A stretch of DNA of 64,000 nucleotides from an uncultured bacterium (lineage in GTDB: Bacteria; Bacteroidota; Rhodothermia; Rhodothermales; UBA10348). The stretch spans positions 819,213-883,212 of the forward strand of contig CALSQR010000002.1 in NCBI GenBank assembly GCA_943788505.1, in the 5' to 3' direction. Positions 1-64,000 of the stretch are shown in pieces. The notes beneath the pieces are model-generated. The model was not told the origin of the DNA and searched no databases. It saw only the letters and a list, made by a program, of their open reading frames with translations. How positions within the stretch are numbered: position 1 is the stretch's first letter; each line of letters starts with the position of its first letter. The translations under genes were made by a program, and so were the position numbers.

Positions 1-297
1 CCGACTTCTCCAGGCGCTGACAAGATCCTTGCTGAAAAAGGCACACTTGTCATTCCGGACATCCTAGCCAATGCTGGTGGAGTGACGGTTTCGTATTTCG
101 AATGGGTACAGGATCGCCAGGGCTATTTTTGGACCAAGGACCGCGTTGAACGCCGCCTGGACCGCATGATGAGCAAAGCCTTCGACGATGTATACGACAA
201 GGCTGGCAAGCATGACACCACGCTTCGCATCGGTGCCTATGTACTGGCCATCAAAAAGGTGGCTGACGCATTGAAACTGCGTGGGATTTACGGCTGA
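1..297 (+). CDS. gdhA: Glutamate dehydrogenase, C-terminal part (gene starts before window)
   Basis: The reading frame is open from base 1 and ends at TGA 295-297, giving the last 98 residues of a Glu/Leu/Phe/Val dehydrogenase. The stretch [20 protein letters not shown] is the highly conserved NAD(P)-domain segment of hexameric glutamate dehydrogenases, and the tail (RRLDRMM ... [21 protein letters not shown]) matches the usual C-terminal helices. The enzyme interconverts glutamate with 2-oxoglutarate and ammonia in the cytoplasm. Coenzyme preference cannot be judged because the Rossmann motif is outside the window. The C-terminus is at the length expected for the family, so only the upstream end is missing. 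Confidence 0.93.
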
Positions 298-396
298 TCA
301 GGCAATCATACGCATCGGTCTGACCTCTTGAATGAAAGGCGGATTGACTGTCGTCGGCTTCCGTTGCATCTTGCGAGAGAATATTCCCTGCCAGTC

Positions 397-1032
397 GTGC
401 GAATCTTCCTCTTGATCGGTCTTTGTCTTGTACTCCAACCCGCCTATCCGCAGGCGAGCAGTGTTCCTGTGCAGGAACCTCAGGGAGTCATTCCGTCTCA
501 CGAGGCGGTCCTAGCACAGCTCGCTGGCACGTGTCTTGCGCCGGCCATACTGCCGTTGAATGACTTCCGTTTTCTGGCTCAGGGTCGCGCTACGTTCCTC
601 GCCTCGTCGTTGACCCGGAGGTGGATCGAGGAAGGTAAAAACGTCCATCTGGATGGATCGAAAACACAGAATGACGAAGCTGACTCACTAAGCCTCCCTG
701 TGTTGGCATGGACTGTTGACCGAGCAGCTATTGACCTGAAAAGAGCGGGTCGTAAATCTGTCGAACGCTCAAGTGCTGTTGCGCTCACATGGTGGCTTTC
801 AGACCCAAGCGGCAGATTGCTTGACACGCAATCATGTTCGAAGAACTCCACCGATGTGCTGGAGCGACGTGTAGCGAAGGCATTGGCCGATGAGCGATAT
901 CCCGAGACGAACCCTGACTTACCACTTGCCTCTCGGTGGCGCCAAATCGTGGAGCCTGTTGTCCTAACTGGCGCAACAGCCATTGGAACGTATTTGTTAT
1001 TCAACCTCCGTAGCCGACGGGCCGACAACTAA
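397..1032 (+). CDS. Unknown secreted or membrane-anchored protein
   Basis: I do not recognise this protein. The frame is open from TTG 328, but a GTG at 397 gives a cleaner signal sequence (MRIFLLIGLCLVLQPAYPQA with an AxA-like cleavage site), so that start is preferred; 211 residues. The body is hydrophilic with two Cys residues (GTCLAP and TQSCSK). A second hydrophobic segment (VVLTGATAIGTYLLFNL) lies near the end, followed by a basic tail RSRRADN, so the protein may be anchored at its C-terminus with the body outside. Its TAA stop shares a base with the ATG of the following Ig-like lipoprotein (TAATG), which indicates translational coupling and a shared envelope role. Function is unknown. 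Confidence 0.7.
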   Translation: MRIFLLIGLCLVLQPAYPQASSVPVQEPQGVIPSHEAVLAQLAGTCLAPAILPLNDFRFLAQGRATFLASSLTRRWIEEGKNVHLDGSKTQNDEADSLSLPVLAWTVDRAAIDLKRAGRKSVERSSAVALTWWLSDPSGRLLDTQSCSKNSTDVLERRVAKALADERYPETNPDLPLASRWRQIVEPVVLTGATAIGTYLLFNLRSRRADN

Positions 1033-2780
1033 TGAAGCAACGGATGCGGCAGTTTTCTTTCGTGTGTCTCCTGGTTGTATTGGCTGGTTGCGCCGTTCCC
1101 ATTCCACCAACGGGTGGCCCACCGGACAGCACTCCACCGTCGCTGTCAAGCAGTATTCCCGCTGATGGTGAAACAGGTGTCACTACGAATACTCTTGAGT
1201 TCGAATTCGACGAGCCCATCGACAGCCGTTCGTTCCGCACCGCTTTTTCCATCACCCCTGACTTGCCAGGCGCACCTGAATTCGCCGGATCAGGTAGAAC
1301 GGTAAAGGTGAGACTGCCCGGAGAACTGAGGGAAGCAACAACCTATATCGTAACGCTTGGTGTAGCACTTCGCGATGTGCGAGGGGTGGCCCTGGCAGCT
1401 CCCCTCTCTTTTGCTTTTGCGACAGGAAGCGATATTGATACTGCCTCAATGACTGGGCGTATCGTTCAGATTGATGATGGTGCGGCCGCTCGAGGAGTAG
1501 ACGTGTTTGCCTTTTCTTCGGCGGATTCTACCTCATTAGAAGCTGGTCCACTTTATCGGACGCAGACGGGAAGCGACGGTCGGTTTACGTTTTCAAACCT
1601 AGCTGAATCCACCTATTTCGTTGTTGGCCTTCGAGATAGTAATCGTAACCGGCGCATTGACACGGGTGAATCTGTTGCCTTACCACCCATAGCAGAACTA
1701 GCGGCCGACACACTAGCTCGCGAGCTTAGCCGTCCCTGGATCCTATTTCGCCCAGACGTAGATCCTCCACGAATTGACCGTGTTCGGGCGATGGCTTCGG
1801 ATCAGCTTGAACTTCGTTTTTCTGAGCCGCTGGCACTTTCTCTGAATAATCCTTTCCCAGGCGGTTTTGCAAGCAAACATGACCTAAGTATCGCAGATTC
1901 AGCAGGTGGAATAGGTGCGAGTGTTGGGGATGTCTGGTTCACGGAATCACGCCCTCGCATCCTGATGGCAAAAACAGATGAGCTAGCGCCAGGGCGATGG
2001 ATACTCAGAGGTGGTCTCGCAGTCACTGATTCGTCTGGCCTGCAGATGGATGCCTCTGACGTCTCTTTTGAGGTACCAGACAACCTCTCATCTTCCCCTT
2101 CACCATTATTCTTTTCTTGGGTACCCGACTCGGTACAGACCATGCCCCTCACGCCGCGAACGGTGTGGCGCATTGAACACTTCGGATGGCGAACGAGCGC
2201 TCCTTCCGAAAATGCCGCGATTAGCATCGAGGATACGAGCGGTATATTTCTAGACATGACGTTTGAGCAGCTTGATCCGACGCTCTTCCAGACGAGCAGA
2301 TTGGCCTCGGACAGCCATCCAACCGACGTACCACTTCGTATTCATGCACGCGCCTCTCTGGCCGATTCAGGTACGACCGCTCTGTTTGCATTCGCATCAA
2401 CTCGGTCAGCTGGTGCCCTTGGCGTGACTATTCGAGGGGCTGAGGCCTCCGTGCTTGGTGAGCTTTTTTCATCGAGAGGCCAACAGCATGAACGGATTAT
2501 GGCTGCGAGGATGACCGATGGGCAGATCCTGTTCGATGATCTGCCACCCAGTTTCAATGCAAGGATCCGGATATTTGAGGACCTGGATGCAAACGGTGCA
2601 TTAAGTCCGGGCTCTTTGCATCCTTTTTCACCTGCAGAGCAGGTACAATGGGTCGTTTTTCCTGAGCCTGTTCGTGCTCGCTGGGAAACGGTATTGCCGG
2701 ATACGCTCTTGTTTTCTCCTGTCAATTTTGTGCCCGTCAAAGGATCGTTGGCCACCTCAGATCCCTTAGGGAGCCCTTGA
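1032..2780 (+). CDS. Ig-like (Big_5) domain lipoprotein
   Basis: A 582-residue predicted lipoprotein: the signal peptide ends in the lipobox VLAGC (Cys20), followed by the P-T-GGPPD-TPP sequence typical of Bacteroidota Ig-like domain lipoproteins. Residues about 38-135 form a first SbsA/Big_5 Ig-like domain (IPADGETGV, FDEPID, TYIVTLG). Residues about 140-200 resemble a carboxypeptidase-regulatory/CnaB-like fold (DGRFTFSNLAESTYFV, then DSNRNRRID). A second Ig-like unit follows at about 245-345 (LELRFSEPL). Such proteins sit on the outer membrane or cell surface; a specific ligand is not evident. It overlaps the preceding gene by one base, and the following nnr gene starts within its stop codon (TGATG). 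Confidence 0.85.
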   Translation: MKQRMRQFSFVCLLVVLAGCAVPIPPTGGPPDSTPPSLSSSIPADGETGVTTNTLEFEFDEPIDSRSFRTAFSITPDLPGAPEFAGSGRTVKVRLPGELREATTYIVTLGVALRDVRGVALAAPLSFAFATGSDIDTASMTGRIVQIDDGAAARGVDVFAFSSADSTSLEAGPLYRTQTGSDGRFTFSNLAESTYFVVGLRDSNRNRRIDTGESVALPPIAELAADTLARELSRPWILFRPDVDPPRIDRVRAMASDQLELRFSEPLALSLNNPFPGGFASKHDLSIADSAGGIGASVGDVWFTESRPRILMAKTDELAPGRWILRGGLAVTDSSGLQMDASDVSFEVPDNLSSSPSPLFFSWVPDSVQTMPLTPRTVWRIEHFGWRTSAPSENAAISIEDTSGIFLDMTFEQLDPTLFQTSRLASDSHPTDVPLRIHARASLADSGTTALFAFASTRSAGALGVTIRGAEASVLGELFSSRGQQHERIMAARMTDGQILFDDLPPSFNARIRIFEDLDANGALSPGSLHPFSPAEQVQWVVFPEPVRARWETVLPDTLLFSPVNFVPVKGSLATSDPLGSP

Positions 2781-4471
2781 TGAGTGAGAATCTTGACTCA
2801 AATCGATTTACTAAGGGTCAGCCTCAACTGAGTGATCAGCGACATTTAACGGCTGGACTTCTTTCACTGAGTGATGCACTCCATTCTTCTCCGCCGCTAC
2901 CCGTCTTAACGGCTAGCGCAATGCGTGAAGCTGATCGGGAGAGTATTGAAGACTTGAAGATTCCTGGATTCATTCTAATGGAATGCGCAGGAAAGGCGGC
3001 TGCTCGTCGAGCTATGGGGATGCTTCCGACGGATCGGACCGGACGTGTTTTCATTTGCTGCGGAAAGGGCAACAATGGAGGAGATGGCATCGTGCTAGCA
3101 CGGTTCTTGGCCCTGTTTGGTCACCGAGTTGATGTCTGGCTTTCACATCATCCTTCATCATTTGGAGAAGATGCGCTTGCCCACTGGCACCTATTTGAGA
3201 GATTACTGCCAGAAAATGCAGGCGCAGATGCCAATATCCGAGTTGTTGATTCCGCGCGACCGGACGGTGATGTCGACCTCATCGTGGATGCCCTCTTTGG
3301 TACTGGTCTTCGCTCGTCGGTTCGATCCCCTATTGATGAAGTGATTCGGGGGCTAAATGCCCACCCGGCACCGATACTCGCCCTTGACATGCCATCTGGA
3401 CTTCAGGCTGATACAGGCGAAGGAATGCAGCCGTGTATTGTGGCGGCAGCAACGGTAACTATGGGAGCATTGAAGGCAGGGATGCTTTTGGGGGACGGCC
3501 CAGATGTATGTGGGTCAGTTCACGTGGCAGACATTGGTATTCCAGCCGTGGTGCTGGCGCGGGCAGCGCAGCACGCAGGCTGCGCCCGGAGGTCCTCCGA
3601 CCCGTGGGTGGCAGAACGCATCCGTCCTCGCACGCGAGCAGATCACAAGTACACCACCGGCCCGGCGCTAATCGCTGGCGGGTCGGAGGCCTTTCCGGGC
3701 GCCCCGGCCCTGGCGGCCCGGGGCGCGGCCCGCGCCGGCAGTGGCTATGTGATAGCCCTATGCCCATCGGAAATACGCACGATTCTTCAGGAAAAACTCG
3801 ATGCTATACCTGTTTCGTCGTGGTCACACCTTGATAATGCTTCCGCAGATGAGCTGATCGATCTGTTGGGAGATCGCTGGTCGAAAGCGAAAGCGCTCCT
3901 CGTTGGGCCGGGACTTGGACAGCAGGAGGACATGGGGTCATTTGTCTGGCATCTACTTGAACGCTTTGATGGTCCCGCAGTGATTGACGCCGATGGGATA
4001 TCCTCCTTAGCCCTACTACCCAGAATTGCGCAGGAGTTTGCTGAGCGATCAAAGGGTCGCTGGATACTTACTCCTCACGACGGAGAATTTAGACGCCTTT
4101 TACACGCATCTGCCGAGGCCGAGTCCTTGACCGAAGGCAACAGAATTGAGACAGCTCGGGCATTTGCCGCTAGGTGGAATTGTGTTCTGTTACTCAAGGG
4201 CCTGCCTTCCTGCTGCGCATCCCCAGACGGGGATGTCTTAGTCAATGCCACTGGTAATTCGGCCGTCGGCACAGCCGGGACTGGCGATGTACTTGCTGGA
4301 ATTGTAACTGGATTGCTTGCTCAAGGCCTCTCACCATTTGATGCCGCTGCTTGTGGTATCCACCTGGGCGGAACAGCCGCTGACGACTTCGTAGAAGAGG
4401 GCGCCCCTCAATCAATGGTAGCTCCAGACATTTTGGACTTACTTCCTACCGTTCTGAATCGATTTATTTGA
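2780..4471 (+). CDS. nnr: Bifunctional NAD(P)H-hydrate epimerase / ADP-dependent NAD(P)H-hydrate dehydratase
   Basis: Repairs hydrated NADH/NADPH: the N-terminal YjeF_N domain epimerises R- and S-NAD(P)HX, and the C-terminal ribokinase-like domain dehydrates the S form using ADP. The epimerase domain spans about residues 45-260, with the nucleotide loop GKGNNGGDG at about 95-103. The dehydratase spans about 290-555, with PGLG, ILTPHDGEF and the NATGNSAVGTAGTGDVLAG signature near 490-508. The ATG at 2780 overlaps the upstream stop; a TTG one codon earlier is possible. The 563 residues include about 40 extra N-terminal residues. Codons for about residues 255-322 (3541-3745) are far richer in G+C (roughly 75-80%) than the rest of the gene. 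Confidence 0.93.
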   Translation: MSENLDSNRFTKGQPQLSDQRHLTAGLLSLSDALHSSPPLPVLTASAMREADRESIEDLKIPGFILMECAGKAAARRAMGMLPTDRTGRVFICCGKGNNGGDGIVLARFLALFGHRVDVWLSHHPSSFGEDALAHWHLFERLLPENAGADANIRVVDSARPDGDVDLIVDALFGTGLRSSVRSPIDEVIRGLNAHPAPILALDMPSGLQADTGEGMQPCIVAAATVTMGALKAGMLLGDGPDVCGSVHVADIGIPAVVLARAAQHAGCARRSSDPWVAERIRPRTRADHKYTTGPALIAGGSEAFPGAPALAARGAARAGSGYVIALCPSEIRTILQEKLDAIPVSSWSHLDNASADELIDLLGDRWSKAKALLVGPGLGQQEDMGSFVWHLLERFDGPAVIDADGISSLALLPRIAQEFAERSKGRWILTPHDGEFRRLLHASAEAESLTEGNRIETARAFAARWNCVLLLKGLPSCCASPDGDVLVNATGNSAVGTAGTGDVLAGIVTGLLAQGLSPFDAAACGIHLGGTAADDFVEEGAPQSMVAPDILDLLPTVLNRFI

Positions 4472-4476
4472 ACCGG

Positions 4477-4866
4477 ATGCTTCGTTTGCTACCGCCATTT
4501 CGCCTCGCCGTAGGATGGACCCTGCTCATCATGGTAGCACTCACGATTCCCGGAAAGTCGATTCCTGATTCCCACATCTTTCAACTAGATAAACTGATCC
4601 ACGCCGGATTATTTCTAGTATTGACCTTGCTGTGGCTGGCAGCTCTCTCTGAAGGACATATTGGCAGGGGCTTGACTATTTTGGCCGCCATGATTGTTTT
4701 TGCAATTTTTACGGAGTTTTACCAACAGATAATGCCAATCGGACGGTCTGCCGACCTGCTTGACTCAGTTGCTGACGCAATAGGTTCGATCGTTGCCTTC
4801 CTCATCTGGCTCGACGCCAGAACAAGATTGGAACGATGGCGGCAGCGTTCCGTAGATAATCTCTGA
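4477..4866 (+). CDS. VanZ-like family membrane protein
   Basis: A protein of about 129 residues with four hydrophobic segments and the VanZ-like signature: DKLIHAGLF after the first segment, FTEFYQ in the middle and GRSADLLDSVADAIG before the last helix. VanZ-like proteins are inner-membrane proteins of poorly known function; the namesake gives low-level teicoplanin resistance, but most homologues have no demonstrated role. The ATG at 4477 is six bases beyond the nnr stop. A TTG at 4468 overlapping that stop is the alternative and would add three residues. It appears to be the last gene of the run that begins near base 397. The 180 bases after it hold no recognisable gene. Confidence 0.82.
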   Translation: MLRLLPPFRLAVGWTLLIMVALTIPGKSIPDSHIFQLDKLIHAGLFLVLTLLWLAALSEGHIGRGLTILAAMIVFAIFTEFYQQIMPIGRSADLLDSVADAIGSIVAFLIWLDARTRLERWRQRSVDNL

Positions 4867-5047
4867 ACGAGGTTGAGCAACTTTGCCTATCTATCCCGGT
4901 CTTGGATGTAGGACGCTCTTACGGCAAATGTGAAATCAACTCCTGAATGCGAAGATTGATTTATTTCATTTCCAATTTGGCAACGACCTCCGTATACTTT
5001 CGACTTCGACCTTTTTGTGCCTTCGGGCACTCCAGCTCAGCACTACT

Positions 5048-5701
5048 ATGGCTCTCAAAAAGACTGAACAAGCCGATATCAAAAGAAGGTATCCGCTTTA
5101 TATAGAAATCGGGATGGTCATCACACTGGCCGTCCTCATCGTGGCCTTCCGCTTGGACATGAGCGTAGATGATTCGTTCGACGTGACACTCCAGGAACAG
5201 GAAGTTGTCCAGATGGAAGAAATTCAGCAGACACAACAGATCGAGAAACCACCGCCACCACCGCGGCCACCCGTCCCGGTAGAAGTACCGAACGACGAAA
5301 TTCTCGAAGATGATGACCTGGATCTCGACATGTCCCTCGACATTGACGAAATTCCAGACTTGCCACCTCCTCCGCCACCAGCAGAGAAAGAAGAAGAGCC
5401 TGAAATTTTCGTTATTGTGGAGCAGTCACCTGAACTCATCGGTGGCCTTCCAGGACTACAGAAAAAAATTCGTTATCCGGAAATTGCTAAGAAAGCCGGA
5501 GTCGAAGGCCGAGTCTATCTGCAGTTCGTCGTTGACGAGCAAGGCAACGTTCATGACCCAATCGTTACTCGTGGTATCGGTGCAGGGTGTGACGAAGAAG
5601 CCATTCGTGCTATTCGAGAAGCCAAGTTCAAACCTGGCAAGCAGCGTGGGAAAGCAGTTAAAGTCAAAATGAGCCTCCCAATCACGTTCAAATTGAAGTG
5701 A
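5048..5701 (+). CDS. tonB: TonB family energy transducer
   Basis: A 217-residue protein with the full TonB plan: a short cytoplasmic N-terminus (MALKKTEQADIKRR), one transmembrane helix (IEIGMVITLAVLIVAFRL), a periplasmic Pro-rich stretch with PPPPPRPPVPVEVP and PPPPPP runs plus an acidic patch, and a C-terminal TonB domain (YPEIAKKAGVEGRVYLQFVV ... FKPGKQRGKAVKVKMSLPI). It would transmit proton-motive force to outer-membrane TonB-dependent receptors. No exbB or exbD gene is adjacent, as is common for Bacteroidota TonB paralogues. The ATG at 5048 is preferred over an in-frame GTG at 5015, which would add residues not seen in the family. The gene ends in a strong terminator, so it is probably transcribed alone. 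Confidence 0.93.
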   Translation: MALKKTEQADIKRRYPLYIEIGMVITLAVLIVAFRLDMSVDDSFDVTLQEQEVVQMEEIQQTQQIEKPPPPPRPPVPVEVPNDEILEDDDLDLDMSLDIDEIPDLPPPPPPAEKEEEPEIFVIVEQSPELIGGLPGLQKKIRYPEIAKKAGVEGRVYLQFVVDEQGNVHDPIVTRGIGAGCDEEAIRAIREAKFKPGKQRGKAVKVKMSLPITFKLK

Positions 5702-5726
5702 TCTAGGCGGCGTAATGACTATCGAG

Positions 5727-5765
5727 AAGAGGGACGGTGCGCAAGGCGCACCGTCCCTCTTTTTT
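5727..5765 (+). terminator. Intrinsic terminator after tonB
   Basis: A perfect 16-base stem (left arm 5727-5742, right arm 5746-5761) encloses a three-base AAG loop and runs into TTTTT. It begins 25 bases after the tonB stop on the same strand. It is one of the clearest rho-independent terminators in the window. Confidence 0.92.
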
Positions 5766-5899
5766 ATGTTGCTACGACTAGATCTTCAGTGGAAGTGATG
5801 CGAAGACACCAGCGCAAAACCTCGGAATTTATACGTTACCTACAATGAGGAGCCTAAGTCACTACGCTCCCTCTCAGGAAACTGACGGCCTAACGCTAA

Positions 5900-6133
5900 A
5901 TGGATAACAAACCTGAACGTCACGAAAATCTGGATGCCGTCGTAGATCGACTGCTCCGGGATAAGGACTTCCTTCTGGCAGAAGAACTGAAGCACAAGGC
6001 AGAGGAAATCAACCACCTCCTCGTGCAGGCACAGCACCAGAAAATGAAAGTCGAATTGTCCGTTTTGGAGCTCGAAGCCCGTCCGGGCAACAAGGTGGCG
6101 TGGCTAGAGGTCAAAATCTACAAAGAGATCTGA
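5900..6133 (+). CDS. Small charged protein of unknown function
   Basis: I do not recognise this 77-residue protein. It is rich in Glu, Lys and Leu and probably mostly alpha-helical: residues 14-60 show heptad-like spacing (LLRDKDFLLAEELKHKAEEI), and the end (GNKVAWLEVKIYKEI) looks like a beta segment. There is no signal peptide or cysteine. It is flanked by the tonB terminator and the converging amidohydrolase gene, whose stop is only 16 bases away, so it would have its own promoter. Coding status rests on an uninterrupted frame with ordinary codon use and no competing gene on the other strand. Confidence 0.6.
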   Translation: MDNKPERHENLDAVVDRLLRDKDFLLAEELKHKAEEINHLLVQAQHQKMKVELSVLELEARPGNKVAWLEVKIYKEI

Positions 6134-6149
6134 TCCGCTGGGCCGATTC

Positions 6150-7412
6150 CTAGCGTTCGAATCGAACGATTTCTCCTCCCTTCATGACGAATTGGACATC
6201 GCGGGTACGACTGATGTCCTGACTAGGGTCACCTTCAACGGCCACAAGATCAGCGAGTAATCCACTTGCAATCCGTCCCCTGTCGGCAAGATGAAACGTA
6301 TCGGCGTTTAATGATGTGACAGACTGAAGCACGGCCGTTGGCGTCATGCCGTATTCGACCATGAGCTCCATTTCCCACGCATTTTCTCCATGTGGGTATA
6401 CCCCGACGTCACCACCCATCCCGATCTTCACTCCGTGTTGCATCGCCAATTGGAAGACATCCTTTTTGTTCGCAATTCGACCAGGATCTGGATCAACGCC
6501 CTTCTTCCAACCACCGTATGAGGATATAGCTTCGACGGCTGCTAGCGTTGGGTACCAAACTACACCCCTTTCTGCCATCGCTTGAAAGACGTCAGGCGTC
6601 CCACCGTCACCATGCTCAATCGTTTCGACTCCAGCCTCAATAGCCCGCCGCATGCCTTCTGCCGTACCGGCATGAGCTACTAACGGTCTGCCACTTGATT
6701 CTGCTGTCTCTCGCATCCGGGTGAGCTCTTCGACTGAGAACGTTGGCATGGCCTCTCCATTGGGTCCCCATCGATAATCGGCATAGACCTTGATAAAGTC
6801 AGCGCCATATCCAATCTGTTCTCTAGTCTCACGGATCAGATCATCAACGCCATCTGCCTCATTTGCACCGAGCGGTTGACCCACTTCCGGATGAAATCCT
6901 TTTGGGCCATAACTGCCTGTGGCCACTATAGCCGGTCCCGCCACCAACATGCGAGGGCCTACAATCACACCTTTTTGGATGGCTTGTTTGATCCCCACAT
7001 CGTCATAGCCAGCTCCTTCAGACCCGAGATCCCTAATTGTCGTAAACCCTGCCATCAGCGTCCGAACGACGTGGACTCCAGCACGAACGGAACGTTCAGC
7101 GCGGGACTCCTTCAAGACCTGATCAGTCCAACTTGTCTCGTTGTAGGGATGAAGCAGAACATGAGAATGACCCTCAATGAATCCTGGTAGCAACGTCATC
7201 CCAGTTAAATCGATGATACGTGCGCCCGGTGGTACTTGAACATCAGCCTCCGGTCCGGCGCTGACAATGTCTTCGCCGTCAACAACAACGACCCAACCAT
7301 CGTGCATGGCCTCTCCATCAAAGACTCGGTCGGGATGAAGTACGACCGATTGGCCAAGAGCCCAGGAGGTAGACAAGAAAAAAAGTGCACACAGAAGTAA
7401 GAGACGAAGCAT
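6150..7412 (-). CDS. Secreted metal-dependent amidohydrolase (imidazolonepropionase-like)
   Basis: An amidohydrolase-superfamily enzyme of 420 residues with a signal peptide (MLRLLLLCALFFLSTSWALG); this start at 7412 is preferred to one 14 codons upstream, which would precede the signal. Metal-site motifs are in order: GHSHVLLHP (HxH), a Lys in DFIKVYADYR that would be carboxylated, VAHAGT, TIEHGDGG, and a late Asp in GMGGDVG. This pattern fits the imidazolonepropionase/prolidase-like subgroup, many members of which cleave dipeptides or hydrolyse amides in the periplasm. The substrate cannot be told from sequence. The gene is transcribed divergently from the class V aminotransferase. Confidence 0.88.
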   Translation of the reverse strand: MLRLLLLCALFFLSTSWALGQSVVLHPDRVFDGEAMHDGWVVVVDGEDIVSAGPEADVQVPPGARIIDLTGMTLLPGFIEGHSHVLLHPYNETSWTDQVLKESRAERSVRAGVHVVRTLMAGFTTIRDLGSEGAGYDDVGIKQAIQKGVIVGPRMLVAGPAIVATGSYGPKGFHPEVGQPLGANEADGVDDLIRETREQIGYGADFIKVYADYRWGPNGEAMPTFSVEELTRMRETAESSGRPLVAHAGTAEGMRRAIEAGVETIEHGDGGTPDVFQAMAERGVVWYPTLAAVEAISSYGGWKKGVDPDPGRIANKKDVFQLAMQHGVKIGMGGDVGVYPHGENAWEMELMVEYGMTPTAVLQSVTSLNADTFHLADRGRIASGLLADLVAVEGDPSQDISRTRDVQFVMKGGEIVRFER

Positions 7413-7526
7413 AACGCAACCAGTATGGTGATGTGTAACAGAATAATCTACCACGTGGCCTTCTACAACTCGTTACCCGAATCACTTCCATTGCGTACTT
7501 TAAGAGCGAATCAACCCTAGAGATGA

Positions 7527-8765
7527 ATGGCCTACGATATTACCCGCATCCGTGAAGAGTTTCCCTCACTGACTGTCACTGATGAGGGACAGCGCCGCAT
7601 CTATTTCGACAATCCGGGTGGGACGCAGATCTGCCAGCGATCAATCGATCGCATGAATCACTATTTGATCCATGCGAACACAAACACGCACGGTCCTTTC
7701 CGGACGTCGCATATGACCGATGAAATCATTGATCAGACACACGCAGCGCTGGCTGACTTCGTAGGATCAGATGATCCAGGTGAAATCATTTTTGGTCAGA
7801 ACATGACCACCATTACGTTCCACCTGGCCCATTCGATCGGTCGTACCCTGCGCCCAGGTGACGAAATCGTCGTCACACGCATGGACCACGATGCTAACAT
7901 CAGTCCCTGGCTCTTAATGGCGCGTGATGCTGGATGTACGGTTCGGTGGATCGACTTTGACCCAGCTACTTATCGATTCGACCCCTCCTCTGTTGAGTCT
8001 GCCATCACCGATAAAACCCGATTTGTAGCGGTCAATTACGCCTCGAATGCGTTAGGGACGATCAACGATGTAAAGGCAGTAGCTGATGCAGCTCATGCCG
8101 TTGGCGCGCTTGTATTTGTTGACTCTGTGCAATTTTCTCCTCACTTCCTGACGGATGTAAAAGCAATTGGATGCGATTTTCTTGCCTGCTCGGCCTACAA
8201 ATATTACGGTCCTCACCAGGGTATGGTCTGGGGCCGAAGGGCGCTTTTGGAATTGCTCGATCCCTACAAAGTGCGCCCTGCCGACGACACCTTGCCTAGC
8301 CGTTTTGAGACCGGGACCCAATCCCATGAAGGCATGGCTGGAACACTCGGGTGTATCGAACACTTTGAATGGATCGGCGAGACCATGGGTAGTGGGGGAG
8401 CCACACGGCGCGAGCGTTTGGTAGCCGGATTTGACGTCGTTGCGGCCTATGAAAAAGACCTTGCCCGACATCTCATCAATGGATTACAGTCCATTCCCGG
8501 CATGCAGGTAAAAGGGCTCTCTGGCGAAGCGGACCTCGACGATCGCGTACCAACGGTATGTGTAACCAGGGACGGTGTTGATCCGGAAACCATTGCGCGG
8601 AATCTTGCTGGACACAACATCTTTGTCTGGCCGGGCCACTACTACGCCATCGAAATTATCGAACGACTTGGCCTGACTGATGCCGGCGGTATGCTGCGTA
8701 TTGGACTAGGGCAGTACAATACTCGAACCGAGATTGATGAGTTGCTGACGGTTCTCGAGGGCTAA
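7527..8765 (+). CDS. Cysteine desulfurase-like class V aminotransferase (VC1184-type)
   Basis: A 412-residue fold-type I PLP enzyme of the class V group. Visible features are YFDNPGGTQ near the start, the EIVVTRMDHDAN stretch, VDSVQFSPH (cofactor-ring Asp) and SAYKYYGPHQG, whose Lys should bind PLP. The sequence resembles the cysteine desulfurase-like family typified by Vibrio VC1184 rather than SufS/IscS; the usual active-site Cys loop (R-G-H-C-A) is not obvious. A role in sulfur or selenium transfer is therefore only a guess, and other carbon-sulfur or aminotransferase chemistry is possible. No iron-sulfur assembly genes are nearby. Confidence 0.85.
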   Translation: MAYDITRIREEFPSLTVTDEGQRRIYFDNPGGTQICQRSIDRMNHYLIHANTNTHGPFRTSHMTDEIIDQTHAALADFVGSDDPGEIIFGQNMTTITFHLAHSIGRTLRPGDEIVVTRMDHDANISPWLLMARDAGCTVRWIDFDPATYRFDPSSVESAITDKTRFVAVNYASNALGTINDVKAVADAAHAVGALVFVDSVQFSPHFLTDVKAIGCDFLACSAYKYYGPHQGMVWGRRALLELLDPYKVRPADDTLPSRFETGTQSHEGMAGTLGCIEHFEWIGETMGSGGATRRERLVAGFDVVAAYEKDLARHLINGLQSIPGMQVKGLSGEADLDDRVPTVCVTRDGVDPETIARNLAGHNIFVWPGHYYAIEIIERLGLTDAGGMLRIGLGQYNTRTEIDELLTVLEG

Positions 8766-8794
8766 TCCGTCGGCGTACCTTAACCCAAAACGGC

Positions 8795-9082
8795 CTAGAG
8801 GGATATTACTCCTTCCACGCTTCCGGCCTGTCTATACACAGTGATGACTTCCTCACTGCTCTGGACACGAATACGGCTGGTCAGACTCAGGTAGTTGCCT
8901 CGTTTTGAGGCTTTTAGGTCGATTTCATGGCCATCGAATACTTTCTTGAGTTCATCGACCGCAGAACGCGGTGCGATAAACTTAAATAGGTAGTCTGTGG
9001 GCCAGTCATTGTTGTCGTCCAACAACTGCCGGAAATTGTCCCACCAGCCGGGATCAGAAAGAGGAAGTTTCTTTGGAATCAT
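8795..9082 (-). CDS. DUF493 family protein
   Basis: A 95-residue protein matching the DUF493 (YbeD-like) family: FKFIAP at about 33-38, KRGNYLSLTSRI near the middle, SSEEVITVYRQ, and the ending VEGVISL. Family members adopt a small ferredoxin-like/ACT-like fold and are suspected allosteric or regulatory proteins; no reaction is established. It converges on the aminotransferase gene (29 bases between ends) and is flanked upstream by about 230 bases without a gene. Confidence 0.85.
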   Translation of the reverse strand: MIPKKLPLSDPGWWDNFRQLLDDNNDWPTDYLFKFIAPRSAVDELKKVFDGHEIDLKASKRGNYLSLTSRIRVQSSEEVITVYRQAGSVEGVISL

Positions 9083-9310
9083 CAGTGCTTAAAAAGGAAG
9101 TCGTTGGCTGTATGGAGTCGCGAGGCGTCGCAATTTCTGCGGGGTTATACCCCTCTTCACCCATCATTGGTTTCTCATCTCCGTCATTCGTTCCATCAAA
9201 GCTATATATCGTTGTTTGCGAATGAATCTAGATGGACCTGATTCCGTTCAATGAACCATACGGCGCGTGCTTGCCGTTCTTCGCCTTCCACACACCACCA
9301 GGACACGTCG

Positions 9311-10414
9311 ATGTCATTGATCCCCGATTGGGCGCCTAATGTTCACCCTATGATCGTTCATTTTCCGATCGCCCTACTTTTCACGGCAGCCTTCGTTGAT
9401 ACCATCGGCATCATCCTCAAGGGCCAGGACTTGTGGCGGCGCGCTGCGGTTGGACTGTATGCCGCGGGTACACTTGGTGCCGTAGCCGCCTGGTTCACGG
9501 GTGAACGAGCTGCCGATTCAGTATTTCTTCCGACCGATGCAAACGCCTTGCTAACTGAACATTCTGACCTTGGGCATTACGTTCTTTATTTCTTTGCGGC
9601 CTACGGTCTGATTCGGCTCGTGCTTTTCGCCATGAATATGGATACGAAGACATCCACACGCGCCATTGCATGGCTAGTTGGATTGGTCGGCATCGGTTTG
9701 GTCTGGGTAACAGCGGATCATGGCGCTGAAATGGTGTATCGATATGGTGTTGGCGTGCAAGCGGTTCCGACGGAAACCACGGTAGTCGCACCAACTGGTT
9801 CTTCTGCAGATGCGGGACCCGTTAGAAATGAGATGGGCGGCTGGACCTTCAAGCCTGTCCGATCTGCTGCGTGGATGGACTCGATGACAATCTTGGGCGA
9901 TGTAGATGGAGTGACTCCATCCATGATGGATGGTGGTGATCGCGGAGATGTCTTAGCCCTGACGATGTCGGGCGATCCCGTCATGATGCTCTTTGACTAT
10001 CCTATGACGACTGTTCAACTTGACGCCGCCTTGAATCTGGATGACTTTGATGGCACGGTGATGTTCGTCACTCACGTGATCGATGAAGACAACTACCATT
10101 TCACATCGGTCTCAAACTCATCCATGCGCCAAGGAAAAAGCGAGAATGGTGACCTCATCCTGATGGCAGATGAATCCTACACACCAAGCGGATGGCATTC
10201 GTACCGGGCTGTAGCCGACCAGACTCACTTCAGAGGATATTCGGATCAGGTATTGGTTGTTCATGGACACGGGAATGACCCGGGCACAGGACCCGTTGGT
10301 GTTCGTCTCAATGGAACGGGCACCGTTTTGATCGATTTTGTGCAGACTGCCTCTCTACGAGGTGAAGGACGGGATATGAACATGGATGTGGGTGAGGCAG
10401 AGCACGATCACTGA
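9311..10414 (+). CDS. DUF2231 membrane protein with a C-terminal lectin-like domain
   Basis: Residues 1-150 form a DUF2231 four-helix membrane domain (HPMIVHFPIALLFTAAFVD, LGHYVLYFFAAYGLIRL, TADHGAEMVY). His residues in the first helix and near the end are typical of this possibly haem- or metal-binding family. Residues about 175-370 form a second, probably periplasmic, domain with a concanavalin/laminin-G-like pattern (FDYPMTTVQLDAALNL, WHSYRAVADQTHFRGYSDQ, GPVGVRLNGTGTVLID), resembling DUF1080-type sheet proteins. The tail is Met/His/Asp rich. The ATG at 9311 is chosen over one at 9251, whose extra residues (HTARACRSSPSTHHQD) do not look like protein. It converges on the MFS gene with a 7-base overlap. 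Confidence 0.8.
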   Translation: MSLIPDWAPNVHPMIVHFPIALLFTAAFVDTIGIILKGQDLWRRAAVGLYAAGTLGAVAAWFTGERAADSVFLPTDANALLTEHSDLGHYVLYFFAAYGLIRLVLFAMNMDTKTSTRAIAWLVGLVGIGLVWVTADHGAEMVYRYGVGVQAVPTETTVVAPTGSSADAGPVRNEMGGWTFKPVRSAAWMDSMTILGDVDGVTPSMMDGGDRGDVLALTMSGDPVMMLFDYPMTTVQLDAALNLDDFDGTVMFVTHVIDEDNYHFTSVSNSSMRQGKSENGDLILMADESYTPSGWHSYRAVADQTHFRGYSDQVLVVHGHGNDPGTGPVGVRLNGTGTVLIDFVQTASLRGEGRDMNMDVGEAEHDH

Positions 10415-11649
10415 GGCCTCTTTCCGAGCAACCAGCCTGCAGCAATACCTGATGCTAGTGTGATGGCGCCGATCGAGCCAATCGATGGCCCCATACCAAG
10501 CGTATCTGCAAGAAGACCGGCCAGTACCGCGCCTACGACATATCCACCGTCGCGCCACAGCCGATAAACACCCAGGGCCGATGCTCTCCAGGAAGGAGCA
10601 GCTTCGTCCGATATGACGGCTAGGAAAGCAGGATAGACCAATGCCGTGCCAAGCCCCTGACCAATCATGGCCGGCAGATACCACCCGGGCCCAGGCGCGA
10701 ACGCAACGAGCAAAAGACTGCTGCCCTGAAGTAGCATACCGATCGTGATGGGTAGACGGCGTCCTATCTTATCTGCCAATGCCCCTGTACCAAGTTGACC
10801 TAAACCCCAAACCAACGGGTAGATCGATACCAGCAAAGCGGTGTGTGCCACGTCAACATCTGCCGCCAGAAAGAAGAGAGGCAACAGCCCCCATGCCAAC
10901 CCGTCGTTCAAATTATTGACGAGGCCAGCCTGCGATACGGCCAGCATGCGTGGATTAGACCAAGAAACCTGCCGCAAAACAGACCCAAAGGATGGTGGTG
11001 CCTCAACCTCTCTCTGAAAGCCTGCTACCTCCGTCTTCAAATGGCCTGACGTATCCCGAACGAAAATCCACGAAAGGAGCAAGCCGATCACGGCCAGCGC
11101 AAATCCAGATAGGAATACACCGTCAGGTGAATGCTCGGCAATCCACCAGCCCGATCCAAACGCAGCTAAGGACACCGCTGCATAACCGGCCGACTCATTG
11201 ATTCCCAATGCTAAGCCGCGCTGGCGCGGTCCTACGAGATCAACTTTCATCACGACCGTCATGGTCCAAGCAAATCCTTGGTTGACCCCAAGCAATACAT
11301 TGGCAAAAACTACCCATCCCCACGACGGGGCCCAGAGTAGAATCAGCGGAACAGGCAATCCAACAAGCCAGCCTAAGATCAGTAGTCGTCGGCGCCCCCA
11401 CTGCTCTGCTAATCGCCCAGACATCAAGTTGGCCAATGCTTTAGCTGCCCCAAACGTCACAATAAAGGAAAGGGCTGCCGTGTAGCTAGCAAGCCCGAAT
11501 TGCGACTCAGCCAATACCGGAATCACGACCCGCTCAAGTCCAACCATCGCGCCCACAAACGCATTCACGAGAACCAGGAGACTGAATTGTCCCAGATTCT
11601 CACGTAATCCCAGTCGGTGAGATTTCGCATTGATTGGGGCTTGACTCAT
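10408..11649 (-). CDS. Major facilitator superfamily transporter
   Basis: A 413-residue protein with about twelve hydrophobic segments and MFS signatures: the loop 2-3 motif appears as GRLAEQWGRRRLLI and its second-half copy as GALADKIGRRLPI. SAGYAAVSLAAFGSGW lies in helix 5. It should be an inner-membrane secondary transporter, probably a drug/proton or metabolite exporter; the substrate cannot be inferred. It is divergent from clpB, and a 6+3+6 inverted repeat lies immediately upstream of its start codon. Confidence 0.88.
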   Translation of the reverse strand: MSQAPINAKSHRLGLRENLGQFSLLVLVNAFVGAMVGLERVVIPVLAESQFGLASYTAALSFIVTFGAAKALANLMSGRLAEQWGRRRLLILGWLVGLPVPLILLWAPSWGWVVFANVLLGVNQGFAWTMTVVMKVDLVGPRQRGLALGINESAGYAAVSLAAFGSGWWIAEHSPDGVFLSGFALAVIGLLLSWIFVRDTSGHLKTEVAGFQREVEAPPSFGSVLRQVSWSNPRMLAVSQAGLVNNLNDGLAWGLLPLFFLAADVDVAHTALLVSIYPLVWGLGQLGTGALADKIGRRLPITIGMLLQGSSLLLVAFAPGPGWYLPAMIGQGLGTALVYPAFLAVISDEAAPSWRASALGVYRLWRDGGYVVGAVLAGLLADTLGMGPSIGSIGAITLASGIAAGWLLGKRPQ

Positions 11650-11650
11650 G

Positions 11651-11665
11651 CTGTCAACCTGACAG
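11651..11665. promoter_or_regulatory. Inverted repeat before the MFS gene (possible operator)
   Basis: CTGTCA-ACC-TGACAG, a perfect 6-base inverted repeat, begins one base upstream of the MFS start codon in the region divergent from clpB. The size and place suit a repressor site controlling the transporter, but no regulator gene is adjacent and a single short repeat can arise by chance. Confidence 0.3.
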
Positions 11666-11779
11666 GTGAAGTGGATTGGTATGCTTTTGGCATGGACTCA
11701 TATCAGTTATCATACGTGATCTGCCTGACATTTCGTCGGTCGATTGCTGCAAATGGACCTCATAATGGTCGAGGAAGAC

Positions 11780-14476
11780 ATGAATCTCCAGAAATTTACG
11801 GTAAAGGCACAGGAAGCTGTTAAAACAGCTACTGAAATCGCCGCATCCCGCAATCACCAAGGAATCGAGCCGCCTCACTTGATGCAGGCTTTTCTTGGTG
11901 ATGCCAATGGTATTGCCATGACAATGCTGAGCCGACTTGGTGCCAGTATGGATCTTCTGATGGCCAAAACGGAGCAGGCTCTTGAAAAGCTGCCCGTGGT
12001 GACGGGCTCTTCCGTAAGTGGGCAATATGTCGGTGCTGATGCTAAAAACGTCTTCGACCGTGCCTTGGCAGAAGCCGAATTGCTAAAAGATGACTACGTC
12101 GCCACGGAGCACATCCTGATCGGACTTTCGGCATCCAAAGACGCCATTGGCGAGGCACTTCGCGGTCAAAATGTAACGAAAGAAGCCATATTAGGCATCC
12201 TGAAAGATGTTCGTGGAAACCAGAAGGTCACTGACCAGCATGCAGAGAGCCGTTATCAAGCGCTAGAACGGTACACGCGCAACCTTAACGATCTTGCCTC
12301 CCAAAACAAGATCGATCCCGTTATTGGTCGCGATGATGAAATCCGCCGCGTCCTTCAGATCCTGTCTCGCCGCACAAAGAACAATCCGATCCTGGTCGGT
12401 GAGCCAGGCGTTGGCAAGACGGCCATTGCAGAAGGCCTGGCCATCCGAATCGTTTCGGGCGATGTCCCGGACGGACTGAAGGATAAACGCATTCTCGCCC
12501 TGGACATGGGTGCGCTCATAGCTGGCGCCAAATACCGCGGCGAATTCGAGGATCGTCTCAAAGCCGTTATTCGAGAAATAGTCGAGTCGGAAGGACAGAT
12601 TGTGTTATTCATCGATGAGATTCATACGCTGGTTGGTGCGGGAGCCGCAGAAGGTGCGATGGATGCCGCAAATATCCTCAAGCCAGCCCTTGCTCGGGGA
12701 GAACTTCGGGCGATTGGTGCTACTACGTTGGATGAGTACCGGAAATACCTTGAAAAGGATAAGGCCCTCGAACGACGTTTTCAGATGGTGCTCGTTGAAG
12801 AGCCTTCCGTCGAAGACACCATTTCAATCTTACGCGGGATCAAGGAACGCTACGAAGTTCACCATGGTGTGCGCATCACTGATGGGGCCCTGGTCTCAGC
12901 GGCTGAATTGAGCCACCGCTACATCACGGCACGCTTCCTTCCAGATAAAGCCATTGATTTGATCGATGAGTCGGCAGCTCGCCTTCGTATTGAAATCGAT
13001 TCCATGCCGGAAGAATTGGATCAGCTCGAACGACAGATTCGACAACTCGAAATTGAACGGGAAGCCGTCAAGCGCGAGAAAGACGACAGTAAGCTTGCTC
13101 TGATCAAGGAGCAATTCGCCAATCTGGACGAAAAGCGGACTGAACTGAAGGCTCGCTGGACCCGGGAAAAGGAAATGATCCAGACTATCCAGCAAGCAAA
13201 GGAGGATATCGAGAATCTGCGTAATGAAGCAGAACAACTCGAACGCAAAGGTGAGTATGGAGAAGTTGCCGAGCTTCGATATGGACGAATTCCAAAGTTG
13301 GAAGAGCTGGTGACCGCTACCAAACAGCGGCTAGATGAAGTCCAAGAACATGGTGCCTTGCTCAAAGAAGAGATTGATTCGGAAGACATAGCCGCGATTA
13401 TCTCGCGCTGGACGGGCATTCCTGTTTCGAGGATGTTGGAAGGCGAGCGGGCCAAGTTGCTCAGACTGGAAGAATCTCTAGAGAAACGGGTTGTTGGCCA
13501 GCCGGAAGCACTGGCTGCCGTGGCCAATGCTGTCCGTAGAGGACGGGCTGGCTTACAGGAAGAGACCCGTCCCATTGGGTCCTTCATTTTCCTAGGCTCT
13601 ACCGGCGTTGGGAAAACCGAACTTGCCAAAGCACTCGCCGAATTCCTGTTCAATGACGAAAATGCGATGGTGCGTATTGACATGAGTGAGTACCAAGAGC
13701 GCCATACCGTCAGTCGTCTGGTTGGGGCACCTCCCGGATATGTCGGGTTTGAAGAGGGTGGCCAACTCAGTGAGCAGGTCCGTCGCAAACCTTATTCGGT
13801 GGTATTACTTGATGAGATTGAGAAGGCCCATCCGGAAGTCTTCAACATCTTATTGCAGGTCCTAGACGATGGGCGTCTGACCGACAATAGAGGCAGGGTC
13901 GTGGACTTCAAGAACAGTATTATCATCATGACATCGAACCTGGGATCGGAAGTTATCCAATCCAGAATGGATGCCATGGGTGAAGACATGTCAGCCCAAG
14001 ATGAATCAAATCTTGAGGCCGATCTGATGACACTCCTGAAGCAGAAACTGCGTCCCGAATTCCTAAACCGCATCGACGAGATCGTCACGTTCCATCCACT
14101 GGGACGTAAGGAAATTCGCCGCATCGTAGACATCCAGTTCGAACGAGTGCGTCGCCTAGCCATGAGCAGCAACATGATCGAAGTGGAACTGAGCGACGTT
14201 GCAAGGGATCGTATCGCAGCTATCGGATTTGATCCGGTCTTTGGAGCACGTCCGCTCAAAAGGGTCATTCAGCGCGAAATAACGAATAAATTGGCCGAAG
14301 AAGTGCTTTCAGGTTGGATCGAACCGGGTGAAACCATTCGCATCGATGTGGACTCGAAATCGAACGGGTTTACCTTCGAAACGGTGGCGGCCCCTACGGA
14401 TGAGAAGGCGGATAAAGCCAAGAAGGTCAAGAAGCCGGAGGGCAAAGAAAAAGCCAAGCCAAAAGCTCAGGCCTGA
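11780..14476 (+). CDS. clpB: ATP-dependent disaggregase ClpB
   Basis: An 898-residue AAA+ chaperone that threads aggregated proteins together with DnaK. The paired Clp_N repeats occupy residues 1-145. The first ATPase has Walker A GEPGVGKT at about 207-214. The coiled-coil middle domain (about 400-525) includes the ClpB-specific [16 protein letters not shown] segment, which separates it from ClpC/ClpA. The second ATPase has GSTGVGKT at about 606. There is no ClpP-binding IGF-type loop that I can see. The C-terminus ends in a Lys/Ala-rich tail ([20 protein letters not shown]) not usual in the family. The ATG at 11780 starts the conserved MNLQKFT and is preceded by GAGGAAG; in-frame upstream starts add unrelated residues. 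Confidence 0.95.
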
Positions 14477-14532
14477 CGGACCGCCCTTACAGCTTGGCGC
14501 GGAGGTCATTCGCTTTTTCGATCAACGACTGA

Positions 14533-15230
14533 TCAGGTGACGTGCTGGCTTTGAGCCACGCATCCGGCATCATCAATCAGTTGCTGAGCCTCCTGATTGC
14601 GGCCTGTGACGATAAGCACACGTGCAAGATTGAGATAGCTGCTGGCCTGTCTTGCACTAGTGATTCTTTTGTCCGAATCGACGTCGTTCAAAGCAAGCCG
14701 GAAATAGCGGACAGCCTCGGCTAAGCGACCCTCAGATTCCATCGTTTCGCCGAGCATTGTGCCCAGGCGGCCAATCCGGGGATGGCTTGATGGGAAGGCG
14801 CCTTGATAGATATCAAGAGCTATTAGCATGCGCTCGATGGCGGCTTCAGTCTGATCTTGCTGCAGCTTCAAACCGGCAATTTGCACATGGTCTGCACCGA
14901 CTATCCAGTTTACAGAGCCCAAGACTTCAACATGTATGTCAAGCGATAGGGCCCAGCCGTGGCCAACTCCATGGTGTCGTCTTCCGACTCGTCTTCCACG
15001 GCAGACGCCATTCGGGCTAATGCATTCTCAAGGTCTCCTCGACCAGTTGACTCGAGAAAAGATTCTGACTCCTGCGATGCTGCCAACATGCGCAACACTT
15101 CATCCCTCAACTCATCGTCTCCGGCTGCTTGCGCACGGACATGAGCTTCCCGCTCGGAAGGATCGAGGTCAAGCGCCTCGTCCAACAGCACTTCCATCTT
15201 TTTCCAGCGATCCGGGTCCATTTTCTTCAT
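14533..15230 (-). pseudogene. Serine/threonine protein kinase, internally deleted remnant
   Basis: Two pieces of one ancestral gene remain in different frames. From 15230 to about 14945 the frame encodes the typical N-terminus of ECF-linked kinases (WKKMEVLLDEALDLDPSERE ... DDELRDEVLRMLA) up to GPYRL, exactly where the kinase glycine loop should begin, and then stops at 14910. In the next frame, from about 14945 to 14533, lies a TPR-like tail (EAAIERMLIALDIYQGAFP, GRLAEAVRYFRLAL, EAQQLIDDAG). The whole kinase domain, the usual transmembrane helix and most TPRs are absent. Intact relatives are usually several hundred residues longer. It follows the ECF sigma gene, its normal partner. Confidence 0.75.
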
Positions 15231-15271
15231 AAGGGGAGATCAACGTACACAACACAGACTGGCAGCCTGCA

Positions 15272-15838
15272 TCATTCGTCGCCTTTGAGTGCCAGATAGA
15301 GGAAGGACTTGGCTTTCAGCCAATCACGATCCACCGTGCGAGAAGATACATCCAGAAGGGCACCTGTTTCCTCAATCGACATTCCACCAAAAAAACGGCA
15401 CTCCACAATGGTGGCCAGTCTCGGATTCAGCTTTTCAAGTTCTTTCATTGCGTCATCAAGGTCCAAGATGTCAACATTCTTGGTGGTGTCCGAAATCAGC
15501 GACGCATTCAGTTCTGTATGATACTGTCCGCCACCCCGCTTTTCGGCATTGATCCGTCGAGCATAATCGACCAATATCTGACGCATGGCGCGGGCAGTGA
15601 CAGAGAAAAAATGCACTCGATCATTCCAGCCACTTTCATCCCGATCAAAAAGCTTTAGATAGGCTTCATGAACCAAGCCCGTTGTGTTCAACGTCTCGCC
15701 TGGCTTGCGGAAACGCAATTGCCTGCGCGCCATCGCGTGCAGCTCGTCGTAGACGACTGCAAACAGACGGTCTCCTGCCTTCTCATCGCCTTCGCGATGG
15801 GCAGCAATCAGCTGGGTGACCATGCTCTCTTGGCTCAT
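15272..15838 (-). CDS. ECF-type RNA polymerase sigma factor (TIGR02999-like)
   Basis: A 188-residue sigma-70-family factor of the extracytoplasmic-function group usually paired with TPR protein kinases. Region 2 includes LFAVVYDELHAMARRQLRF and GLVHEAYLKLFD, then FFSVTARAMRQILVDYARR. Region 4 includes LNPRLATIVECRFFGGMSIE and VSSRTVDRDWLKAKSFL, the helix-turn-helix that reads the -35 element. It would direct polymerase to a small regulon once released or activated. In this family activation is thought to involve the downstream Ser/Thr kinase, here reduced to a remnant, so the factor may be unregulated, decaying, or controlled by another kinase. Confidence 0.9.
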   Translation of the reverse strand: MSQESMVTQLIAAHREGDEKAGDRLFAVVYDELHAMARRQLRFRKPGETLNTTGLVHEAYLKLFDRDESGWNDRVHFFSVTARAMRQILVDYARRINAEKRGGGQYHTELNASLISDTTKNVDILDLDDAMKELEKLNPRLATIVECRFFGGMSIEETGALLDVSSRTVDRDWLKAKSFLYLALKGDE

Positions 15839-16255
15839 GGACGCACGGTAAACGATTGATTCAAGGGGTCTTAAAGAGTACGGTGCAAAATCAATAAAGG
15901 AAACAGTTGAGTCGATTCACTCGATTCTACGTTTCTGGGCGGTCATCATATTTTCTCGCAAAATACGGGCTTATGGGTATAAGGCGGCATCGATTGGATC
16001 GGACTCTGGGGCCATCCAGAATCTGCGTTTCAAGGATCTGCTGCCCAGCGATACCAAGATTGAACCCTTCGGCAAGGTGCAATAACGGAATATATACTCT
16101 TCGAAGACGCCCAGAACGTTCTGTATATCATTGCTTAACAATGACTTACAATACATGCAAAGTTGTCTTTTACTGTTGATAACTCGATTTGCAAAACGGC
16201 TTTTAACGCGGTTTATTGACCTTTCTCTGTACTCAATCATTGTCCTGTCTGGTCC
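15839..16255. other. Gene-free region between the ECF sigma gene and smc, with two palindromes
   Basis: No convincing gene. Frames of about 90 codons exist on both strands but overlap each other and match nothing I know. The smc-proximal half is A+T rich. Two dyads stand out: CAGAACGTTCTG (16112-16123), a perfect 12-base palindrome, and TCATTG-CTTAA-CAATGA (16128-16144), a perfect 6+5+6 repeat four bases further on. They could be operators for smc or for the divergent sigma gene. Confidence 0.4.
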
Positions 16256-19200
16256 ATGTATCTAAGCAAACTCGAACTGCACGGGTTCAAGAGTTTTGCC
16301 GACCGAACCGTCGTCGATTTTTCTGATGGCGTGACGGTTGTTGTCGGCCCTAACGGGTGCGGTAAATCCAATATTGTCGATGCTGTCCGATGGGTTATCG
16401 GAGAGCAGCGTGCGCGCATCCTGCGCTCAGACAAGATGGACAGCGTGATTTTCAACGGCACGAGCAAGCGTCGCTCCCTTGGGATGGCTGAAGTAATGCT
16501 CACCATTGAAAACACTCGCGGCATTCTACCCACAGAATACAGTGAGGTCACGATTGGGCGTCGTCTGTTTCGCAGTGGCGAATCCGAGTATTTGCTCAAC
16601 GGCGTCAATTGCCGCCTGAAGGACATTACCGACCTGTTCATGGATACAGGAATGGGAGCAGGGGCGTACTCCGTGATCGAATTGAAAATGATCGAGGAGA
16701 TTCTTTCGGAGAATGCGGCAGACCGTCGTCACCTGTTTGAAGAAGCGGCTGGAATCACCAAATACAAAATTCGCCGGGGTCAAACGCTCCGCAAGCTTAA
16801 AAGCACCCAAGGTGATCTTGACCGGGTCAGAGATCTCACAGAAGAACTCGACAAGCGGGTGCGAAGTCTTGAACGCCAGGCACAGAAAGCTTCGCGTTTC
16901 AAACAATATGATGAGCGTCTACACGAGGTGGAATTGACGCTTGGCGTCATGGAATACCGCCAATTGACGCAGGAGAAGGAAGGCGTATCCAAAGAGATCG
17001 GACACTTTTCAGATGCGGCGGCTGGATTTACAGCCAAGTTGGCAGCTGAAGAAGCAGCTCACGAGAGCCTTCGTACCGACCACGTGACGCGAGAGAAGCA
17101 GGTCACGGAGTCCCAGTTGAAATTATCTGATCACGTTGACAAGCTACGGGCTGCAGAGTCCGACTTGCGGATCGCGACGGAGCGCTTAGCTACGATTTCT
17201 CGTGATTTGATGCGACTGGACGAGGAAAGCAAGGCGGCCGTTGGACAGAAAGAATCCCTCTTGGAGGATCTTAAACGATATGAGGCTGAACAAGCTGATG
17301 TCGTACCCGCAGCAGAACAGGCAGAACGTGAGCTGAGTGATGCCAAACGAATGCGCGACGAAGCGCAGCAAACACAGCAGAAGCATCAGGTTATGCTTCA
17401 CAACCTTCGGCTGCAGGAGCGCCAGCTGACGACTGATAAGGCCGATCGGCAGCGCCAGATCGATCGCTTATCTAGCCGTATTGAAATCGTGACCACGGAT
17501 CTGGAAACAGCCAAGCAAGCGCTGGAAGATCAGTCAGCCGCAGGCACGGATATGAGTGAGCGTCATGCTGAGGTCGAAGCGGCTGTTGAGGCCGCACGAA
17601 AAGTAGCAGACGTTGCTCGTGAAGCACTCCAATCTATCGAATCAAAAAAGGACGAGCTGGAATCGGGACTCACAGCTCATCAAGTTGAACTGAGAAACGC
17701 CGAACGTTCATATGACAGCGCAGACAGCGAAGTAACACTTCTGCAGGGTATCCTAAACTCGTTTGACGACTTATCCGAGCCTGTTCAGTTCTTGGCTTCT
17801 GACAAAGGTTGGTCTGCCAATGACCTGGTGACCGTGGCGGACATCATCAGTTGTGATGAAGAGTGGAAAGTTGCCGTTAATGCGGCGATGGGTGACTTAG
17901 CGTCGTGTATTGTCGTTCGCACGGAAAAGGAAGCTGCCCAAGCAATTGCAAACCTTCGGAAGGAGGAGAAAGGCCGCGCAACATTCCTCGTACTAGATCG
18001 GCTCCCAACTAAAAAAAGAGTAGCAACGAAAGGCGCCGCCTGTATGGCTGACAGCATCCGGATTGCTGACACGGGCTATCAGCCACTCGTTGATCTGGTT
18101 TTCGGATCGTGCTATCTGGCTGACGAATTGGATACCTCTGCTACCAATTTGCATGGCCGTGTGTTTACGCGCACTGGTGAGTGGATGGATCCAAATGGAT
18201 ATGTCCATGCAGGAAGTGCAGCGTCGGAAGAAAGCGTCTCTTACTCCCGTATCGGACGTAGAGAACAGCTTGAGAAAGCGCAGGCAGCGCTTGAGAAAGC
18301 TGGCAAACGCCTAGTGGATGCTGAAAAGAAATGGGATGAATTGACGGCAGGTTTACAGCAGCTCGGCACGGTGGAGGCTAAGCAAAAGGCCCGTGATGCG
18401 TCTGCGTCGTTGATGGAGTCTGAAAAGGCTCATTCGCGCCTCTCTGCCGAAACGGAAATGGCCAGCAAACGCCGCGCCGAAACCCAGCATCGCATAACTC
18501 AATTGGAAGCGAGTCTTTTAGACGCCCGCACGCAATTGGCCGAAGCAGAAAAGAACGTAAAGTCGTTGACTGTCCAAGTTGCAGACGTACAGGGAAAACG
18601 CGGAGACGCCGAGGCGGCCTTTGCCGGCATCGAAAAAGCTAGTCTTGAGGCATTTAGCCTTTTCAACGACGCTAACATCACAGCTGTTCAGACCCGTAAC
18701 CGACTGGATAACCTGAAACGTGAATTAGTCCGAGTGCGGAGTGATTTAGAGACATTAGGACGCCGCGCAGAGGAACGAAGTAATGCCATCACTTCCCTGA
18801 CGACTCAGCGCGCTGACCTAGAGAAACGCTGCAAAGAGCTCCAGATTAGCATTACCAGTATGCAGGAAGCGCGAGGAGAGCTGGATGCGGCAGTCTCTGC
18901 TGCGAAAGAGCATCTCATGGAAACGAAAGTGGCCATCTCCGAACTGGAGGCTCGTCTTCGCGAAATTCGGCGGGAACGCGAAACAGCCATGCGTAGTGAA
19001 TCTGATCGGGCCGTCCGTCAAGCTGAGCTTGCTACGCGTCTTGAAGATTTGCTGGCATCCTTCGAAGAGGATTTTGAAATCGATCTGACTTCGCATGAGA
19101 TGGAAGTCCCTGAAGATTTCGATCGTTCTGCTGCTCGAATGGAAGTCAGTGAGTTGAAGAACAAGATCCGCAACCTTGGCCCGGTTAATGCGCTGGCCTT

Positions 19201-19810
19201 GGATTCTTTCGAAGAGGAAAGAGAACGATTTCAGTTCATGACAGAACAGCTCGCTGACCTTGAGAAAGCCGAGTCGACGTTGATGACAACTATCGACGAG
19301 ATTAACACCACGGCAAGCCAGCGTTTTGAGACCACGTTTGCCGCCATTCGGGAAAATTTCCGAAGCCTGTTCGAAGAGCTGTTTGGTGAAGGTGCTGCCG
19401 CTGATATTGAGCTTGCCGATCCAGATGACCTATTAGAATCAGACGTCACTATTTTTGCGAAGCCACGTGGCAAGAAGCCGACTGTTCTCTCGCAGCTTTC
19501 CGGTGGAGAGAAAACCTTGACCGCGATCGCGCTACTATTCGCGATCTACCTCGTCAAGCCAAGCCCGTTCTGTATTCTCGATGAAGTGGATGCTCCACTC
19601 GACGATGCGAACGTTGATAGGTTCATGCACCTGATCCGGACGTTTTCTGAGTCTACGCAGTTCATCTTGGTAACGCACAACAAGCGAACGATGGAAGCTG
19701 CAGACCGCATGTACGGCATCACGATGCAGGAGCAGGGAGTGTCCCGATTAGTCGGCGTGAAGTTCGATGCAGATGAGGTCGAAGGCGAAGACCTTGAGCA
19801 AGTAGCCTGA
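16256..19810 (+). CDS. smc: Chromosome segregation ATPase SMC
   Basis: An 1184-residue SMC protein that compacts and segregates chromosomes with ScpA/ScpB. Walker A GPNGCGKSN is at 31-39. Long coiled coils flank a hinge domain at about 500-650 (ILNSFDDLSEPVQFLA to EWMDPNGYVHAG). The signature LSGGEKTLTAIALLFA starts at about 1081, and Walker B reads FCILDEVDAPLDDANV. The length matches canonical bacterial SMC. The ATG at 16256 begins the expected MYLSKLELHGFKSFAD. The scpAB genes are not in the window. The gene stands alone, facing the hprK gene at its 3' end. Confidence 0.96.
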   Translation: MYLSKLELHGFKSFADRTVVDFSDGVTVVVGPNGCGKSNIVDAVRWVIGEQRARILRSDKMDSVIFNGTSKRRSLGMAEVMLTIENTRGILPTEYSEVTIGRRLFRSGESEYLLNGVNCRLKDITDLFMDTGMGAGAYSVIELKMIEEILSENAADRRHLFEEAAGITKYKIRRGQTLRKLKSTQGDLDRVRDLTEELDKRVRSLERQAQKASRFKQYDERLHEVELTLGVMEYRQLTQEKEGVSKEIGHFSDAAAGFTAKLAAEEAAHESLRTDHVTREKQVTESQLKLSDHVDKLRAAESDLRIATERLATISRDLMRLDEESKAAVGQKESLLEDLKRYEAEQADVVPAAEQAERELSDAKRMRDEAQQTQQKHQVMLHNLRLQERQLTTDKADRQRQIDRLSSRIEIVTTDLETAKQALEDQSAAGTDMSERHAEVEAAVEAARKVADVAREALQSIESKKDELESGLTAHQVELRNAERSYDSADSEVTLLQGILNSFDDLSEPVQFLASDKGWSANDLVTVADIISCDEEWKVAVNAAMGDLASCIVVRTEKEAAQAIANLRKEEKGRATFLVLDRLPTKKRVATKGAACMADSIRIADTGYQPLVDLVFGSCYLADELDTSATNLHGRVFTRTGEWMDPNGYVHAGSAASEESVSYSRIGRREQLEKAQAALEKAGKRLVDAEKKWDELTAGLQQLGTVEAKQKARDASASLMESEKAHSRLSAETEMASKRRAETQHRITQLEASLLDARTQLAEAEKNVKSLTVQVADVQGKRGDAEAAFAGIEKASLEAFSLFNDANITAVQTRNRLDNLKRELVRVRSDLETLGRRAEERSNAITSLTTQRADLEKRCKELQISITSMQEARGELDAAVSAAKEHLMETKVAISELEARLREIRRERETAMRSESDRAVRQAELATRLEDLLASFEEDFEIDLTSHEMEVPEDFDRSAARMEVSELKNKIRNLGPVNALALDSFEEERERFQFMTEQLADLEKAESTLMTTIDEINTTASQRFETTFAAIRENFRSLFEELFGEGAAADIELADPDDLLESDVTIFAKPRGKKPTVLSQLSGGEKTLTAIALLFAIYLVKPSPFCILDEVDAPLDDANVDRFMHLIRTFSESTQFILVTHNKRTMEAADRMYGITMQEQGVSRLVGVKFDADEVEGEDLEQVA

Positions 19811-19903
19811 TTGGTCGCGAGGCGGGCTCAAAAATGCCGCTCAGGTGAATGGACTCAGACTGAAGGAATGACTCGCGGCTACCCAGCCGCAATTGAGTTC
19901 GGG

Positions 19904-20929
19904 CTACTCGTAATCATGCTCGAAATACTCAATCCCTCGCCCCGGATCAGAAGACGCCATTCCTTTCTTGCGGATCCGCTCGGACAACCGTTCTGCGAAT
20001 ACTTCCGCCGGGTCATACCCATAATGGCGTAATAGGTGGTTCATCGCTATCACCTCGCATAAAACGGTGACATTCTTACCTGGCGTGATCGGTAGCAAGA
20101 CAAGAGGAAGCTGCGCGCCTAGAATGTCGTACGTCTCTTCCATCATACCGAGCCGAGTATACTCTTCGTCCGGATCCCACGGGTGCAGGTTTACAACGAC
20201 TTCAATTCGCTTCTGAAAGCGGATGGCACGAATACCAAACATGGCTCGGACATCGACCAGACCCAATCCGCGAATTTCCATGAAATGCTGGACCAGATCC
20301 GTGCCAGATCCCATTACCACCTGACCTTCTTTTCGTGTAGCCATAACCACGTCGTCTGCGACGAGTCGATGACCACGTTCAACGAGGTCGAGCGCAACTT
20401 CGCTTTTGCCAATTCCGGCAGGACCAATCATCAAAAGCCCTATTCCGTACACATCGATCAGCGACCCATGAAGGGACTGCTGGGGCGCAAATTGGTCTTC
20501 GAGAAAATCCCTCAGCAAATACATGAATCGGGTACTGGGCTCCTCCGTGACATACACAGGAACGCCCGCATTCGTCGCTAAGGCTAGGAGTGGCTCATCT
20601 AGTACGTTACCCTCGGTGCAGATAATGCACGGGATGGGAAATTTGAGCACATTATTGAACGCCTTTTTGCGCTCCTCATCCGTTTCAAGATTGGCGAGGT
20701 AGCGGCATTCCGTATTCCCAAGGACTTGGACCCTCTGATGGGTAAATAATTCCAAATATCCTGCCAGGGCCATTCCAGGACGGTGCAGGTTACTTTCGGT
20801 AATGAGTCGCGTCTCAGCGTCCGTATAGTTGAGCGCCTTAGCGGTCATTCCGACCGATTTTTGAAGCTGTTCGACGGCAAAAGCCACCGAAATTGACTCC
20901 TTCTTGAACATTTTGGCTCTGCGGGCCAT
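19904..20929 (-). CDS. hprK: HPr kinase/phosphorylase
   Basis: Phosphorylates and dephosphorylates a serine of HPr or an HPr-like protein, coupling carbon status to regulation. The N-terminal domain (residues 1-140) is followed by the P-loop kinase domain starting HGSLIDVYGIGLLMIG, with loop GPAGIGKSE (the usual G-x-S-G becomes G-P-A-G), then GHRLVADD and IRGLGLVDVRAMFGI, the HprK signature. The C-terminus includes KNVTVLCEVIAMNHLLR. No HPr or PTS gene is in the window. It is the last gene of the fmt / GHMP / moxR / hprK run; its start is 12 bases after moxR. A second possible start at 20911 would shorten it by six residues. Confidence 0.94.
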   Translation of the reverse strand: MARRAKMFKKESISVAFAVEQLQKSVGMTAKALNYTDAETRLITESNLHRPGMALAGYLELFTHQRVQVLGNTECRYLANLETDEERKKAFNNVLKFPIPCIICTEGNVLDEPLLALATNAGVPVYVTEEPSTRFMYLLRDFLEDQFAPQQSLHGSLIDVYGIGLLMIGPAGIGKSEVALDLVERGHRLVADDVVMATRKEGQVVMGSGTDLVQHFMEIRGLGLVDVRAMFGIRAIRFQKRIEVVVNLHPWDPDEEYTRLGMMEETYDILGAQLPLVLLPITPGKNVTVLCEVIAMNHLLRHYGYDPAEVFAERLSERIRKKGMASSDPGRGIEYFEHDYE

Positions 20930-20941
20930 CAGACGAGGGGC

Positions 20942-21940
20942 TTAGGGTACTTCAACAGTGTCTAGAATACGCTGTACGATATCTTCGCTGCTGATCTCCT
21001 CCGCTTCTGCCTCGTACGTGACGGCGATTCTGTGGCGAAGAACATCCATAGCGATAGACCGAACATCTTCTGGCGTAATGTACGCACGATGCTGAAGGAA
21101 AGCGTGCGCGCGCGCCGCAAGGTTTAGGTTGATCGTGGCACGTGGGGAGGCGCCGTATTCAATGAGCGGCTTCAAAACGCCCAGCCCAACTTGCTCCGGT
21201 TCACGCGAGGCAACCACAAGGTCAACAATGTATTGCTCGACTCTGTCGTCGATGTACAACGCATTCAGCACTTTGCGCGCTTCGAGGATCTGCTCTGGAG
21301 AAACGACCTCTTTTATCTTGGTCTTTTCACCCGTTCTGGCCATGCGCCGCATGATTTCTAGCTCTTCTTCCCTAGTCGGATAACCCACTTTGATCTTCAT
21401 CATGAAGCGATCCACTTGGGCTTCCGGAAGCGGATATGTCCCTTCCTGTTCAATAGGGTTCTGTGTCGCAAGAACGAGGAATGGAGCTTCAAGTGGAAAC
21501 GTCGTATCTCCAATCGTGACTTGCCGTTCCTGCATGCTTTCGAGCAACGCGCTCTGCACCTTTGCCGGAGATCGGTTGATCTCATCCGCAAGAATGATAT
21601 TGGAGAAAATCGGGCCCTTCTTGATCGAGAAGCTCCCCTCCTTCGGATTAAACACTAGCGTTCCCAAAAGGTCAGCTGGCAGGAGGTCAGGAGTAAACTG
21701 GATCCGCTGAAACTGGGTGCCAATGGCTCCTGCAAGAGAAGAAACGGTAAGGGTCTTTGCCAGACCCGGAACGCCTTCAAGCAAGATGTGCCCGTCTCCA
21801 AGCAACCCTACTAGGAGTCGCTCGATCATGTACTTTTGCCCCACCACAACCTTGCCGATTTCCGTCAGAAGGTCGTCAATAAAGGCGCTTTCTTTTGCGA
21901 TGCGTTCGTTCACCGCTGAGATATCAAAGTCCGTGCTCAT
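20942..21940 (-). CDS. MoxR family AAA+ ATPase
   Basis: A 332-residue AAA ATPase of the MoxR group: Walker A LEGVPGLAKT near residue 55, the conserved FQRIQFTPDLLPADLLGT, Walker B IILADEINRSPAKVQSALLE, and a C-terminal lid (GASPRATINLNLAARAHAFL ... VTYEAEAEEISSEDIV). MoxR proteins act as chaperones for metal insertion or complex assembly, usually with DUF58 and VWA partners encoded next door. Here the partners are absent and the gene lies 9 bases after a galactokinase-like gene and 12 bases before hprK, an unusual context. Confidence 0.92.
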   Translation of the reverse strand: MSTDFDISAVNERIAKESAFIDDLLTEIGKVVVGQKYMIERLLVGLLGDGHILLEGVPGLAKTLTVSSLAGAIGTQFQRIQFTPDLLPADLLGTLVFNPKEGSFSIKKGPIFSNIILADEINRSPAKVQSALLESMQERQVTIGDTTFPLEAPFLVLATQNPIEQEGTYPLPEAQVDRFMMKIKVGYPTREEELEIMRRMARTGEKTKIKEVVSPEQILEARKVLNALYIDDRVEQYIVDLVVASREPEQVGLGVLKPLIEYGASPRATINLNLAARAHAFLQHRAYITPEDVRSIAMDVLRHRIAVTYEAEAEEISSEDIVQRILDTVEVP

Positions 21941-21949
21941 CAGGTTGTT

Positions 21950-23227
21950 TTAGATGATAAACGTTTCTATTTCTTCAGTCGTATGTGAGGTTGCCGCCTC
22001 GCGTAAAGAATCCAGAAATGCAGGAAGGGAGAAAGGTTGACCAGCAACCAGCATACATCCTCCTTCCCCTGTCTGAACTACACCGAATATACCGTCTAGC
22101 GAAGCGGATTCCGCAGTTCGAGTAACCAAATCATGGAGTTCACCCGCTGTGTTCCAATCCTGCTGCTTGGAGGCTTGTGATATTAGCATAAGCGCGCCGA
22201 AAAACTGCCAGTCCCCTTTGCGCAGTGCCACAACCATTTTTTGCACGTTTCGATTCTCTGTAACCAAATGTTTCAGCACAGGCCGGCTTTTGCGACCAAC
22301 CAAACTAACTGCCCGATCAAGGTCGCGATGCTCAAGATCCCGTAGGGAGGACACCTCCGAAAACGCCTTCTTCTGGAGATCTGCTAACGCCTTCTGGGCG
22401 GACCGAAAACGGCCGATGGAAGCTTCCATCGGCTGCGTCCAGTCGTGAGATGTCTCTAAGATGGCCCATCCGGGACGATTTGATGATTCTATTTCGATAG
22501 GGAGAAACTCAAATGTCCCTGTATCAACGAGTAAAAATGAATCCACATCATCAGAAGCCAATGTCCCTATGACATAAGCCGGACTGAACCAGTGCCCGTA
22601 CCAACTAGTCAGTCCTTCTATTGACTGATCACGCAGAAGAGTGCGAAATGACTCGGATTCAAGGCTTGGTTCATCGGAGGATGCTTCGATAGCGACGACT
22701 CGGTGCAATGCTTCAAGCACGCTTACGGCACAGGCCGCATGAAAGGCTGCCCCAAGACCGGTAGGAATCGCGCCCACAATTGAAATATCTACTTGAAGCC
22801 CTTTCTCGATTCCTGATGCATGGAAAAGAGATGCCAAGAGGCCTGCAAATCCACTTTGGCCCGCATCTGACAGATCGAATTGGATAATGTCAGGTACTCC
22901 CTCAACAACCATTCGAGAGCGTTCACCATCATGAGAACGCATCGAAACGGCCAACCCCTGCTGGAGGCGCAGAAGTAACGCGAAACCTTTGAAATAGTGT
23001 GTGTGATCAGCAACTACCCCGACACATCCACGACTGAATGTTGTAATCGGCTGACCACCTGCTGCGCCCAGACGATCCATGAGAATAGACCGAGAACGAT
23101 CCATGTATTGGGATGGGCGAAGCACTTCGTTCGCCTGCATACGATTAAGCGCATAAAGGAAAGGTCGAACAAAGGAAGGCGTCATGCCTCCTTCCGTACC
23201 GAGTCGTCTGGGTTCCATGTCAGACAT
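21950..23227 (-). CDS. Divergent galactokinase-like GHMP family protein, motifs degraded
   Basis: A protein of about 425 residues that follows the galactokinase layout but with altered motifs. Motif 1, normally GR-N-IG-H-DY, reads GCVGVVADHTHY, keeping H-T-x-Y but not the Asp. Motif 2, normally P-G-GLSSSA, reads IPTGLGAAFHAACA without the serine run that holds ATP phosphates. Motif 3 (normally TGAG-GG) reads GVVQTGEGGCMLVAG. An alpha-helical middle (QKALADLQKKAFSEVSSL) matches galactokinase position. Either it binds a sugar without phosphorylating it or uses a different substrate. Start ATG 23227 overlaps the end of fmt by 8 bases; ATG 23218 is an alternative. Confidence 0.75.
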   Translation of the reverse strand: MSDMEPRRLGTEGGMTPSFVRPFLYALNRMQANEVLRPSQYMDRSRSILMDRLGAAGGQPITTFSRGCVGVVADHTHYFKGFALLLRLQQGLAVSMRSHDGERSRMVVEGVPDIIQFDLSDAGQSGFAGLLASLFHASGIEKGLQVDISIVGAIPTGLGAAFHAACAVSVLEALHRVVAIEASSDEPSLESESFRTLLRDQSIEGLTSWYGHWFSPAYVIGTLASDDVDSFLLVDTGTFEFLPIEIESSNRPGWAILETSHDWTQPMEASIGRFRSAQKALADLQKKAFSEVSSLRDLEHRDLDRAVSLVGRKSRPVLKHLVTENRNVQKMVVALRKGDWQFFGALMLISQASKQQDWNTAGELHDLVTRTAESASLDGIFGVVQTGEGGCMLVAGQPFSLPAFLDSLREAATSHTTEEIETFII

Positions 23228-24173
23228 CCTCGAATTGTTGACCCACTTCAAGACGCATGCCCCGCACAAAATCGGCTGCGAGAAGACGCTGCTTGCCTTC
23301 CGCCTGAAGTTCTATCAGTTCAATAGCGCCATTGCCACACGCAACAATCAGATCTGGTTCGACAGCAACGATTGTGCCTGCAGATGCCGTTCCACTGGAA
23401 AGACGACTGCGATATAATTTTACTTGGCGGCCCTCAAGCTTTGTAACCGCCCCAGGAATGGGTGATACAGCTCGAATCAGGTTGTGGACTTCTTCTGAGG
23501 CTCGATTCCAATCCACTTTGCAATCTTCCCGGAAGATCTTGGGAGCGGGTGTTGCTAGTGTATCATCCTGGGGCTGCCCTTTAGCCTCACCATCGATAAT
23601 CATTCGTGTGGTCTCGATGACCACTTGGGCGCCCATGATCATCATCCTGTCATGGACCTCTCCGGCGGTTTCATTCGGCCCGATGTCCATCGAGCGCTTC
23701 ATGATAATGGCTCCGGTATCTACTTTGCTCCTCAGGAAAAACGTGGTGACACCCGTCTCTGTCGCACCAGCCATGATCGCCCGGTTGATGGGAGCTGCTC
23801 CACGCCAGGCTGGAAGCAGCGAGCCATGCAGGTTAAAGGTCGCGAGCCTTGAGGCAGCAAACACAGCTTCTGGAAGAATGCGAAAAGCCACGACTACCAT
23901 AATATCAGGCTGCAGCGCGCGGATATCAGTCGCAAACGAATCGCTTTTTACGTCCTCGGGCTCAAGGATTGATTCAATGCCCAATTCAAGTGCAGCCGCC
24001 TTGACAGGAGTAGGTGTCAAAACCTGCCCTCTACCACGTTTTCGATCCGGCCCGGTGACGACTGCAATCGGCTTCAGGCCCGCCGCGGCAAGTGCACGAA
24101 GCGAGGGCACAGCAAAGTCTGGCGTGCCCATGAACACGATGCGTGGCGATATGATGGCGTCCTTTGAATTCAT
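23220..24173 (-). CDS. fmt: Methionyl-tRNA formyltransferase
   Basis: Transfers the formyl group of 10-formyltetrahydrofolate to initiator Met-tRNA. A 317-residue enzyme with RIVFMGTPDFAVPSLRAL at the start, the catalytic region FNLHGSLLPAWRGAAPINRA (Asn, His), the conserved VTTFFLRSKVDTGAII (catalytic Asp), and a C-terminal OB-like domain (GRQVKLYRS to DFVRGMRL). It is the first gene of a four-gene minus-strand run with the galactokinase-like gene, moxR and hprK. The usual partner def (peptide deformylase) is not present. Confidence 0.95.
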   Translation of the reverse strand: MNSKDAIISPRIVFMGTPDFAVPSLRALAAAGLKPIAVVTGPDRKRGRGQVLTPTPVKAAALELGIESILEPEDVKSDSFATDIRALQPDIMVVVAFRILPEAVFAASRLATFNLHGSLLPAWRGAAPINRAIMAGATETGVTTFFLRSKVDTGAIIMKRSMDIGPNETAGEVHDRMMIMGAQVVIETTRMIIDGEAKGQPQDDTLATPAPKIFREDCKVDWNRASEEVHNLIRAVSPIPGAVTKLEGRQVKLYRSRLSSGTASAGTIVAVEPDLIVACGNGAIELIELQAEGKQRLLAADFVRGMRLEVGQQFEDV

Positions 24174-24249
24174 TCTGTCGAATCCCGAAAAAGAGCGTAC
24201 GCTGTTCCCTGAAACCCGTTCTCCCCGTTGGAGATTCCGCTACAAAGCA

Positions 24250-24286
24250 ATAACGCGCCCGCATGCAAAGCCTGCGGGCGCGTTAT
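24250..24286 (-). terminator. Strong hairpin between GWxTD gene and fmt
   Basis: A perfect 14-base inverted repeat (24250-24263 and 24273-24286) with a 9-base loop and a core of CGCGCCCGCA. It lies 37 bases after the stop of the GWxTD gene. Neither side has a clean run of T, so it may terminate weakly or protect a transcript end rather than be a classical intrinsic terminator. Confidence 0.5.
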
Positions 24287-24323
24287 CAAAAGTGTGTCAT
24301 CAATCAAGGCACTTGGGGGAAGC

Positions 24324-25736
24324 TTAATAAAGGCGTGTTCTTTCGTCCCAGACATTAAACAGAAGCTCGTAATCACCGAATCCCGTTTTGTCTACAAAGA
24401 TGAACTGACGACCGATGCGTTCGAATACCCATATTTCGTACGGCTCGTAATCGAAGCTGTGTGGTTTCCGTCTGACATGGTCAGGCTCGCCGAATCGGAC
24501 GAGTACAAAACCTCGGTCTGTCCTCCACCCCTCACGCACGGCGCCGTAATTACGGTTAGCTGCATTGATACGATAGTAGTACGCCTCCATACGCTCATTG
24601 CGGCGAGTGCCCGGCGTAGGATCCCTTTTCTCCCAGAAGTTTTCGAATCGCTGGATTCGTTCAACTTCGTTTGGGGCATCCTTGATAAAGTTCAAATCGC
24701 GCGGCTCCGCGATGTATTCCATTTGTGCGATGGCATCATCTATATCCTCAATATGATTTGCCAACCCATTCCACTCCACCACAAACTGCCGCTCGGTGCG
24801 ATCCAGGACGTCGCCTGTTATGGGATCTGAAACAGCCAGCTCTATTGCGTAGGCTCCCACCCTAAAATCTTCGATAGGAACGGTCACAATGAATTGATTC
24901 TTGCTCGTATTGACGCCGATCGATTCGTTCTCCGTTAGGACCACATCCGTATCGACAATCTCTCCCTCGGGGACATCTTCTGGAATCTCTGAAAGAGAGC
25001 CATCCATTAGCGTTCGGCGAATTACACGGGATACGTCGAGATCGCGTGCCTCAGATGAATAGACCTCATAAAACATGCGGAATCCACCTTCATCACTACC
25101 AACACGGGCGTTGACCCTAGGGATTATGGTGAAGTCTGAGTCGTCGTACGAGTCGATGAGCGTTACATCCGAAACCGTGACCGCACTGTTCATTGGGCGA
25201 ACTGTAACCGGCAGACTGCGAACATACGTCCTATTCGAATTGTGGTCAGACACCTCAAATTCGAATAGATACTTGCCCGGATCCAATGAAATAGTTTGTG
25301 TAGTAAAGTCGAATCGATCATCGGATTGGGTATCCTGATAGGAATTAACCGTAACCGATGCATCCCAAATACGAGACTGTACCAGGTTGCGCAACCGATC
25401 ATCGTCCGACCAGACAATGGCATCGAGCTTGACTTCGTACCCAGCTGAAAAACCAGTCGCTGAGTTGACAAAACTCATCTGCGTGATTGGAACACGCGTG
25501 TAAATATCGACCTTCGGTGCATTTGACCCATCACCCATGCGGCCAGCCACCACATCCACCTCAAAGTCAGCCGTCACCATCTGCGCAAGAGCAGGACGCC
25601 ACGAAAAACTCGATAGAAGTACAACTAGCAATACGAATCGTCCTAGCCAACGGGATCGATTCTGTATGGATATATGTCTTCCGTTGACGATCGTGATCGC
25701 TGCACCTGCAGTTGATAGTAAACCACGACGCTCCAT
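24324..25736 (-). CDS. GWxTD domain protein
   Basis: A 470-residue exported protein: an N-terminal basic stretch is followed by a hydrophobic segment (GRFVLLVVLLSSFSW) ending RPALAQ. The long middle is beta-rich (Ig-like). The C-terminal GWxTD domain is recognised by YYYRINAANRNYG, EGWRTDRGFVLVRFGEPDH and YEIWVFERIGRQFIFVD. GWxTD proteins occur in Bacteroidota and related phyla, often near regulators or proteases; their role is unknown. The gene is separated from fmt by a strong hairpin, so it is likely a separate unit. The start could lie further in; M1 is kept because the signal still follows. Confidence 0.86.
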   Translation of the reverse strand: MERRGLLSTAGAAITIVNGRHISIQNRSRWLGRFVLLVVLLSSFSWRPALAQMVTADFEVDVVAGRMGDGSNAPKVDIYTRVPITQMSFVNSATGFSAGYEVKLDAIVWSDDDRLRNLVQSRIWDASVTVNSYQDTQSDDRFDFTTQTISLDPGKYLFEFEVSDHNSNRTYVRSLPVTVRPMNSAVTVSDVTLIDSYDDSDFTIIPRVNARVGSDEGGFRMFYEVYSSEARDLDVSRVIRRTLMDGSLSEIPEDVPEGEIVDTDVVLTENESIGVNTSKNQFIVTVPIEDFRVGAYAIELAVSDPITGDVLDRTERQFVVEWNGLANHIEDIDDAIAQMEYIAEPRDLNFIKDAPNEVERIQRFENFWEKRDPTPGTRRNERMEAYYYRINAANRNYGAVREGWRTDRGFVLVRFGEPDHVRRKPHSFDYEPYEIWVFERIGRQFIFVDKTGFGDYELLFNVWDERTRLY

Positions 25737-25938
25737 CTACTTCTCGTTTCGGCTATTGTACCAGTTGGTCGTTCAATTCATTGTTCAGAGGCAAATCCAC
25801 AGCTAGCGGACGCTTCGTCACTCTACCAAATATCGGCTTTCTTAGCGCGACAGTCCATCTCCCGTGAACAGACCGTCAATATTTACCTTTGAATGGTAGG
25901 GGACCGTCATCGAACCGGATAGACTGGAATTCTTACCA

Positions 25939-26886
25939 TCATGCCCCAAAAAGTGCCCCTACAAACCGAGGACGATCGAAAAGCTGAAGATCTTCTATCC
26001 CCTCTCCGACGCCAATATATTTTACGGGAATACGGAATTCGTTCGAAATGCCAATCACGATACCCCCTTTGGCTGTTCCGTCTAGTTTGGTCAGCACCAG
26101 TCCAGTCACATCAACTGCATTGGTAAATTCCTGTGCCTGGCGGATGGCATTTTGGCCCGTTGATGCATCGAGTACCAATAAGACCTCATGGGGCGCGCCA
26201 ACAACTTGTTTGTCCATGACGCGCTTAATCTTCGTTAGCTCGTCCATAAGGCCGCCCTTCGTATGTAGTCGCCCGGCTGTATCGATCAAGACTACGTCTA
26301 TGTTTCGGGATTTTGCCGCCGCGATCGTGTCATAAGCAACGGCGGCAGGATCGGCGCCATGGCCCTGCTTAGTAATGGGTACATCAGCACGTTCAGCCCA
26401 GATGTCGAGCTGTTCGGTGGCTGCGGCCCGAAAGGTATCTGCCGCACCCAGCATAACAGATTTTCCTGCTGCTTTGTAGCGGGAGGCCAATTTCCCAATA
26501 GTGGTCGTCTTGCCAACACCGTTGACCCCAACCACCATGATCACATGTGGTGAATTGGGTAGCGGAGCGTCGAAATCTATCGGCTGGGTCGGGTTGTCCG
26601 AAAGCAGTAGACTCGTGATTTCATCTTTGATCAGCGTATTCAGATCATCAATAGACACAAACTTGTCTCTGGAAACCCGATCCTCCACCTGTCGGATAAT
26701 GTCTACCGTTGTTTTTACCCCCACGTCACTGGTCACCAGCAGTTCTTCCAGATCATCAAGCATTTCCTCATCAACTGAATCCTTCCCGCGCACCATTTTA
26801 TTCAGTTTCCCGAAAAAGGAACTGCGCGTTTTCTCAAGCCCTGACTCCAGGATTTCCTGCTGTTTTCCGCGGTTAAAAAGACCCAT
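25939..26886 (-). CDS. ftsY: Signal recognition particle receptor FtsY
   Basis: Docking GTPase for SRP-ribosome complexes at the inner membrane. 315 residues: a short N-terminal part (MGLFNRGKQQEILESGLEKT) lacking the long acidic A domain of E. coli FtsY, a four-helix N domain (LDDLEELLVTSDVGVKTT), then the G domain with GVNGVGKTTTIGKLA, DTFRAAATEQL, IDTAGRLHTKGGLMDEL, TKLDGTAKGG and a GVGEGIEDLQLFD closing motif. The start at 26886 is chosen because the upstream in-frame residues are Cys/Phe/Ser rich and unlike the family. It follows the phosphatidyltransferase gene by about 107 bases. Confidence 0.95.
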   Translation of the reverse strand: MGLFNRGKQQEILESGLEKTRSSFFGKLNKMVRGKDSVDEEMLDDLEELLVTSDVGVKTTVDIIRQVEDRVSRDKFVSIDDLNTLIKDEITSLLLSDNPTQPIDFDAPLPNSPHVIMVVGVNGVGKTTTIGKLASRYKAAGKSVMLGAADTFRAAATEQLDIWAERADVPITKQGHGADPAAVAYDTIAAAKSRNIDVVLIDTAGRLHTKGGLMDELTKIKRVMDKQVVGAPHEVLLVLDASTGQNAIRQAQEFTNAVDVTGLVLTKLDGTAKGGIVIGISNEFRIPVKYIGVGEGIEDLQLFDRPRFVGALFGA

Positions 26887-26993
26887 GCGATCACTATAAA
26901 TGAATGGAGAGGAAAATGAGCACCGAAACAAGAACGCACACCGTGCATCCAGATTCGACACTTTTCAATGTCAGACGGCCGTCATTCGGGGGA

Positions 26994-27620
26994 CTAAGAA
27001 CCCGTTTTGGGGTCTGCAGGATCCGATGCAGCGGGATCCGATGCAGCGGGAGCGTCTCTGAGAATGGAAAAAAACCGGGCCATGTATCGAACGAACGAAT
27101 AGGCTAGCAAAACGACCGATGCCCAGATACAGAACTCCAGAATGGGCGTGTCAGCTTTTAGAAGTGCGGCCAATGCCGTGATGGCCACGGCGGTTACTGC
27201 CACCTTGCCCGACCACAGACTCATCACGATTTTTCCGGTTTTGGTTCTAAGGATGGCTCCGCCGCCAAGAATAACCAGATCGCGCACGATCATCACGGCA
27301 ATAAACCAAAAAGGCAGGCTTGGCTCACTTTCTCGAAAGGTCAACGCGGCGATCACCATAGCGCCGCCCACCTTATCTGCCAACGGATCAAGCAGTTTGC
27401 CCCAATCAGACACGGAGTCAGACCAGCGAGCAATACGACCATCGAAATAATCTGTGGCCACCGCCAGCAAGATCAGGATCATCATCCAGAACAAGGGACC
27501 GTCCTGAAGGATCAGCCACGTGACGGGGATAATCAGAACTAACCTGAACATGCTCAGCATGTTTGGCATCGTCCAGAATCGGCCGAGGTCGGATAGGGAA
27601 TGGGATGTCGAGTCGCTCAT
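26994..27620 (-). CDS. CDP-alcohol phosphatidyltransferase (PgsA-like)
   Basis: A 208-residue integral membrane enzyme with the family motif D-x2-DG-x2-AR-x8-G-x3-D-x3-D, seen as DYFDGRIARWSDSV followed by WGKLLDPLADK. About five or six hydrophobic helices follow. The opening TMPNMLSMFRLVLIIPVTWL matches PgsA-type phosphatidylglycerophosphate synthases, so glycerol-3-phosphate is the likeliest acceptor, but other alcohols cannot be excluded. The tail carries a short repeat (AASDPAASDPADP) encoded by a repeated gcagcgggatcc-like stretch at about 27016-27050. Confidence 0.88.
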   Translation of the reverse strand: MSDSTSHSLSDLGRFWTMPNMLSMFRLVLIIPVTWLILQDGPLFWMMILILLAVATDYFDGRIARWSDSVSDWGKLLDPLADKVGGAMVIAALTFRESEPSLPFWFIAVMIVRDLVILGGGAILRTKTGKIVMSLWSGKVAVTAVAITALAALLKADTPILEFCIWASVVLLAYSFVRYMARFFSILRDAPAASDPAASDPADPKTGS

Positions 27621-27733
27621 GGCGCCAAGATACGGCGTTTCGATGCTAATGTGACGTTGCCAAGCCTCCTCTATCGTGAACTTCCGCTGCAGGAGGAATC
27701 AATAGTGCAGCCCCTTAACGGCTCTGGGGCCTT

Positions 27734-27895
27734 CTATTCAGTACGTGAACCTAGATCGACGGCAAGCGCAGACATGGGTCCTAACTGAATCGAAATATTG
27801 CCGTCATCGTCAACCATCACCGCCTCACATGCTCCTTTAGCGAGTCGATTGCAATACTCACCTTTGGGCAACAAAGTTGAAAGCGTGGTCCTCAT
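27734..27895 (-). pseudogene. Remnant C-terminus of an alpha-amylase, joined to the end of lacI
   Basis: A 53-codon frame whose ATG overlaps the lacI stop (ATGA). Its residues LPKGEYCNRLAKGACEAVMV and DDDGNISIQLGPMSALAVDL fit the C-terminal beta domain of secreted alpha-amylases, which runs LP-G-YCD-ISG ... C-G ... V-DG ... AIA-H. No catalytic (beta/alpha)8 barrel is present anywhere nearby: a TGA stands directly before the ATG in this frame. The simplest reading is that a deletion removed the body of an amylase gene that followed lacI. A short translated, coupled peptide is the alternative. The match is from recall of the family, not from a search. Confidence 0.55.
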
Positions 27896-28917
27896 TCAGA
27901 CACCTCTTCGAGTGTCGTCTGTCTTTTTATGAGCGTTGGGGCAAAAACTGTATGAGTAACCGCTCCTGCTGGCTTCGTCATTCGATCCAATAGCAGCTCA
28001 AAGGCCCGAGATCCCATTTCGTGCATAGACTGACGAAGAGTAGTTAGGCCCACATAACGCGCGATTGGGAGATCATCAAAACCAACCACTTGCATCTCAT
28101 CGGGCACAGAAACGCCAGATCGTCTTAGCGCCTCAAGTGCACCTATGGCTTGCACATCAGACGTTGCAAAGACGGCATCAGTCTGGCACCCACTTTCAAG
28201 TAGTGCCATCATGCCCTGGAAACCTGCTTCCTCGTTGAACCCATCATGATAATCCGTCGAGGAGACTTGAATATGACTATCAGGTAGTGGGTGGCCAGCT
28301 GCCGTCATACGGGAACGAAATCCATCCAAACGATCACTAGCTGGAACCGAATGGGGGTTTGCCATAAGTACGGCGGGTGCCTTGGCCCCCCTTGAAAGAA
28401 AATAGTCAGCCGCAATTTCGCCACCCCTCCGATTATCGGTCGAAATGGAATCAAAATTGGCGTGATAGCAATCCACTAAAACGACGGGAAGGTCACTTGC
28501 TTCTAAACGCTTTTCCAATTCTCCTTCGACCGGAGCCGAAAACAGCAGGACACCGGCCGACCGGCCCCGATGTAATGCCTTTTCAACTTGTCCTTCGATC
28601 TCATCTAACGTGGGAGCTGAATAGACGAGCAAGTCGAACGTCGTCTGATTCATTCGGTCCTGAAGTCCTTTTAAGACCTCCGCATAGAAATAATTGGTCA
28701 GCATCGGGACAATCGCCGATACGGTTTCCGTCTGGCGCCGAGCTAGGCTTCGTGCAGAAACGTGAGGTTGGTAACCGAGACGTGCAGCCACTTCTAGAAC
28801 GGTCGCCCGAGTGACTTCCGAAACTCTTGGGTTGTCATTGAAAACCCTTGAAACAGTAGCGATCGATACACCCGACTGTTCAGCTATGTCGTAGATGGTT
28901 ACTCCCACCGTATTCAA
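27892..28917 (-). CDS. LacI family transcriptional regulator
   Basis: A 341-residue repressor. Residues 1-60 form the LacI helix-turn-helix and hinge (TIYDIAEQSGVSIATVSRVF, then GYQPHVSARSLARRQT). The remainder is a periplasmic-binding-protein-like sugar sensor (VSAIVPMLTNYFYAEVLKGL, VVLVDCYHANFDSISTDNRR, DAVFATSDVQAIGALEALRR, TTLRQSMHEMGSRAFELLL). A matching operator lies 14 bases upstream of its start codon, suggesting autorepression, and a closely similar site precedes the alpha-glucan phosphorylase gene. With the amylase tail that follows, the ligand is probably a maltooligosaccharide or related glucan sugar (inference). Confidence 0.93.
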   Translation of the reverse strand: MNTVGVTIYDIAEQSGVSIATVSRVFNDNPRVSEVTRATVLEVAARLGYQPHVSARSLARRQTETVSAIVPMLTNYFYAEVLKGLQDRMNQTTFDLLVYSAPTLDEIEGQVEKALHRGRSAGVLLFSAPVEGELEKRLEASDLPVVLVDCYHANFDSISTDNRRGGEIAADYFLSRGAKAPAVLMANPHSVPASDRLDGFRSRMTAAGHPLPDSHIQVSSTDYHDGFNEEAGFQGMMALLESGCQTDAVFATSDVQAIGALEALRRSGVSVPDEMQVVGFDDLPIARYVGLTTLRQSMHEMGSRAFELLLDRMTKPAGAVTHTVFAPTLIKRQTTLEEVSE

Positions 28918-28930
28918 TCACCTCTGTATT

Positions 28931-28944
28931 TGTAAGCGCTTTCA
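28931..28944. promoter_or_regulatory. LacI-type operator before lacI
   Basis: TGTAAGCGCTTTCA has the near-palindromic form and central CG step of LacI/CcpA-family sites (T-G-x-A-A-x-CG-x-T-T-x-C-A); the half-sites differ at one position. It is 14 bases upstream of the lacI start codon. A nearly identical 14-mer lies at 33818-33831. Confidence 0.68.
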
Positions 28945-29084
28945 TTTACCAAATGCGAGTGTAACAAGACCTTCCCTAAAACTCAACCCCCAATTCAGGG
29001 AATCATTCGAATCATGAATCGAGTTGGAGCCAATAGTCTCCGGATAGAACAGACCAGTACCGTAGGCGGCCATCAATCTTCAAT

Positions 29085-30428
29085 ATGTCACAGTTCGACA
29101 TCGTATTTGCCCTCTCTGGGGACCTCAACCGTAACGCAAGGGCGCTAAAGCAATTGCGCAGCCTTGCTTCGGCTGGATATGAGGTACAGGTACTCCATCC
29201 TGGCGGAAATGCGCCCGATGTGCCACTCCCGAAAGGGGTAAGTGCTCTGAAGGTGCCTATCCCGGTGGGATCTGGCCCGAAATGGTTCAAAGAAGTGAAT
29301 GAGGTATTTCGGCGGCATATGATGACATTCAGGCCCTCGGTATTCCACGCCTCGGACCTATATGTTTTTTCTGCTGCCCGCGCAGCCTCGCGTAAAACAG
29401 GTGCATATCTCACGTATGACGCCCGGGAGTATTACCCACATGTGGCTGGCACAACGGGCAAGCCATGGGCACGTTGGTGGTGGGCGCGGACTGAACGGAA
29501 AAACATCCGCCATGCTGATGCTGTGTTTACCGTCAGCGATTCGATCGCAGATGCCCTCAAAAGGGACTATGGTATTCCCCGTCCATTGCTTGTTCAGAAC
29601 ACACCGGATGTGGTTGAACCTGAAATAGCACCCTTGCCAACCATGGATTCCAGGGCCGGCAACGAATCAAGAGCTGACGAAGGCACCGAATTCATCCAGT
29701 CCGAAGAATCCCGGCCCACTGAAGCACAGCCCACCCAGACCCAGCCCACCCAGACCCACCCCACCCAAGACCGTGCCACTCAGGCCCGTACCACCCAGCC
29801 CGCTCACGACATCAGGAAGCTGATCAACGCTGGCGATGCACCCGTTATGGTCCATCTTGGTCAAATGAAGCGAGGACGTGGCGGAACGCAACTAATCGCT
29901 GCGCTGGCTTATGCCCCCACGGCCCACTTAGTATTCCTTGGCTTTGGAAGCGAATCGGATGCTCTCAAAACCTTGGCCTCCGAATCTCCCTATCACAGTC
30001 ACGTCCATTTTCTTGATCCCGTTCCTCCTGATGAGGTGCGCGAAGTGATAGCCTCCTGTGACATAGGCATCACGATGCTGGAAGACATTTGTCTGAATCA
30101 TCGATATGCTTTACCAAACAAGCTGTTCGATTATATCCATGCGGGGCTTCCGATTCTGGCTTCCAACTTAGACGAAGTGAGGCGCATCATCCACCGATAT
30201 GACATTGGTATGACGACTGATGCCTCTAACCCAGAGCAGATTGGGCGAGCCATGAAGACCATGCTCAATAGTACCAGTCGGGAAACATGGAAAGTTAATA
30301 CACGACGAGCTGCAGAAACATTTAGGTGGGAAATCGCATCTCACACCTTCCTTGGAGCCTTCAGAGCACTCCTGCCGGCAGAAATGTCCCGCAACGCCCT
30401 TCGCAATCCGTGCCCTCATGAAACGTAG
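29085..30428 (+). CDS. GT4-like glycosyltransferase with a repeat-bearing linker
   Basis: A 447-residue cytoplasmic GT-B glycosyltransferase. The N-terminal domain (1-175) has FDIVFALSGDLNRNARALKQ and AVFTVSDSIADALKRDYGIP. The C-terminal domain (about 245-430) has VMVHLGQMKRGRGGTQLI, HLVFLGFGSESDAL, a Glu in CDIGITMLEDI and the donor-binding stretch LPNKLFDYIHAGLPILAS. Between them sits an unusual 65-residue linker rich in Pro, Thr and Gln (AQPTQTQPTQTHPTQ), encoded by a tandem repeat. It probably adds a sugar to a surface glycan; the substrate is unknown. The downstream thioredoxin-like gene overlaps it by 11 bases. Confidence 0.85.
   Translation: MSQFDIVFALSGDLNRNARALKQLRSLASAGYEVQVLHPGGNAPDVPLPKGVSALKVPIPVGSGPKWFKEVNEVFRRHMMTFRPSVFHASDLYVFSAARAASRKTGAYLTYDAREYYPHVAGTTGKPWARWWWARTERKNIRHADAVFTVSDSIADALKRDYGIPRPLLVQNTPDVVEPEIAPLPTMDSRAGNESRADEGTEFIQSEESRPTEAQPTQTQPTQTHPTQDRATQARTTQPAHDIRKLINAGDAPVMVHLGQMKRGRGGTQLIAALAYAPTAHLVFLGFGSESDALKTLASESPYHSHVHFLDPVPPDEVREVIASCDIGITMLEDICLNHRYALPNKLFDYIHAGLPILASNLDEVRRIIHRYDIGMTTDASNPEQIGRAMKTMLNSTSRETWKVNTRRAAETFRWEIASHTFLGAFRALLPAEMSRNALRNPCPHET
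29716..29800 (+). repeat. Imperfect 15-base tandem repeat inside the glycosyltransferase gene
   Basis: Units close to CCCACCCAGACCCAG recur in frame, encoding P-T-Q-T-Q/H steps; the last units are diverged (GCCACTCAGGCCCGT, ACCACCCAGCCCGCT). The unit length is a multiple of three, so copy-number change would keep the frame and only alter the interdomain linker. Confidence 0.75.
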
Positions 30429-30969
30429 CCTTATTCAGTCAACTCCCGTGATCCTGCTTGCAGCTCTGCTGCTGGCAAGTGCACCAAGGACGTCAATGGC
30501 ACAAGCGCCCGATCAGGCCCCAGCGGATTCCACGGCGCTAGCTCCGATGCTCGATTGGCCAACATTTCCTGATGCGATGGCAAATGCGAAGGAAACAGAG
30601 CGCATCATCATCATTGACGTTTGGTCGGAAACCTGCGGATGGTGTCGCAAATTGCAGGCCGAAGTCTATACCCAACCTGACCTACAGGAGTTCGTCTTAG
30701 ACAACTTCGAATTGGGCCGCCTAGATATCGATATCCGCTCGGACACATTGAGTTACAAGGGCTATACGCTCAGCTCACAAATGCTGTCGTCAGGTTTTGG
30801 AGCCACTGGGACACCGACTACTATCTTCCTTGAACCAGACGGCACATACATTACCCGTCTGCAGGGTTTCCATGCTTACGATGACTTCTTCGATGTCATT
30901 CGATTTATCGGAACGGAATCCTTCAGAGAAATGTCATTCGACGATTTCATGGCGACAGAAACACGGTAA
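30418..30969 (+). CDS. Exported thioredoxin-like protein
   Basis: A 183-residue thioredoxin-fold protein. The start ATG 30418, 11 bases inside the end of the glycosyltransferase gene, gives a signal peptide (MKRSLIQSTPVILLAALLLA ... SMAQA). The redox motif is CGWC in DVWSETCGWCRKLQ, and the cis-Pro lies in ATGTPTTIFL. YDDFFDVIRFIG near the end resembles DUF255/DsbD-gamma-like thioredoxins, so it likely reduces or isomerises disulfides in the periplasm. A longer reading starting at 30352 lacks a signal and is rejected. Confidence 0.88.
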   Translation: MKRSLIQSTPVILLAALLLASAPRTSMAQAPDQAPADSTALAPMLDWPTFPDAMANAKETERIIIIDVWSETCGWCRKLQAEVYTQPDLQEFVLDNFELGRLDIDIRSDTLSYKGYTLSSQMLSSGFGATGTPTTIFLEPDGTYITRLQGFHAYDDFFDVIRFIGTESFREMSFDDFMATETR

Positions 30970-31001
30970 TACACTCGGCAGATTCGAACTCTGACCAGCT
31001 A

Positions 31002-31850
31002 CTAATTCCCGTTTTGTGCTCCAGGTCCTTCTTTTTGTAGCATTTGATATTGATCCGACCTGCGGTGTCGCATGAAGAGCTGCCGTGCGTGAGAGGTTTC
31101 TACAGCGTGAAGATCAAGATCTGCTATGAGAATAGCTTCAGCATTGGCTGGTGCCCTAGATATAATTCGCCCTTCTGGATCAGTAATAAAGGATTCACCG
31201 GCAAAGGTCAACACATCCTCTTCTCCCACCCTGTTGGCGAGCGCCATATAAAATCCATTCTGAAACGAGCCAGCCATCAGCTCCGCTTCATAGACACCTT
31301 CAGGCCATTCTCCTACTGCTCCAGCTTGGGGAACGACTACGATTTCAGCGCCCCCTAGAGCAAGTGCTCTGAGATATTCGGGATAGTGGCGATCATAACA
31401 GATACACACGCCTATTTTGCCAAAACGAGTGTTGTAGACCGGCATTCCGGAGTCGCCCGGATCGTAGTAGTCTTGCTCGTAAAAACCATCATAATGGGTG
31501 ATATGCATCATTCGGGTCACGCCTAAAAGGGTGCCATCGGCGTCAATCACCGGAGATGAATCAAAAGCACGATCTCCGTCCTGCTCAAATAGATTGATGA
31601 TTATCACTACTCCCAACTCAGCCGCCAATGCTTGAAAAGCTTCGGTAATGGGACCCGGAATAGATTCTGCAAAACGGAATCGATCTCCTTTGAGTCTGTG
31701 CTGAGGAAAGAAGGTCTGAAAGGCGACTTCAGGAAAGGCGATAATCTGGGCGCCGTCAGCTGCTGCCTTCCGCGCATTGGAAAGACCCAGCTCTAGATTA
31801 GAAGCGGGATTGTCTGAAGCAATCTGCTGAACGAGGGCAATACGTGGCAT
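31002..31850 (-). CDS. Carbon-nitrogen hydrolase (nitrilase superfamily), catalytic Lys apparently missing
   Basis: A 282-residue nitrilase-superfamily protein resembling N-carbamoylputrescine amidases. The Glu motif is IAFPEVAFQTFF and the Cys motif is GVCICYDRHYPEYLRAL. The Lys motif, normally R-K-M-H-[IL], reads TRMMHITHYDGFYEQ: Met occupies the place of the catalytic Lys. Later conserved parts (VVVPQAGAVGEWPEG, FYMALANRVG) are intact, so the protein looks maintained. It may be a subfamily with altered chemistry or a binding protein. The start at 31850 (MPRIALVQQI) is preferred to one 22 codons upstream. It is not overlapped by neighbours. Confidence 0.85.
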   Translation of the reverse strand: MPRIALVQQIASDNPASNLELGLSNARKAAADGAQIIAFPEVAFQTFFPQHRLKGDRFRFAESIPGPITEAFQALAAELGVVIIINLFEQDGDRAFDSSPVIDADGTLLGVTRMMHITHYDGFYEQDYYDPGDSGMPVYNTRFGKIGVCICYDRHYPEYLRALALGGAEIVVVPQAGAVGEWPEGVYEAELMAGSFQNGFYMALANRVGEEDVLTFAGESFITDPEGRIISRAPANAEAILIADLDLHAVETSHARQLFMRHRRSDQYQMLQKEGPGAQNGN

Positions 31851-31928
31851 GAACGTCGAAGTCCTATGGAAAGAGGAAAGGCAGATTGGAACGAACCAAA
31901 AACGTACAGTTCCCACTATCCTCTGTGG

Positions 31929-32600
31929 TCACTGCGCTGGCTGAGGCGAAGACGTTGGGCCAAAAGCTCCCGAGGCCAACTGCACTACAAAAAGCACGGC
32001 GAGCAGAACACCTACTACCTTGATTGCTCCTCCAACACCTGGGCTTTTCTCGCTTTCTATCGGAGTAGCCACCTGACTAAGCAATTGCGTGTACGTCGAA
32101 TCGCTGACTTGATGGGCGAAAGGTGCATCGACTCCCGATGCCATACGATCAGCCAGTTGCTCAAGCCAGTACAGCCCGATCAGTTCATCAGTCTGCTTCG
32201 AAACACCTGAAATACGTTGGAATGTCCCTTTTACCTGGACGAACTTGGTATCTTCACCTCGTTCCGCGTTTACAGAGACGCGCATGAGCAGGTTTTTGAA
32301 GTCGGCGACCGGGGCTAATGTGTCAGCTAGCGATGACTGAATGCTTGATAGCGGAATGTAGTCCGATTGCACCAGGCCGATTCGGTCATTAGCTAACGTT
32401 ATCGCAAAATTGGCTCGGACTAGTGTCGAGGTCGCCTGATCAACAATGTCTACACGATCAGCCATCGACGTAAAGGCAACGGTCTCTACTTTTTCAGCAG
32501 AAGCAACCGGTGATGCAACGCGGGTGGATGTACACCCGGCCATCAGAAGCGACCACGCTATGGTGGCGCCGATGAACGATTGAAACCGTCGTGAAAACAC
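31929..32600 (-). CDS. Unknown lipoprotein with C-terminal membrane helix
   Basis: I do not recognise this 223-residue protein. The N-terminus is a lipoprotein signal (IAWSLLMAGC, Cys at about 23). The body to about residue 150 is soluble and mixed alpha/beta (STLVRANFAITLANDRIGLV, LLMRVSVNAERGEDTKFVQV), resembling secreted two-layer domains that respond to stress or bind ligands, but no motif identifies it. Near the end a hydrophobic helix (AIKVVGVLLAVLFVVQLASG) precedes a short PTSSPQPAQ tail. A lipid anchor plus a C-terminal membrane helix is unusual. It lies between the nitrilase-like gene and prmC on the same strand. Confidence 0.72.
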   Translation of the reverse strand: MFSRRFQSFIGATIAWSLLMAGCTSTRVASPVASAEKVETVAFTSMADRVDIVDQATSTLVRANFAITLANDRIGLVQSDYIPLSSIQSSLADTLAPVADFKNLLMRVSVNAERGEDTKFVQVKGTFQRISGVSKQTDELIGLYWLEQLADRMASGVDAPFAHQVSDSTYTQLLSQVATPIESEKSPGVGGAIKVVGVLLAVLFVVQLASGAFGPTSSPQPAQ

Positions 32601-32663
32601 GTTTTTTAGCGGTTGTAAGAGAAAATGGTCCGTATCGAAGTGATCGACAGGTCCGAGGAATGC

Positions 32664-33677
32664 TTAAATCATCCGAGCGCTGACCAGCCGATCTCTACCA
32701 GCCAGGTCCTGTTGCAGTGCTACGTCCCGAAACCCTGCCACTTTGAAGAGTTCCTGCACCTCATTTCCGTACAAGGAATGTATCTCAACACATAACCAAC
32801 CACCACTCTTGAGCAATGCCGGAGCTGACGAAGCAATGCCTCTATAAAAGTGAAGCGGATCTGTGCCAGCAAATAGCGCCATTTGTGGTTCATGGTCAAG
32901 TACTTCAGGTTGAAGTTCTTCTCTTTCGCTTTCCGGAATGTAGGGAGGATTCGAGATCAACACATCGAACGGCCTCTCCTGTTGGGAAGCGAGGTGTGGT
33001 TGCGAAGTAGAGTGCAGTTGCAAGGCAAGGTCGGTTGATACCATATCTCCCTCAACAAAGTGCACCTTCGCGTCCAGATCCCTCGCGTTCGCTCGAGCTA
33101 TTTCGAGTGCGTCACGCGAAAGATCGACACCGGTACACTCCGTACCAGGACGCTCAAGTGCCACGGTGATGGGTAGACATCCCGAACCCGTCCCTAGGTC
33201 AAGCAGTCGTTCCCCCTTTCTTCCTGAAAGTGCTTGAATTGCCCATTCTGCCAGCAATTCCGTTTCGGGCCGAGGAATAAGCACACCTGGCCTTACGCTG
33301 AATCTACGTCCATAAAAATGCGCCTCACCCAAAATGTATTGCAACGGTTCTCGAGCTACGCGCCGCTCAATACATTCTTGTAGACGAAGCTGGGCTTCTT
33401 GAGATACAGTTTCATCTTGATGCATCAACAACTGCATCCGTCGAATTCCCATAATGGATTCGAGCATCCACTCCACTTCCCGTCGTGCTTCTTCGTTTCC
33501 TGCCTTTCGAAGTCGATCTACAGAGAGCCGAATAACATCATCCAGTCGGGAAATTATTTCCGACCCATCTGATTGGACGGACTCGAAACTACCCTCTGGA
33601 TGAGCAGACGCCGAGACAGGGTCCTTACCCGGCGCTTTCGACGGGCTGTCAAATGAGGAATCGTTGGGGATGTGCAA
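32664..33677 (-). CDS. prmC: Release factor glutamine methyltransferase PrmC
   Basis: Methylates the GGQ glutamine of release factors RF1/RF2 with S-adenosylmethionine. 337 residues: a helical N-terminal domain (VDRLRKAGNEEARREVEWML), the GVLIPRPETELLAEWA segment, the SAM loop LLDLGTGSGCLPITVALE and the substrate motif ISNPPYIPESEREEL. The family is usually nearer 280 residues; the extra is an N-terminal 45-residue Ser/Pro/Asp-rich stretch, so the true start may be further in. The prfA gene, a frequent partner, is not adjacent. It is divergent from glgP across a 258-base region. Confidence 0.94.
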   Translation of the reverse strand: MHIPNDSSFDSPSKAPGKDPVSASAHPEGSFESVQSDGSEIISRLDDVIRLSVDRLRKAGNEEARREVEWMLESIMGIRRMQLLMHQDETVSQEAQLRLQECIERRVAREPLQYILGEAHFYGRRFSVRPGVLIPRPETELLAEWAIQALSGRKGERLLDLGTGSGCLPITVALERPGTECTGVDLSRDALEIARANARDLDAKVHFVEGDMVSTDLALQLHSTSQPHLASQQERPFDVLISNPPYIPESEREELQPEVLDHEPQMALFAGTDPLHFYRGIASSAPALLKSGGWLCVEIHSLYGNEVQELFKVAGFRDVALQQDLAGRDRLVSARMI

Positions 33678-33762
33678 AATTACCTAGGACTAATAGACGA
33701 ACAAGAAATACGAATCTCCGTATCTTCTATCTGCTTCTACCCGGAGCCGACACCCTCGATCC

Positions 33763-33806
33763 TCCCGGCCCACAATTGCATACAATGAGATTGGCCGGGA
33801 TTTTTT
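33763..33806 (+). terminator. Orphan intrinsic terminator upstream of glgP
   Basis: An 8-base perfect stem TCCCGGCC/GGCCGGGA (33763-33770 and 33793-33800) with a 22-base loop that holds a smaller ATTG/CAAT stem, followed by TTTTTT. It faces glgP, yet no plus-strand gene precedes it: the upstream neighbour prmC reads the other way. It could end a short RNA starting in the prmC-glgP gap, act as an attenuator, or insulate glgP. Confidence 0.7.
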
Positions 33807-33816
33807 CAAGGTAGTC

Positions 33817-33832
33817 ATGTAAGCGTTTACAT
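33817..33832. promoter_or_regulatory. LacI-type operator before glgP
   Basis: ATGTAAGCGTTTACAT: arms ATGTAA and TTACAT are perfect, with the central GCGT holding the CG step. It differs from the site before lacI at only two positions of the 14-base core. It lies 104 bases upstream of the glgP start codon. Downstream, a CGTTCC/GGAACG hairpin (33871-33890) occupies the leader. Regulation of glgP by the LacI protein of this window is the natural reading. Confidence 0.72.
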
Positions 33833-33935
33833 AGCTCCAAATCGAGCTGAATGGCATATTTATAGAGGAGCGTTCCTAACGATGGGAACGTCGCTACCTG
33901 AATTACACATCTATTTCCGACGCAGGAAGATCTGA

Positions 33936-35990
33936 ATGACCCCTCAAGACCAACTAAACGAACTGAGCAGGAATCTCTGGTGGAGCTGGAATCCTGATGC
34001 CCTTACCCTTTTTAAGCGTCTGAACCCGGATGCCTTCGCGGCCTCTGGTAACAATCCGATCGTGGCATTGAAGCACGCCAGACAGGTAGAATTGGAAGAT
34101 CCCTATGTGATCGAGCAGATTGATTCCGTTTATCGCAAGTTTCGGCGGTACATGGATGAGCCTGGAGGACGCGAAGATGCGCCGAGCGTATCGTACTTCT
34201 GTATGGAATATGGACTGCATGAAAGCATGCCTCTCTATTCCGGCGGCCTGGGCATCTTGGCTGGCGACCACACCAAAGCAGCGTCAGACGTTGGGCTGCG
34301 GTTTACGGCCGTAGGTCTGTTCATCCGTGAAGGATACTTCCGACAATATTTTGACAGCGATGGGATGCAGCATGATGATTACCCAGCCATCGATGTTACC
34401 CAGCATCCGGTCGAACCGGTTCTAGACCAGAACGGACAGCCCATCGTTGTTACCGTCCATTCTGGCGATGATCCAATCCACATCCGAGCTTTTCGGATAG
34501 AGATCGGCAAGACGAAGCTGTACCTGCTCGATACAGATTTCGCATCGAATCCCTACCGGTTTCGGTTTTTGACCAGGCGTCTGTACCAGGGCGACCGGAA
34601 GACCCGAATCCAGCAAGAAATAATTCTGGGAATCGGCGGCGCCCGAATGCTGCACGAGATCGGTATCCGCTCTGACGTCTATCATCTCAATGAAGGACAT
34701 TGTGCCTTCTTAACGCTTGAGTTGATGCGAGAGCACGTAGAAAAAGGTGCCTCATTCGACGAGGCGCGTGAAAAAGTCCGCGCCCAAAGCGTCTTTACCA
34801 CGCACACGCCAGTACCAGCCGGTCATGATCGATTCTCTCCAGAACTGTTCATGTCCTGCATGCATACGTTCCGAGACAGTTTGAGAATCTCTGACCACCA
34901 GTTGATGTCGCTCGGTCGTGTAAACCCGGATGACCCATCTGAAGAGTTTACAATGACAGTACTTGGCCTGCGACTGGCTCGCGCCGCAAATGGTGTTTCC
35001 AAACTCAATGGCGAGGTCGCTCGGCGCCAATGGCACCACATGTATCCGGATCGCCCCGCCGAGGAGGTCCCTATTTCTCATATTACGAATGGCATCCATC
35101 TTCCCACATGGGCTTCACCTGCGTCGAGAACATTTCTGCGCGTGAATCTTGGATCCTGGACAAATGACAGAGAAAAGCAGTCTACATGGGACCGTATTGA
35201 CCAAGTTTCAGACCAAGCCATCTGGGAGTATCGGCGCAAACTCAGGCAAAATCTCATCGATTTTGTCAATCGCAAGGTTGCCCAACAAAGCCTTCCGCAA
35301 AAATCATTACTAAATCCCAGGGCGCTGACCATCGGGTTCGCCCGCCGCTTTGCCACGTACAAACGTGCGCCGCTGCTCTTTTCGGATATCGAACGCGTAG
35401 CTAACCTCTTCTCTAAGTACGAGCGAAACATCCAGGTCATCTATGCCGGAAAGGCTCATCCTCAGGACGAAGGAGGTAAGGAGTTTATTCGGACGATTTA
35501 TGAACTGTCACAACAATCACAGTTTAAGGGACGTCTCATTTTCCTAGAGAACTACAACATGGAGATTGGCCGTATGCTGGTTTCCGGTTGCGATGTCTGG
35601 CTGAACAACCCGCGCCGTCCATACGAAGCTTCCGGTACTAGCGGTCAGAAAATTGCGCTACACGGTGGACTGAATCTATCGATTCTTGACGGCTGGTGGC
35701 CAGAAGGGTATGACAATGGCACCAATGGTTGGGCGATCGGGACCGATGCATCGCACGAATACATGGATCCGGCAGAGCAAGATGCTATCGATGCAGAACT
35801 GCTGTACCAGGTGCTTGAAAACGAAGTTTTGCCTCTGTTCAACAAGAGGGGGCCTGAAGGACTTCCGAACGATTGGATTCAAATGATCCGCTCATCAATC
35901 CGCTCTTTGACCTATCAATTCAGTGCGCACAGGATGATCACGGATTACATCGACCAGATGTACACGGAGCCGGTTGCCGAAACCGTCTAG
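33936..35990 (+). CDS. glgP: Alpha-glucan (glycogen/maltodextrin) phosphorylase
   Basis: Releases glucose 1-phosphate from alpha-1,4-glucans. A 684-residue GT35 enzyme of the shorter bacterial/archaeal kind (alpha-glucan phosphorylase with DUF3417-like N-terminus, LSRNLWWSWNPDALTLF). Conserved parts are SYFCMEYGLHESMPLYSGGL, VYHLNEGHCAFLTLEL, FTTHTPVPAGHDRF and RPYEASGTSGQKIALHGGLN, in which Lys572 should carry pyridoxal phosphate. A GGAAG lies seven bases before the ATG. A LacI-type operator upstream ties it to the regulator 5 kb away. The gene appears monocistronic; phhA converges on it. Confidence 0.95.
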   Translation: MTPQDQLNELSRNLWWSWNPDALTLFKRLNPDAFAASGNNPIVALKHARQVELEDPYVIEQIDSVYRKFRRYMDEPGGREDAPSVSYFCMEYGLHESMPLYSGGLGILAGDHTKAASDVGLRFTAVGLFIREGYFRQYFDSDGMQHDDYPAIDVTQHPVEPVLDQNGQPIVVTVHSGDDPIHIRAFRIEIGKTKLYLLDTDFASNPYRFRFLTRRLYQGDRKTRIQQEIILGIGGARMLHEIGIRSDVYHLNEGHCAFLTLELMREHVEKGASFDEAREKVRAQSVFTTHTPVPAGHDRFSPELFMSCMHTFRDSLRISDHQLMSLGRVNPDDPSEEFTMTVLGLRLARAANGVSKLNGEVARRQWHHMYPDRPAEEVPISHITNGIHLPTWASPASRTFLRVNLGSWTNDREKQSTWDRIDQVSDQAIWEYRRKLRQNLIDFVNRKVAQQSLPQKSLLNPRALTIGFARRFATYKRAPLLFSDIERVANLFSKYERNIQVIYAGKAHPQDEGGKEFIRTIYELSQQSQFKGRLIFLENYNMEIGRMLVSGCDVWLNNPRRPYEASGTSGQKIALHGGLNLSILDGWWPEGYDNGTNGWAIGTDASHEYMDPAEQDAIDAELLYQVLENEVLPLFNKRGPEGLPNDWIQMIRSSIRSLTYQFSAHRMITDYIDQMYTEPVAETV

Positions 35991-36066
35991 TTTACGTTGA
36001 GCAGCCGCGGTCTACTTGAGCTGAAACCGTCAGTAGGCCGTGGCAACAGCAAGAATACTCGTCGAT

Positions 36067-36921
36067 TCAGGCGGCCAGTCCTTGGCGGTTCGTCCAAAAG
36101 CGGAACTCATCTACTAACTGATCGAACGAGTCCAATGCAAACAGGAGCGGTTGCAGGTGCCACACCTCGTAGTCTTGGTTGATTACTGCCTCAATCGAAA
36201 AGTCTCTGACATCAACAGTCTCTGACAATGCATGTACGATTTCTTCTTTCGAGGAAATGATACCAGCGCCGAATACCCGTAGTCCTTCTGCTTGTCTGAT
36301 CAGGCCAAATTCGATAGTAAACCAGTGCAGCCGTTCGAGATACGTCCGTTGTATTCCCGTTGCTTGAAGGGCCGTTTTGCCAAACAGATGATAGAAATCA
36401 GCGACGGCAGGTTCGGTTAGCATTGGCATGTGACCAAACATGTCATGAAAGCAGTCCGGGGCTGGCGTGTAATCCAACTCATTTTTTTCCCTGATATAGT
36501 CCGTCGAAGGAAAAACACGATCTGAGATCAGCTGAAAAAAGTCCTTTTCATGGAGCAATCCTGGGATGCGGGCAATGCGCCATCCTGACGCAGATTCAAG
36601 TCGTTCGCTGAGGTCTTTTAGCCCAGGAATACCGGTATCGTCCATTCCAAGAATGTCTACTCCTTCGAGGTAGGATGCACCTGCTCGACCAGGAAGTAGA
36701 TCCATCTGTCGGTTGAACAAATAGCTCCAGTTATGATTGTGCTCATCAGAATAGATAGGCTTTCTGATTTCATTCCCGATCGGGGGAGCACCGTGTAAAT
36801 ATTGAGGTGTACAGCGCGGATCATTTCCGCCTTCTGCGGCGCGTTCGTAGACTGACAATGGAGCCTCTTGCGCGGCCCCGGCATCTGCTGATCTGGCGTC
36901 GTTCATTGTTCGCGTACTCAA
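36067..36921 (-). CDS. phhA: Phenylalanine 4-monooxygenase
   Basis: A pterin-dependent non-haem iron hydroxylase converting phenylalanine to tyrosine. 284 residues. DYTPAPDCFHDMFGHMP supplies the two iron-binding His residues, and RLHWFTIEFGLIRQ the Glu ligand. GAGIISSKEEIVHAL is also typical of the bacterial monomeric enzyme. The length matches bacterial PhhA without the ACT-type regulatory domain of animals. The N-terminal 20 residues are Ala/Asp rich and may be a start artefact. No pterin-recycling (phhB) gene is adjacent; tyrosine supply or phenylalanine breakdown are both possible roles. Confidence 0.94.
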   Translation of the reverse strand: MSTRTMNDARSADAGAAQEAPLSVYERAAEGGNDPRCTPQYLHGAPPIGNEIRKPIYSDEHNHNWSYLFNRQMDLLPGRAGASYLEGVDILGMDDTGIPGLKDLSERLESASGWRIARIPGLLHEKDFFQLISDRVFPSTDYIREKNELDYTPAPDCFHDMFGHMPMLTEPAVADFYHLFGKTALQATGIQRTYLERLHWFTIEFGLIRQAEGLRVFGAGIISSKEEIVHALSETVDVRDFSIEAVINQDYEVWHLQPLLFALDSFDQLVDEFRFWTNRQGLAA

Positions 36922-37082
36922 TAGAGTTTCAGACGGACATCGGAGAAAGAATCCCAGATAGTGGAAAACAATACGTCGGGAAACGTCCTCTTTTGCGTCG
37001 AGTCACCTGAAGGTTAACAGTGTTATTCCTGATTGAATCATGTATGCTCAATTCTCCTTCAAGGTTCAAGGCCTACTCTGAG

Positions 37083-37103
37083 GGACCTATAAAACCTAGG
37101 TCC
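37083..37103 (-). terminator. Hairpin after the nhaC transcript (weak terminator)
   Basis: GGACCTA/TAGGTCC, a perfect 7-base stem with a 7-base loop, starts about 18 bases past the stop of the small membrane protein gene. It has no T run on either strand, so termination there is uncertain. Confidence 0.3.
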
Positions 37104-37120
37104 ACTTTGCTATCCGAGCG

Positions 37121-37345
37121 TCACTCCCGATCCGATTCCATCTTACGTCGGGCAAAAGCAGCCACGATCATGAATCCAACGGAGGCAGCTGCGCCGGCCA
37201 TAATGGCCTGATCCGATAGGTTGAACAGACCATCCATGATGAGCGCGACGAGTCCGAACAACAAGGAAAAAAGCGCGCCGAATAGGCAGGCCGTCCCAAT
37301 AATGATGCCCCACGACCCCAGAAGTAGTTCATCCAGTTCCTGCAT
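37121..37345 (-). CDS. Small two-helix membrane protein coupled to nhaC
   Basis: A 74-residue protein I do not recognise by name. It has two hydrophobic helices (IIIGTACLFGALFSLLFGLV and QAIMAGAAASVGFMIVAAFA) with an acidic start (MQELDELLL) and a basic, charged end (ARRKMESDRE). Its ATG shares a base with the stop of the antiporter gene (TAATG), so the two should be made together. It is probably an accessory or stabilising subunit of the antiporter (inference from coupling). Confidence 0.7.
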   Translation of the reverse strand: MQELDELLLGSWGIIIGTACLFGALFSLLFGLVALIMDGLFNLSDQAIMAGAAASVGFMIVAAFARRKMESDRE

Positions 37346-38775
37346 TAGAGAATCAGGCCTGCAATCATGAATGCTACGATGGAGAATCCACCGACCAGCA
37401 AGGCATACGGTAATTGAGTGTTGATGTGATCAACATGGTCCGAGGCCGCAGACATGGAAGAAATGAGCGACGTATCCGACAAAGGAGAAGCATGATCTCC
37501 AAAGACACCACCTGACAGGACAGCGCCCAGCATGAGTGGCATCGACAAACCCAGCCCCTCGGCCAGCGGCAATGCAATCGGTATTAGGATGGCAAATCCG
37601 GTCCAGGAGGAGCCAAGAGTAAAGGATACGAATGCCCCGACGATGAATATGAGGGATGGCAGCCACCAACCAGGCCATCCAGTCCCTACAACCCCTATGA
37701 TGTAAGGTCCCATTTCAAGCGCCCTGGAGACCTGGCCTAAGGCGAAGGCAAGTGCCACGAGCGTAACCATTCCAATGAGACCACCAGATCCCTTCAAGAC
37801 TAGTGCCATGGACTCGGTTGGCTTCATTAGCGCTTTTCCGTCTTTTCCAGACCCTGGAAGGGCAAACATGACCATTGCTGATCCAACCGCCGCGATAACA
37901 GCCCAAAGAACAGACGTAGATCCGCTGCCCTCCATGATGACGCCATCTCCGGTTATATACAAACCGATGAATATCATCCCAACCATTACCATAATCGGTA
38001 TGATGAGATGCCTTCCTTTTTCAACCGAATCGTTCACTGGTTGCAGCTCTACTATCTCTTCTGCTACGAGTGGAATGGCGCCCGGCCGCAAGACCTCTCC
38101 CGTCGTTTCCGCTCGAACTTCAGCCGTCTTCATTGAGCCAAAACTCCAGCCGGTAATAGCCAGAACCAACGCAAAAATGATGGAGAAAATCGCGTAGAAA
38201 TTCAATAGTACCGAGGATGCCAACAACCCTACAGCTCCATCCGTTACACCTTGCGCAGCAAGGAGTCCCAGCACAAATGCTCCCCAGCCATTGAGAGGAA
38301 TGGACATACAGACGGCCGCACTTGTCGAATCACAATAAAAGGCGAGTTTTTCCCGTGGGATTTTCAGTTTGTCGAACAAGGGCCGGTTGATGGCACCAAC
38401 GATAAGGCTGGTAATACTTGATTCGACGAAAATCACCATCCCTACGCCCCAAGCGAGTACCTCAGCTCCTCGGCGGGTTTGTCCCCATCCCCGATTGGAA
38501 GCCCATGTGATAAACCCGTTTACACCACCGGAGGCCTGGACCAGCGCGATCAACCCTCCGACCATCAGCGAAAATAGAAGAATGCGGACGTTGCCCGGAT
38601 CCTCAAAGACGGCTACGAGCTGATCGATCAGTTCGCGAATACCGAGAATTGGATTGCCCCCAACAAGAATGGTGGTACCTAGCCAGAGACCTGCCAAAAG
38701 AGACAAGTACACTTCCTTGGTCCACAAGGCCAGGACAATGGCCAGGATGGGTGGTAGTAAGACGATCCATTCCAT
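37345..38775 (-). CDS. nhaC: Na+/H+ antiporter NhaC family
   Basis: A 476-residue inner-membrane protein with about eleven helices and NhaC-type features: a start rich in Leu/Pro (MEWIVLLPPILAIVLALWTK), FVESSITSLIVGAINRPLFD, the conserved YCDSTSAAVCMSIPLNGWGA and the later GSSWTGFAILIPIALPLAEG and GDHASPLSDTSLISSMSA. NhaC proteins exchange Na+ (or sometimes amino acids or malate/lactate) for protons. Residues about 210-245 form a cytoplasmic loop with a charged stretch. It is followed by a coupled small membrane protein. A Na+ cycle would suit a marine organism, but substrate is not proven. Confidence 0.9.
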   Translation of the reverse strand: MEWIVLLPPILAIVLALWTKEVYLSLLAGLWLGTTILVGGNPILGIRELIDQLVAVFEDPGNVRILLFSLMVGGLIALVQASGGVNGFITWASNRGWGQTRRGAEVLAWGVGMVIFVESSITSLIVGAINRPLFDKLKIPREKLAFYCDSTSAAVCMSIPLNGWGAFVLGLLAAQGVTDGAVGLLASSVLLNFYAIFSIIFALVLAITGWSFGSMKTAEVRAETTGEVLRPGAIPLVAEEIVELQPVNDSVEKGRHLIIPIMVMVGMIFIGLYITGDGVIMEGSGSTSVLWAVIAAVGSAMVMFALPGSGKDGKALMKPTESMALVLKGSGGLIGMVTLVALAFALGQVSRALEMGPYIIGVVGTGWPGWWLPSLIFIVGAFVSFTLGSSWTGFAILIPIALPLAEGLGLSMPLMLGAVLSGGVFGDHASPLSDTSLISSMSAASDHVDHINTQLPYALLVGGFSIVAFMIAGLIL

Positions 38776-39003
38776 GGATTCAGGAGATTAATTCGCGGTT
38801 GTGCAGAATCTAAGGGAAAAGGGGGAGCTTGCACATCCTGTTTTCTGGATCTACCGTTGAGGATCACTTTACTCGCTGCGCACCCATTCCGATGTTCATC
38901 CGTACCATGCGGCTGAAGCTGTCTTTTCTACCATCCTCATGGACGAACGGCCAACCTCTATTGGCGTCCCCCACATATACTTTCAGAAACCCACCTCCCA
39001 CGC

Positions 39004-40101
39004 ATGAGCGACTCTTCCAAACGGTTCAAGAATGCCATGGATGGTGCCTCGCGCTACACTACCACGGTTCTTGAAGAATTCCGAACCGGCGAGATCCCGG
39101 ACTCCCTTCGGAGGGATTTTCGAGAGACCTACGATTTCTATTTGAGTGACGAAGAACGTCTGAAAATGGCGAAAATGGGCCGTATTCAACGCAGCCTGTT
39201 CTCTTCCTACTATATGATCCGCAGCCTTTTCCTTCGGTTAAGTCCAGCGCGGCGGTTAGTCGTCATTATTGCTTTTTTTATGGCTTGGACTGGGTTTTCG
39301 GGCGATGGGGATGAGACCTTCCTAGGATTTCTCATCATGTTTTTTGTTTTGGGTCTCGAGCTGAAAGACAAAACCATGGCACGAGATGAACTGCAGGAAG
39401 GCCGTGCTGTCCAACTTGCTATCATGCCCTCCTCCGCACCAGAAGTACCCGGCTGGGAAATCTGGTTCCACTCCACTCCTGCCAATGACGTTGGGGGGGA
39501 CTTGGTCGATCACATGGCGCTGGGGGAGCATCGCCTTGCTGTCACGTTGGGTGACGTTGCAGGTAAAGGACTTGCCGCTGCGTTGATGGCTGCAAAGCTG
39601 CAGGCAACCATTCGAGCCATCGCGCCGGATGAAGACAACTTGTCCGAACGTGCTGGCAAACTCAATCGCATCTTGCGAAGGGACGGTGTTCCGAACCGCT
39701 TTATCTCTATGATTCATTGCGATGTTTCAACCGATTCAGGTGAGATTCACTACGTAAATGCTGGCCATCACCCTCCCCTTTTAATCCATGAAGATGGGTT
39801 AAGCGAACTGCAGAGAGGCGATGCCGCTATTGGATTAAGCCCCGACACTACATTCAAGGGACACGACGTCCAGCTTGGTGAAAATGACCTTTTTGTGATC
39901 TATTCGGATGGTGTCACAGAGGCTCGCAATGAAATTGGGCGATTTTATTCTGACGAGCGTTTCCTAGACTTAGTGCGTCATTGTCACGGAATGAGTGCCG
40001 CCTCTCTTGGTGAGCGTATCATTGAATCCGTGTCTACCTTTGTTCAAGGCGGCCCTCAAAGCGACGATCTTTCTCTAGTAATCCTTCGACGACTTCCATG
40101 A
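39004..40101 (+). CDS. SpoIIE-type PP2C serine phosphatase, membrane-bound
   Basis: A 365-residue protein. Residues 1-75 are cytoplasmic, followed by two hydrophobic helices ([16 protein letters not shown] and [16 protein letters not shown]) and a C-terminal SpoIIE/RsbU phosphatase domain (about 140-363). Metal-binding acids are visible in [47 protein letters not shown] and [13 protein letters not shown]. Such phosphatases dephosphorylate anti-sigma-factor antagonists in partner-switching pathways, but no STAS or anti-sigma gene is nearby. The following RidA gene overlaps by ATGA. Confidence 0.9.
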
Positions 40102-40493
40102 ATCGAACACTAATAAGCTCAGGCGCTCGTTGGGAGCCACTAGTTGGGTATTCTCGAGCAGTCCGGGTCGAAAACCATGTCTCTGTTTCGGGCACAACGG
40201 CCACAGATGAAAATGGACATCTTGTGGGAGCTGGCAATGCCTACAAGCAGACGTTGCAGACACTACGAAACATTGAATGGGCGCTTGTCCAAGCCGGGGC
40301 TTCCATTCGGGACGTCATCCGAACCCGTATCTATGTGACCGATATCACGCTATGGGAAGATATTGGGCGGGCACACGGTGAGGTATTTGGCGACATTAGA
40401 CCTGCCACTTCGATGGTTCAAGTAGTTGCCCTCATTGACCCGGATATGATGGTCGAAATCGAAGCGGACGCTATCATTGGCTCCGGCGCGTAA
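40098..40493 (+). CDS. RidA family enamine/imine deaminase
   Basis: A 131-residue YjgF/YER057c/UK114-family protein. Its sequence runs [20 protein letters not shown], then [20 protein letters not shown] and [16 protein letters not shown], with an Arg (in IRTRIYVTD) and Glu near the end ([10 protein letters not shown]) at the places used in RidA to hydrolyse reactive imines. Members protect PLP enzymes from 2-aminoacrylate. It is translationally coupled (ATGA) to the SpoIIE-type phosphatase, an unexpected pairing. Confidence 0.9.
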
Positions 40494-40530
40494 AATTACG
40501 TCTAATTAGACCCGAGGAACCCTCATCGCA

Positions 40531-40559
40531 TTGACCGGTCAAACGCGACCTTATATATT
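40531..40559 (+). promoter_or_regulatory. Sigma-70-like promoter for the M23 peptidase gene
   Basis: TTGACC (40531-40536) and TATATT (40554-40559) are 17 bases apart, 57 bases before the ATG at 40616. Downstream, a small ACCCT-TTGC-AGGGT hairpin with six T (40579-40597) lies in the predicted leader. Confidence 0.45.
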
Positions 40560-40615
40560 GTTTGGATTCGGCTTTGTGACCCTTTGCAGGGTTTTTTACT
40601 TCTTTCCCGCCCGTA

Positions 40616-41593
40616 ATGTCTCGTAAGCGCACCTACATTTTTGACAACGACGCCTGCTCGTTTGTTGAAATTCAGAAAACGCCACTGCAGAAAGCTCGTA
40701 CGTTTCTCTGGATGGGAGCTGTATCTGTTGTCTGCGCAGTCGTCTTGATGATCGGCCTCGACCGAATTGTGTCGACGCCCGAAGAAATGGCCTTGGTAGA
40801 CGAAAACACCGCCCTGCAGCGGCAACTAGAGTCTGTCAACAAGCGCCTAGATGGTGTCACCGACGACTTAATGCGTATTCGTAAGACCGATGATGATCTA
40901 TACCGAGTCCTTCTCAATGCAAAAGGCATTTCGGACGACATTGCCCAAGTTGGGGTTGGTGGTACAGATCCCTACCCTGAGTTCAGCCGGTTCAGTTCCG
41001 GCACCTCCAGCGTTCTGATCGAGAACGCCTCAAAGATTGACCAACTTGAGCGCCTGCTACTTTTGCAGAGTAATAGTTATCGTGAGCTGACGCTCCTGGC
41101 TGAAGATCACGAGCAGCAGCTGACGGAAATGCCGGCCATTCAACCAGTCGACGGTCGGATTACTTCGGGATTTGGCATCCGTTTCCACCCAGTCCTGAAA
41201 GTTAGCCGCATGCATCCTGGTTTGGATTTCCACGCTCCAGTCGGTACACCCATTTACGCTACAGGTGATGGCGTCATTAAGGAAGCCAAAGCAGGAAGTG
41301 GATTAGGGCGTTACGTCAAAATTGAGCATACTACTGCGGGATATTTGACTGTATATGGCCACATGTCCAAAATTGCTCAGGGCATACGGTCCGGACGGCC
41401 TGTTAAGCGTGGAGATGTGATTGGGTTCAGTGGCAACACAGGCCTCTCTGAAGCCCCGCATTTGCACTACGAAGTTCGCGATCTCGAAGGCAAGCAGCTA
41501 AACCCGCTATACTTTCTCGCTCCGTCTTTGACGCCTTCCGAGTACGAGCAGCTTCTCAAGGAAGCTGACGCTACCACATTCATCTTCGACTGA
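40616..41593 (+). CDS. M23 family murein endopeptidase, membrane-anchored
   Basis: A 325-residue zinc peptidase (LytM/lysostaphin fold) expected to cleave peptidoglycan cross-links. The N-terminus is cytoplasmic (MSRKRTYIFDNDACSFVEIQ), with one transmembrane helix (FLWMGAVSVVCAVVLMIGL) and a coiled-coil stretch (ALQRQLESVNKRLDGVTDDL). The M23 domain (about 185-305) has HPGLDFHAPVGTPIYATGDG (H-x3-D), a central VYGHM and the closing HLHYEVRD. The active-site His and Asp are present, so catalysis is likely. It is typical of envelope biogenesis proteins in Bacteroidota. Confidence 0.93.
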   Translation: MSRKRTYIFDNDACSFVEIQKTPLQKARTFLWMGAVSVVCAVVLMIGLDRIVSTPEEMALVDENTALQRQLESVNKRLDGVTDDLMRIRKTDDDLYRVLLNAKGISDDIAQVGVGGTDPYPEFSRFSSGTSSVLIENASKIDQLERLLLLQSNSYRELTLLAEDHEQQLTEMPAIQPVDGRITSGFGIRFHPVLKVSRMHPGLDFHAPVGTPIYATGDGVIKEAKAGSGLGRYVKIEHTTAGYLTVYGHMSKIAQGIRSGRPVKRGDVIGFSGNTGLSEAPHLHYEVRDLEGKQLNPLYFLAPSLTPSEYEQLLKEADATTFIFD

Positions 41594-41721
41594 CCCTACC
41601 GGAAGTAAGCCTTCGAGGCATTCTGGGATATCGGCGGAAGATCATTGGGACTAGGTTGCAATTTTGGAATGCAACACCTATTGTCCGATCCAATGGCTAC
41701 CGACAAACTCTCGACTCATTA

Positions 41722-41940
41722 ATGTACTGGACCCTAGATCTGGCATCGCATCTTGAAGATGCCCCGTGGCCTGCCACGCGGCTGGAGTTGATAGACTATG
41801 CTGAACGCACAGGCGCCCCGCTGGAGGTTGTCGACAACCTGGAAGCCATGGAAGACGACGGCGAACCTTACGAGAGTATCGAAGAGGTTTGGCCGGACTT
41901 TCCTACCAAGGACGACGACTTCTACTTCGAGGACGACTAG
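41722..41940 (+). CDS. DUF2795 family small protein
   Basis: A 72-residue acidic protein opening MYWTLDLASHLEDAPWPATR and continuing ELIDYAERTGAPLEVVDNLE, then YESIEEVWPDFPTKDDDFYF: the DUF2795 pattern widely conserved in Bacteroidota. The function is unknown; the acidic C-terminus suggests a binding protein. The ATG at 41722 matches the family start. A longer reading from 41656 adds residues not seen in the family. It precedes the Omp85 gene by 13 bases and is probably co-transcribed. Confidence 0.88.
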   Translation: MYWTLDLASHLEDAPWPATRLELIDYAERTGAPLEVVDNLEAMEDDGEPYESIEEVWPDFPTKDDDFYFEDD

Positions 41941-41953
41941 ACCCGCTGGTCAG

Positions 41954-44404
41954 TTGCCAAGCAATCTATTTGGAATCGCGCTGACCGGAGTCCTGCTGGC
42001 CTTTGGCCTGCTTGTATCGCCCGACGTTCGCGCCCAGACGGCGCCCGACTCGGATAGCCTTCTCGTTTGGGAAGTGGGGTTTTCTGGCAATTCCTTTTTC
42101 TCAGCAGACGACCTTTCGCTCTATATCCGCACGCGTCGAAATCGGCGCATGATCGGAGTACCTGGGTTCACTTGGTGGAGATGGCTGTATAAATTCGGGG
42201 AAGGATCTCTTGGCGCAAATAGGGTAGGTCGAGTATTTATGGCCGCGGGTGAACCACCCGCTCTTCTAGATCGGACACTCCTTGAAAATGATGTCGAGCA
42301 ACTTCGATTGTTCTATCAACGAGAAGGATTCCGTGATGCAACTATTGAAGCATCGGTCAACAGGCTTGAATTCGGAGATCGTATTCGTGTAGAGTTTGAG
42401 GTCCAAGAAGGAAATCCGACCCATATCAGACACTTTCGGTACAACGGACTAGACGATCTTACTGACAGAGAGAAAAGAGAGCTACGTAGCCAATCACTGA
42501 TCCCTCTCGGGACAGCCATCGATGGTGATCAGCTGGCCTGGCGGGTCGAAACCCTCAGATACTCCGAGCCTCTACTCGTCGAGGAGCGTCAACGACTTAT
42601 AGGGTATTTGCGAAACGAAGGCTTCGCGGACGTCAATCGAAATGCCATTCACGCGGTGGTATATCCTGTTTCTCCTGATTCATTCGACGTAACGATTGAC
42701 GTAGCATTAGGGACCCGCTTCAGATTCGGAGATGTTGACTTTCAAGTTGCCGGCCCGATAGAAGGTGCGACCGTCCGAAGAGATTCCACCTACCTTTCGT
42801 CGTCTGAGCAAGAACAGCCCGGCGGTACTGTAAGCGCCTCTTTTATCGATGAACCCAGATTAGACTTCGATCTATTACGACGCACGCTCCAGTTCAGGCC
42901 GGGAGATCAGTTCAATCAAAGTCGTCTACTCGCAACGAAACGGCGAATCGATGCAACAGGAGTTTTCTCTTTCTCAGATATCGAAACGGCCACACCTGAC
43001 TCGACCAGGCCAGATGCTATCCGCCTCGACCACAGCATCAACCTTCAGACCCGGGCCAGGCATCAAATTCGCTTTGAGACCTTCATGTTGCAGCGCAGTG
43101 GCGCCTTGGCTGATACAGACAACGAACTGGGTACAGGACTCGGCGTCACCTATTCCAATTTGAATTTGTTCGGAGGCGGCGAGGCGTTCACCATTCGCTC
43201 GACAGGTACCGTAGCAGCCGATATCGGAGGACTTGGAGGGTTCACTTCGGCGCAATGGGAAAGCAGTGCAACGCTTTCATATCCTTATCTCACATTCCCG
43301 TTTGGACGATTTGACCGATTATCTTCTCTCTACGATGCCAGAAGCCAGATCTCTGTATCACTACTGGCTGCCCGTCGAGATGCCCTGAAGTTGACTCTTC
43401 GAGGACGAGGCGGCGCTCGATATCGGTTTGAGTTGAGGCATACCGAGTCCCTCTCTTCCGTGGTCGACCTAGTTGACATCACCGTATCCAATCCGGATAC
43501 CCTGGAAGGATTCAAGAGTATTTTCCTAGATGATGTTCTCACAGCGGTCGACGATCCAGTCCAGCAAGCGCAGATTATAGAGGATTACACTCGTCCTCAG
43601 TTCAACAACGCGTTACGCTACACCATTCGCTCTACGACGACTGACCTGTTCCGTCGAGAAAACGGACATTTCCGAGAAGCCTCTATCGAATTCGGGGGCA
43701 ATATGGGCCGAGTGCTTGATGGGCTAGTCTTCTCTCCGTCCGAGGTGGAGGGTACTATTCCTGGCTTTGGCGTCTTTGGAGGTAGTGGGACGAACCGAGG
43801 CATGATCTATCGACAGTATGTTCGATTATCAGTAGACATGAGGCGATACAAACCACTTACATCGCGGAGTGTCTTGGCTTGGAAACTCATGACAGGCATC
43901 GCGCATCCGACAGGCGCATCGGATGTAGTGCCGTTCGATCGCAGATTCTATTCCGGAGGGGCTAATTCCATTCGGGCGTGGCGGCTTCGGGAGCTCGGAC
44001 CTGGATCAGCACGCTTTACCTCAGATGCAGACTCGTTAGTCGTCTCTTCTGATGGAAGTAACATTCTAGGCGGCGATATCAAGCTTGAGGGATCGATTGA
44101 ACTTCGCACCATTGCGATTCGCAGATTATTCGAAGCTAATTGGATACTTACCTTATTCGCTGATGCGGGAAATGTCTGGTTAGGACCTCGCAACCCAGGC
44201 ACATCCGACGGCCGCTTTCGGTTCGATAGCTTTTCGGGAGATCTTGGTGTTGGTGCGGGATATGGCCTTCGGATTGCTTGGGAATACATCATCGTTCGCC
44301 TGGATGTTGGATACAAGGTGTTTGACCCAAGACGCCGAGGAGAATTCATGCCAGATCGATTTTCTGACCCGGTTTTGCAATTCGGTATCGGACACACGTT
44401 CTAA
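41954..44404 (+). CDS. BamA/TamA-type outer-membrane protein (Omp85)
   Basis: About 816 residues. The N-terminus is a signal peptide (LFGIALTGVLLAFGLLVSPD ... RAQ) reached from TTG 41954; the ATG at 41798 would overlap the DUF2795 gene by 143 bases and add basic Thr/Arg-rich residues, so it is rejected. POTRA domains are visible as LLVWEVGFSGNSFFSADDLS, RHFRYNGLDDLTDREKREL and LLRRTLQFRPGDQFNQSRLL. The beta-barrel part (about 420-816) has FDRRFYSGGANSIRAWRLRE (the Omp85 R-G-[FW] loop region) and ends in Phe, as outer-membrane barrels do. It should insert or secrete outer-membrane proteins. Confidence 0.88.
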   Translation: MPSNLFGIALTGVLLAFGLLVSPDVRAQTAPDSDSLLVWEVGFSGNSFFSADDLSLYIRTRRNRRMIGVPGFTWWRWLYKFGEGSLGANRVGRVFMAAGEPPALLDRTLLENDVEQLRLFYQREGFRDATIEASVNRLEFGDRIRVEFEVQEGNPTHIRHFRYNGLDDLTDREKRELRSQSLIPLGTAIDGDQLAWRVETLRYSEPLLVEERQRLIGYLRNEGFADVNRNAIHAVVYPVSPDSFDVTIDVALGTRFRFGDVDFQVAGPIEGATVRRDSTYLSSSEQEQPGGTVSASFIDEPRLDFDLLRRTLQFRPGDQFNQSRLLATKRRIDATGVFSFSDIETATPDSTRPDAIRLDHSINLQTRARHQIRFETFMLQRSGALADTDNELGTGLGVTYSNLNLFGGGEAFTIRSTGTVAADIGGLGGFTSAQWESSATLSYPYLTFPFGRFDRLSSLYDARSQISVSLLAARRDALKLTLRGRGGARYRFELRHTESLSSVVDLVDITVSNPDTLEGFKSIFLDDVLTAVDDPVQQAQIIEDYTRPQFNNALRYTIRSTTTDLFRRENGHFREASIEFGGNMGRVLDGLVFSPSEVEGTIPGFGVFGGSGTNRGMIYRQYVRLSVDMRRYKPLTSRSVLAWKLMTGIAHPTGASDVVPFDRRFYSGGANSIRAWRLRELGPGSARFTSDADSLVVSSDGSNILGGDIKLEGSIELRTIAIRRLFEANWILTLFADAGNVWLGPRNPGTSDGRFRFDSFSGDLGVGAGYGLRIAWEYIIVRLDVGYKVFDPRRRGEFMPDRFSDPVLQFGIGHTF

Positions 44405-44494
44405 ATTTTATACCCTCTTATCGGGACTTTCCCGCCCGGTCGCTGTTTCAATAGGCTAACAACAGCTTTCATCTCCCAATACGACTCCACACAC

Positions 44495-45898
44495 GTGAAA
44501 AAAGGATCCATAGTAACTCTGGACATCGAAAAGTTTGCCGACAAGGGCAAGTCCCTCACCCGGATGGATGGATACGTGGTTTTTGTCGCCGGAGCCGTCC
44601 CTGGGGATCGAGTGAAGGCTCGGGTATTTCGCAAACGCAAGAAGTTTGCCGAGGCCGCGATCGTTGAACTGATCGAAGCCAGTCCCCTTCGTACAGATCC
44701 GGTTTGTCGATATTTCGGTACGTGCGGTGGTTGTAAGTGGCAGCACGTGAAATACGATGCTCAACTCGATGCCAAGAGGCAGTCTGTCAAGGAAGCGTTC
44801 GAGCACAGCGGAGGGTTTGAAAACGTTACTGTTCATCCAACGCTGAAAGCGAATGACATCTATCATTACCGCAATAAGATGGAGTTCAGCTTCAGTGCCG
44901 GGCGGTGGTTGACTCCAGAAGAAATCGCCTCCGACGAGAAATTTGACACCTCGTTTGCGCTAGGACTCCACGTGCCGGGCAATTATGCGAAGGTGCTAGA
45001 CCTGCAAGAGTGCCATCTTCAGTCCGAGCTAAGTACTCGCATTGTAAATGCCGTCCGGGATCTTGCTAAAGAAAATGAGTGGGCCGCTTGGGATACACGC
45101 AATCATAGCGGCTATCTAAGGCATCTTGTCATCCGTCAGGCAGCCCACACGGAAGAGCTCATGGTCAACCTGGTGACCAGTCACAGAAATGAAGGGCGTA
45201 TCGCTGTGTTCAAGGAATTTCTGCAGACCTCTTTCCCTGAAGTCACAACACTTGTCAACACTATCAACTCAGGCGTCGCTCAAACCGCGTTTGGCGAGGA
45301 AATGCATGTCGATTTTGGGTCGGGTGTTATTCATGATCGAATTGGAGACAACACGTTTGAAATCGCCTCCAATGCGTTCTTTCAGACGAACACGAAACAA
45401 GCAGAAACTCTATACAAAGTAGCTGCTGATTACGCAGCCTTTACACCAGACGACCTCGTGTATGACTTGTACTGCGGTGCCGGAACGATCTCCCTCTATA
45501 TCGCTCCACACGTGAAACGCGTCGTAGGTGTAGAGTTGGTCGAGGAAGCCGTAGTGAATGCTCGCAGCAATGCCGAAAAGAACAACATCGACAACGTCTC
45601 CTTCGAAACGGGGGACATGATGAAACTCTTCAATGCTGACTTCATCAAGAAGAACGGGCGGCCCGATGTCTTGATCGTGGACCCTCCTCGGGCTGGGCTC
45701 CATCCAAAGGTCGTTCGGCAGATTGGTGAGCTAGCCGTCGAGCGGTTCATCTATGTCTCTTGCAATCCAATCTCTCAGGCGCGCGACCTGTCGTATTTGA
45801 CGGATGTGTATGAGGTAGAGGAAGTACAGCCGGTAGATCTCTTTCCCCACACGCACCATATTGAGTCCGTCGCTAAGCTGCGCCTGAAATCCTCATGA
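44495..45898 (+). CDS. rlmD: 23S rRNA (uracil-5-)-methyltransferase, RlmD/TrmA family
   Basis: A 467-residue SAM-dependent RNA m5U methyltransferase. The TRAM-like start (VTLDIEKFADKGKSLTRMDG) is followed by iron-sulfur cysteines in CRYFGTCGGCKWQH and a later Cys in DLQECHLQ. The methyltransferase core reads DLVYDLYCGAGTISLYIA, then ILIVDPPRAGLHPKVV and the catalytic FIYVSCNP. Whether the target is U1939 or another uridine is not proven. The start is GTG 44495. The stop overlaps the next gene's ATG (ATGA). Confidence 0.9.
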   Translation: MKKGSIVTLDIEKFADKGKSLTRMDGYVVFVAGAVPGDRVKARVFRKRKKFAEAAIVELIEASPLRTDPVCRYFGTCGGCKWQHVKYDAQLDAKRQSVKEAFEHSGGFENVTVHPTLKANDIYHYRNKMEFSFSAGRWLTPEEIASDEKFDTSFALGLHVPGNYAKVLDLQECHLQSELSTRIVNAVRDLAKENEWAAWDTRNHSGYLRHLVIRQAAHTEELMVNLVTSHRNEGRIAVFKEFLQTSFPEVTTLVNTINSGVAQTAFGEEMHVDFGSGVIHDRIGDNTFEIASNAFFQTNTKQAETLYKVAADYAAFTPDDLVYDLYCGAGTISLYIAPHVKRVVGVELVEEAVVNARSNAEKNNIDNVSFETGDMMKLFNADFIKKNGRPDVLIVDPPRAGLHPKVVRQIGELAVERFIYVSCNPISQARDLSYLTDVYEVEEVQPVDLFPHTHHIESVAKLRLKSS

Positions 45899-46893
45899 CG
45901 GAACTGGCCGGAAAGACCGCATTCCTTACCGGAGGAACGGGTTTCGTGGGAAGCCATCTTGCCGAGCGCTTAATCGCTGAGGGAGTCCGAGTGCGTTGTC
46001 TCGTGCGGTCTGACCCGAAATGGCTTGATGGAATGGACGTTGAGCTTGTGAGGGGATCACTGAATGATCCAGATAGCTTAGATCAAGGTATTGAAGGGGC
46101 CGATTTCGTCTTTCACTTGGCAGGACGAACCCGCGGGCTGAACTGGAGCGAGTTCGAACGGGATAACGTTTCAGGAACGGTCAATTTGCTTGAATCCGTC
46201 TATCGAAGCACTTCGGTGCAACGCACCATTGTTGCTAGTAGCTTGGCCGCAGTCGGGACATCTGACACAGATATTGCCGACGAATCGACGCCACTGAATC
46301 CTGTGAGTGACTACGGTCGGAGCAAAGCGATCATGGAAGAGCGGATTGCTGACTTCAATGATCGGATGCCTTTGGCCATTGTGCGCCCGCCTGCCGTGTA
46401 CGGTCCTCGGGAATCAGATATCCTGACTTTCTTCCAGACTGTTGATCGAGGCTTGTGCCCTATCGTGGGAGCCGCTGGCAAGGCCTCACTTAGTCTTGTT
46501 CATGTTAATGACCTCATCGATGGCATTCTGCTAACTGCGCTCCATCCAGATGCGGCCAACCGCACGTGGTTTCTCGGAGGACCTGAGCAGGCAGCATGGG
46601 CCCAGATCAGAGATGCTGCCGCTACATCGCTTAATCGTCGGGTGCTGACACTGCGGATTCCACGCTTTGTGCTCCCCATCGTAGGTACAGTAAGTGAGAT
46701 TGTCGGGCGCTTATCCGGATCATATCCTCCGCTAAATCGCGAAAAGGCCAAGGAAATTTTGCATGCGACGCTGATGTGCGATAGCTCAGCCGCCATGCGC
46801 GATCTTGGATACGCACCTAAGATTACTCCTATGGAGGGCGTGCCCTCTACTATTGACTGGTACAAGAAACAGGGCTGGTTGGCGACTCGCTAA
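45895..46893 (+). CDS. NAD-dependent epimerase/dehydratase (extended SDR)
   Basis: A 332-residue extended short-chain dehydrogenase. The Rossmann motif is LTGGTGFVGSHLAERLI, followed by FHLAGRT. The catalytic region has SSLAAVG and YGRSKAIMEERI (Y-x3-K). AIVRPPAVYGPRE fits nucleotide-sugar epimerases and 3-beta-hydroxysteroid-like reductases. The substrate is uncertain: sugar nucleotide or a small carbonyl compound. It overlaps the rRNA methyltransferase gene by four bases (ATGA). The 185 bases that follow hold nothing recognisable. Confidence 0.85.
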   Translation: MTELAGKTAFLTGGTGFVGSHLAERLIAEGVRVRCLVRSDPKWLDGMDVELVRGSLNDPDSLDQGIEGADFVFHLAGRTRGLNWSEFERDNVSGTVNLLESVYRSTSVQRTIVASSLAAVGTSDTDIADESTPLNPVSDYGRSKAIMEERIADFNDRMPLAIVRPPAVYGPRESDILTFFQTVDRGLCPIVGAAGKASLSLVHVNDLIDGILLTALHPDAANRTWFLGGPEQAAWAQIRDAAATSLNRRVLTLRIPRFVLPIVGTVSEIVGRLSGSYPPLNREKAKEILHATLMCDSSAAMRDLGYAPKITPMEGVPSTIDWYKKQGWLATR

Positions 46894-47078
46894 GACGTGT
46901 AGTACGAAGAATCAGGTCCGCACCGAGACCAATTGTACCTGTATGACTGCATCGCCACCCTATTTGAAACCCGTAAGAATTGGCATTCAGGGACAGGGAG
47001 TGAGAATCCTGTGAGGTTCCAGTTCGTTGACGCTCGCCCTATACTGCACTAATTCCCACCATCCCCCGAATCCACGTC

Positions 47079-50000
47079 GTGAGCAACCTAGGTTTCAACA
47101 CCGGTTACATCGAAGAACTGTATCGCCAGTATCTCGAAAATCCCGATAGTGTCGGCGAAAGCTGGCAGGAATTTTTCCAGGGCTTTAAACCTGACGACGG
47201 GTTCGTTGCAGCGGCTCAACCTGCGCCTACCCAAGCACCGCCAGCAGCAAACGTACCCGAAGGAGGAGTTCCACAAACTCCTGCTTCACCAGCTGAAGCT
47301 GTAAAGGAGGCAGCGTCCTACGCCGAAGAGAATATCATCCGTGGTCCGGCTGCCAAGATTGTGGAAAACATGGAGGCAAGCCTCGGTGTGCCTACGGCCA
47401 CATCGGTACGGACTATCCCTGTTAAGCTCATGGCAGAGAATCGTGCGTTGATTAACGAGCATCAGCGATACGTGGGTGGAAACAAGGTTTCCTATACTCA
47501 TATCATCGCCTGGGCCATCGTGCGAGCGCTTCGCGTATACCCGTCGATGAACACGACCTATCGCAAGGAAGCGGATGGACATATCCAGGTTATCCCGCAT
47601 GACGTAAACCTTGGACTGGCCATCGATATCGAACGACGAGGCAAGCGAACCTTACTCGTTCCCAATATCAAGGCAGCCAACAACCTTAATTTTGCGCAGC
47701 TCCTGGGCGCGTACAACGACATTGTGCGTCGGGCTAGAGACAATAAGCTCAGTATTGACGATTTCAGCCGTACTTCGGCCACGCTGACCAACCCAGGTAT
47801 GATCGGGACTAACCTCAGTGTTCCAAGGCTGATGCCCGGGCAGGGCGTCATTGTTGGAGTAGGCTCAATCGGCTATCCGACGGAATACTATGCCGTACCC
47901 CCTGAGATGATCAGCCAGACCGGGATTTCGCAGGTTATGACGATCACGTCTACCTATGATCATCGGGTCATTCAGGGCGCCGAAAGTGGAGCATTCCTCG
48001 CACACATCGACGAACTACTGCGCGGCGAGCATGAGTTTTATCAAGGCATCTTCTCCGATCTCAATGTCCCCTTCCAGCCATGGACATTGGCACAGGACAC
48101 GACGCCTCGGGTTGGATCCACAGGTCGCAATGCCGAACTAGACCTCATCCGCAAAGAAGCTTCGGTTCTACAGCTCATCCGAGCCTTCCGAGTCAGGGGC
48201 CACCTTCAGGCGGACATCAATCCACTAGGGTATGATTGGGAGCAACATGCAGAATTAGATCCCGCGACATACGGACTCACCATCTGGGACTTGGATCGCA
48301 ACTTCGTGACCGGTGGACTGGGCGGGCAGGATACGCTACCACTTCGCGAAATTCTGGACATCCTGCGCCGGACCTACACACGCAAAATTGGGATCGAGTT
48401 TATGCACATCTCATCTCCTGAGGAAAAGAGATGGTTGCAGGACCGCATCGAGCCAAGCGACGCAGAATACAGCTTTGACGAAGACGCCATGCGACGGATG
48501 CTGCAAAAGCTCAATGCAGCTGAGGCATTCGAAACATTCTTGCACACCAAGTACATCGGTCACAAGCGTTTCTCACTGGAAGGTTCAGAAACCATCATTC
48601 CGATGCTGGACCGCATCCTGTCTGACGCCGCTGAGCAGGGTGTTGACTCGGTTGTCATGGGAATGGCCCACCGAGGTCGTCTGAATGTGCTCGCTAACAT
48701 CATGAACAAGCCTTATGAGGTCATATTCTCGGAATTCGAGGGCAACCTTGATCCGACTACGACCCAGGGCTCCGGTGATGTGAAATACCATCTTGGTTCG
48801 AGCAGCAAGCACGAAGCACCTGATGGACAGGAGGTAACAATTGCCCTCGCATCCAACCCTAGCCACCTTGAGGCCGTCAATCCAGTGGTCGAAGGCATGG
48901 TTCGGGCTAAGCAGGAAGCACGGCGCGAAGCTCCGGACAATCCTGATGGCGACTATCTCGATTCGGTTATTCCACTGCTGATCCATGGGGATGCAGCCTT
49001 TGCCGGCCAGGGCGTCGTTGCTGAAACGCTCCACATGAGCCAGCTCCCAGGCTACCGAACCGGTGGTACGATCCACATCGTGATCAACAACCAGATTGGA
49101 TTTACTACGGGCCCGGAATCGGCTCGAAGTTCGACCTATGCCACCGATAGCGCTCGTATGATTCAGGCGCCAATTTTCCACGTAAACGGAGATGATCCTG
49201 AAGCGTGTTTGCGAGTGGCTAGACTTGCGCTAGAATATCGTCAAGCATTCAACAAGGATGTTGTCGTAGACATGCTTTCGTATCGTGTTCGCGGGCACAA
49301 TGAAGGGGACGAGCCCACCTACACCCAGCCGACGCTGTACCAGAAAATCGAGGTCAAGCGCTCACCACGAAAGTTGTATACCGAACTGCTTTTGCGTCGT
49401 GGCGACATGAAGCCAGAAGAAGCCGAGCAGATGCTGGATGATTATCGGGCACGTCTACAAGAAGCTTTTGAACGTACGAAAGAGCTGGTTGAACGCGAAG
49501 AACCTGCTGAAGAGGAATTGCTGCGCAAACATGAATCAGCACCTTTGCCGACTGTTACAACCTCAGCTCCATCTGAAGATTTAGCTGCAGTGGTAAAGGC
49601 GCTCATCAGCCTGCCGGACGACTTCAACGTACATCCGAAACTGCTTCGCCAGTTCTCGAAACGAGATAAACTCTATTTCGAGCAGAAGCGCATCGATTGG
49701 GGGTTTGCCGAGGCATTGGCTTTCGGATCCATCCTTTTGGAAGGAATCCGGATCAGGGTTAGTGGACAGGATTCACGGCGAGGAACGTTCAGCCATCGCC
49801 ATGCGGTACTGTATGACCAGAAATCGGGTGAACAGTACATTCCGCTGAATCATATGCGGGATGAGCAAGAACACCTGTTTATCTACGATTCTCTTCTTTC
49901 CGAGTATGCGGTCTGTGGCTTCGAGTATGGTTACTCGGTCGCTGCCCCGGACGCGCTCGTTGTGTGGGAAGCTCAGTTCGGAGATTTCGCCAATGGAGCG

Positions 50001-50711
50001 CAAATCGTGTTTGACCAATTTCTCTCAGCTGCGGAGTCCAAGTGGGGGCAAACTAGCAGCCTCACACTACTACTGCCGCACGGATTCGAAGGTCAGGGAC
50101 CAGAACATTCCTCTGCACGACTCGAGAGATTCCTGCAGTTGTGTGCTGAGAATAACATGATCGTTTGCTCGTTCTCAACGCCTGCCAACCTCTTCCATGG
50201 TTTGCGTAGGCAGTCTCGTAAGGAGATCCGAAAGCCACTGGTGGTTATGTCTCCAAAGAGCTTGCTACGCCACCCAGCCGTTCTGTCAACGCCTGAGGAG
50301 TTGGTCGACGGGTCCTTCCAAGAAATAATTCCTGCTTCGAATAAGTCGGCCAAACGAGTCGTGTTCTGCAGTGGAAAGGTCTACTATGATCTGGCTGAAG
50401 CAGCAACCAACGAAGATGTTGCCCTTGTTCGCATTGAACAACTTTATCCGTTCCCTACGAAGGCCGTGGTCTCGGAACTGAAGCGGTTGAAAGGCGCCAA
50501 AGATGTTGTTTGGGTTCAGGAAGAGCCAGCCAATATGGGCGCTTGGTCGTTTATCCGAGATCTACTGGACGAGGCCATTCATGATTCAGGACTCAAGGTG
50601 GGCCGCGTGAAGTACGTGGGACGCCGTGCTTCGGCCAGTCCGGCTTCAGGAAGCGCGCACGTACACTCGGCGGAACAGCAGGTCATCCTTCGCGAAGCGC
50701 TAACGATCTAA
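47079..50711 (+). CDS. kgd: Fused 2-oxoglutarate dehydrogenase E1 / succinyltransferase-like enzyme (KGD type)
   Basis: A 1210-residue multifunctional enzyme for the oxidative TCA step from 2-oxoglutarate. Residues 1-45 form the E1 N-terminal helix (LYRQYLENPDSVGESWQEFF), and a Pro/Ala linker reaches about 90. Residues about 95-325 form an E2 acyltransferase domain without a lipoyl module (its active-site motif reads TYDHRVIQGAESGAFLAHI). Residues about 360-1210 are the thiamine-diphosphate E1 (VVMGMAHRGRLNVLANIMNK, DAAFAGQGVVAETLHMSQLP, HNEGDEPTYTQPTLYQKIEV, SSLTLLLPHGFEGQGPEHSS). The design matches mycobacterial KGD, whose partner carries the lipoyl group. The start is GTG 47079. A strong terminator follows. 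Confidence 0.95.
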   Translation: MSNLGFNTGYIEELYRQYLENPDSVGESWQEFFQGFKPDDGFVAAAQPAPTQAPPAANVPEGGVPQTPASPAEAVKEAASYAEENIIRGPAAKIVENMEASLGVPTATSVRTIPVKLMAENRALINEHQRYVGGNKVSYTHIIAWAIVRALRVYPSMNTTYRKEADGHIQVIPHDVNLGLAIDIERRGKRTLLVPNIKAANNLNFAQLLGAYNDIVRRARDNKLSIDDFSRTSATLTNPGMIGTNLSVPRLMPGQGVIVGVGSIGYPTEYYAVPPEMISQTGISQVMTITSTYDHRVIQGAESGAFLAHIDELLRGEHEFYQGIFSDLNVPFQPWTLAQDTTPRVGSTGRNAELDLIRKEASVLQLIRAFRVRGHLQADINPLGYDWEQHAELDPATYGLTIWDLDRNFVTGGLGGQDTLPLREILDILRRTYTRKIGIEFMHISSPEEKRWLQDRIEPSDAEYSFDEDAMRRMLQKLNAAEAFETFLHTKYIGHKRFSLEGSETIIPMLDRILSDAAEQGVDSVVMGMAHRGRLNVLANIMNKPYEVIFSEFEGNLDPTTTQGSGDVKYHLGSSSKHEAPDGQEVTIALASNPSHLEAVNPVVEGMVRAKQEARREAPDNPDGDYLDSVIPLLIHGDAAFAGQGVVAETLHMSQLPGYRTGGTIHIVINNQIGFTTGPESARSSTYATDSARMIQAPIFHVNGDDPEACLRVARLALEYRQAFNKDVVVDMLSYRVRGHNEGDEPTYTQPTLYQKIEVKRSPRKLYTELLLRRGDMKPEEAEQMLDDYRARLQEAFERTKELVEREEPAEEELLRKHESAPLPTVTTSAPSEDLAAVVKALISLPDDFNVHPKLLRQFSKRDKLYFEQKRIDWGFAEALAFGSILLEGIRIRVSGQDSRRGTFSHRHAVLYDQKSGEQYIPLNHMRDEQEHLFIYDSLLSEYAVCGFEYGYSVAAPDALVVWEAQFGDFANGAQIVFDQFLSAAESKWGQTSSLTLLLPHGFEGQGPEHSSARLERFLQLCAENNMIVCSFSTPANLFHGLRRQSRKEIRKPLVVMSPKSLLRHPAVLSTPEELVDGSFQEIIPASNKSAKRVVFCSGKVYYDLAEAATNEDVALVRIEQLYPFPTKAVVSELKRLKGAKDVVWVQEEPANMGAWSFIRDLLDEAIHDSGLKVGRVKYVGRRASASPASGSAHVHSAEQQVILREALTI

Positions 50712-50773
50712 CGGGCTGGGTTGACATCGCACCCTATTGCTACCAATTACGACAGTTACGTACGGCAAATAAG

Positions 50774-50805
50774 AAAAGGCGCTCTCCAAAAGGAGAGCGC
50801 CTTTT
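50774..50805 (+). terminator. Intrinsic terminator after kgd
   Basis: A perfect 14-base stem (50774-50787 with 50792-50805, core GGCGCTCTCC) around an AAAA loop, starting about 60 bases after the kgd stop and ending in TTTT. Its A-rich left flank means it could also stop transcription from the rpsU side. Confidence 0.88.
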
Positions 50806-50882
50806 CACACCTCTCTGATGATGCCCGCGGCGTATAAGGTGGGAACGCCTCGGGAATCGGCAGTGTATATTTTTTGGGCTAC

Positions 50883-51074
50883 CTAGTAGCGCGGGCGACG
50901 ACGGGAGTTACGAGCAGCCTTCTGACGGGCCAAGCGACGTTCTTCAGACGGTTTCGTAAATGCCATGTTGCCACGGAAAATGCGAAGAACACGGCTGCGG
51001 TTTACGGCGCGTTTGAAACGGCGCAGTGCGCGGTCAATAGACTCGTTATCCCTAACTTTAATACCTACGGGCAC
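50883..51074 (-). CDS. rpsU: 30S ribosomal protein bS21
   Basis: A 63-residue basic protein with the bS21 pattern: MPVGIKVRDNESIDRALRRF, then KRAVNRSRVLRIFRGNMAFT and the Arg/Lys-rich RRLARQKAARNSRRRPRY. It starts at GTG 51074, preceded by an AGGAG nine bases upstream. In Bacteroidota, bS21 with bS6 and bS18 hides the anti-Shine-Dalgarno of 16S rRNA, and rpsU is one of the few genes with a strong Shine-Dalgarno. The gene is divergent from rdgB and has converging neighbour kgd. Confidence 0.95.
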   Translation of the reverse strand: MPVGIKVRDNESIDRALRRFKRAVNRSRVLRIFRGNMAFTKPSEERRLARQKAARNSRRRPRY

Positions 51075-51083
51075 GATGTATCA

Positions 51084-51088
51084 CTCCT
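51084..51088 (-). promoter_or_regulatory. Shine-Dalgarno of rpsU
   Basis: The minus strand reads AGGAG nine bases before the GTG start. The sequence around it, CACTCC-A-GGAGTG, is almost a perfect dyad and can pair as CACT/AGTG, partly covering the ribosome site. This suits autoregulation of bS21, known for Flavobacterium. Confidence 0.65.
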
Positions 51089-51120
51089 GGAGTGTTTTAA
51101 TTTTATCGAGTAAGCCTCAT

Positions 51121-51150
51121 AATATACGGCCTTTCATCCTTTGCAAGCAA
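51121..51150 (-). promoter_or_regulatory. Possible promoter of rpsU
   Basis: On the minus strand TTGCTT and TATATT are 18 bases apart, with the -10 about 46 bases before the rpsU start codon. It lies between the divergent rpsU and rdgB starts. Confidence 0.35.
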
Positions 51151-51155
51151 AGTCC

Positions 51156-51764
51156 ATGACGTCAGAGAACCCGTCCAAACTGCTCATATCGACACAAAAC
51201 CCCCATAAACTCCGTGAAATTCGTGCGATCATGAACAAATCAGACCTCGAACTGGTGAGCTTGGATGCGATTCATGATGCTCCAGAAGTGGTGGAAGACC
51301 GTGATACACTCGATGGTAATGCGTCAAAAAAGGCCGAAGAGCTATTTCAATTCGCCGGCTTACCTACTATGTCTGACGACACTGGGTTAGAAGTGGACGC
51401 TTTGGGGGGCGCGCCGGGTGTCCGATCCGCGCGCTTTGCCGGTGAAAACGCCACCGCGGCTGTCAACCGAGCCCTTCTTCTTGATCAACTCGAGGATTCG
51501 GACAACCGGCGCGCCCGATTTCGAACGATCGTCGCATTAACCACCTCTGAAGGCACCCGACTGTTTGAAGGCACTTGCGAAGGGGTGATCACCCGGGAGG
51601 AACGCGGCGATAGCGGTTTCGGATATGACTGCATCTTCCAACCAGACGGATATGATCAGACGTTCGCCGAGTTGCCATCGGATATCAAGAACGCTATCAG
51701 CCATCGCGGTAGGGCGCTTGCCCAGTTTGCCGAATGGATGACACATAATTCTCTTCCTGGCTAA
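51156..51764 (+). CDS. rdgB: XTP/dITP diphosphatase (RdgB/HAM1)
   Basis: Removes non-canonical purine nucleotides (ITP, dITP, XTP) by hydrolysing them to the monophosphate. 202 residues from ATG 51156; a TTG at 51141 is an alternative. The family's N-terminal STQNPHKLREI and the SDDTGLEVDALGGAPGVRSA active-site segment are present, followed by FEGTCEGVITREERGDSGFG, YDCIFQPDG and KNAISHRGRAL. It is followed after 13 bases by dtd, together a nucleotide/tRNA quality-control pair. Confidence 0.95.
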   Translation: MTSENPSKLLISTQNPHKLREIRAIMNKSDLELVSLDAIHDAPEVVEDRDTLDGNASKKAEELFQFAGLPTMSDDTGLEVDALGGAPGVRSARFAGENATAAVNRALLLDQLEDSDNRRARFRTIVALTTSEGTRLFEGTCEGVITREERGDSGFGYDCIFQPDGYDQTFAELPSDIKNAISHRGRALAQFAEWMTHNSLPG

Positions 51765-51777
51765 ACCTCCCAGCCCG

Positions 51778-52227
51778 ATGATAGCACTAGTTCAGCGCGT
51801 AAAACATGCTCGCGTAACCGTCGACTCCAGGGAAACGGGTTCTATAGGCGAAGGCCTGTTGATCCTTCTCGGTGTTCACACTACTGACACGGTAGATCTA
51901 GTCCCTTGGATCACCTCTAAATGCGCCAATTTGCGCATCTTCCCAGACGAGGATGGCCGGATGAATCGCTCCGTTCTGGATCATGGTGGACGTATACTGG
52001 TCGTTTCTCAGTTCACCTTGTATGGCAACGCTGAGAAAGGCAATCGACCTTCTTTCATTGAATCAGCCCGCCCAGAAATCGCAGAACCGCTGTACGAATT
52101 GTTTTGTCAAGAGCTATCCCGACTGACAGACCATCCAGTTGCCCAGGGTGAATTTGGTGCCATGATGGATGTTGAGCTTCTCAACTGGGGACCCGTTACG
52201 CTTTCCATCGAACGAAGAAACCAATAG
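51778..52227 (+). CDS. dtd: D-aminoacyl-tRNA deacylase
   Basis: Removes D-amino acids (and glycine) mischarged on tRNA. 149 residues, the family's length. Signature pieces are MIALVQRVKHARVTV at the start, the catalytic SQFTLYG, and NWGPVTL near the end (usually N-x-GPVT with Gly-cisPro). It lies 13 bases after rdgB. No unusual features. Confidence 0.95.
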   Translation: MIALVQRVKHARVTVDSRETGSIGEGLLILLGVHTTDTVDLVPWITSKCANLRIFPDEDGRMNRSVLDHGGRILVVSQFTLYGNAEKGNRPSFIESARPEIAEPLYELFCQELSRLTDHPVAQGEFGAMMDVELLNWGPVTLSIERRNQ

Positions 52228-52290
52228 CTGGACCGGTTGGTTGGCTTTCTCCTTCCTTTTAAAAAGACCCTTTCCTTGACTCACACTGCC

Positions 52291-53943
52291 ATGCCCCGCA
52301 TCCTCCCGCTATTGCTCATAGCCTTGATATTGACTGGCTGCAAAACCGAACGACCCGACGGGTACATTCTCACGGACGGTATCATCTACACGATGGACGA
52401 TGCCATGCCCGTCGCTGATGCCATGGCGATTGTTGATGGTAAAGTTGCTGCAGTGGGACATATTGAAGATGTCAGGGCAGCGCACCCCGATCTTCAGGAG
52501 CGCTCTGTTAATGGTAAGAGTGTCATCCCCGGGTTTACGGACTCCCACGGACACTTTATGGGGCTTGGTCTCGAAAAATTAAGTGTCGATTTACGCGGCT
52601 CCCAATCCATTAGCGATGTTATTCAACGAATCCGGGATTTCCATCCTGAGTTAGAGGCTGGAGAATGGATCAGAGGTCGAGGCTGGAATCAAGTCCTTTG
52701 GGCCGGGCAGGAGTTTCCCACCAGACAGGACCTGGATCAATACTTCCCCAATAACCCTGTTTATCTACGACGAATTGATGGACACGCTGCATGGTTTAAT
52801 ACAGCAGCTATGAATTTGGCCGGCTTCGATTCTATTCAGTCCGCGCAAGATCCGGTAGGGGGAGCCATCATTCGGGATATAGCAGGTGTCCCGACAGGTG
52901 TTTTCATTGACAATGCGATCGATATGGTGGCTCATCTTGTCCCAGGGTGGACCGAAGAGCAGCTTGATCAAGCCCTCACTCTTGCAATGGAAGAAGCAGC
53001 AGAAATGGGGCTAACAGGTATTCATGACGCGGGTGTCAATATGGGGACAATTGATCGCTATAAGCGCTTCATCGATGAGGACCGATTTACAGTTCGTATG
53101 TATGCCATGGTGGGAGGGGTTGGCTCAACGTTTGATGCTCTCTGCAACCAGCACATTATCGATTACGGCGATCGGCTAACGGTCCGCTCGGTGAAATTGT
53201 ATCTGGACGGAGCGCTTGGTAGCCGTGGCGCAGCGTTGCTCGAGGACTATAGTGACGCTCCGGGAAATCGCGGACTGCTCTTCAGTGAGCCGGAAGAATT
53301 CTCCCAGGCCGTTCAGCGCTCTGTAGAGTGTGGTTATCAAGTAAACACGCATGCCATCGGAGACCGGGGTAACAGGGTTCTCGTTGAGAGCTATGAGTTG
53401 GCCGGTATCACTCCAGATATGCGCCCTCGTGATGAGCACACACAAATTGTTGCCCTTGAGGATATCCCGCGCTTTCAGAAGCTGGGCATTATTGCTTCAA
53501 TGCAGCCAACGCATGCCACCAGTGACTTAAACATGGCTGAGGACCGCTTAGGGCCTCACCGCATCAAAGGCGGTTATGCGTGGCGCACACTCATGGACGC
53601 AGGCATTCCGTTGGCATTTGGATCCGACTTCCCGGTTGAAAAATCCAATCCCATCGAGGGATTCTTTTCCGGTGTGACGCGTCAGACCCAAGATCTTCTG
53701 CCAGAAGGCGGATGGTTTCCGGAGGAACGTCTGACGCGGGAAGAAACGCTAAGCGCTTTCACCAAAGGTGGTGCGTTTGCCGCTTTTCAGGAAGATCAGC
53801 TAGGATCTCTTTCTCCTGGCAAGCACGCTGATTTCGTCGTACTGTCTGCGGACATCATGACTATTGCACCGCCTCAAATTCTGGAAACGAAAGTGGATGC
53901 CACTTTCTTTGAAGGCAAATTGATCTACGGCTCTCTCAACTGA
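52291..53943 (+). CDS. Lipoprotein amidohydrolase (YtcJ-like)
   Basis: A 550-residue amidohydrolase of the YtcJ/amidohydrolase-3 group. Start ATG 52291 gives a lipoprotein signal (MPRILPLLLIALILTGC); a longer reading from 52237 is rejected because the lipobox would be too deep. The metal site is seen in GFTDSHGHFMGLGLEKL (HxH), a conserved VKLYLDGALGSRGAALLEDY with Lys, NTHAIGDRGNR, and the late GSDFPVE. Such enzymes hydrolyse amides or esters; a substrate is not known. It would sit in the periplasm or on the outer membrane. Confidence 0.88.
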   Translation: MPRILPLLLIALILTGCKTERPDGYILTDGIIYTMDDAMPVADAMAIVDGKVAAVGHIEDVRAAHPDLQERSVNGKSVIPGFTDSHGHFMGLGLEKLSVDLRGSQSISDVIQRIRDFHPELEAGEWIRGRGWNQVLWAGQEFPTRQDLDQYFPNNPVYLRRIDGHAAWFNTAAMNLAGFDSIQSAQDPVGGAIIRDIAGVPTGVFIDNAIDMVAHLVPGWTEEQLDQALTLAMEEAAEMGLTGIHDAGVNMGTIDRYKRFIDEDRFTVRMYAMVGGVGSTFDALCNQHIIDYGDRLTVRSVKLYLDGALGSRGAALLEDYSDAPGNRGLLFSEPEEFSQAVQRSVECGYQVNTHAIGDRGNRVLVESYELAGITPDMRPRDEHTQIVALEDIPRFQKLGIIASMQPTHATSDLNMAEDRLGPHRIKGGYAWRTLMDAGIPLAFGSDFPVEKSNPIEGFFSGVTRQTQDLLPEGGWFPEERLTREETLSAFTKGGAFAAFQEDQLGSLSPGKHADFVVLSADIMTIAPPQILETKVDATFFEGKLIYGSLN

Positions 53944-53953
53944 GTCCGACGGC

Positions 53954-54982
53954 TTGAGGGCCGACCCTGAATTGAACCACATAAGCTCTGATAGTCCCGA
54001 CTTATTGACCGATTCATTCGGACGCCGTCATACGTATCTGCGTATTTCGCTGACAGAGCGTTGCAACTTGCGCTGTACGTATTGCATGCCGGCTGAAGGC
54101 GTTGCCCTACGGCCAAAAAGCCACATTCTCTCGTTCGAAGAAATCCTTCGCCTAGCTTCTTTACTGGTGGCCCACGGTGTCACAAAAATCAGACTCACCG
54201 GTGGGGAGCCGCTGATTCGTAAGGAACTCGTCCAGCTTGTGTCCCGGCTCTCGTCCCTAGAGGGACTCGAAGAGCTAACCATTACGACCAATGGGTTGTT
54301 ACTCCCTCGGAAGTTGGATGAATTGAAAAGCGCCGGCATAACAGGGTTCAACATTTCACTGGATACGCTGCAGGAAGAACGCTTCAAGGAAATAACCAGG
54401 CGCCCGGGGTTAGACACCGTACTGGATGCTATCCGCATGACCGCCGATGCCGGTTATGACCCGGTCAAGGTCAACTGCGTTGTAATTCGAGGCTTCAATG
54501 AGGATGAACTCGTTGATTTCGTGGATATGTCCCAGCATCTACCCGTTGAGATTCGCTTCATCGAATACATGCCCTTTGATGGTAATGCGTGGAGTAATGC
54601 CAAATTCCTGCCCTATCAGGAGATGACGGACATCATTCAGGAAACACATCCTGCTTTTCAACGATTCGGTGAGTCCGATTCAGAGACGGCCAAGTTGTGG
54701 CGCGTCCCAGGGTACCAAGGTACGGTCGGGTTCATCTCTTCAATGAGTGATCATTTCTGTTCAGGATGCAACCGAATCCGTATTACAGCCGATGGAAAGC
54801 TAAAAGTGTGCCTATTTGGCGCTTCGGAAGTCAATCTTCGTGATGCCATGAGAGATGGGATATCAGATGAACAACTGATCGGCAACGTACAGGAGGCGTT
54901 ATCCCGCAAGAAGGCCTCCCACGCCGGCATGGACGCCATCGCTGCCTCCGAAAACAGGCCCATGATTCTCATCGGGGGCTGA
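53954..54982 (+). CDS. moaA: GTP 3',8-cyclase MoaA
   Basis: A radical-SAM enzyme that starts molybdenum cofactor synthesis from GTP. 342 residues from TTG 53954 (no ATG precedes the conserved region; TTG 53972 is an alternative). The first cluster motif is LTERCNLRCTYCMPAEGV (C-x3-C-x2-C), the SAM region reads KIRLTGGEPLIRKEL, and the C-terminal cluster is in SDHFCSGCNRIRITADGKLK with KVCLFG. The last residues GG match the MoaA ending used with MoaC. moaC follows after a 110-base gap. Confidence 0.95.
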   Translation: MRADPELNHISSDSPDLLTDSFGRRHTYLRISLTERCNLRCTYCMPAEGVALRPKSHILSFEEILRLASLLVAHGVTKIRLTGGEPLIRKELVQLVSRLSSLEGLEELTITTNGLLLPRKLDELKSAGITGFNISLDTLQEERFKEITRRPGLDTVLDAIRMTADAGYDPVKVNCVVIRGFNEDELVDFVDMSQHLPVEIRFIEYMPFDGNAWSNAKFLPYQEMTDIIQETHPAFQRFGESDSETAKLWRVPGYQGTVGFISSMSDHFCSGCNRIRITADGKLKVCLFGASEVNLRDAMRDGISDEQLIGNVQEALSRKKASHAGMDAIAASENRPMILIGG

Positions 54983-55092
54983 TTGGTTGAGCTCACTCGT
55001 TTGAGCACACGTAGAGCAAACATTGCGCGCGTTGAAAACAGAACTGAGCCCTTCACCGCGCGTTCGACCACGACACTCCAAACAACGGTTCC

Positions 55093-55569
55093 ATGGCTGA
55101 ATTTACTCACGTACAACCGGACGGCGGCGTCAAGATGGTTGATGTTTCTGGCAAATCTGACACCATTCGCACTGCAGTGGCAGTCGGTCGTGTCATTTTG
55201 GGTAAAGAAGCCTTCTTGCAGGTACAGAAAAACTCCGTCCGAAAGGGTGATGTGCTTTCAATTGCCCAAATTGCGGGTATTATGGGTGCCAAGGAAACGC
55301 CTCGCCTGATTCCCCTTTGCCATCAGGTACAGGTCCAAGGAGTAAATGTAGAGCTTACCTTGATCGAAGCCGACTATGCTCTTGACATCCGATCCTTTGC
55401 TAAGAGCGTTGGCCCAACGGGCGTTGAAATGGAAGCGCTGACTGCCGTTAGTATTGCCGCACTTACCGTGTATGATATGTGCAAATCGATCACCAAGGAT
55501 CTACGCATTGAAGGCATTCACTTGCTGGCAAAAACAGGTGGCGCCAGTGGCGACTACATGAAGCCCTGA
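55093..55569 (+). CDS. moaC: Cyclic pyranopterin monophosphate synthase MoaC
   Basis: Converts the MoaA product into cyclic pyranopterin monophosphate. 158 residues, the family length: FTHVQPDGGVKMVDVSGKSD, AKETPRLIPLCHQVQVQGVN (LCHP-like core), VGPTGVEMEALTAVSIAALT and the catalytic YDMCKSITKD with Lys. It pairs with moaA in function. moaB, moaD and moaE are not in the window, so the pathway continues elsewhere. Confidence 0.95.
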   Translation: MAEFTHVQPDGGVKMVDVSGKSDTIRTAVAVGRVILGKEAFLQVQKNSVRKGDVLSIAQIAGIMGAKETPRLIPLCHQVQVQGVNVELTLIEADYALDIRSFAKSVGPTGVEMEALTAVSIAALTVYDMCKSITKDLRIEGIHLLAKTGGASGDYMKP

Positions 55570-55642
55570 CCCACTGCCGCCCACAACGTACCTTCCACCG
55601 AATCCGACCCATTTTTTTACCCTCTGAATCCGAGAACTTGCC

Positions 55643-56632
55643 ATGGAATCTTTGTTGACCACTTCTGGCCTCTTTCTGATCGCACTGATCTTCTTGAGCC
55701 TTGTCGTATTCATGTATTTCATTCCCCTAGGTCTCTGGATCACCGCGTACTTCTCTGGTGTCCGTGTAAAGTTGGTTCGAGACTTGATGGGTATGCGGCT
55801 ACGAAAGGTGCCACCCGTACTTATCATCAGGCCGTTAATCACGGCCCACAAGGCCGGAATTTTTCTGACTACACCCCAATTAGAAGCACACTATTTGGCG
55901 GGGGGGCAAGTACAAAAAGTAGTCAACGCTCTTATTTCTGCGGACAAGGCGAACATTGACCTTAATTTTGAACGAGCTACGGCAATCGATCTTGCGGGTC
56001 GTGACGTTCTCGAGGCCGTACAGGTATCCGTCAATCCGAAAGTCATTGAAACACCTCCTGTCTCTGCTGTGGCAAAAGATGGAATCCAGGTACGTGCGAT
56101 TGCCCGCGTAACAGTTCGAGCCAACATCGAGAGACTCGTTGGGGGAGCAGGCGAAGAAACCATCATTGCGCGTGTCGGCGAAGGTATCGTATCCACGATC
56201 GGCTCCTCGGAGACTCACAAAGGGGTCCTTGAAAATCCGGACTCTATTTCGAAAGTCGTTTTGTCCAAGGGACTGGATTCAGGAACAGCGTTTGAAATCC
56301 TCTCGATTGATATCGCAGACGTTGACGTGGGCGAAAACATTGGTGCCAAACTTCAGACGGATCAAGCCGATGCTGATCTCAAGATTGCGCAGGCCAAAGC
56401 GGAAGAGCGTCGCGCAGCAGCCGTTGCACACGAGCAGGAAATGAAAGCCGCTGTGCAGGAGCAACGTGCGAAAGTTGTTGCTGCCGAGGCTGAAATCCCA
56501 CTCGCTATGGCAGAAGCGTTCAGAAAAGGACATTTGGGTGTGATGGATTACTACAACCTTCGCAACGTCGAAGCAGATACCCATATGCGTCGTTCTATCG
56601 GCGGTGGAGAGTCAGGAGAGAGCAAAAAGTGA
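55643..56632 (+). CDS. floA: Flotillin-like protein FloA
   Basis: A 329-residue flotillin-like membrane scaffold (UPF0365/YqfA type). It opens with a membrane segment ([20 protein letters not shown]), followed by [20 protein letters not shown] and the SPFH-like domain ([40 protein letters not shown]). A C-terminal coiled coil rich in Ala/Glu ([20 protein letters not shown]) ends in [17 protein letters not shown]. It organises ordered lipid regions. In Bacillus it is paired with an NfeD protein; here the coupled partner is a different protein. Confidence 0.95.
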
Positions 56633-57153
56633 GTCGACTTCAGCCAGTAATTTTTTCGACACTGGGAGTCTTTACCGTCAGCCAAGAGCTCAGCGGCATG
56701 GCCATGTCCGTTTTGCAGAACGCGGACCCCGAATTGGTAGCGGAAGAAAGCCTGTGTTTAGCAAGCGTCGCAACAGCCCGATCCATCGAAGCGTCGGCCG
56801 GTGAAGAGAAAGAGTGGTCAGACAGCCTGCTGGTGACGCCTTTCTTATACCGAGACTTCCTTGTGGGTACGGCCATGCTGGAGGCTGGTGATCCAGACAA
56901 ACAGGAAGCTGGTCCAGACATCGGAGAGCGGCTAGAGCGTAAGATGGCCTTTTACGCGGTGCATCTGCCTGCCTCCACGTTGCCAACAGGCTCTGTCTTA
57001 CGCAACGCACTATTGCTGTGGATGGGGCGAATCAGTCCACCAGGCATGTCCACTGGGCCTGAAGAGCGGCTAGACGCCTGTGGAGCCATAGAACGACTTC
57101 AGACGCACGTCCGGCTGCTGGCGGCTCATGCACGGCACGTGAGCGGGTCGTAG
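56629..57153 (+). CDS. Unknown protein coupled to floA
   Basis: I do not recognise this 174-residue protein. It starts at GTG 56629, overlapping the floA stop by four bases (GTGA), so it is made with the flotillin. There is no signal or obvious membrane helix. The sequence is mostly alpha-helical ([38 protein letters not shown]), with a Pro/Thr-rich middle ([20 protein letters not shown]). Context suggests a soluble partner of FloA. The CorC/HlyC gene converges on it. Confidence 0.72.
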
Positions 57154-57185
57154 ACGCCACGGGCCTTAGACAATGACTCTGGCGC

Positions 57186-58475
57186 TTAGGATGGAAGGAA
57201 ATCCGTCTCTGAAGGCATCTTCGAAATACGCACAAGATCGATTCGGCTCGCTGTCGCGCGCAAAACGACAAAGCGGAATCCGTTTAGTTCGAATTCATCT
57301 CGCACTTTTGGAATCGTACCTAGTCGTTCCAATAAGTAGCCGGCCACGGTTTCAAAATCGCCATCCGGTAATTTCAGATCTGTCCGCTCAGACAGTTGAT
57401 CAATTTCAAGACGACCACTGGCAATAACAGCTGAGTCGCTCAGAATTCGAAGCATATTTTCATCTACGTCGAACTCATCCTGGATATCCCCAAAAATCTC
57501 TTCTAATAGATCTTCTGATGTGACGAGTCCAGCCGTCCCGCCATACTCGTCAATGACGATAGCGATGGACGTGTTACTGGCGAGGAATTCCTGTAGTAGC
57601 TCTTTGGACAGCTTGGTCTCCGGTACAAAATTCGCTGGCCGGATCATGGCCTCCAAGGAGGCCGGATCGTGGAATAGATCATACGCGAAAGCAATTCCGA
57701 CGATGTGGTCGATGTTGTCCCGATAGATAGGAATTTTCGAGTGCCCGGTGGACACAAATTCCTGTTGCAGGATATCGAGAGGCGTGTTCTCAGGTAACGC
57801 GAAGATATCCGTACGCGGCACCATAGACTCCTTCAGTCGAATCGTACCCATGGCGAATACATTCGACACAAGTGTACTCTCCTCCTCATCAAGGTCTAGC
57901 TCTCCGGTCCTTTTGCTCTCTTCTATAAGTAACTCAAAGTCCCTCCTGATGAAGTCAGAAAAGGAGTCAGAATCAATTTTCACTGCCTTCATGAGTGCCG
58001 TCGCCGTCCAACGCGACACTAAAATCATAGGAAGCAGTAAGTAGTACGTCACTTTCAATGGAATGGCCAGCCAAAACACAGCCCGGTTGGCAATCTCCCG
58101 AAGAATGGATTTTGGGATGATCTCCCCGATAATGAGTACCACAACCGATGCGATGATGGTCTGCACACTGAGTGCAAGCACACCGACGATACCCCCTTCT
58201 AGGCCAACGATCTGGCTGAAAAAGTCCTTTAGAGGTGCCTCGAGATAAAGGGCGACAAGGGTTGAGTAAATGACCAGAGCTAGGTTATTGCCAACCAGCG
58301 TGGTCGTCAAAAGGGTAGCAGGCTGCTCAAGGAAGTTGGATACGACCCTGCCGACCATACCGCCTCGACGGGCGAATACTTCTACCCGCAATCGGTTCGC
58401 GGCGACGAATGCGATCTCCGATCCTGAGAAAAATGCGCTCAAGATGAGTGCTATGATGATGAACGTGAGTTCCAT
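57186..58475 (-). CDS. CNNM / CorC-HlyC family transporter
   Basis: A 429-residue membrane protein. The N-terminal CNNM (DUF21) domain has four hydrophobic segments with SAFFSGSEIAFVAANRLRVE and the conserved GEIIPKS. A pair of CBS domains (about 205-335; VPRTDIFALPENTPLDILQQ and SIAIVIDEYGGTAGLVTSED) and a C-terminal CorC_HlyC domain (LKLPDGDFETVAGYLLERLG) follow. The family is linked to Mg2+ or Co2+ efflux/resistance; the exact ion is unknown. Other members are named hemolysins without proof. Confidence 0.92.
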   Translation of the reverse strand: MELTFIIIALILSAFFSGSEIAFVAANRLRVEVFARRGGMVGRVVSNFLEQPATLLTTTLVGNNLALVIYSTLVALYLEAPLKDFFSQIVGLEGGIVGVLALSVQTIIASVVVLIIGEIIPKSILREIANRAVFWLAIPLKVTYYLLLPMILVSRWTATALMKAVKIDSDSFSDFIRRDFELLIEESKRTGELDLDEEESTLVSNVFAMGTIRLKESMVPRTDIFALPENTPLDILQQEFVSTGHSKIPIYRDNIDHIVGIAFAYDLFHDPASLEAMIRPANFVPETKLSKELLQEFLASNTSIAIVIDEYGGTAGLVTSEDLLEEIFGDIQDEFDVDENMLRILSDSAVIASGRLEIDQLSERTDLKLPDGDFETVAGYLLERLGTIPKVRDEFELNGFRFVVLRATASRIDLVRISKMPSETDFLPS

Positions 58476-58532
58476 CGGATTAGCGACTCATCGGCTTGAT
58501 ACGGAAGGTTGGTCTTGCGGAATGTCCGTTAC

Positions 58533-59315
58533 TCATCGTCCCTTGAACTCTGCTTTTCTCTTGCCAAGAAATGCCTCAACACCTTCCTTAAAATCCTCTG
58601 TCTCGCAGGCGTTACCAAACAGGTCTGCTTCAATGCGCAGTCCATCTTCCAACGGTTGATCAGCATGCCTGAGCGCTTCGAGCGAAAGGGAAACCGCTAT
58701 CGGGGCTTTGGACAGGATCTTCCCCATAAGTTTGCGTGCACCGGCCATGAGTTCATCAGATGCAAACACGTGATTTACCAAGCCCATTTCGTACGCCCTA
58801 GCGGCGGGAATCATGGCTCCGGTCAATATTAGTTCAGTAGCCAAACCGAGGCCAACTAGTCTAGGAAGCCGCTGTGTACCACCATATCCAGGTAGAATAC
58901 CCAGATTGACTTCAGGTTGGCCAAAAACGGCCGTATCTGAGGCTACCCTCAAATGGCAAGCTAACGCGAGTTCGCTTCCACCGCCAAGAGCAAAACCATT
59001 GACGACAGCAATCACCGGCTTTCCAAGCTGCTCGATGCGATTGAAAACCGCTTGGCCTCGAGTTGCAAACGTGCGCCCTAGAGAGCCATCGAGATCGCGG
59101 AACCGTGCGATGTCAGCTCCAGCTACAAAACTTTTATCGCCTGCTCCAGTCAGCAATACACCACGAACGGATGAGTCATCTGCTGCGTTTGTAAACCAGT
59201 CATCTAGGTCCGATATCACATCTGCGTTCAATGCGTTCAGCTTATCGGGACGATTGATCGTGACCGTGGCGATGCCGTCATCAGCAACGTCAATTAAAAG
59301 CGTGGAGTACGACAT
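58533..59315 (-). CDS. Enoyl-CoA hydratase/isomerase family protein
   Basis: A 260-residue crotonase-fold protein. The oxyanion region is FVAGADIARF and NGFALGGGSELALACHLRVA. The two catalytic Glu positions are visible: the first in QPEVNLGILPGYGGTQRLPR, the second around LATELILTGAMIPAARAYEM. This suits an enoyl-CoA hydratase of fatty-acid or amino-acid breakdown. No other beta-oxidation genes are next to it. Confidence 0.93.
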   Translation of the reverse strand: MSYSTLLIDVADDGIATVTINRPDKLNALNADVISDLDDWFTNAADDSSVRGVLLTGAGDKSFVAGADIARFRDLDGSLGRTFATRGQAVFNRIEQLGKPVIAVVNGFALGGGSELALACHLRVASDTAVFGQPEVNLGILPGYGGTQRLPRLVGLGLATELILTGAMIPAARAYEMGLVNHVFASDELMAGARKLMGKILSKAPIAVSLSLEALRHADQPLEDGLRIEADLFGNACETEDFKEGVEAFLGKRKAEFKGR

Positions 59316-59426
59316 GGATTTGAAAGGGACAATGGTAGCTTGAGTTGAAAGCCTGAATTCCGCTGAAAGATACGGCTCGCGGACCGCACTGCCGTTACCC
59401 GTTAAAACGGGATTCCTGAAGGGTCC

Positions 59427-60296
59427 TCAATCGCGGACTTTCTGGTCCTGAATATCTGCTGGCAGTTCAGTCGGATCCTCGAACGTATCCATCTCATTGA
59501 GCAGATCCATTGGATTGGCGAAGACCTCTTCAAGCTCTTCCACAGATGCTTGCGTTTCTTCCACTTCCGTAAGGAGCGTATCCAGCTGGAAGGAAATTTC
59601 CTCTGGATTCCTGAGCGTGAGGGACTGTTCGTGGATGTATTTAACCACATCCTCAATGGTCTCGAGCTGTGCTTCGATAATCTCCAGATTTTCCTGCCCC
59701 TTCTTACTGCGCTCAAGACGCTGCTCAAGGATGCGTAATCTGCGAGCTTTGATGGCTCTGACACGCTCTGAATCATCCACCATGTCCTTACGCAAAGCCT
59801 GGATCGAACGAAGAACTTCTGATTCCACGCCAGCTTGGGCAGAAAACTCATACCGCTCCTTCTGATAGAGAAGCTTCATGTACGACTCGAGGAGACCGTC
59901 AATCTTTTTGAGATGCGAGTCAAGCATACCTTGTGAGGCATAGCTGAGCTTGCGATAGTTGGCTCGGATGTCCTTTTCGAGCTTACGCAGACGTGCGTAC
60001 CGGCGGCGATCAGGCGCGGCCAGCGTCTGGAATAGTTCTTTCTGGGACGGCGGTTTAGCGTGCTCTAACGCGCGGCGAGAGCGAATCGCTCTGCGAAAGC
60101 GCTCCTGCCTTGGCATCATTCCCAGATAGGCCAATTCGACGCCTGATGTGAATATCAACGCCACATCAAAGGGCCACTTTGCTCCCGTCAAACTCACCCC
60201 GAATGCGAGAAGCATCGACATGATGAGAAACGTGAGATTCCACGGATGCCGGAATGCTTCCTTGGTGTAGTTGATATCCAGTTGGTTGCGATTCAA
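59427..60296 (-). CDS. Two-helix membrane protein with long coiled coil, third gene of the PspA cluster
   Basis: I do not recognise this 289-residue protein. Two hydrophobic segments near the start (NLTFLIMSMLLAFGVSLTG and PFDVALIFTSGVELAYLGMM) are followed by a basic stretch and a long coiled coil (RLRILEQRLERSKKGQENLE, LDTLLTEVEETQASVEELEE) to an acidic tail. It lies 58 bases after the short PspA paralogue, in the same direction, so is probably a membrane partner that anchors or regulates the PspA pair. The tail QDQKVRD lacks the KTIGR motif of the other two. Confidence 0.75.
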   Translation of the reverse strand: MNRNQLDINYTKEAFRHPWNLTFLIMSMLLAFGVSLTGAKWPFDVALIFTSGVELAYLGMMPRQERFRRAIRSRRALEHAKPPSQKELFQTLAAPDRRRYARLRKLEKDIRANYRKLSYASQGMLDSHLKKIDGLLESYMKLLYQKERYEFSAQAGVESEVLRSIQALRKDMVDDSERVRAIKARRLRILEQRLERSKKGQENLEIIEAQLETIEDVVKYIHEQSLTLRNPEEISFQLDTLLTEVEETQASVEELEEVFANPMDLLNEMDTFEDPTELPADIQDQKVRD

Positions 60297-60354
60297 AGTT
60301 GTTTACTGCTTATGCCCGAACACCCAGAGTGCCAGGCATGCCGGACGCTAGGCA

Positions 60355-60843
60355 TCACGGCTTCATTCTTCCGATGGTTTTTTCTGGTAGATCGGACGAG
60401 GATGACTCCTTGGGAGTTGCACCTCCAGCCGATTCATTGGATTGAGACGATGATGCCTGTGTCGAGGTCCGTCCAGAATCTGGACCGGCCACATCACCTT
60501 TCATTTGTCGGATGAGCTCTTTGGCGCGAGCCCTTCGCAGTTCCTGATCAGCTTCTAGCGTTGCGGCATCTAACGCTTCAAGGGTCGAATCATTCGTATC
60601 TAGACTGTCGAGCGCGACATCGAGGCGGGCCTCTGAGCCTGCGGCGTCTGCCTGCAACCGGTAGACCATTTCCTCGTGCTCACTAAACAAGTCTTCAATA
60701 CCGGATGCCATATCAGTAACAGCGCGGGTCACTTGAGACTTGCGCTGCATCTGAGCATGAACCTTCTTGATCTCCTTCAATTTCCGGAGATGGTTCTTCT
60801 CGGCTTCCTTGAACCGTTCGTATTCCTCGGGGGTCATTGCCAC
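60355..60843 (-). CDS. Truncated PspA paralogue with shared C-terminal motif
   Basis: A 162-residue protein, homologous to the C-terminal half of the PspA upstream of it. HEEMVYRLQ pairs with HDEMLNRIQ, EARLDVALDSLDT with EARMEMALDSVDT, and AKELIRQMK with ASELVKQFK. Both proteins end near a KTIGR motif (EKTIGRMKP here). The N-terminal amphipathic helix and the long helical hairpin that bind membranes and build PspA polymers are absent. The linker before the tail is Ser/Gly/Pro rich. It starts 33 bases after the pspA stop. A role as modulator or cap of PspA polymers is an inference. Confidence 0.78.
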   Translation of the reverse strand: MAMTPEEYERFKEAEKNHLRKLKEIKKVHAQMQRKSQVTRAVTDMASGIEDLFSEHEEMVYRLQADAAGSEARLDVALDSLDTNDSTLEALDAATLEADQELRRARAKELIRQMKGDVAGPDSGRTSTQASSSQSNESAGGATPKESSSSDLPEKTIGRMKP

Positions 60844-60876
60844 TACTATACCATCAGACGTCTGTTCGGACTGTTA

Positions 60877-61644
60877 TCAGTTCTGTGACCGTTCGCGACC
60901 GATAGTTTTGCCACCGGTTTCTGCTTCCTGGTCAGACACATCGAGCTGAGGTTCTTCTTGCGCACCGCTCGTATCTCCCATGCCCATTTCAAGTTTAAAC
61001 TGTTTGACCAGTTCTGAGGCCCGAATCTGCTGAGCATCTTCTTCGATTTGCATGGTTTCTGTATCGACAGAATCGAGGGCCATTTCCATGCGCGCCTCAT
61101 TCTTAGCGGTTTGCTCCTGGATGCGATTGAGCATCTCATCATGGGTCTGATCGATACCCGTGACTTCAAATGACTCGAGTGTATCCGCAACCTTGGCCTG
61201 CCATTTGGCACGCTCGTGGGCACGAAGTGCGTCTTTGGCTTCAGCAATTTTGCGTTCTTTTTCCCGCATAAAGGCCTTCTTGACCTGCAGGGCCTTGTCA
61301 TAGGCTGCAGAAGCATATTTGAGTTGCTCCTTCGTAGATGCCACGTTTTCACGGACACTTTCAAGACGCATCGCATAGCGCTCGGCGATATCATCGCGCC
61401 CAGCTTGGATGCCAGCCTTGATTTTTGACGTCACGTCTGCGAGCTCTTGCTCGTATTTCTTGACCTCTTTCTGAAGCATCATCACGTTGGCTTTCACCGT
61501 CGCGATATTCTCATTCATTTTCGGGACCTGATCATTCAGTTCACGAATGTTTTGCTCGAGGATCAGCTTTGGATCTTCGAGGGCGGAGATAGCACCACCA
61601 AAAATTGACCGGATGAGTCGGGTGAATCGTGACCAGATCGCCAT
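60877..61644 (-). CDS. pspA: PspA/IM30 family membrane-stress protein
   Basis: A 255-residue ESCRT-III-like protein. It opens with an amphipathic membrane helix and the conserved IFGGAISALEDPKLILEQNI, then the long helical hairpin (TVKANVMMLQKEVKKYEQEL to RESVRENVASTKEQL-like residues at about 45-130) and helices to about 220. The remaining 35 residues are acidic (GAQEEPQLDVSDQEAET), ending GKTIGRERSQN. PspA binds damaged membranes and forms rods and rings. It heads a three-gene minus-strand cluster with its truncated paralogue and a two-TM coiled-coil protein. No pspF, B, C or LiaR-type regulators are adjacent. Confidence 0.92.
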   Translation of the reverse strand: MAIWSRFTRLIRSIFGGAISALEDPKLILEQNIRELNDQVPKMNENIATVKANVMMLQKEVKKYEQELADVTSKIKAGIQAGRDDIAERYAMRLESVRENVASTKEQLKYASAAYDKALQVKKAFMREKERKIAEAKDALRAHERAKWQAKVADTLESFEVTGIDQTHDEMLNRIQEQTAKNEARMEMALDSVDTETMQIEEDAQQIRASELVKQFKLEMGMGDTSGAQEEPQLDVSDQEAETGGKTIGRERSQN

Positions 61645-61803
61645 GTCGTTGGGAATGTTGGGTTTGCGAGGGAGGGTTGATCCCGGCGTAAATATAGTGA
61701 TTTTGGGCGTTCAACTACCCATTTCTCTTCGCAGGGTGCTAAAAACACCCATTTTAAGGCCACGGTGATGACCAGCGCGACTGATTCCTACGTAAAGTGA
61801 GCG

Positions 61804-63153
61804 CTACGGATTCATCCAAAGACCATTGGCGTAGCGATCAGTCAATCGAGAGCCCGGTTCAGTTGCCTCAGGCGAGAACGAAAATGCCTCTAAAATCAAG
61901 GAGACTGATGTGTCGAAACGATCCGCGGTAGACGCTTCAAGACGAGCGATTGGGGCGCCGGCCGCCACTCTTTCTCCCTGTCGTTTTAAAAGCCGAACGC
62001 CGGCGAGCGGATCTACCGGATCTTCCTTCTTACGGCGGCCGGCGCCTAATTCCACCATGGCCCGGCCTACTAATCGAGCATCGATCCGAGCAACGTAATC
62101 GGCTGCATCACTAGGTGCATGTATCAACAGTTCTTGCACACCTTCTTTGCGCACGGCCGGATGTCGAAGTGAGGACACACTTCCTCCTTGATGGCTCACC
62201 ATTTGCTCAAAGCGGTCCATAGCCCTACCAGATGTCACGGCATCGATCGCCAGTGCGCGTGCTTCATCTAGATTATCGGTGCGCCCACCCGAAAGCAGCA
62301 TTTCTGCGGCAAGAGCCATGGTGACTTCCACGAGATCCGCCGGACCTTCCCCTTGCAGAACCTCTAAGGACTCTTCGATCTCTGGCCAATTACCAGCATA
62401 GCATCCGAGGGGCTGATCCATGTCTGTCAGAAGGGCAACCGTCGGCTTTCCAAACTTCTCACTAACCCGAACGAGTGTTTCTGCTAGGAATCGCGCATCG
62501 GATTCCCGTTGCATGAAAGCGCCAGATCCATGCTTCACATCTAGAACAAGAGCATCGATTCCCTCTGCTAACTTTTTTGACAGGATTGATGCCGCAATAA
62601 AGGGCACGAATTCAACCGTTCCCGTTACATCTCTAAGAGCGTACATCTTCCTATCAGCGGGCGCAATGTCGTCTGTCTGCCCGATCATGACAAGACCGAT
62701 ATCCGCGAGCTGCTTTCGGTACCCTGCAATGTCCATGTCTACGGAAAAACCAGGAATAGACTCCAGTTTATCAAGCGTTCCGCCTGTGTGCCCAAGTCCG
62801 CGTCCGGAAATCATCGGGACAGGTACACCACATGCTGCCACAATTGGTGCTAAAGGAATAGAGACTTTATCCCCTACTCCCCCGGTGGAGTGCTTATCGA
62901 CCTTGCGCCCCGGGATATCCGACAAATCGAGTACTCTTCCTGAGTTAAGCATTGCATCGGTCAGCGCAACCATTTCTTCGTCGCTCATCCCTTTCAGAAA
63001 AGCGGCCATCAAAAATGCCGAAACTTGGTAATCGGGAATATGGCCAACGGTATATCCATACACCAGTGTGGCAATCTCGAATTCGGTCAAGGCTCCTCCA
63101 TCCCGTTTCCGCAGGATGAGGTCTATGATATTGATACTCGGATCGTACTGCAT
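61804..63153 (-). CDS. deoA: Thymidine/pyrimidine-nucleoside phosphorylase
   Basis: A 449-residue enzyme that cleaves thymidine (or uridine) with phosphate to the base and deoxyribose 1-phosphate. It carries the family signature, phosphate-binding KHSTGGVGDKVSIPLAPIVA and the SGRGLGHTGGTLDKLESIPG motif, later YALRDVTGTVEF. The C-terminal barrel-sandwich domain (RRKKEDPVDPLAGVRLL, GERVAAGAPIARLEA) is intact. Subclass (thymidine-specific or broad) cannot be settled. It is followed by the pspA cluster on the same strand after 160 bases. Confidence 0.94.
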   Translation of the reverse strand: MQYDPSINIIDLILRKRDGGALTEFEIATLVYGYTVGHIPDYQVSAFLMAAFLKGMSDEEMVALTDAMLNSGRVLDLSDIPGRKVDKHSTGGVGDKVSIPLAPIVAACGVPVPMISGRGLGHTGGTLDKLESIPGFSVDMDIAGYRKQLADIGLVMIGQTDDIAPADRKMYALRDVTGTVEFVPFIAASILSKKLAEGIDALVLDVKHGSGAFMQRESDARFLAETLVRVSEKFGKPTVALLTDMDQPLGCYAGNWPEIEESLEVLQGEGPADLVEVTMALAAEMLLSGGRTDNLDEARALAIDAVTSGRAMDRFEQMVSHQGGSVSSLRHPAVRKEGVQELLIHAPSDAADYVARIDARLVGRAMVELGAGRRKKEDPVDPLAGVRLLKRQGERVAAGAPIARLEASTADRFDTSVSLILEAFSFSPEATEPGSRLTDRYANGLWMNP

Positions 63154-63216
63154 ACGATTAACCTAGGGGCAGGAGGTAGACAATGCAATGATTGAGATGG
63201 TGTCAGGGCAGGCCAA

Positions 63217-63249
63217 CAAAAAACGGGATGCCCTGAGGACATCCCGTTT
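63217..63249 (-). terminator. Intrinsic terminator after rpmE
   Basis: On the minus strand, AAACGGGATG and CATCCCGTTT pair perfectly (63240-63249 with 63221-63230) around a nine-base loop and run into six T. It is about 107 bases after the rpmE stop and separates rpmE from deoA. Confidence 0.82.
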
Positions 63250-63355
63250 CCAACCTGGTAGAGTTGCAAGTTGATAGGCCTCAGAACGATAATCGAACTG
63301 ATGAGCCTTCGGCCTTACGCATTCATCTATCAACCGACAGACGGTGCAAAAGCGT

Positions 63356-63589
63356 CTACTCTTCGCCGGCCGGTGTGCTGGCTTGGCCCTGACGATAGCG
63401 ACGGTTGAATTTCTCAACGCGACCTGCTGTATCCACAAACTGACGCTTTCCGGTATAGAACGGATGGTTCGTCGAGTCGATTTCAGACGTGTAGGTATCG
63501 CTATCCATCGTGGAGCGCGTTTCGATCGAAGTACCATCAGAGAGCTTGACAGTCAACTTCGTGTATTCGGGATGGATATCCTTTTTCAT
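63356..63589 (-). CDS. rpmE: 50S ribosomal protein bL31, zinc-free form
   Basis: A 77-residue bL31. It starts MKKDIHPEYTKLTVKLSDGT, keeps the conserved STNHPFYTGKRQFVDTAGRV and EKFNRRY, and ends in a short Gln/Ala/Glu tail. All four cysteines that bind zinc in the C+ form of bL31 are replaced (no C-x-C and no C-x2-C), so this is a C-minus, zinc-independent type. In other bacteria such paralogues are made under zinc limitation when a C+ copy exists; no second copy is in the window. It has its own promoter and terminator. Confidence 0.92.
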   Translation of the reverse strand: MKKDIHPEYTKLTVKLSDGTSIETRSTMDSDTYTSEIDSTNHPFYTGKRQFVDTAGRVEKFNRRYRQGQASTPAGEE

Positions 63590-63648
63590 GCTGGGTTCCT
63601 CACGGAGGCGCGAAGGCCTTTACCGTTTGGTTGGGCTAAATTTGAGCA

Positions 63649-63662
63649 GGGATCGAAATCCC
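63649..63662 (-). promoter_or_regulatory. Hairpin at the start of the rpmE leader
   Basis: GGGAT-TTCG-ATCCC on the minus strand, a perfect five-base stem with a UUCG loop. It begins only 4-5 bases after the predicted transcription start. It may shape the leader and allow bL31 autoregulation. Confidence 0.45.
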
Positions 63663-63672
63663 GGTGAGCCTA

Positions 63673-63703
63673 GAAAGATACAAAACCCCTGAAAGTTGTT
63701 CAA
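63673..63703 (-). promoter_or_regulatory. Bacteroidota-type promoter of rpmE
   Basis: On the minus strand TTG (63703-63701) and TATCTTTC (63680-63673) are 20 bases apart. This follows the Bacteroidota primary-sigma consensus TTG-N19-21-TAnnTTTG at all but the final position. The predicted start near 63666 leaves a leader of about 75 bases. Confidence 0.6.
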
Positions 63704-63800
63704 GAAGATTCGTTCAATCCTCGACCGAGTCGTTCTGGATTTGAATCGGCTCAATTAGGCTTAAAGCAGTACGAATTCTACCTATTCTGATTACATACGG

Positions 63801-64000
63801 TCAGCTTACTTCCCATGTGTCGCCTTCATTAAGCAGATCCTCGAGGGAGCCTTTACCTCTTCTCTCGATGACAGACTGAATCTGAGCATTTACCTGAGAA
63901 TCATACGAAGGACGGTTCTCCCGGAAAAAGACACCGAAAGGCTGAGGCAGATCTTCCCGCCAGTAGACTCTTGCCATGATGGTGGCTAACTCACGGGATG
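63801..64000 (-). CDS. korB: 2-oxoacid:ferredoxin oxidoreductase beta subunit, C-terminal end
   Basis: A minus-strand frame, open from the window edge to TGA 63801-63803, gives 65 residues and no start. It begins RELATIMARVYWREDLPQPF and has GVFFRENRPSYDSQVNAQIQ followed by KGSLEDLLNEGDTWEVS. This G-V-F-x5-[RK]P-[ST]-Y-[DE] stretch and the G-x-TW ending suit the C-terminus of the KorB-type beta subunit of 2-oxoglutarate (or related) ferredoxin oxidoreductases. The thiamine-binding part is outside, so the substrate is not certain. The kgd enzyme in this window catalyses a related step by another route. Confidence 0.72.
   Translation of the reverse strand, partial: SRELATIMARVYWREDLPQPFGVFFRENRPSYDSQVNAQIQSVIERRGKGSLEDLLNEGDTWEVS

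Follow-up and report, generated by a model that had tools for sequence, protein, structure and literature searches.

What can a protein do that keeps the galactokinase fold but has lost the active site, and what is it doing directly before the genes for a MoxR ATPase and HPr kinase? Retired enzymes of the GHMP fold are known in regulatory roles, namely yeast Gal3 and worm XOL-1. The question arises from a gene in a 64,000-nt window, the whole stretch of DNA analysed here, from an uncultured bacterium of the order Rhodothermales. A preliminary description placed a galactokinase-like protein with broken kinase motifs at 21950–23227, between a formyltransferase and MoxR with HprK beyond, and proposed that it may sense sugar as Gal3 does and feed HprK. 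These coordinates are right; the strand, which was not given there, is minus, and the start codon is the ATG at 23227. The open reading frame, its translation, the fold and the motif loss define the product, here called GalKL, as a galactokinase-fold protein of 425 aa with a broken catalytic site.

The three neighbours carry the identities first assigned to them, as named by Pfam and NCBIfam and supported by synteny, and all lie on the minus strand. Upstream, the gene for methionyl-tRNA formyltransferase (fmt, 23220–24173; TIGR00460, 264 bits) overlaps that of GalKL by 8 bases. Directly downstream, after a gap of 9 bases, lies the gene for the MoxR AAA+ ATPase (20942–21940; PF07726 and PF17863), followed after 12 bases by that for the HPr(Ser) kinase/phosphorylase HprK (19904–20929; TIGR00679, 352 bits). 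The genes upstream of GalKL (ftsY, pgsA, and fmt) are housekeeping genes, and a GWxTD-domain protein (24324–25736) is found upstream of fmt in most loci read. Rfam gave no match anywhere in the window, and promoter-like and terminator-like sites in 19700–26200 showed no excess over shuffled sequences. A regulatory RNA or promoter signal is rejected as an explanation, with Rfam empty and site counts no higher than in the shuffles.

Fold and active site of GalKL

The homology of GalKL to galactokinase is weak by sequence. NCBIfam galactokinase profiles matched it at 51–62 bits against cut-offs of 227–509, so that none passed; the best match (6.5e-17) scored 61 bits where 509 are required. A phmmer search of the PDB returned galactokinases (best 8e-11), and Pfam gave no match above cut-off, with only a sub-threshold match to the GHMP C-terminal domain. 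In the predicted structure, the homology is unmistakable. The AlphaFold2 model, built from an alignment of 28 family sequences, has a pLDDT of 87.6 and a pTM of 0.86, and all 50 of the 50 Foldseek matches listed for it are galactokinases. With VIA-align, the model superposes on human GALK1 (1wuu_B) with Z 40.8 and rmsd 2.7 over 365 residues at 19% identity, and on yeast Gal3p in its complex (3v2u_C) with Z 31.8. A distant member on a contig titled Rhodothermus sp. (L095), only 31% identical to the window GalKL, gave a model with pLDDT 89.0 and Z 39.0 against galactokinase. Residues ~1–32 of the window protein fall outside the structural match, and model confidence there is partly low. From the models, we are confident that the galactokinase fold covers the chain end to end; structure modelling, which had been proposed as a check, has borne out the claim that fold and length are kept.

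For the active site, 41 GalKL members (the window and 40 other genomes, with the partial member L061 left out) were aligned with 26 ordinary galactokinases from the same phylum. Five residues occur in 26/26 galactokinases and 0/41 GalKL members: the PGRVN Arg, the HTDY Asp, the second and third P-loop Ser, and the catalytic GIMDQ Asp. In human numbering, we take these residues to be R37, D46, S140, S141, and D186. The broken motifs first reported, ADHTHY and PTGLGAAFHAACA, are both confirmed in the translation, and the damage is more thorough than stated, with the catalytic Asp and the PGRVN Arg gone as well. Orthologues with intact motifs were looked for among the 41 members, none of which has the tested residues. 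Since every orthologue lacks them, the motif loss is neither chance nor the decay of one genome.

The replacements have a pattern of their own. In the sugar motif (residues 66–81; 22985–23032, minus strand), PGRVNLIGEHTDYxxG has given way to RGCVGVVADHTHYFKG, in which the PGRVN Arg is Cys and the family-conserved F79 follows H77, a His found at the HTDY Asp position in 35/41 members. The ATP loop PxGxGLSSSAA is degenerate (residues 155–166, PTGLGAAFHAAC; 22730–22765, minus strand), and the position of S140 is occupied by Phe or Tyr in 31 of the 41. At the catalytic site (residues 211–222; 22562–22597, minus strand), GVQCGIMDQ is replaced by GHWFSPAYVIGT; the stretch aligned to the catalytic Asp reads YGHWFSPAYVIG, without Asp, and S215 and A217 are found in 37/41 and 40/41 members. 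The most conserved block of the family, with invariant columns, runs from RDLEHRDL to LVTENRNVQKMVVALRKGDWQFFGALM (residues ~295–356; 22160–22345, minus strand) and includes W340 (40/41) and Q341 (41/41). Altogether, galactokinases conserve 44 sites at 95% or more, and 23 of these are lost in most GalKL members; 30 sites at least 80% conserved in GalKL, among them His77, Phe79, Ser215, Ala217, and W340-Q341, are rare in galactokinases. Because the replacements (HTHYF, FSxAY, and DWQ) are conserved within the family, the old active site has not simply drifted but was remodelled and afterwards maintained.

Some of the ancestral features persist. The His and Tyr of motif 1 and most Gly residues of motif 3 are retained, as are several C-terminal sites, and the glycine loop is partly kept (PTGLG or similar) in the taxonomic family of the window, although it is hardly recognisable outside it. 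Pfam GHMP_kinases_N matched one of 28 members (0.0024), and the Pfam galactose-binding signature matched 16/28 at E 0.01 or better. The residue pattern indicates with high confidence that catalysis is lost and, with moderate confidence, that binding of ATP and galactose is lost too. Residual nucleotide binding is possible, because PTGLG in the clade of the window and most of the motif 3 Gly residues remain. An ordinary galactokinase misread as broken is rejected as an explanation: the same alignment method keeps all five residues in the 26 galactokinases, and the window genome has a separate intact galactokinase (L063:5101–6384). In that copy, GEHTDY reads GNHTDY and GIMDQ reads GLLDQ, and it falls with similar copies of relatives in a galactokinase subgroup of its own.

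Distribution, selection, and operon context

A GalKL profile search of 296 genomes of the phylum yielded 16 members at 441–587 bits, with everything else at 154 bits or below; the lower-scoring matches that were read are ordinary galactokinases. All 16 lie within the order of the window (Rhodothermales by record titles). The 28 GalKL loci on contigs with a record title come from metagenome-assembled genomes titled Rhodothermales, Rhodothermia, Rhodothermaceae, Rhodothermus, Bacteroidetes/Bacteroidota, or bacterium. In a tree of the 41 members and 26 galactokinases, one fully supported branch separates the two sets, and GalKL subgroups track taxonomic families. GalKL is one clade, confined to one order in the genomes searched. 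It is not a substitute for galK, as G000 and several relatives encode both GalKL and an ordinary galactokinase.

Substitution rates were estimated in one group of five genomes within the genus. Four pairs with the window gave pN/pS of 0.35–0.37, with synonymous sites near saturation, and two unsaturated pairs gave dN/dS of 0.06–0.07. GalKL evolves about as fast as Fmt and much faster than MoxR and HprK, and no internal stop occurs in any match listed. By these measures, GalKL behaves as a functional, fast-evolving protein under strong purifying selection, and the stop-free frames and the selection rule out a decaying pseudogene. Within the genus, identities between MoxR proteins (93–94%) far exceed those between GalKL proteins (59–62%), which makes tight co-evolution of the two look unlikely.

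Conservation of the operon, another check proposed at the outset, was found across 35 GalKL loci. A MoxR gene lies directly downstream on the same strand in 34 of them, followed by HprK in 33, and the loci without a MoxR or HprK match are cut by contig ends. Always, moxR lies between GalKL and hprK. The fmt gene is upstream in 30/35 loci, and the adjacency of GalKL to moxR is also kept in four loci that have MoxR but in which no fmt was found close by.

The reverse does not hold. Among 18 genomes of the order searched for HprK, it is full in 11, and the surroundings were read for 10 of these (G057 was left out). In all 10 (L136, L138, L139, L140, L142, L143, L144, L146, L147, and L148), moxR and hprK are adjacent without GalKL, which is therefore an accessory gene and not essential to MoxR or HprK. 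A hidden copy in the slot is rejected for L138, L139, L140, L142, L144, L147, and L148, where the gap between fmt and moxR is too small; in L136 and L143, fmt is not adjacent to moxR. In L146 (G027), the slot is occupied by an MMPL-type transporter, as named by eye (MMPL/RND-like; L146:5210–7516), and a similar gene is found just upstream of a GalKL at L047:10202–12586. A strongly diverged GalKL copy elsewhere in the genomes lacking it is possible. No HprK match was found in G009, G035, G040, G041, G050, or G059, and only a fragment in G010. In three loci of the same class from families outside the order (L137, L141, and L145), HprK occurs without a MoxR match; within the order, moxR and hprK are neighbours at every locus read, whether GalKL is present or absent. 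No paper naming both hprK and moxR was found in the open-access literature.

Mapped on a tree of MoxR and HprK with 44 rows, GalKL is present in 34 and absent in 10, giving six changes, at least four of them forced by well-supported branches; the tree is a quick one with SH-aLRT support only, and gain and loss are indistinguishable from it alone. Since GalKL always occupies the same slot and its genes form a single clade, the simplest story is one early gain followed by several losses.

Candidate roles beside MoxR and HprK

GalKL probably works by protein contact and not by making a sugar phosphate, a contact role being the most likely because fold, frame, and place are kept but the active site is gone. 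As MoxR stays beside GalKL in every readable locus, it is the first candidate partner, with HprK second. The reading that we favour, at somewhat short of even confidence, is that GalKL is a partner of MoxR with a galactokinase fold but no catalysis, and that it perhaps ties MoxR to carbon control by HprK. GalKL would be an ancient galactokinase paralogue that, judging from its residues, lost catalysis and kept the fold; it would now serve the MoxR ring as an adaptor, a client, or a regulatory cap, much as metabolic enzymes and VWA proteins do with other members of the MoxR group, and the operon that they share would link the MoxR chaperone to HprK-based carbon control via GalKL. The residue loss, the confident models, the purifying selection, the presence of MoxR in 34/35 loci, and the precedent of RavA with LdcI count in favour of this partnership; against it, the adjacency could reflect co-expression only, the moxR-hprK pair occurs without GalKL in 10 genomes, some nucleotide binding may persist, and MoxR is much better conserved than GalKL. 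The fold (in predicted models), the residue loss, the purifying selection, the single clade, and the constant position before moxR are observed, and the absence of activity, binding to MoxR, and any effect on HprK are inferred.

In the literature, MoxR proteins are described as working with VWA partners, as in NorQ-NorD and RavA-ViaA, and one study describes a cage formed by the MoxR protein RavA with the metabolic enzyme LdcI (PMC6987120), the nearest precedent for a partner with an enzyme fold. GalKL resembles RavA-LdcI, NorQ-NorD, and the Bat/VWA operons in that moxR adjoins the gene of a candidate dedicated partner. It differs in that the partner has a galactokinase fold and is not a VWA or DUF58 protein, and in that the DUF58-BatA-BatD cluster of the window genome lies elsewhere. 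That DUF58-BatA-VWA-TPR-BatD cluster (L181:5755–12365), ~0.3 Mb from the GalKL operon, has no moxR, and the moxR of the hprK operon may serve it. The Pfam and NCBIfam scan found no VWA or DUF58 domain in the proteins neighbouring the window moxR. A second MoxR of the window genome, 45% identical, lies near SurA/PpiC-like genes, as named by eye. In eight of eight genomes of the order (L151–L158), no MoxR match occurs within ~1.5 kb on either side of the best DUF58 gene, and two further DUF58 loci (L159 and L160) do have one. A search with the operon MoxR gave matches in 13/14 other genomes of the phylum; in two of the best-match loci (L190 and L192), moxR immediately precedes a DUF58 gene of the bat type, and a second-best copy (L196) has a weak DUF58-like neighbour. 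This weakly suggests that the moxR of the hprK operon is the one that serves Bat proteins elsewhere. A fuller proposal, in which the galactokinase-derived pseudokinase is a dedicated MoxR adaptor coupling MoxR and its Bat/VWA clients to HprK/HPr, as a bacterial GHMP signalling pseudokinase, is unlikely.

The alternative that survives best, a lesser though not negligible prospect, is a small-molecule sensor, in which the remodelled pocket (His77 and FSxAY) would bind another metabolite without phosphorylating it and report to MoxR or HprK. The conservation of H77, S215, and A217 at the old site and the galactose-binding signature in 16 of 28 members would fit such a role, whereas the Phe or Tyr that replaces S140 in most members suggests that the pocket is filled.

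Considerably less probable is a direct action of GalKL on HprK, like that of Gal3 on Gal80, by which it would bind HprK and set the balance between kinase and phosphorylase. The usual target of HprK is present, as HPr, carrying the His15 and Ser46 motifs (L074:11127–11396), is encoded directly before enzyme I (11368–13197), and the operon is shared with hprK in 33/35 loci. However, moxR always intervenes, the galactose and ATP sites on which Gal3 relies are gone, and a search of 21 genomes (20 lacking a match at GalKL level, and G010 with a fragment) found full HprK in 14. The suggestion that GalKL feeds HprK draws on proximity only and is not supported: GalKL adjoins moxR, not hprK, and the moxR-hprK pair does without it in 10 genomes.

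The comparison with Gal3 survives in part. Yeast Gal3p likewise has a galactokinase fold without a kinase role, the 3v2u_C structure being Gal3p with Gal80p, galactose, and ATP, and the picture of a retired enzyme stands. The galactose sensor is not supported, as the tested residues of the galactose and ATP sites are replaced in 41/41 members. In PMC8964464, Gal3 is described as signalling only when bound to galactose, and the title of a reference cited there states that a two-residue insertion converts Gal3 to a galactokinase. Gal3-type sensing is weakened for GalKL because other residues stand in for the Arg, the HTDY Asp, the catalytic Asp, and the P-loop Ser alike; as its sequence stands, galactose and ATP should not bind in the known way.

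By analogy, Caenorhabditis elegans XOL-1 fits better as a parallel than Gal3. In PMC11349215, XOL-1 has a GHMP fold, ATP-binding assays with it failed, and it is regulatory through contacts that are not identified; the likeness to GalKL, drawn by description only, is that of a GHMP-fold regulator without detected ATP binding. GalKL combines the features of an XOL-1-like GHMP pseudokinase, that is, a GHMP fold, ATP-site residues gone, and selection. XOL-1 differs as a nematode sex-determination protein of unrelated context, and it is absent among the structural matches listed for the GalKL models.

Two readings are very improbable. GalKL may still be an enzyme, a GHMP kinase that acts on a different substrate or through a new arrangement of catalytic residues. 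The complete fold and the glycine loop part and motif 3 kept in the taxonomic family of the window speak for this, but the catalytic Asp, P-loop Ser, and active-site Arg are each at 0/41 and the loop fades outside that family. To the same slight degree, GalKL may have nothing specific to do with MoxR or HprK and be a scaffold of an unrelated pathway in a housekeeping operon with fmt, given ftsY, pgsA, and fmt upstream and the undisturbed moxR-hprK pair as GalKL comes and goes; the place before moxR is nevertheless kept in the four loci without fmt nearby.

Set beside galactokinase (GalK/GALK1) of the GHMP superfamily, with which it shares the whole fold, GalKL differs in the five lost residues, in falling below all NCBIfam cut-offs, and in the separate intact copy in the genome. 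No publication on a bacterial GHMP pseudokinase, on galactokinase together with MoxR and HPr kinase, or on galactokinase in Rhodothermales was found in the open-access literature. Judged from its sequences, GalKL is a bacterial GHMP pseudokinase family tied to the MoxR-HprK operon in one order among the genomes searched. GalKL, MoxR, and HprK form a set of few small proteins that is directly testable. Should GalKL prove to bind MoxR or HprK, it would offer a handle on the function of MoxR in the Bacteroidota-Rhodothermota group and on the use of HprK there.

Follow-up and report, generated by a model that had tools for sequence, protein, structure and literature searches.

PspA and Vipp1 (IM30) are relatives of the ESCRT-III proteins, and the polymerization of PspA on the inner membrane is established for the family. 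For archaea and eukaryotes, MIM tails and the ATPase Vps4 are likewise established (PMC8281802, PMC11746142). Liu and colleagues considered it unclear whether PspF is Vps4-like for PspA, and likewise whether any ATPase does the equivalent for Vipp1 (Liu et al. 2021, PMC8281802). Whether a Vps4-like ATPase exists for these proteins is the question that is addressed here, starting from a pspA gene cluster in a window of 64,000 nucleotides, the window being the whole stretch of DNA that was analyzed. The features of the cluster are listed below.

61644-60877, minus strand: pspA; 255 aa, PspA/IM30 (ESCRT-III superfamily) core and disordered tail ending GGKTIGRERSQN
60843-60355, minus strand: short gene; 162 aa, headless PspA paralog as judged from hhalign, orthologs, and an AF2 model
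60296-59427, minus strand: TM protein gene; 289 aa, two predicted membrane helices and a helical cytosolic domain
60895-60909, minus strand: KTIGR motif in the PspA tail, residues 246-250, from sequence and conservation
60367-60381, minus strand: KTIGR motif in the short-protein tail, residues 155-159, from sequence and family conservation
58533-59315, minus strand: enoyl-CoA hydratase/isomerase (ECH), from PF00378 and synteny
57186-58475, minus strand: CNNM/CorC-type CBS transporter, from PF01595, PF03471, and synteny
61804-63153, minus strand: thymidine phosphorylase-type gene, upstream of pspA, taken to be deoA from synteny and its sequence

Gene Order and Proteins of the pspA Cluster

The pspA, short, and TM protein genes all lie on the minus strand, separated by 33 bp (pspA to short) and 58 bp (short to TM); a sequence-only reading of this DNA had rightly described a shared direction and short gaps. 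The short gene and the TM gene abut or overlap by a few bases in Balneola-type groups (L200, for example), which makes the arrangement operon-like. The expectation that the three genes form a lasting unit was borne out, with the order pspA-short-TM found from Rhodothermales to Balneola-type groups. The longer order deoA-pspA-short-TM-ECH-CNNM is also kept class-wide, from Rhodothermales to Balneola and Gracilimonas (80 named loci, where contig and lineage allow). ECH is probably a conserved neighbor and not part of the machine. The neighbors of pspA are deoA, short, TM, ECH, and CNNM; genes for PspB, PspC, and PspF are not adjacent to it, and the locus differs in this from the classical pspF/pspABC arrangement.

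Convergent with the cluster is a gene for the flotillin-like protein FloA (window positions 55643-56632), which remains close by in many loci of Rhodothermales. In other bacteria, a link between flotillins and PspA is known. An ORF of 174 aa at window positions 56629-57153 overlaps the end of floA and has no Pfam match.

The 255-aa PspA belongs to the PspA/IM30 family by its PF04012 match (E=6.3e-19; 68.9 bits against a curated cut-off of 33.9), and its PDB relatives are Vipp1/PspA. The gene is single-copy per genome in nearly all sampled members of the class.

The 162-aa protein is, on sequence evidence, a PspA paralog without the membrane hairpin. That it is homologous to the C-terminal half of PspA had been proposed from aligned segments (HDEMLNRIQ/HEEMVYRLQ, EARMEMALDSVDT/EARLDVALDSLDT, ELVKQFK/ELIRQMK), and BLASTP between the two window proteins agrees (E=1e-10). 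Comparison of family profiles with hhalign (36 short and 35 PspA sequences) gives a probability of 99.3% and E=1.7e-20 over a span from about PspA residue 130 to the end, KTIGR included, which shows the short protein to be homologous to PspA. PF04012 itself finds no match in the window short protein and is absent among the families listed for the 36 members; over cut-off, neither the short protein nor the TM protein has a Pfam or NCBIfam match. The membrane hairpin (alpha1-alpha2) and the N-terminal amphipathic helix of PspA have no counterpart in the 36 aligned short proteins.

Nearly all short proteins share an N-terminal helix KEAEKxHLRxLK (KEEYKEHYRxIKEAK in Balneola-type groups), an EARLxVAL(D) segment, and KTIG. 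In several families (117-138 aa), the alpha-5 region is missing and the helix, the EAR segment, and KTIG are retained. The AF2 model is a single helix, residues 5-118, followed by a disordered tail (pLDDT 83.5); in the window protein, the linker is disordered and the tail reads PEKTIGRMKP. The gene occurs in 59 of 60 relatives and adjoins pspA in those read. It is not universal, being absent from families f14 and f16 and from G133/G138, G118, and L197/G459. Two genomes first scored as lacking it (G100, G148) contain divergent KTIG-bearing copies.

The TM protein has predicted membrane helices at about residues 18-35 and 40-63 and a short conserved N-terminus, NYTKEAF. It is well conserved between genomes and present in 59 of 60 relatives and in 141 of 146 class genomes. 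It has no Pfam or PDB relative; a Foldseek search with its AF2 model (pLDDT 81.9) gave no PDB match at E<=0.001. A second structural look returned many BAR/F-BAR and designed helical bundles at Z 9-12, values that are ordinary for helical models, so no BAR fold is claimed. Homology to PspA/Snf7 was considered and gained no support, as profile comparison with the PspA of the class gave a probability of only 2%. One Rhodothermales genome (G132) carries tandem TM protein genes, L100:3028-3888 and 3939-4802, the second of which is more divergent.

The KTIG Tail Tag

The tag was scored as K[ST][IVLM]G within the last 45 residues. Tails of PspA carry it in 88% of cases and tails of the short protein in 98%, against 1.2% and 0.6%, respectively, of composition-shuffled tails; its median distance to the C-terminus is 7 residues for either protein. 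It is the most conserved feature of tails that are otherwise unconserved, which agrees with the earlier remark that the linkers before both ends have diverged. Within the 36-member short family, G158 is the sole invariant column, and K155 and T156 are each conserved in at least 90%. The earlier suggestion that a shared KTIGR is under selection near both C-termini thus gains support, and KTIGR is best read from these sequences as a motif under selection in the tails of PspA and the short protein alike.

Among 114 window frames of at least 110 aa, two end in a KTIGR-like motif, namely PspA and the short protein. Among neighbors from the 80 loci, the tag was found in the tails of 0/80 TM, 0/47 ECH, 0/58 CNNM, and 0/68 DeoA proteins; two of 28 FloA tails match the motif, and these matches fall in FloA's own MR-SIG segment. 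That the tag might be common to PspA proteins of Bacteroidota generally was also considered and rejected: 19 of 20 sequences sampled outside the class have nothing similar, all 19 coming from genomes in which no AAA gene was found. The twentieth is that of G373, a genome with the AAA.

Where PspA has lost the tag and the short gene is present (families f4, f9, f10, and f12), the short protein carries two copies of it in 8 of 8 cases, against 8 of 82 otherwise. On the tree, this pattern corresponds to 2-4 origins and is backed by only 2-3 independent pairs; the apparent compensation, striking as its counts are, is supportive and not proof.

The Double-AAA ATPase and Loss of the Tag

A fourth component, which the sequence-only reading had missed, is a double-AAA ATPase of 644 aa, unlinked to the window and encoded in the same genome at C2:77874-79808, at a distance of about 0.8 Mb from pspA. 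Only its second AAA domain has Walker A and B motifs, the first domain being degenerate; its Pfam matches are AAA-type only, and an MIT domain was not found among them. The gene lies outside the pspA operon in Rhodothermales; in Balneola-type groups, it directly follows CNNM within the pspA cluster. A distant member of the phylum from outside the class (G373) carries a TM protein homolog, then the AAA gene and a gene for a coiled-coil protein; PspA follows beyond a contig end. The AAA proteins of G373 and of C2:77874-79808 are 38% identical (E=8e-98), and the G373 PspA ends in KKEIGP. Downstream of that PspA is a gene for a LysM-domain solute-binding protein (L234:449-1570), an arrangement that resembles the PBPB-containing longer PspA/AAA operons in the main text of Ravi and colleagues (Ravi et al. 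2024, PMC11237479).

Of 394 genomes sampled across the phylum, 97 have the TM protein, and exactly these 97 have the AAA; five genomes of the class lack both. Plasmid homologs of the AAA in Paenibacillus, Aneurinibacillus, and Brevibacillus have no annotated PspA nearby and are therefore of no use as a wider test. The AAA proteins of family f12 (L264-L267) have a low-complexity insertion of 25-70 residues just ahead of the conserved C-terminal segment. An apparent shortening of these proteins was traced to this insertion and is not a loss. The insertion is unique to the family, which combines a PspA without KTIG and a two-copy short protein.

KTIG is kept by at least one of the two PspA-type proteins in all 88 AAA-bearing genomes examined. 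Where PspA is present and the AAA was undetected, KTIG is gone in four of seven genomes. These four (G118, G133, G138, and G459) represent three lineages and have PspA without the AAA, KTIG, or the short gene. G133 and G138 keep PspA and the TM protein, and G160, a member of their family, keeps all components. In G118, both the short and TM genes are absent and a remnant of the AAA of about 52 aa sits beside CNNM; the operon appears to be decaying, with a shortened pspA tail (L254:4864-5022 and 7419-8135, the AAA C-terminal fragment lying beside CNNM). Because of the co-loss in G133, G138, and G118, the genome behind locus L197, G459, was predicted to be AAA-less before it was tested. G459, for which completeness is unstated, yielded only distant AAA matches (E=5e-17), and six controls each yielded a full AAA (E<=2e-140).

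The exceptions are three MAGs (G024, G131, and G054; 89-92% complete) that retain KTIG and in which the AAA was not found. Their close relatives possess the AAA, and its absence is likely due to missing contigs. With these MAGs counted as exceptions, Fisher's test of AAA against KTIG gives p=1e-5, a value that ignores relatedness and rests on three loss events. On the tree, there are 2 independent pairs, with G118 extra, and a sign test on 2 pairs is unable to reach significance.

Readings of the Tag and Relation to Known Systems

The readings weighed here build on what was observed: which genes are present and in what order, the paralogy, the conserved tag, and the shared occurrence and loss of the components. 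It is somewhat probable, from sequence patterns and analogy, that the locus is the substrate side of an ESCRT-III/Vps4-like machine, in which KTIG would dock PspA polymers to the double AAA. As the tag is gone in those relatives best shown to be AAA-less, it may let the AAA grip and dismantle PspA polymers, a proposal drawn from the analogy with MIM tails and Vps4. By this analogy, we infer physical docking, polymer disassembly, and the roles of the short and TM proteins. PspA polymers would form on the inner membrane, where the two-helix membrane protein, which co-occurs with PspA, probably recruits or organizes PspA. The KTIG(R/K) tag would be displayed at the end of the flexible PspA tail. 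The headless paralog, presumably unable to form a hairpin, may pair through its helix with PspA or the TM protein and so supply extra copies of the tag. The tag would serve as the docking site for the dedicated double AAA, whose first domain is predicted to be degenerate and whose second is predicted to be active, and the AAA may use ATP to extract, exchange, or remodel PspA subunits, as Vps4 does via MIM tails. The fuller picture, a class-wide ESCRT-III/Vps4 analog in which KTIG on two PspA-type proteins recruits a double-AAA disaggregase and a two-TM protein acts as organizer, is a tentative one, plausible and not quite probable.

The sequence-only reading had placed the docking partner elsewhere, with the TM protein as the anchor onto which KTIGR would dock both PspA-type proteins. 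The operon-like unit of pspA, short, and TM and the good conservation of the TM protein speak for such an anchor. No result of the analysis singles out the TM protein as the partner, however, and G133, G138, and G459 retain it despite the loss of KTIG, the short gene, and the AAA. The co-loss pattern accordingly fits a putative AAA docking tag better than a TM docking tag, since the TM protein survives without the tag. An anchor surface may have been lost in such lineages: the TM proteins of L087, L088, and L197, all from AAA-less lineages, have branches among the longest in the tree (1.06-1.38, the median being 0.11), which looks like relaxed constraint. On balance, docking onto the TM protein is quite unlikely. 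Co-loss could also reflect general operon decay, with another, unseen gene as the real partner.

A role for KTIGR apart from any AAA is unlikely as well, whether as an alpha-6-like regulatory tail, a lipid element, or a chaperone or protease site. The C-terminal extension of Vipp1 regulates self-association and may bind lipids (PMC8281802), the title of a reference in PMC13051332 reports binding of chloroplast Hsc70 to the VIPP1 tail, and KTIG(R/K) is basic; left unexplained are the loss of the motif in AAA-less lineages and its shift to the short protein, as a second copy there. The short protein might, in turn, be an end piece of the PspA polymer that docks and cannot be extended, the tag only co-localizing the two. 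Its match to the PspA C-terminal half, alpha-5 region included in many members, would suit such a cap. Several families of 117-138 aa lack the alpha-5 region that a cap would need, however, AF2 gives one straight helix and no ESCRT-III bundle, and f14 and f16 do without the gene. A cap is on balance improbable. Docking of the tagged PspA polymers to the double AAA is the favored reading.

Compared with known PspA/Vipp1 (IM30) polymers, the present system shares the PF04012 core and the predicted polymer at the inner membrane, and differs in the added conserved tail tag, headless paralog, and dedicated membrane protein. Its likeness to ESCRT-III/Vps4 is one of logic, in that polymer subunits carry linear motifs at the C-terminus, behind flexible linkers, and have a putative AAA partner. 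KTIG is positioned like an ESCRT-III MIM and is lost where the AAA is lost; it is not known to resemble MIM1 or MIM2. The AAA here differs from Vps4 in being double and not single and in that no MIT domain was found.

Accession CBH24266.1 belongs to Salinibacter ruber M8, a member of Rhodothermales, and its neighborhood is on that account very probably the present cluster. In the main text of Ravi et al. 2024 (PMC11237479), one sentence mentions this neighborhood in Bacteroidetes as PspA with Snf7 and coiled-coil genes. The likeness is a PspA with two further coiled-coil genes; the difference is the naming of Snf7, as no PspA homology was found in the TM protein here. The same text pairs PspA with a double-AAA protein whose N-terminal copy is inactive and proposes ATP-dependent remodeling from gene neighborhood alone. 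The AAA described here agrees with that pairing, having one Walker A/B set and clustering with pspA in Balneola-type groups and G373. The earlier statement that no such system had been described was hence too strong. That main text gives no AAA link for the CBH24266.1 neighborhood. Nor does it describe the tail motif, the lack of a head in the product of the second gene, the phyletic profile across the class, or the co-loss, which are new relative to it; a candidate docking motif and co-loss are thereby added to the pairing, even where the AAA lies outside the operon.

The locus offers candidates for both the ATPase and its recognition motif, together with lineages that are natural loss mutants, and the question of a Vps4 equivalent for PspA becomes testable. 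The lineage includes cultured members, namely Salinivenus, Salinibacter, Longimonas, Gracilimonas, and Balneola. If the proposal is true, a PspA polymer would for the first time in bacteria have both its ATPase and the recognition signal identified.
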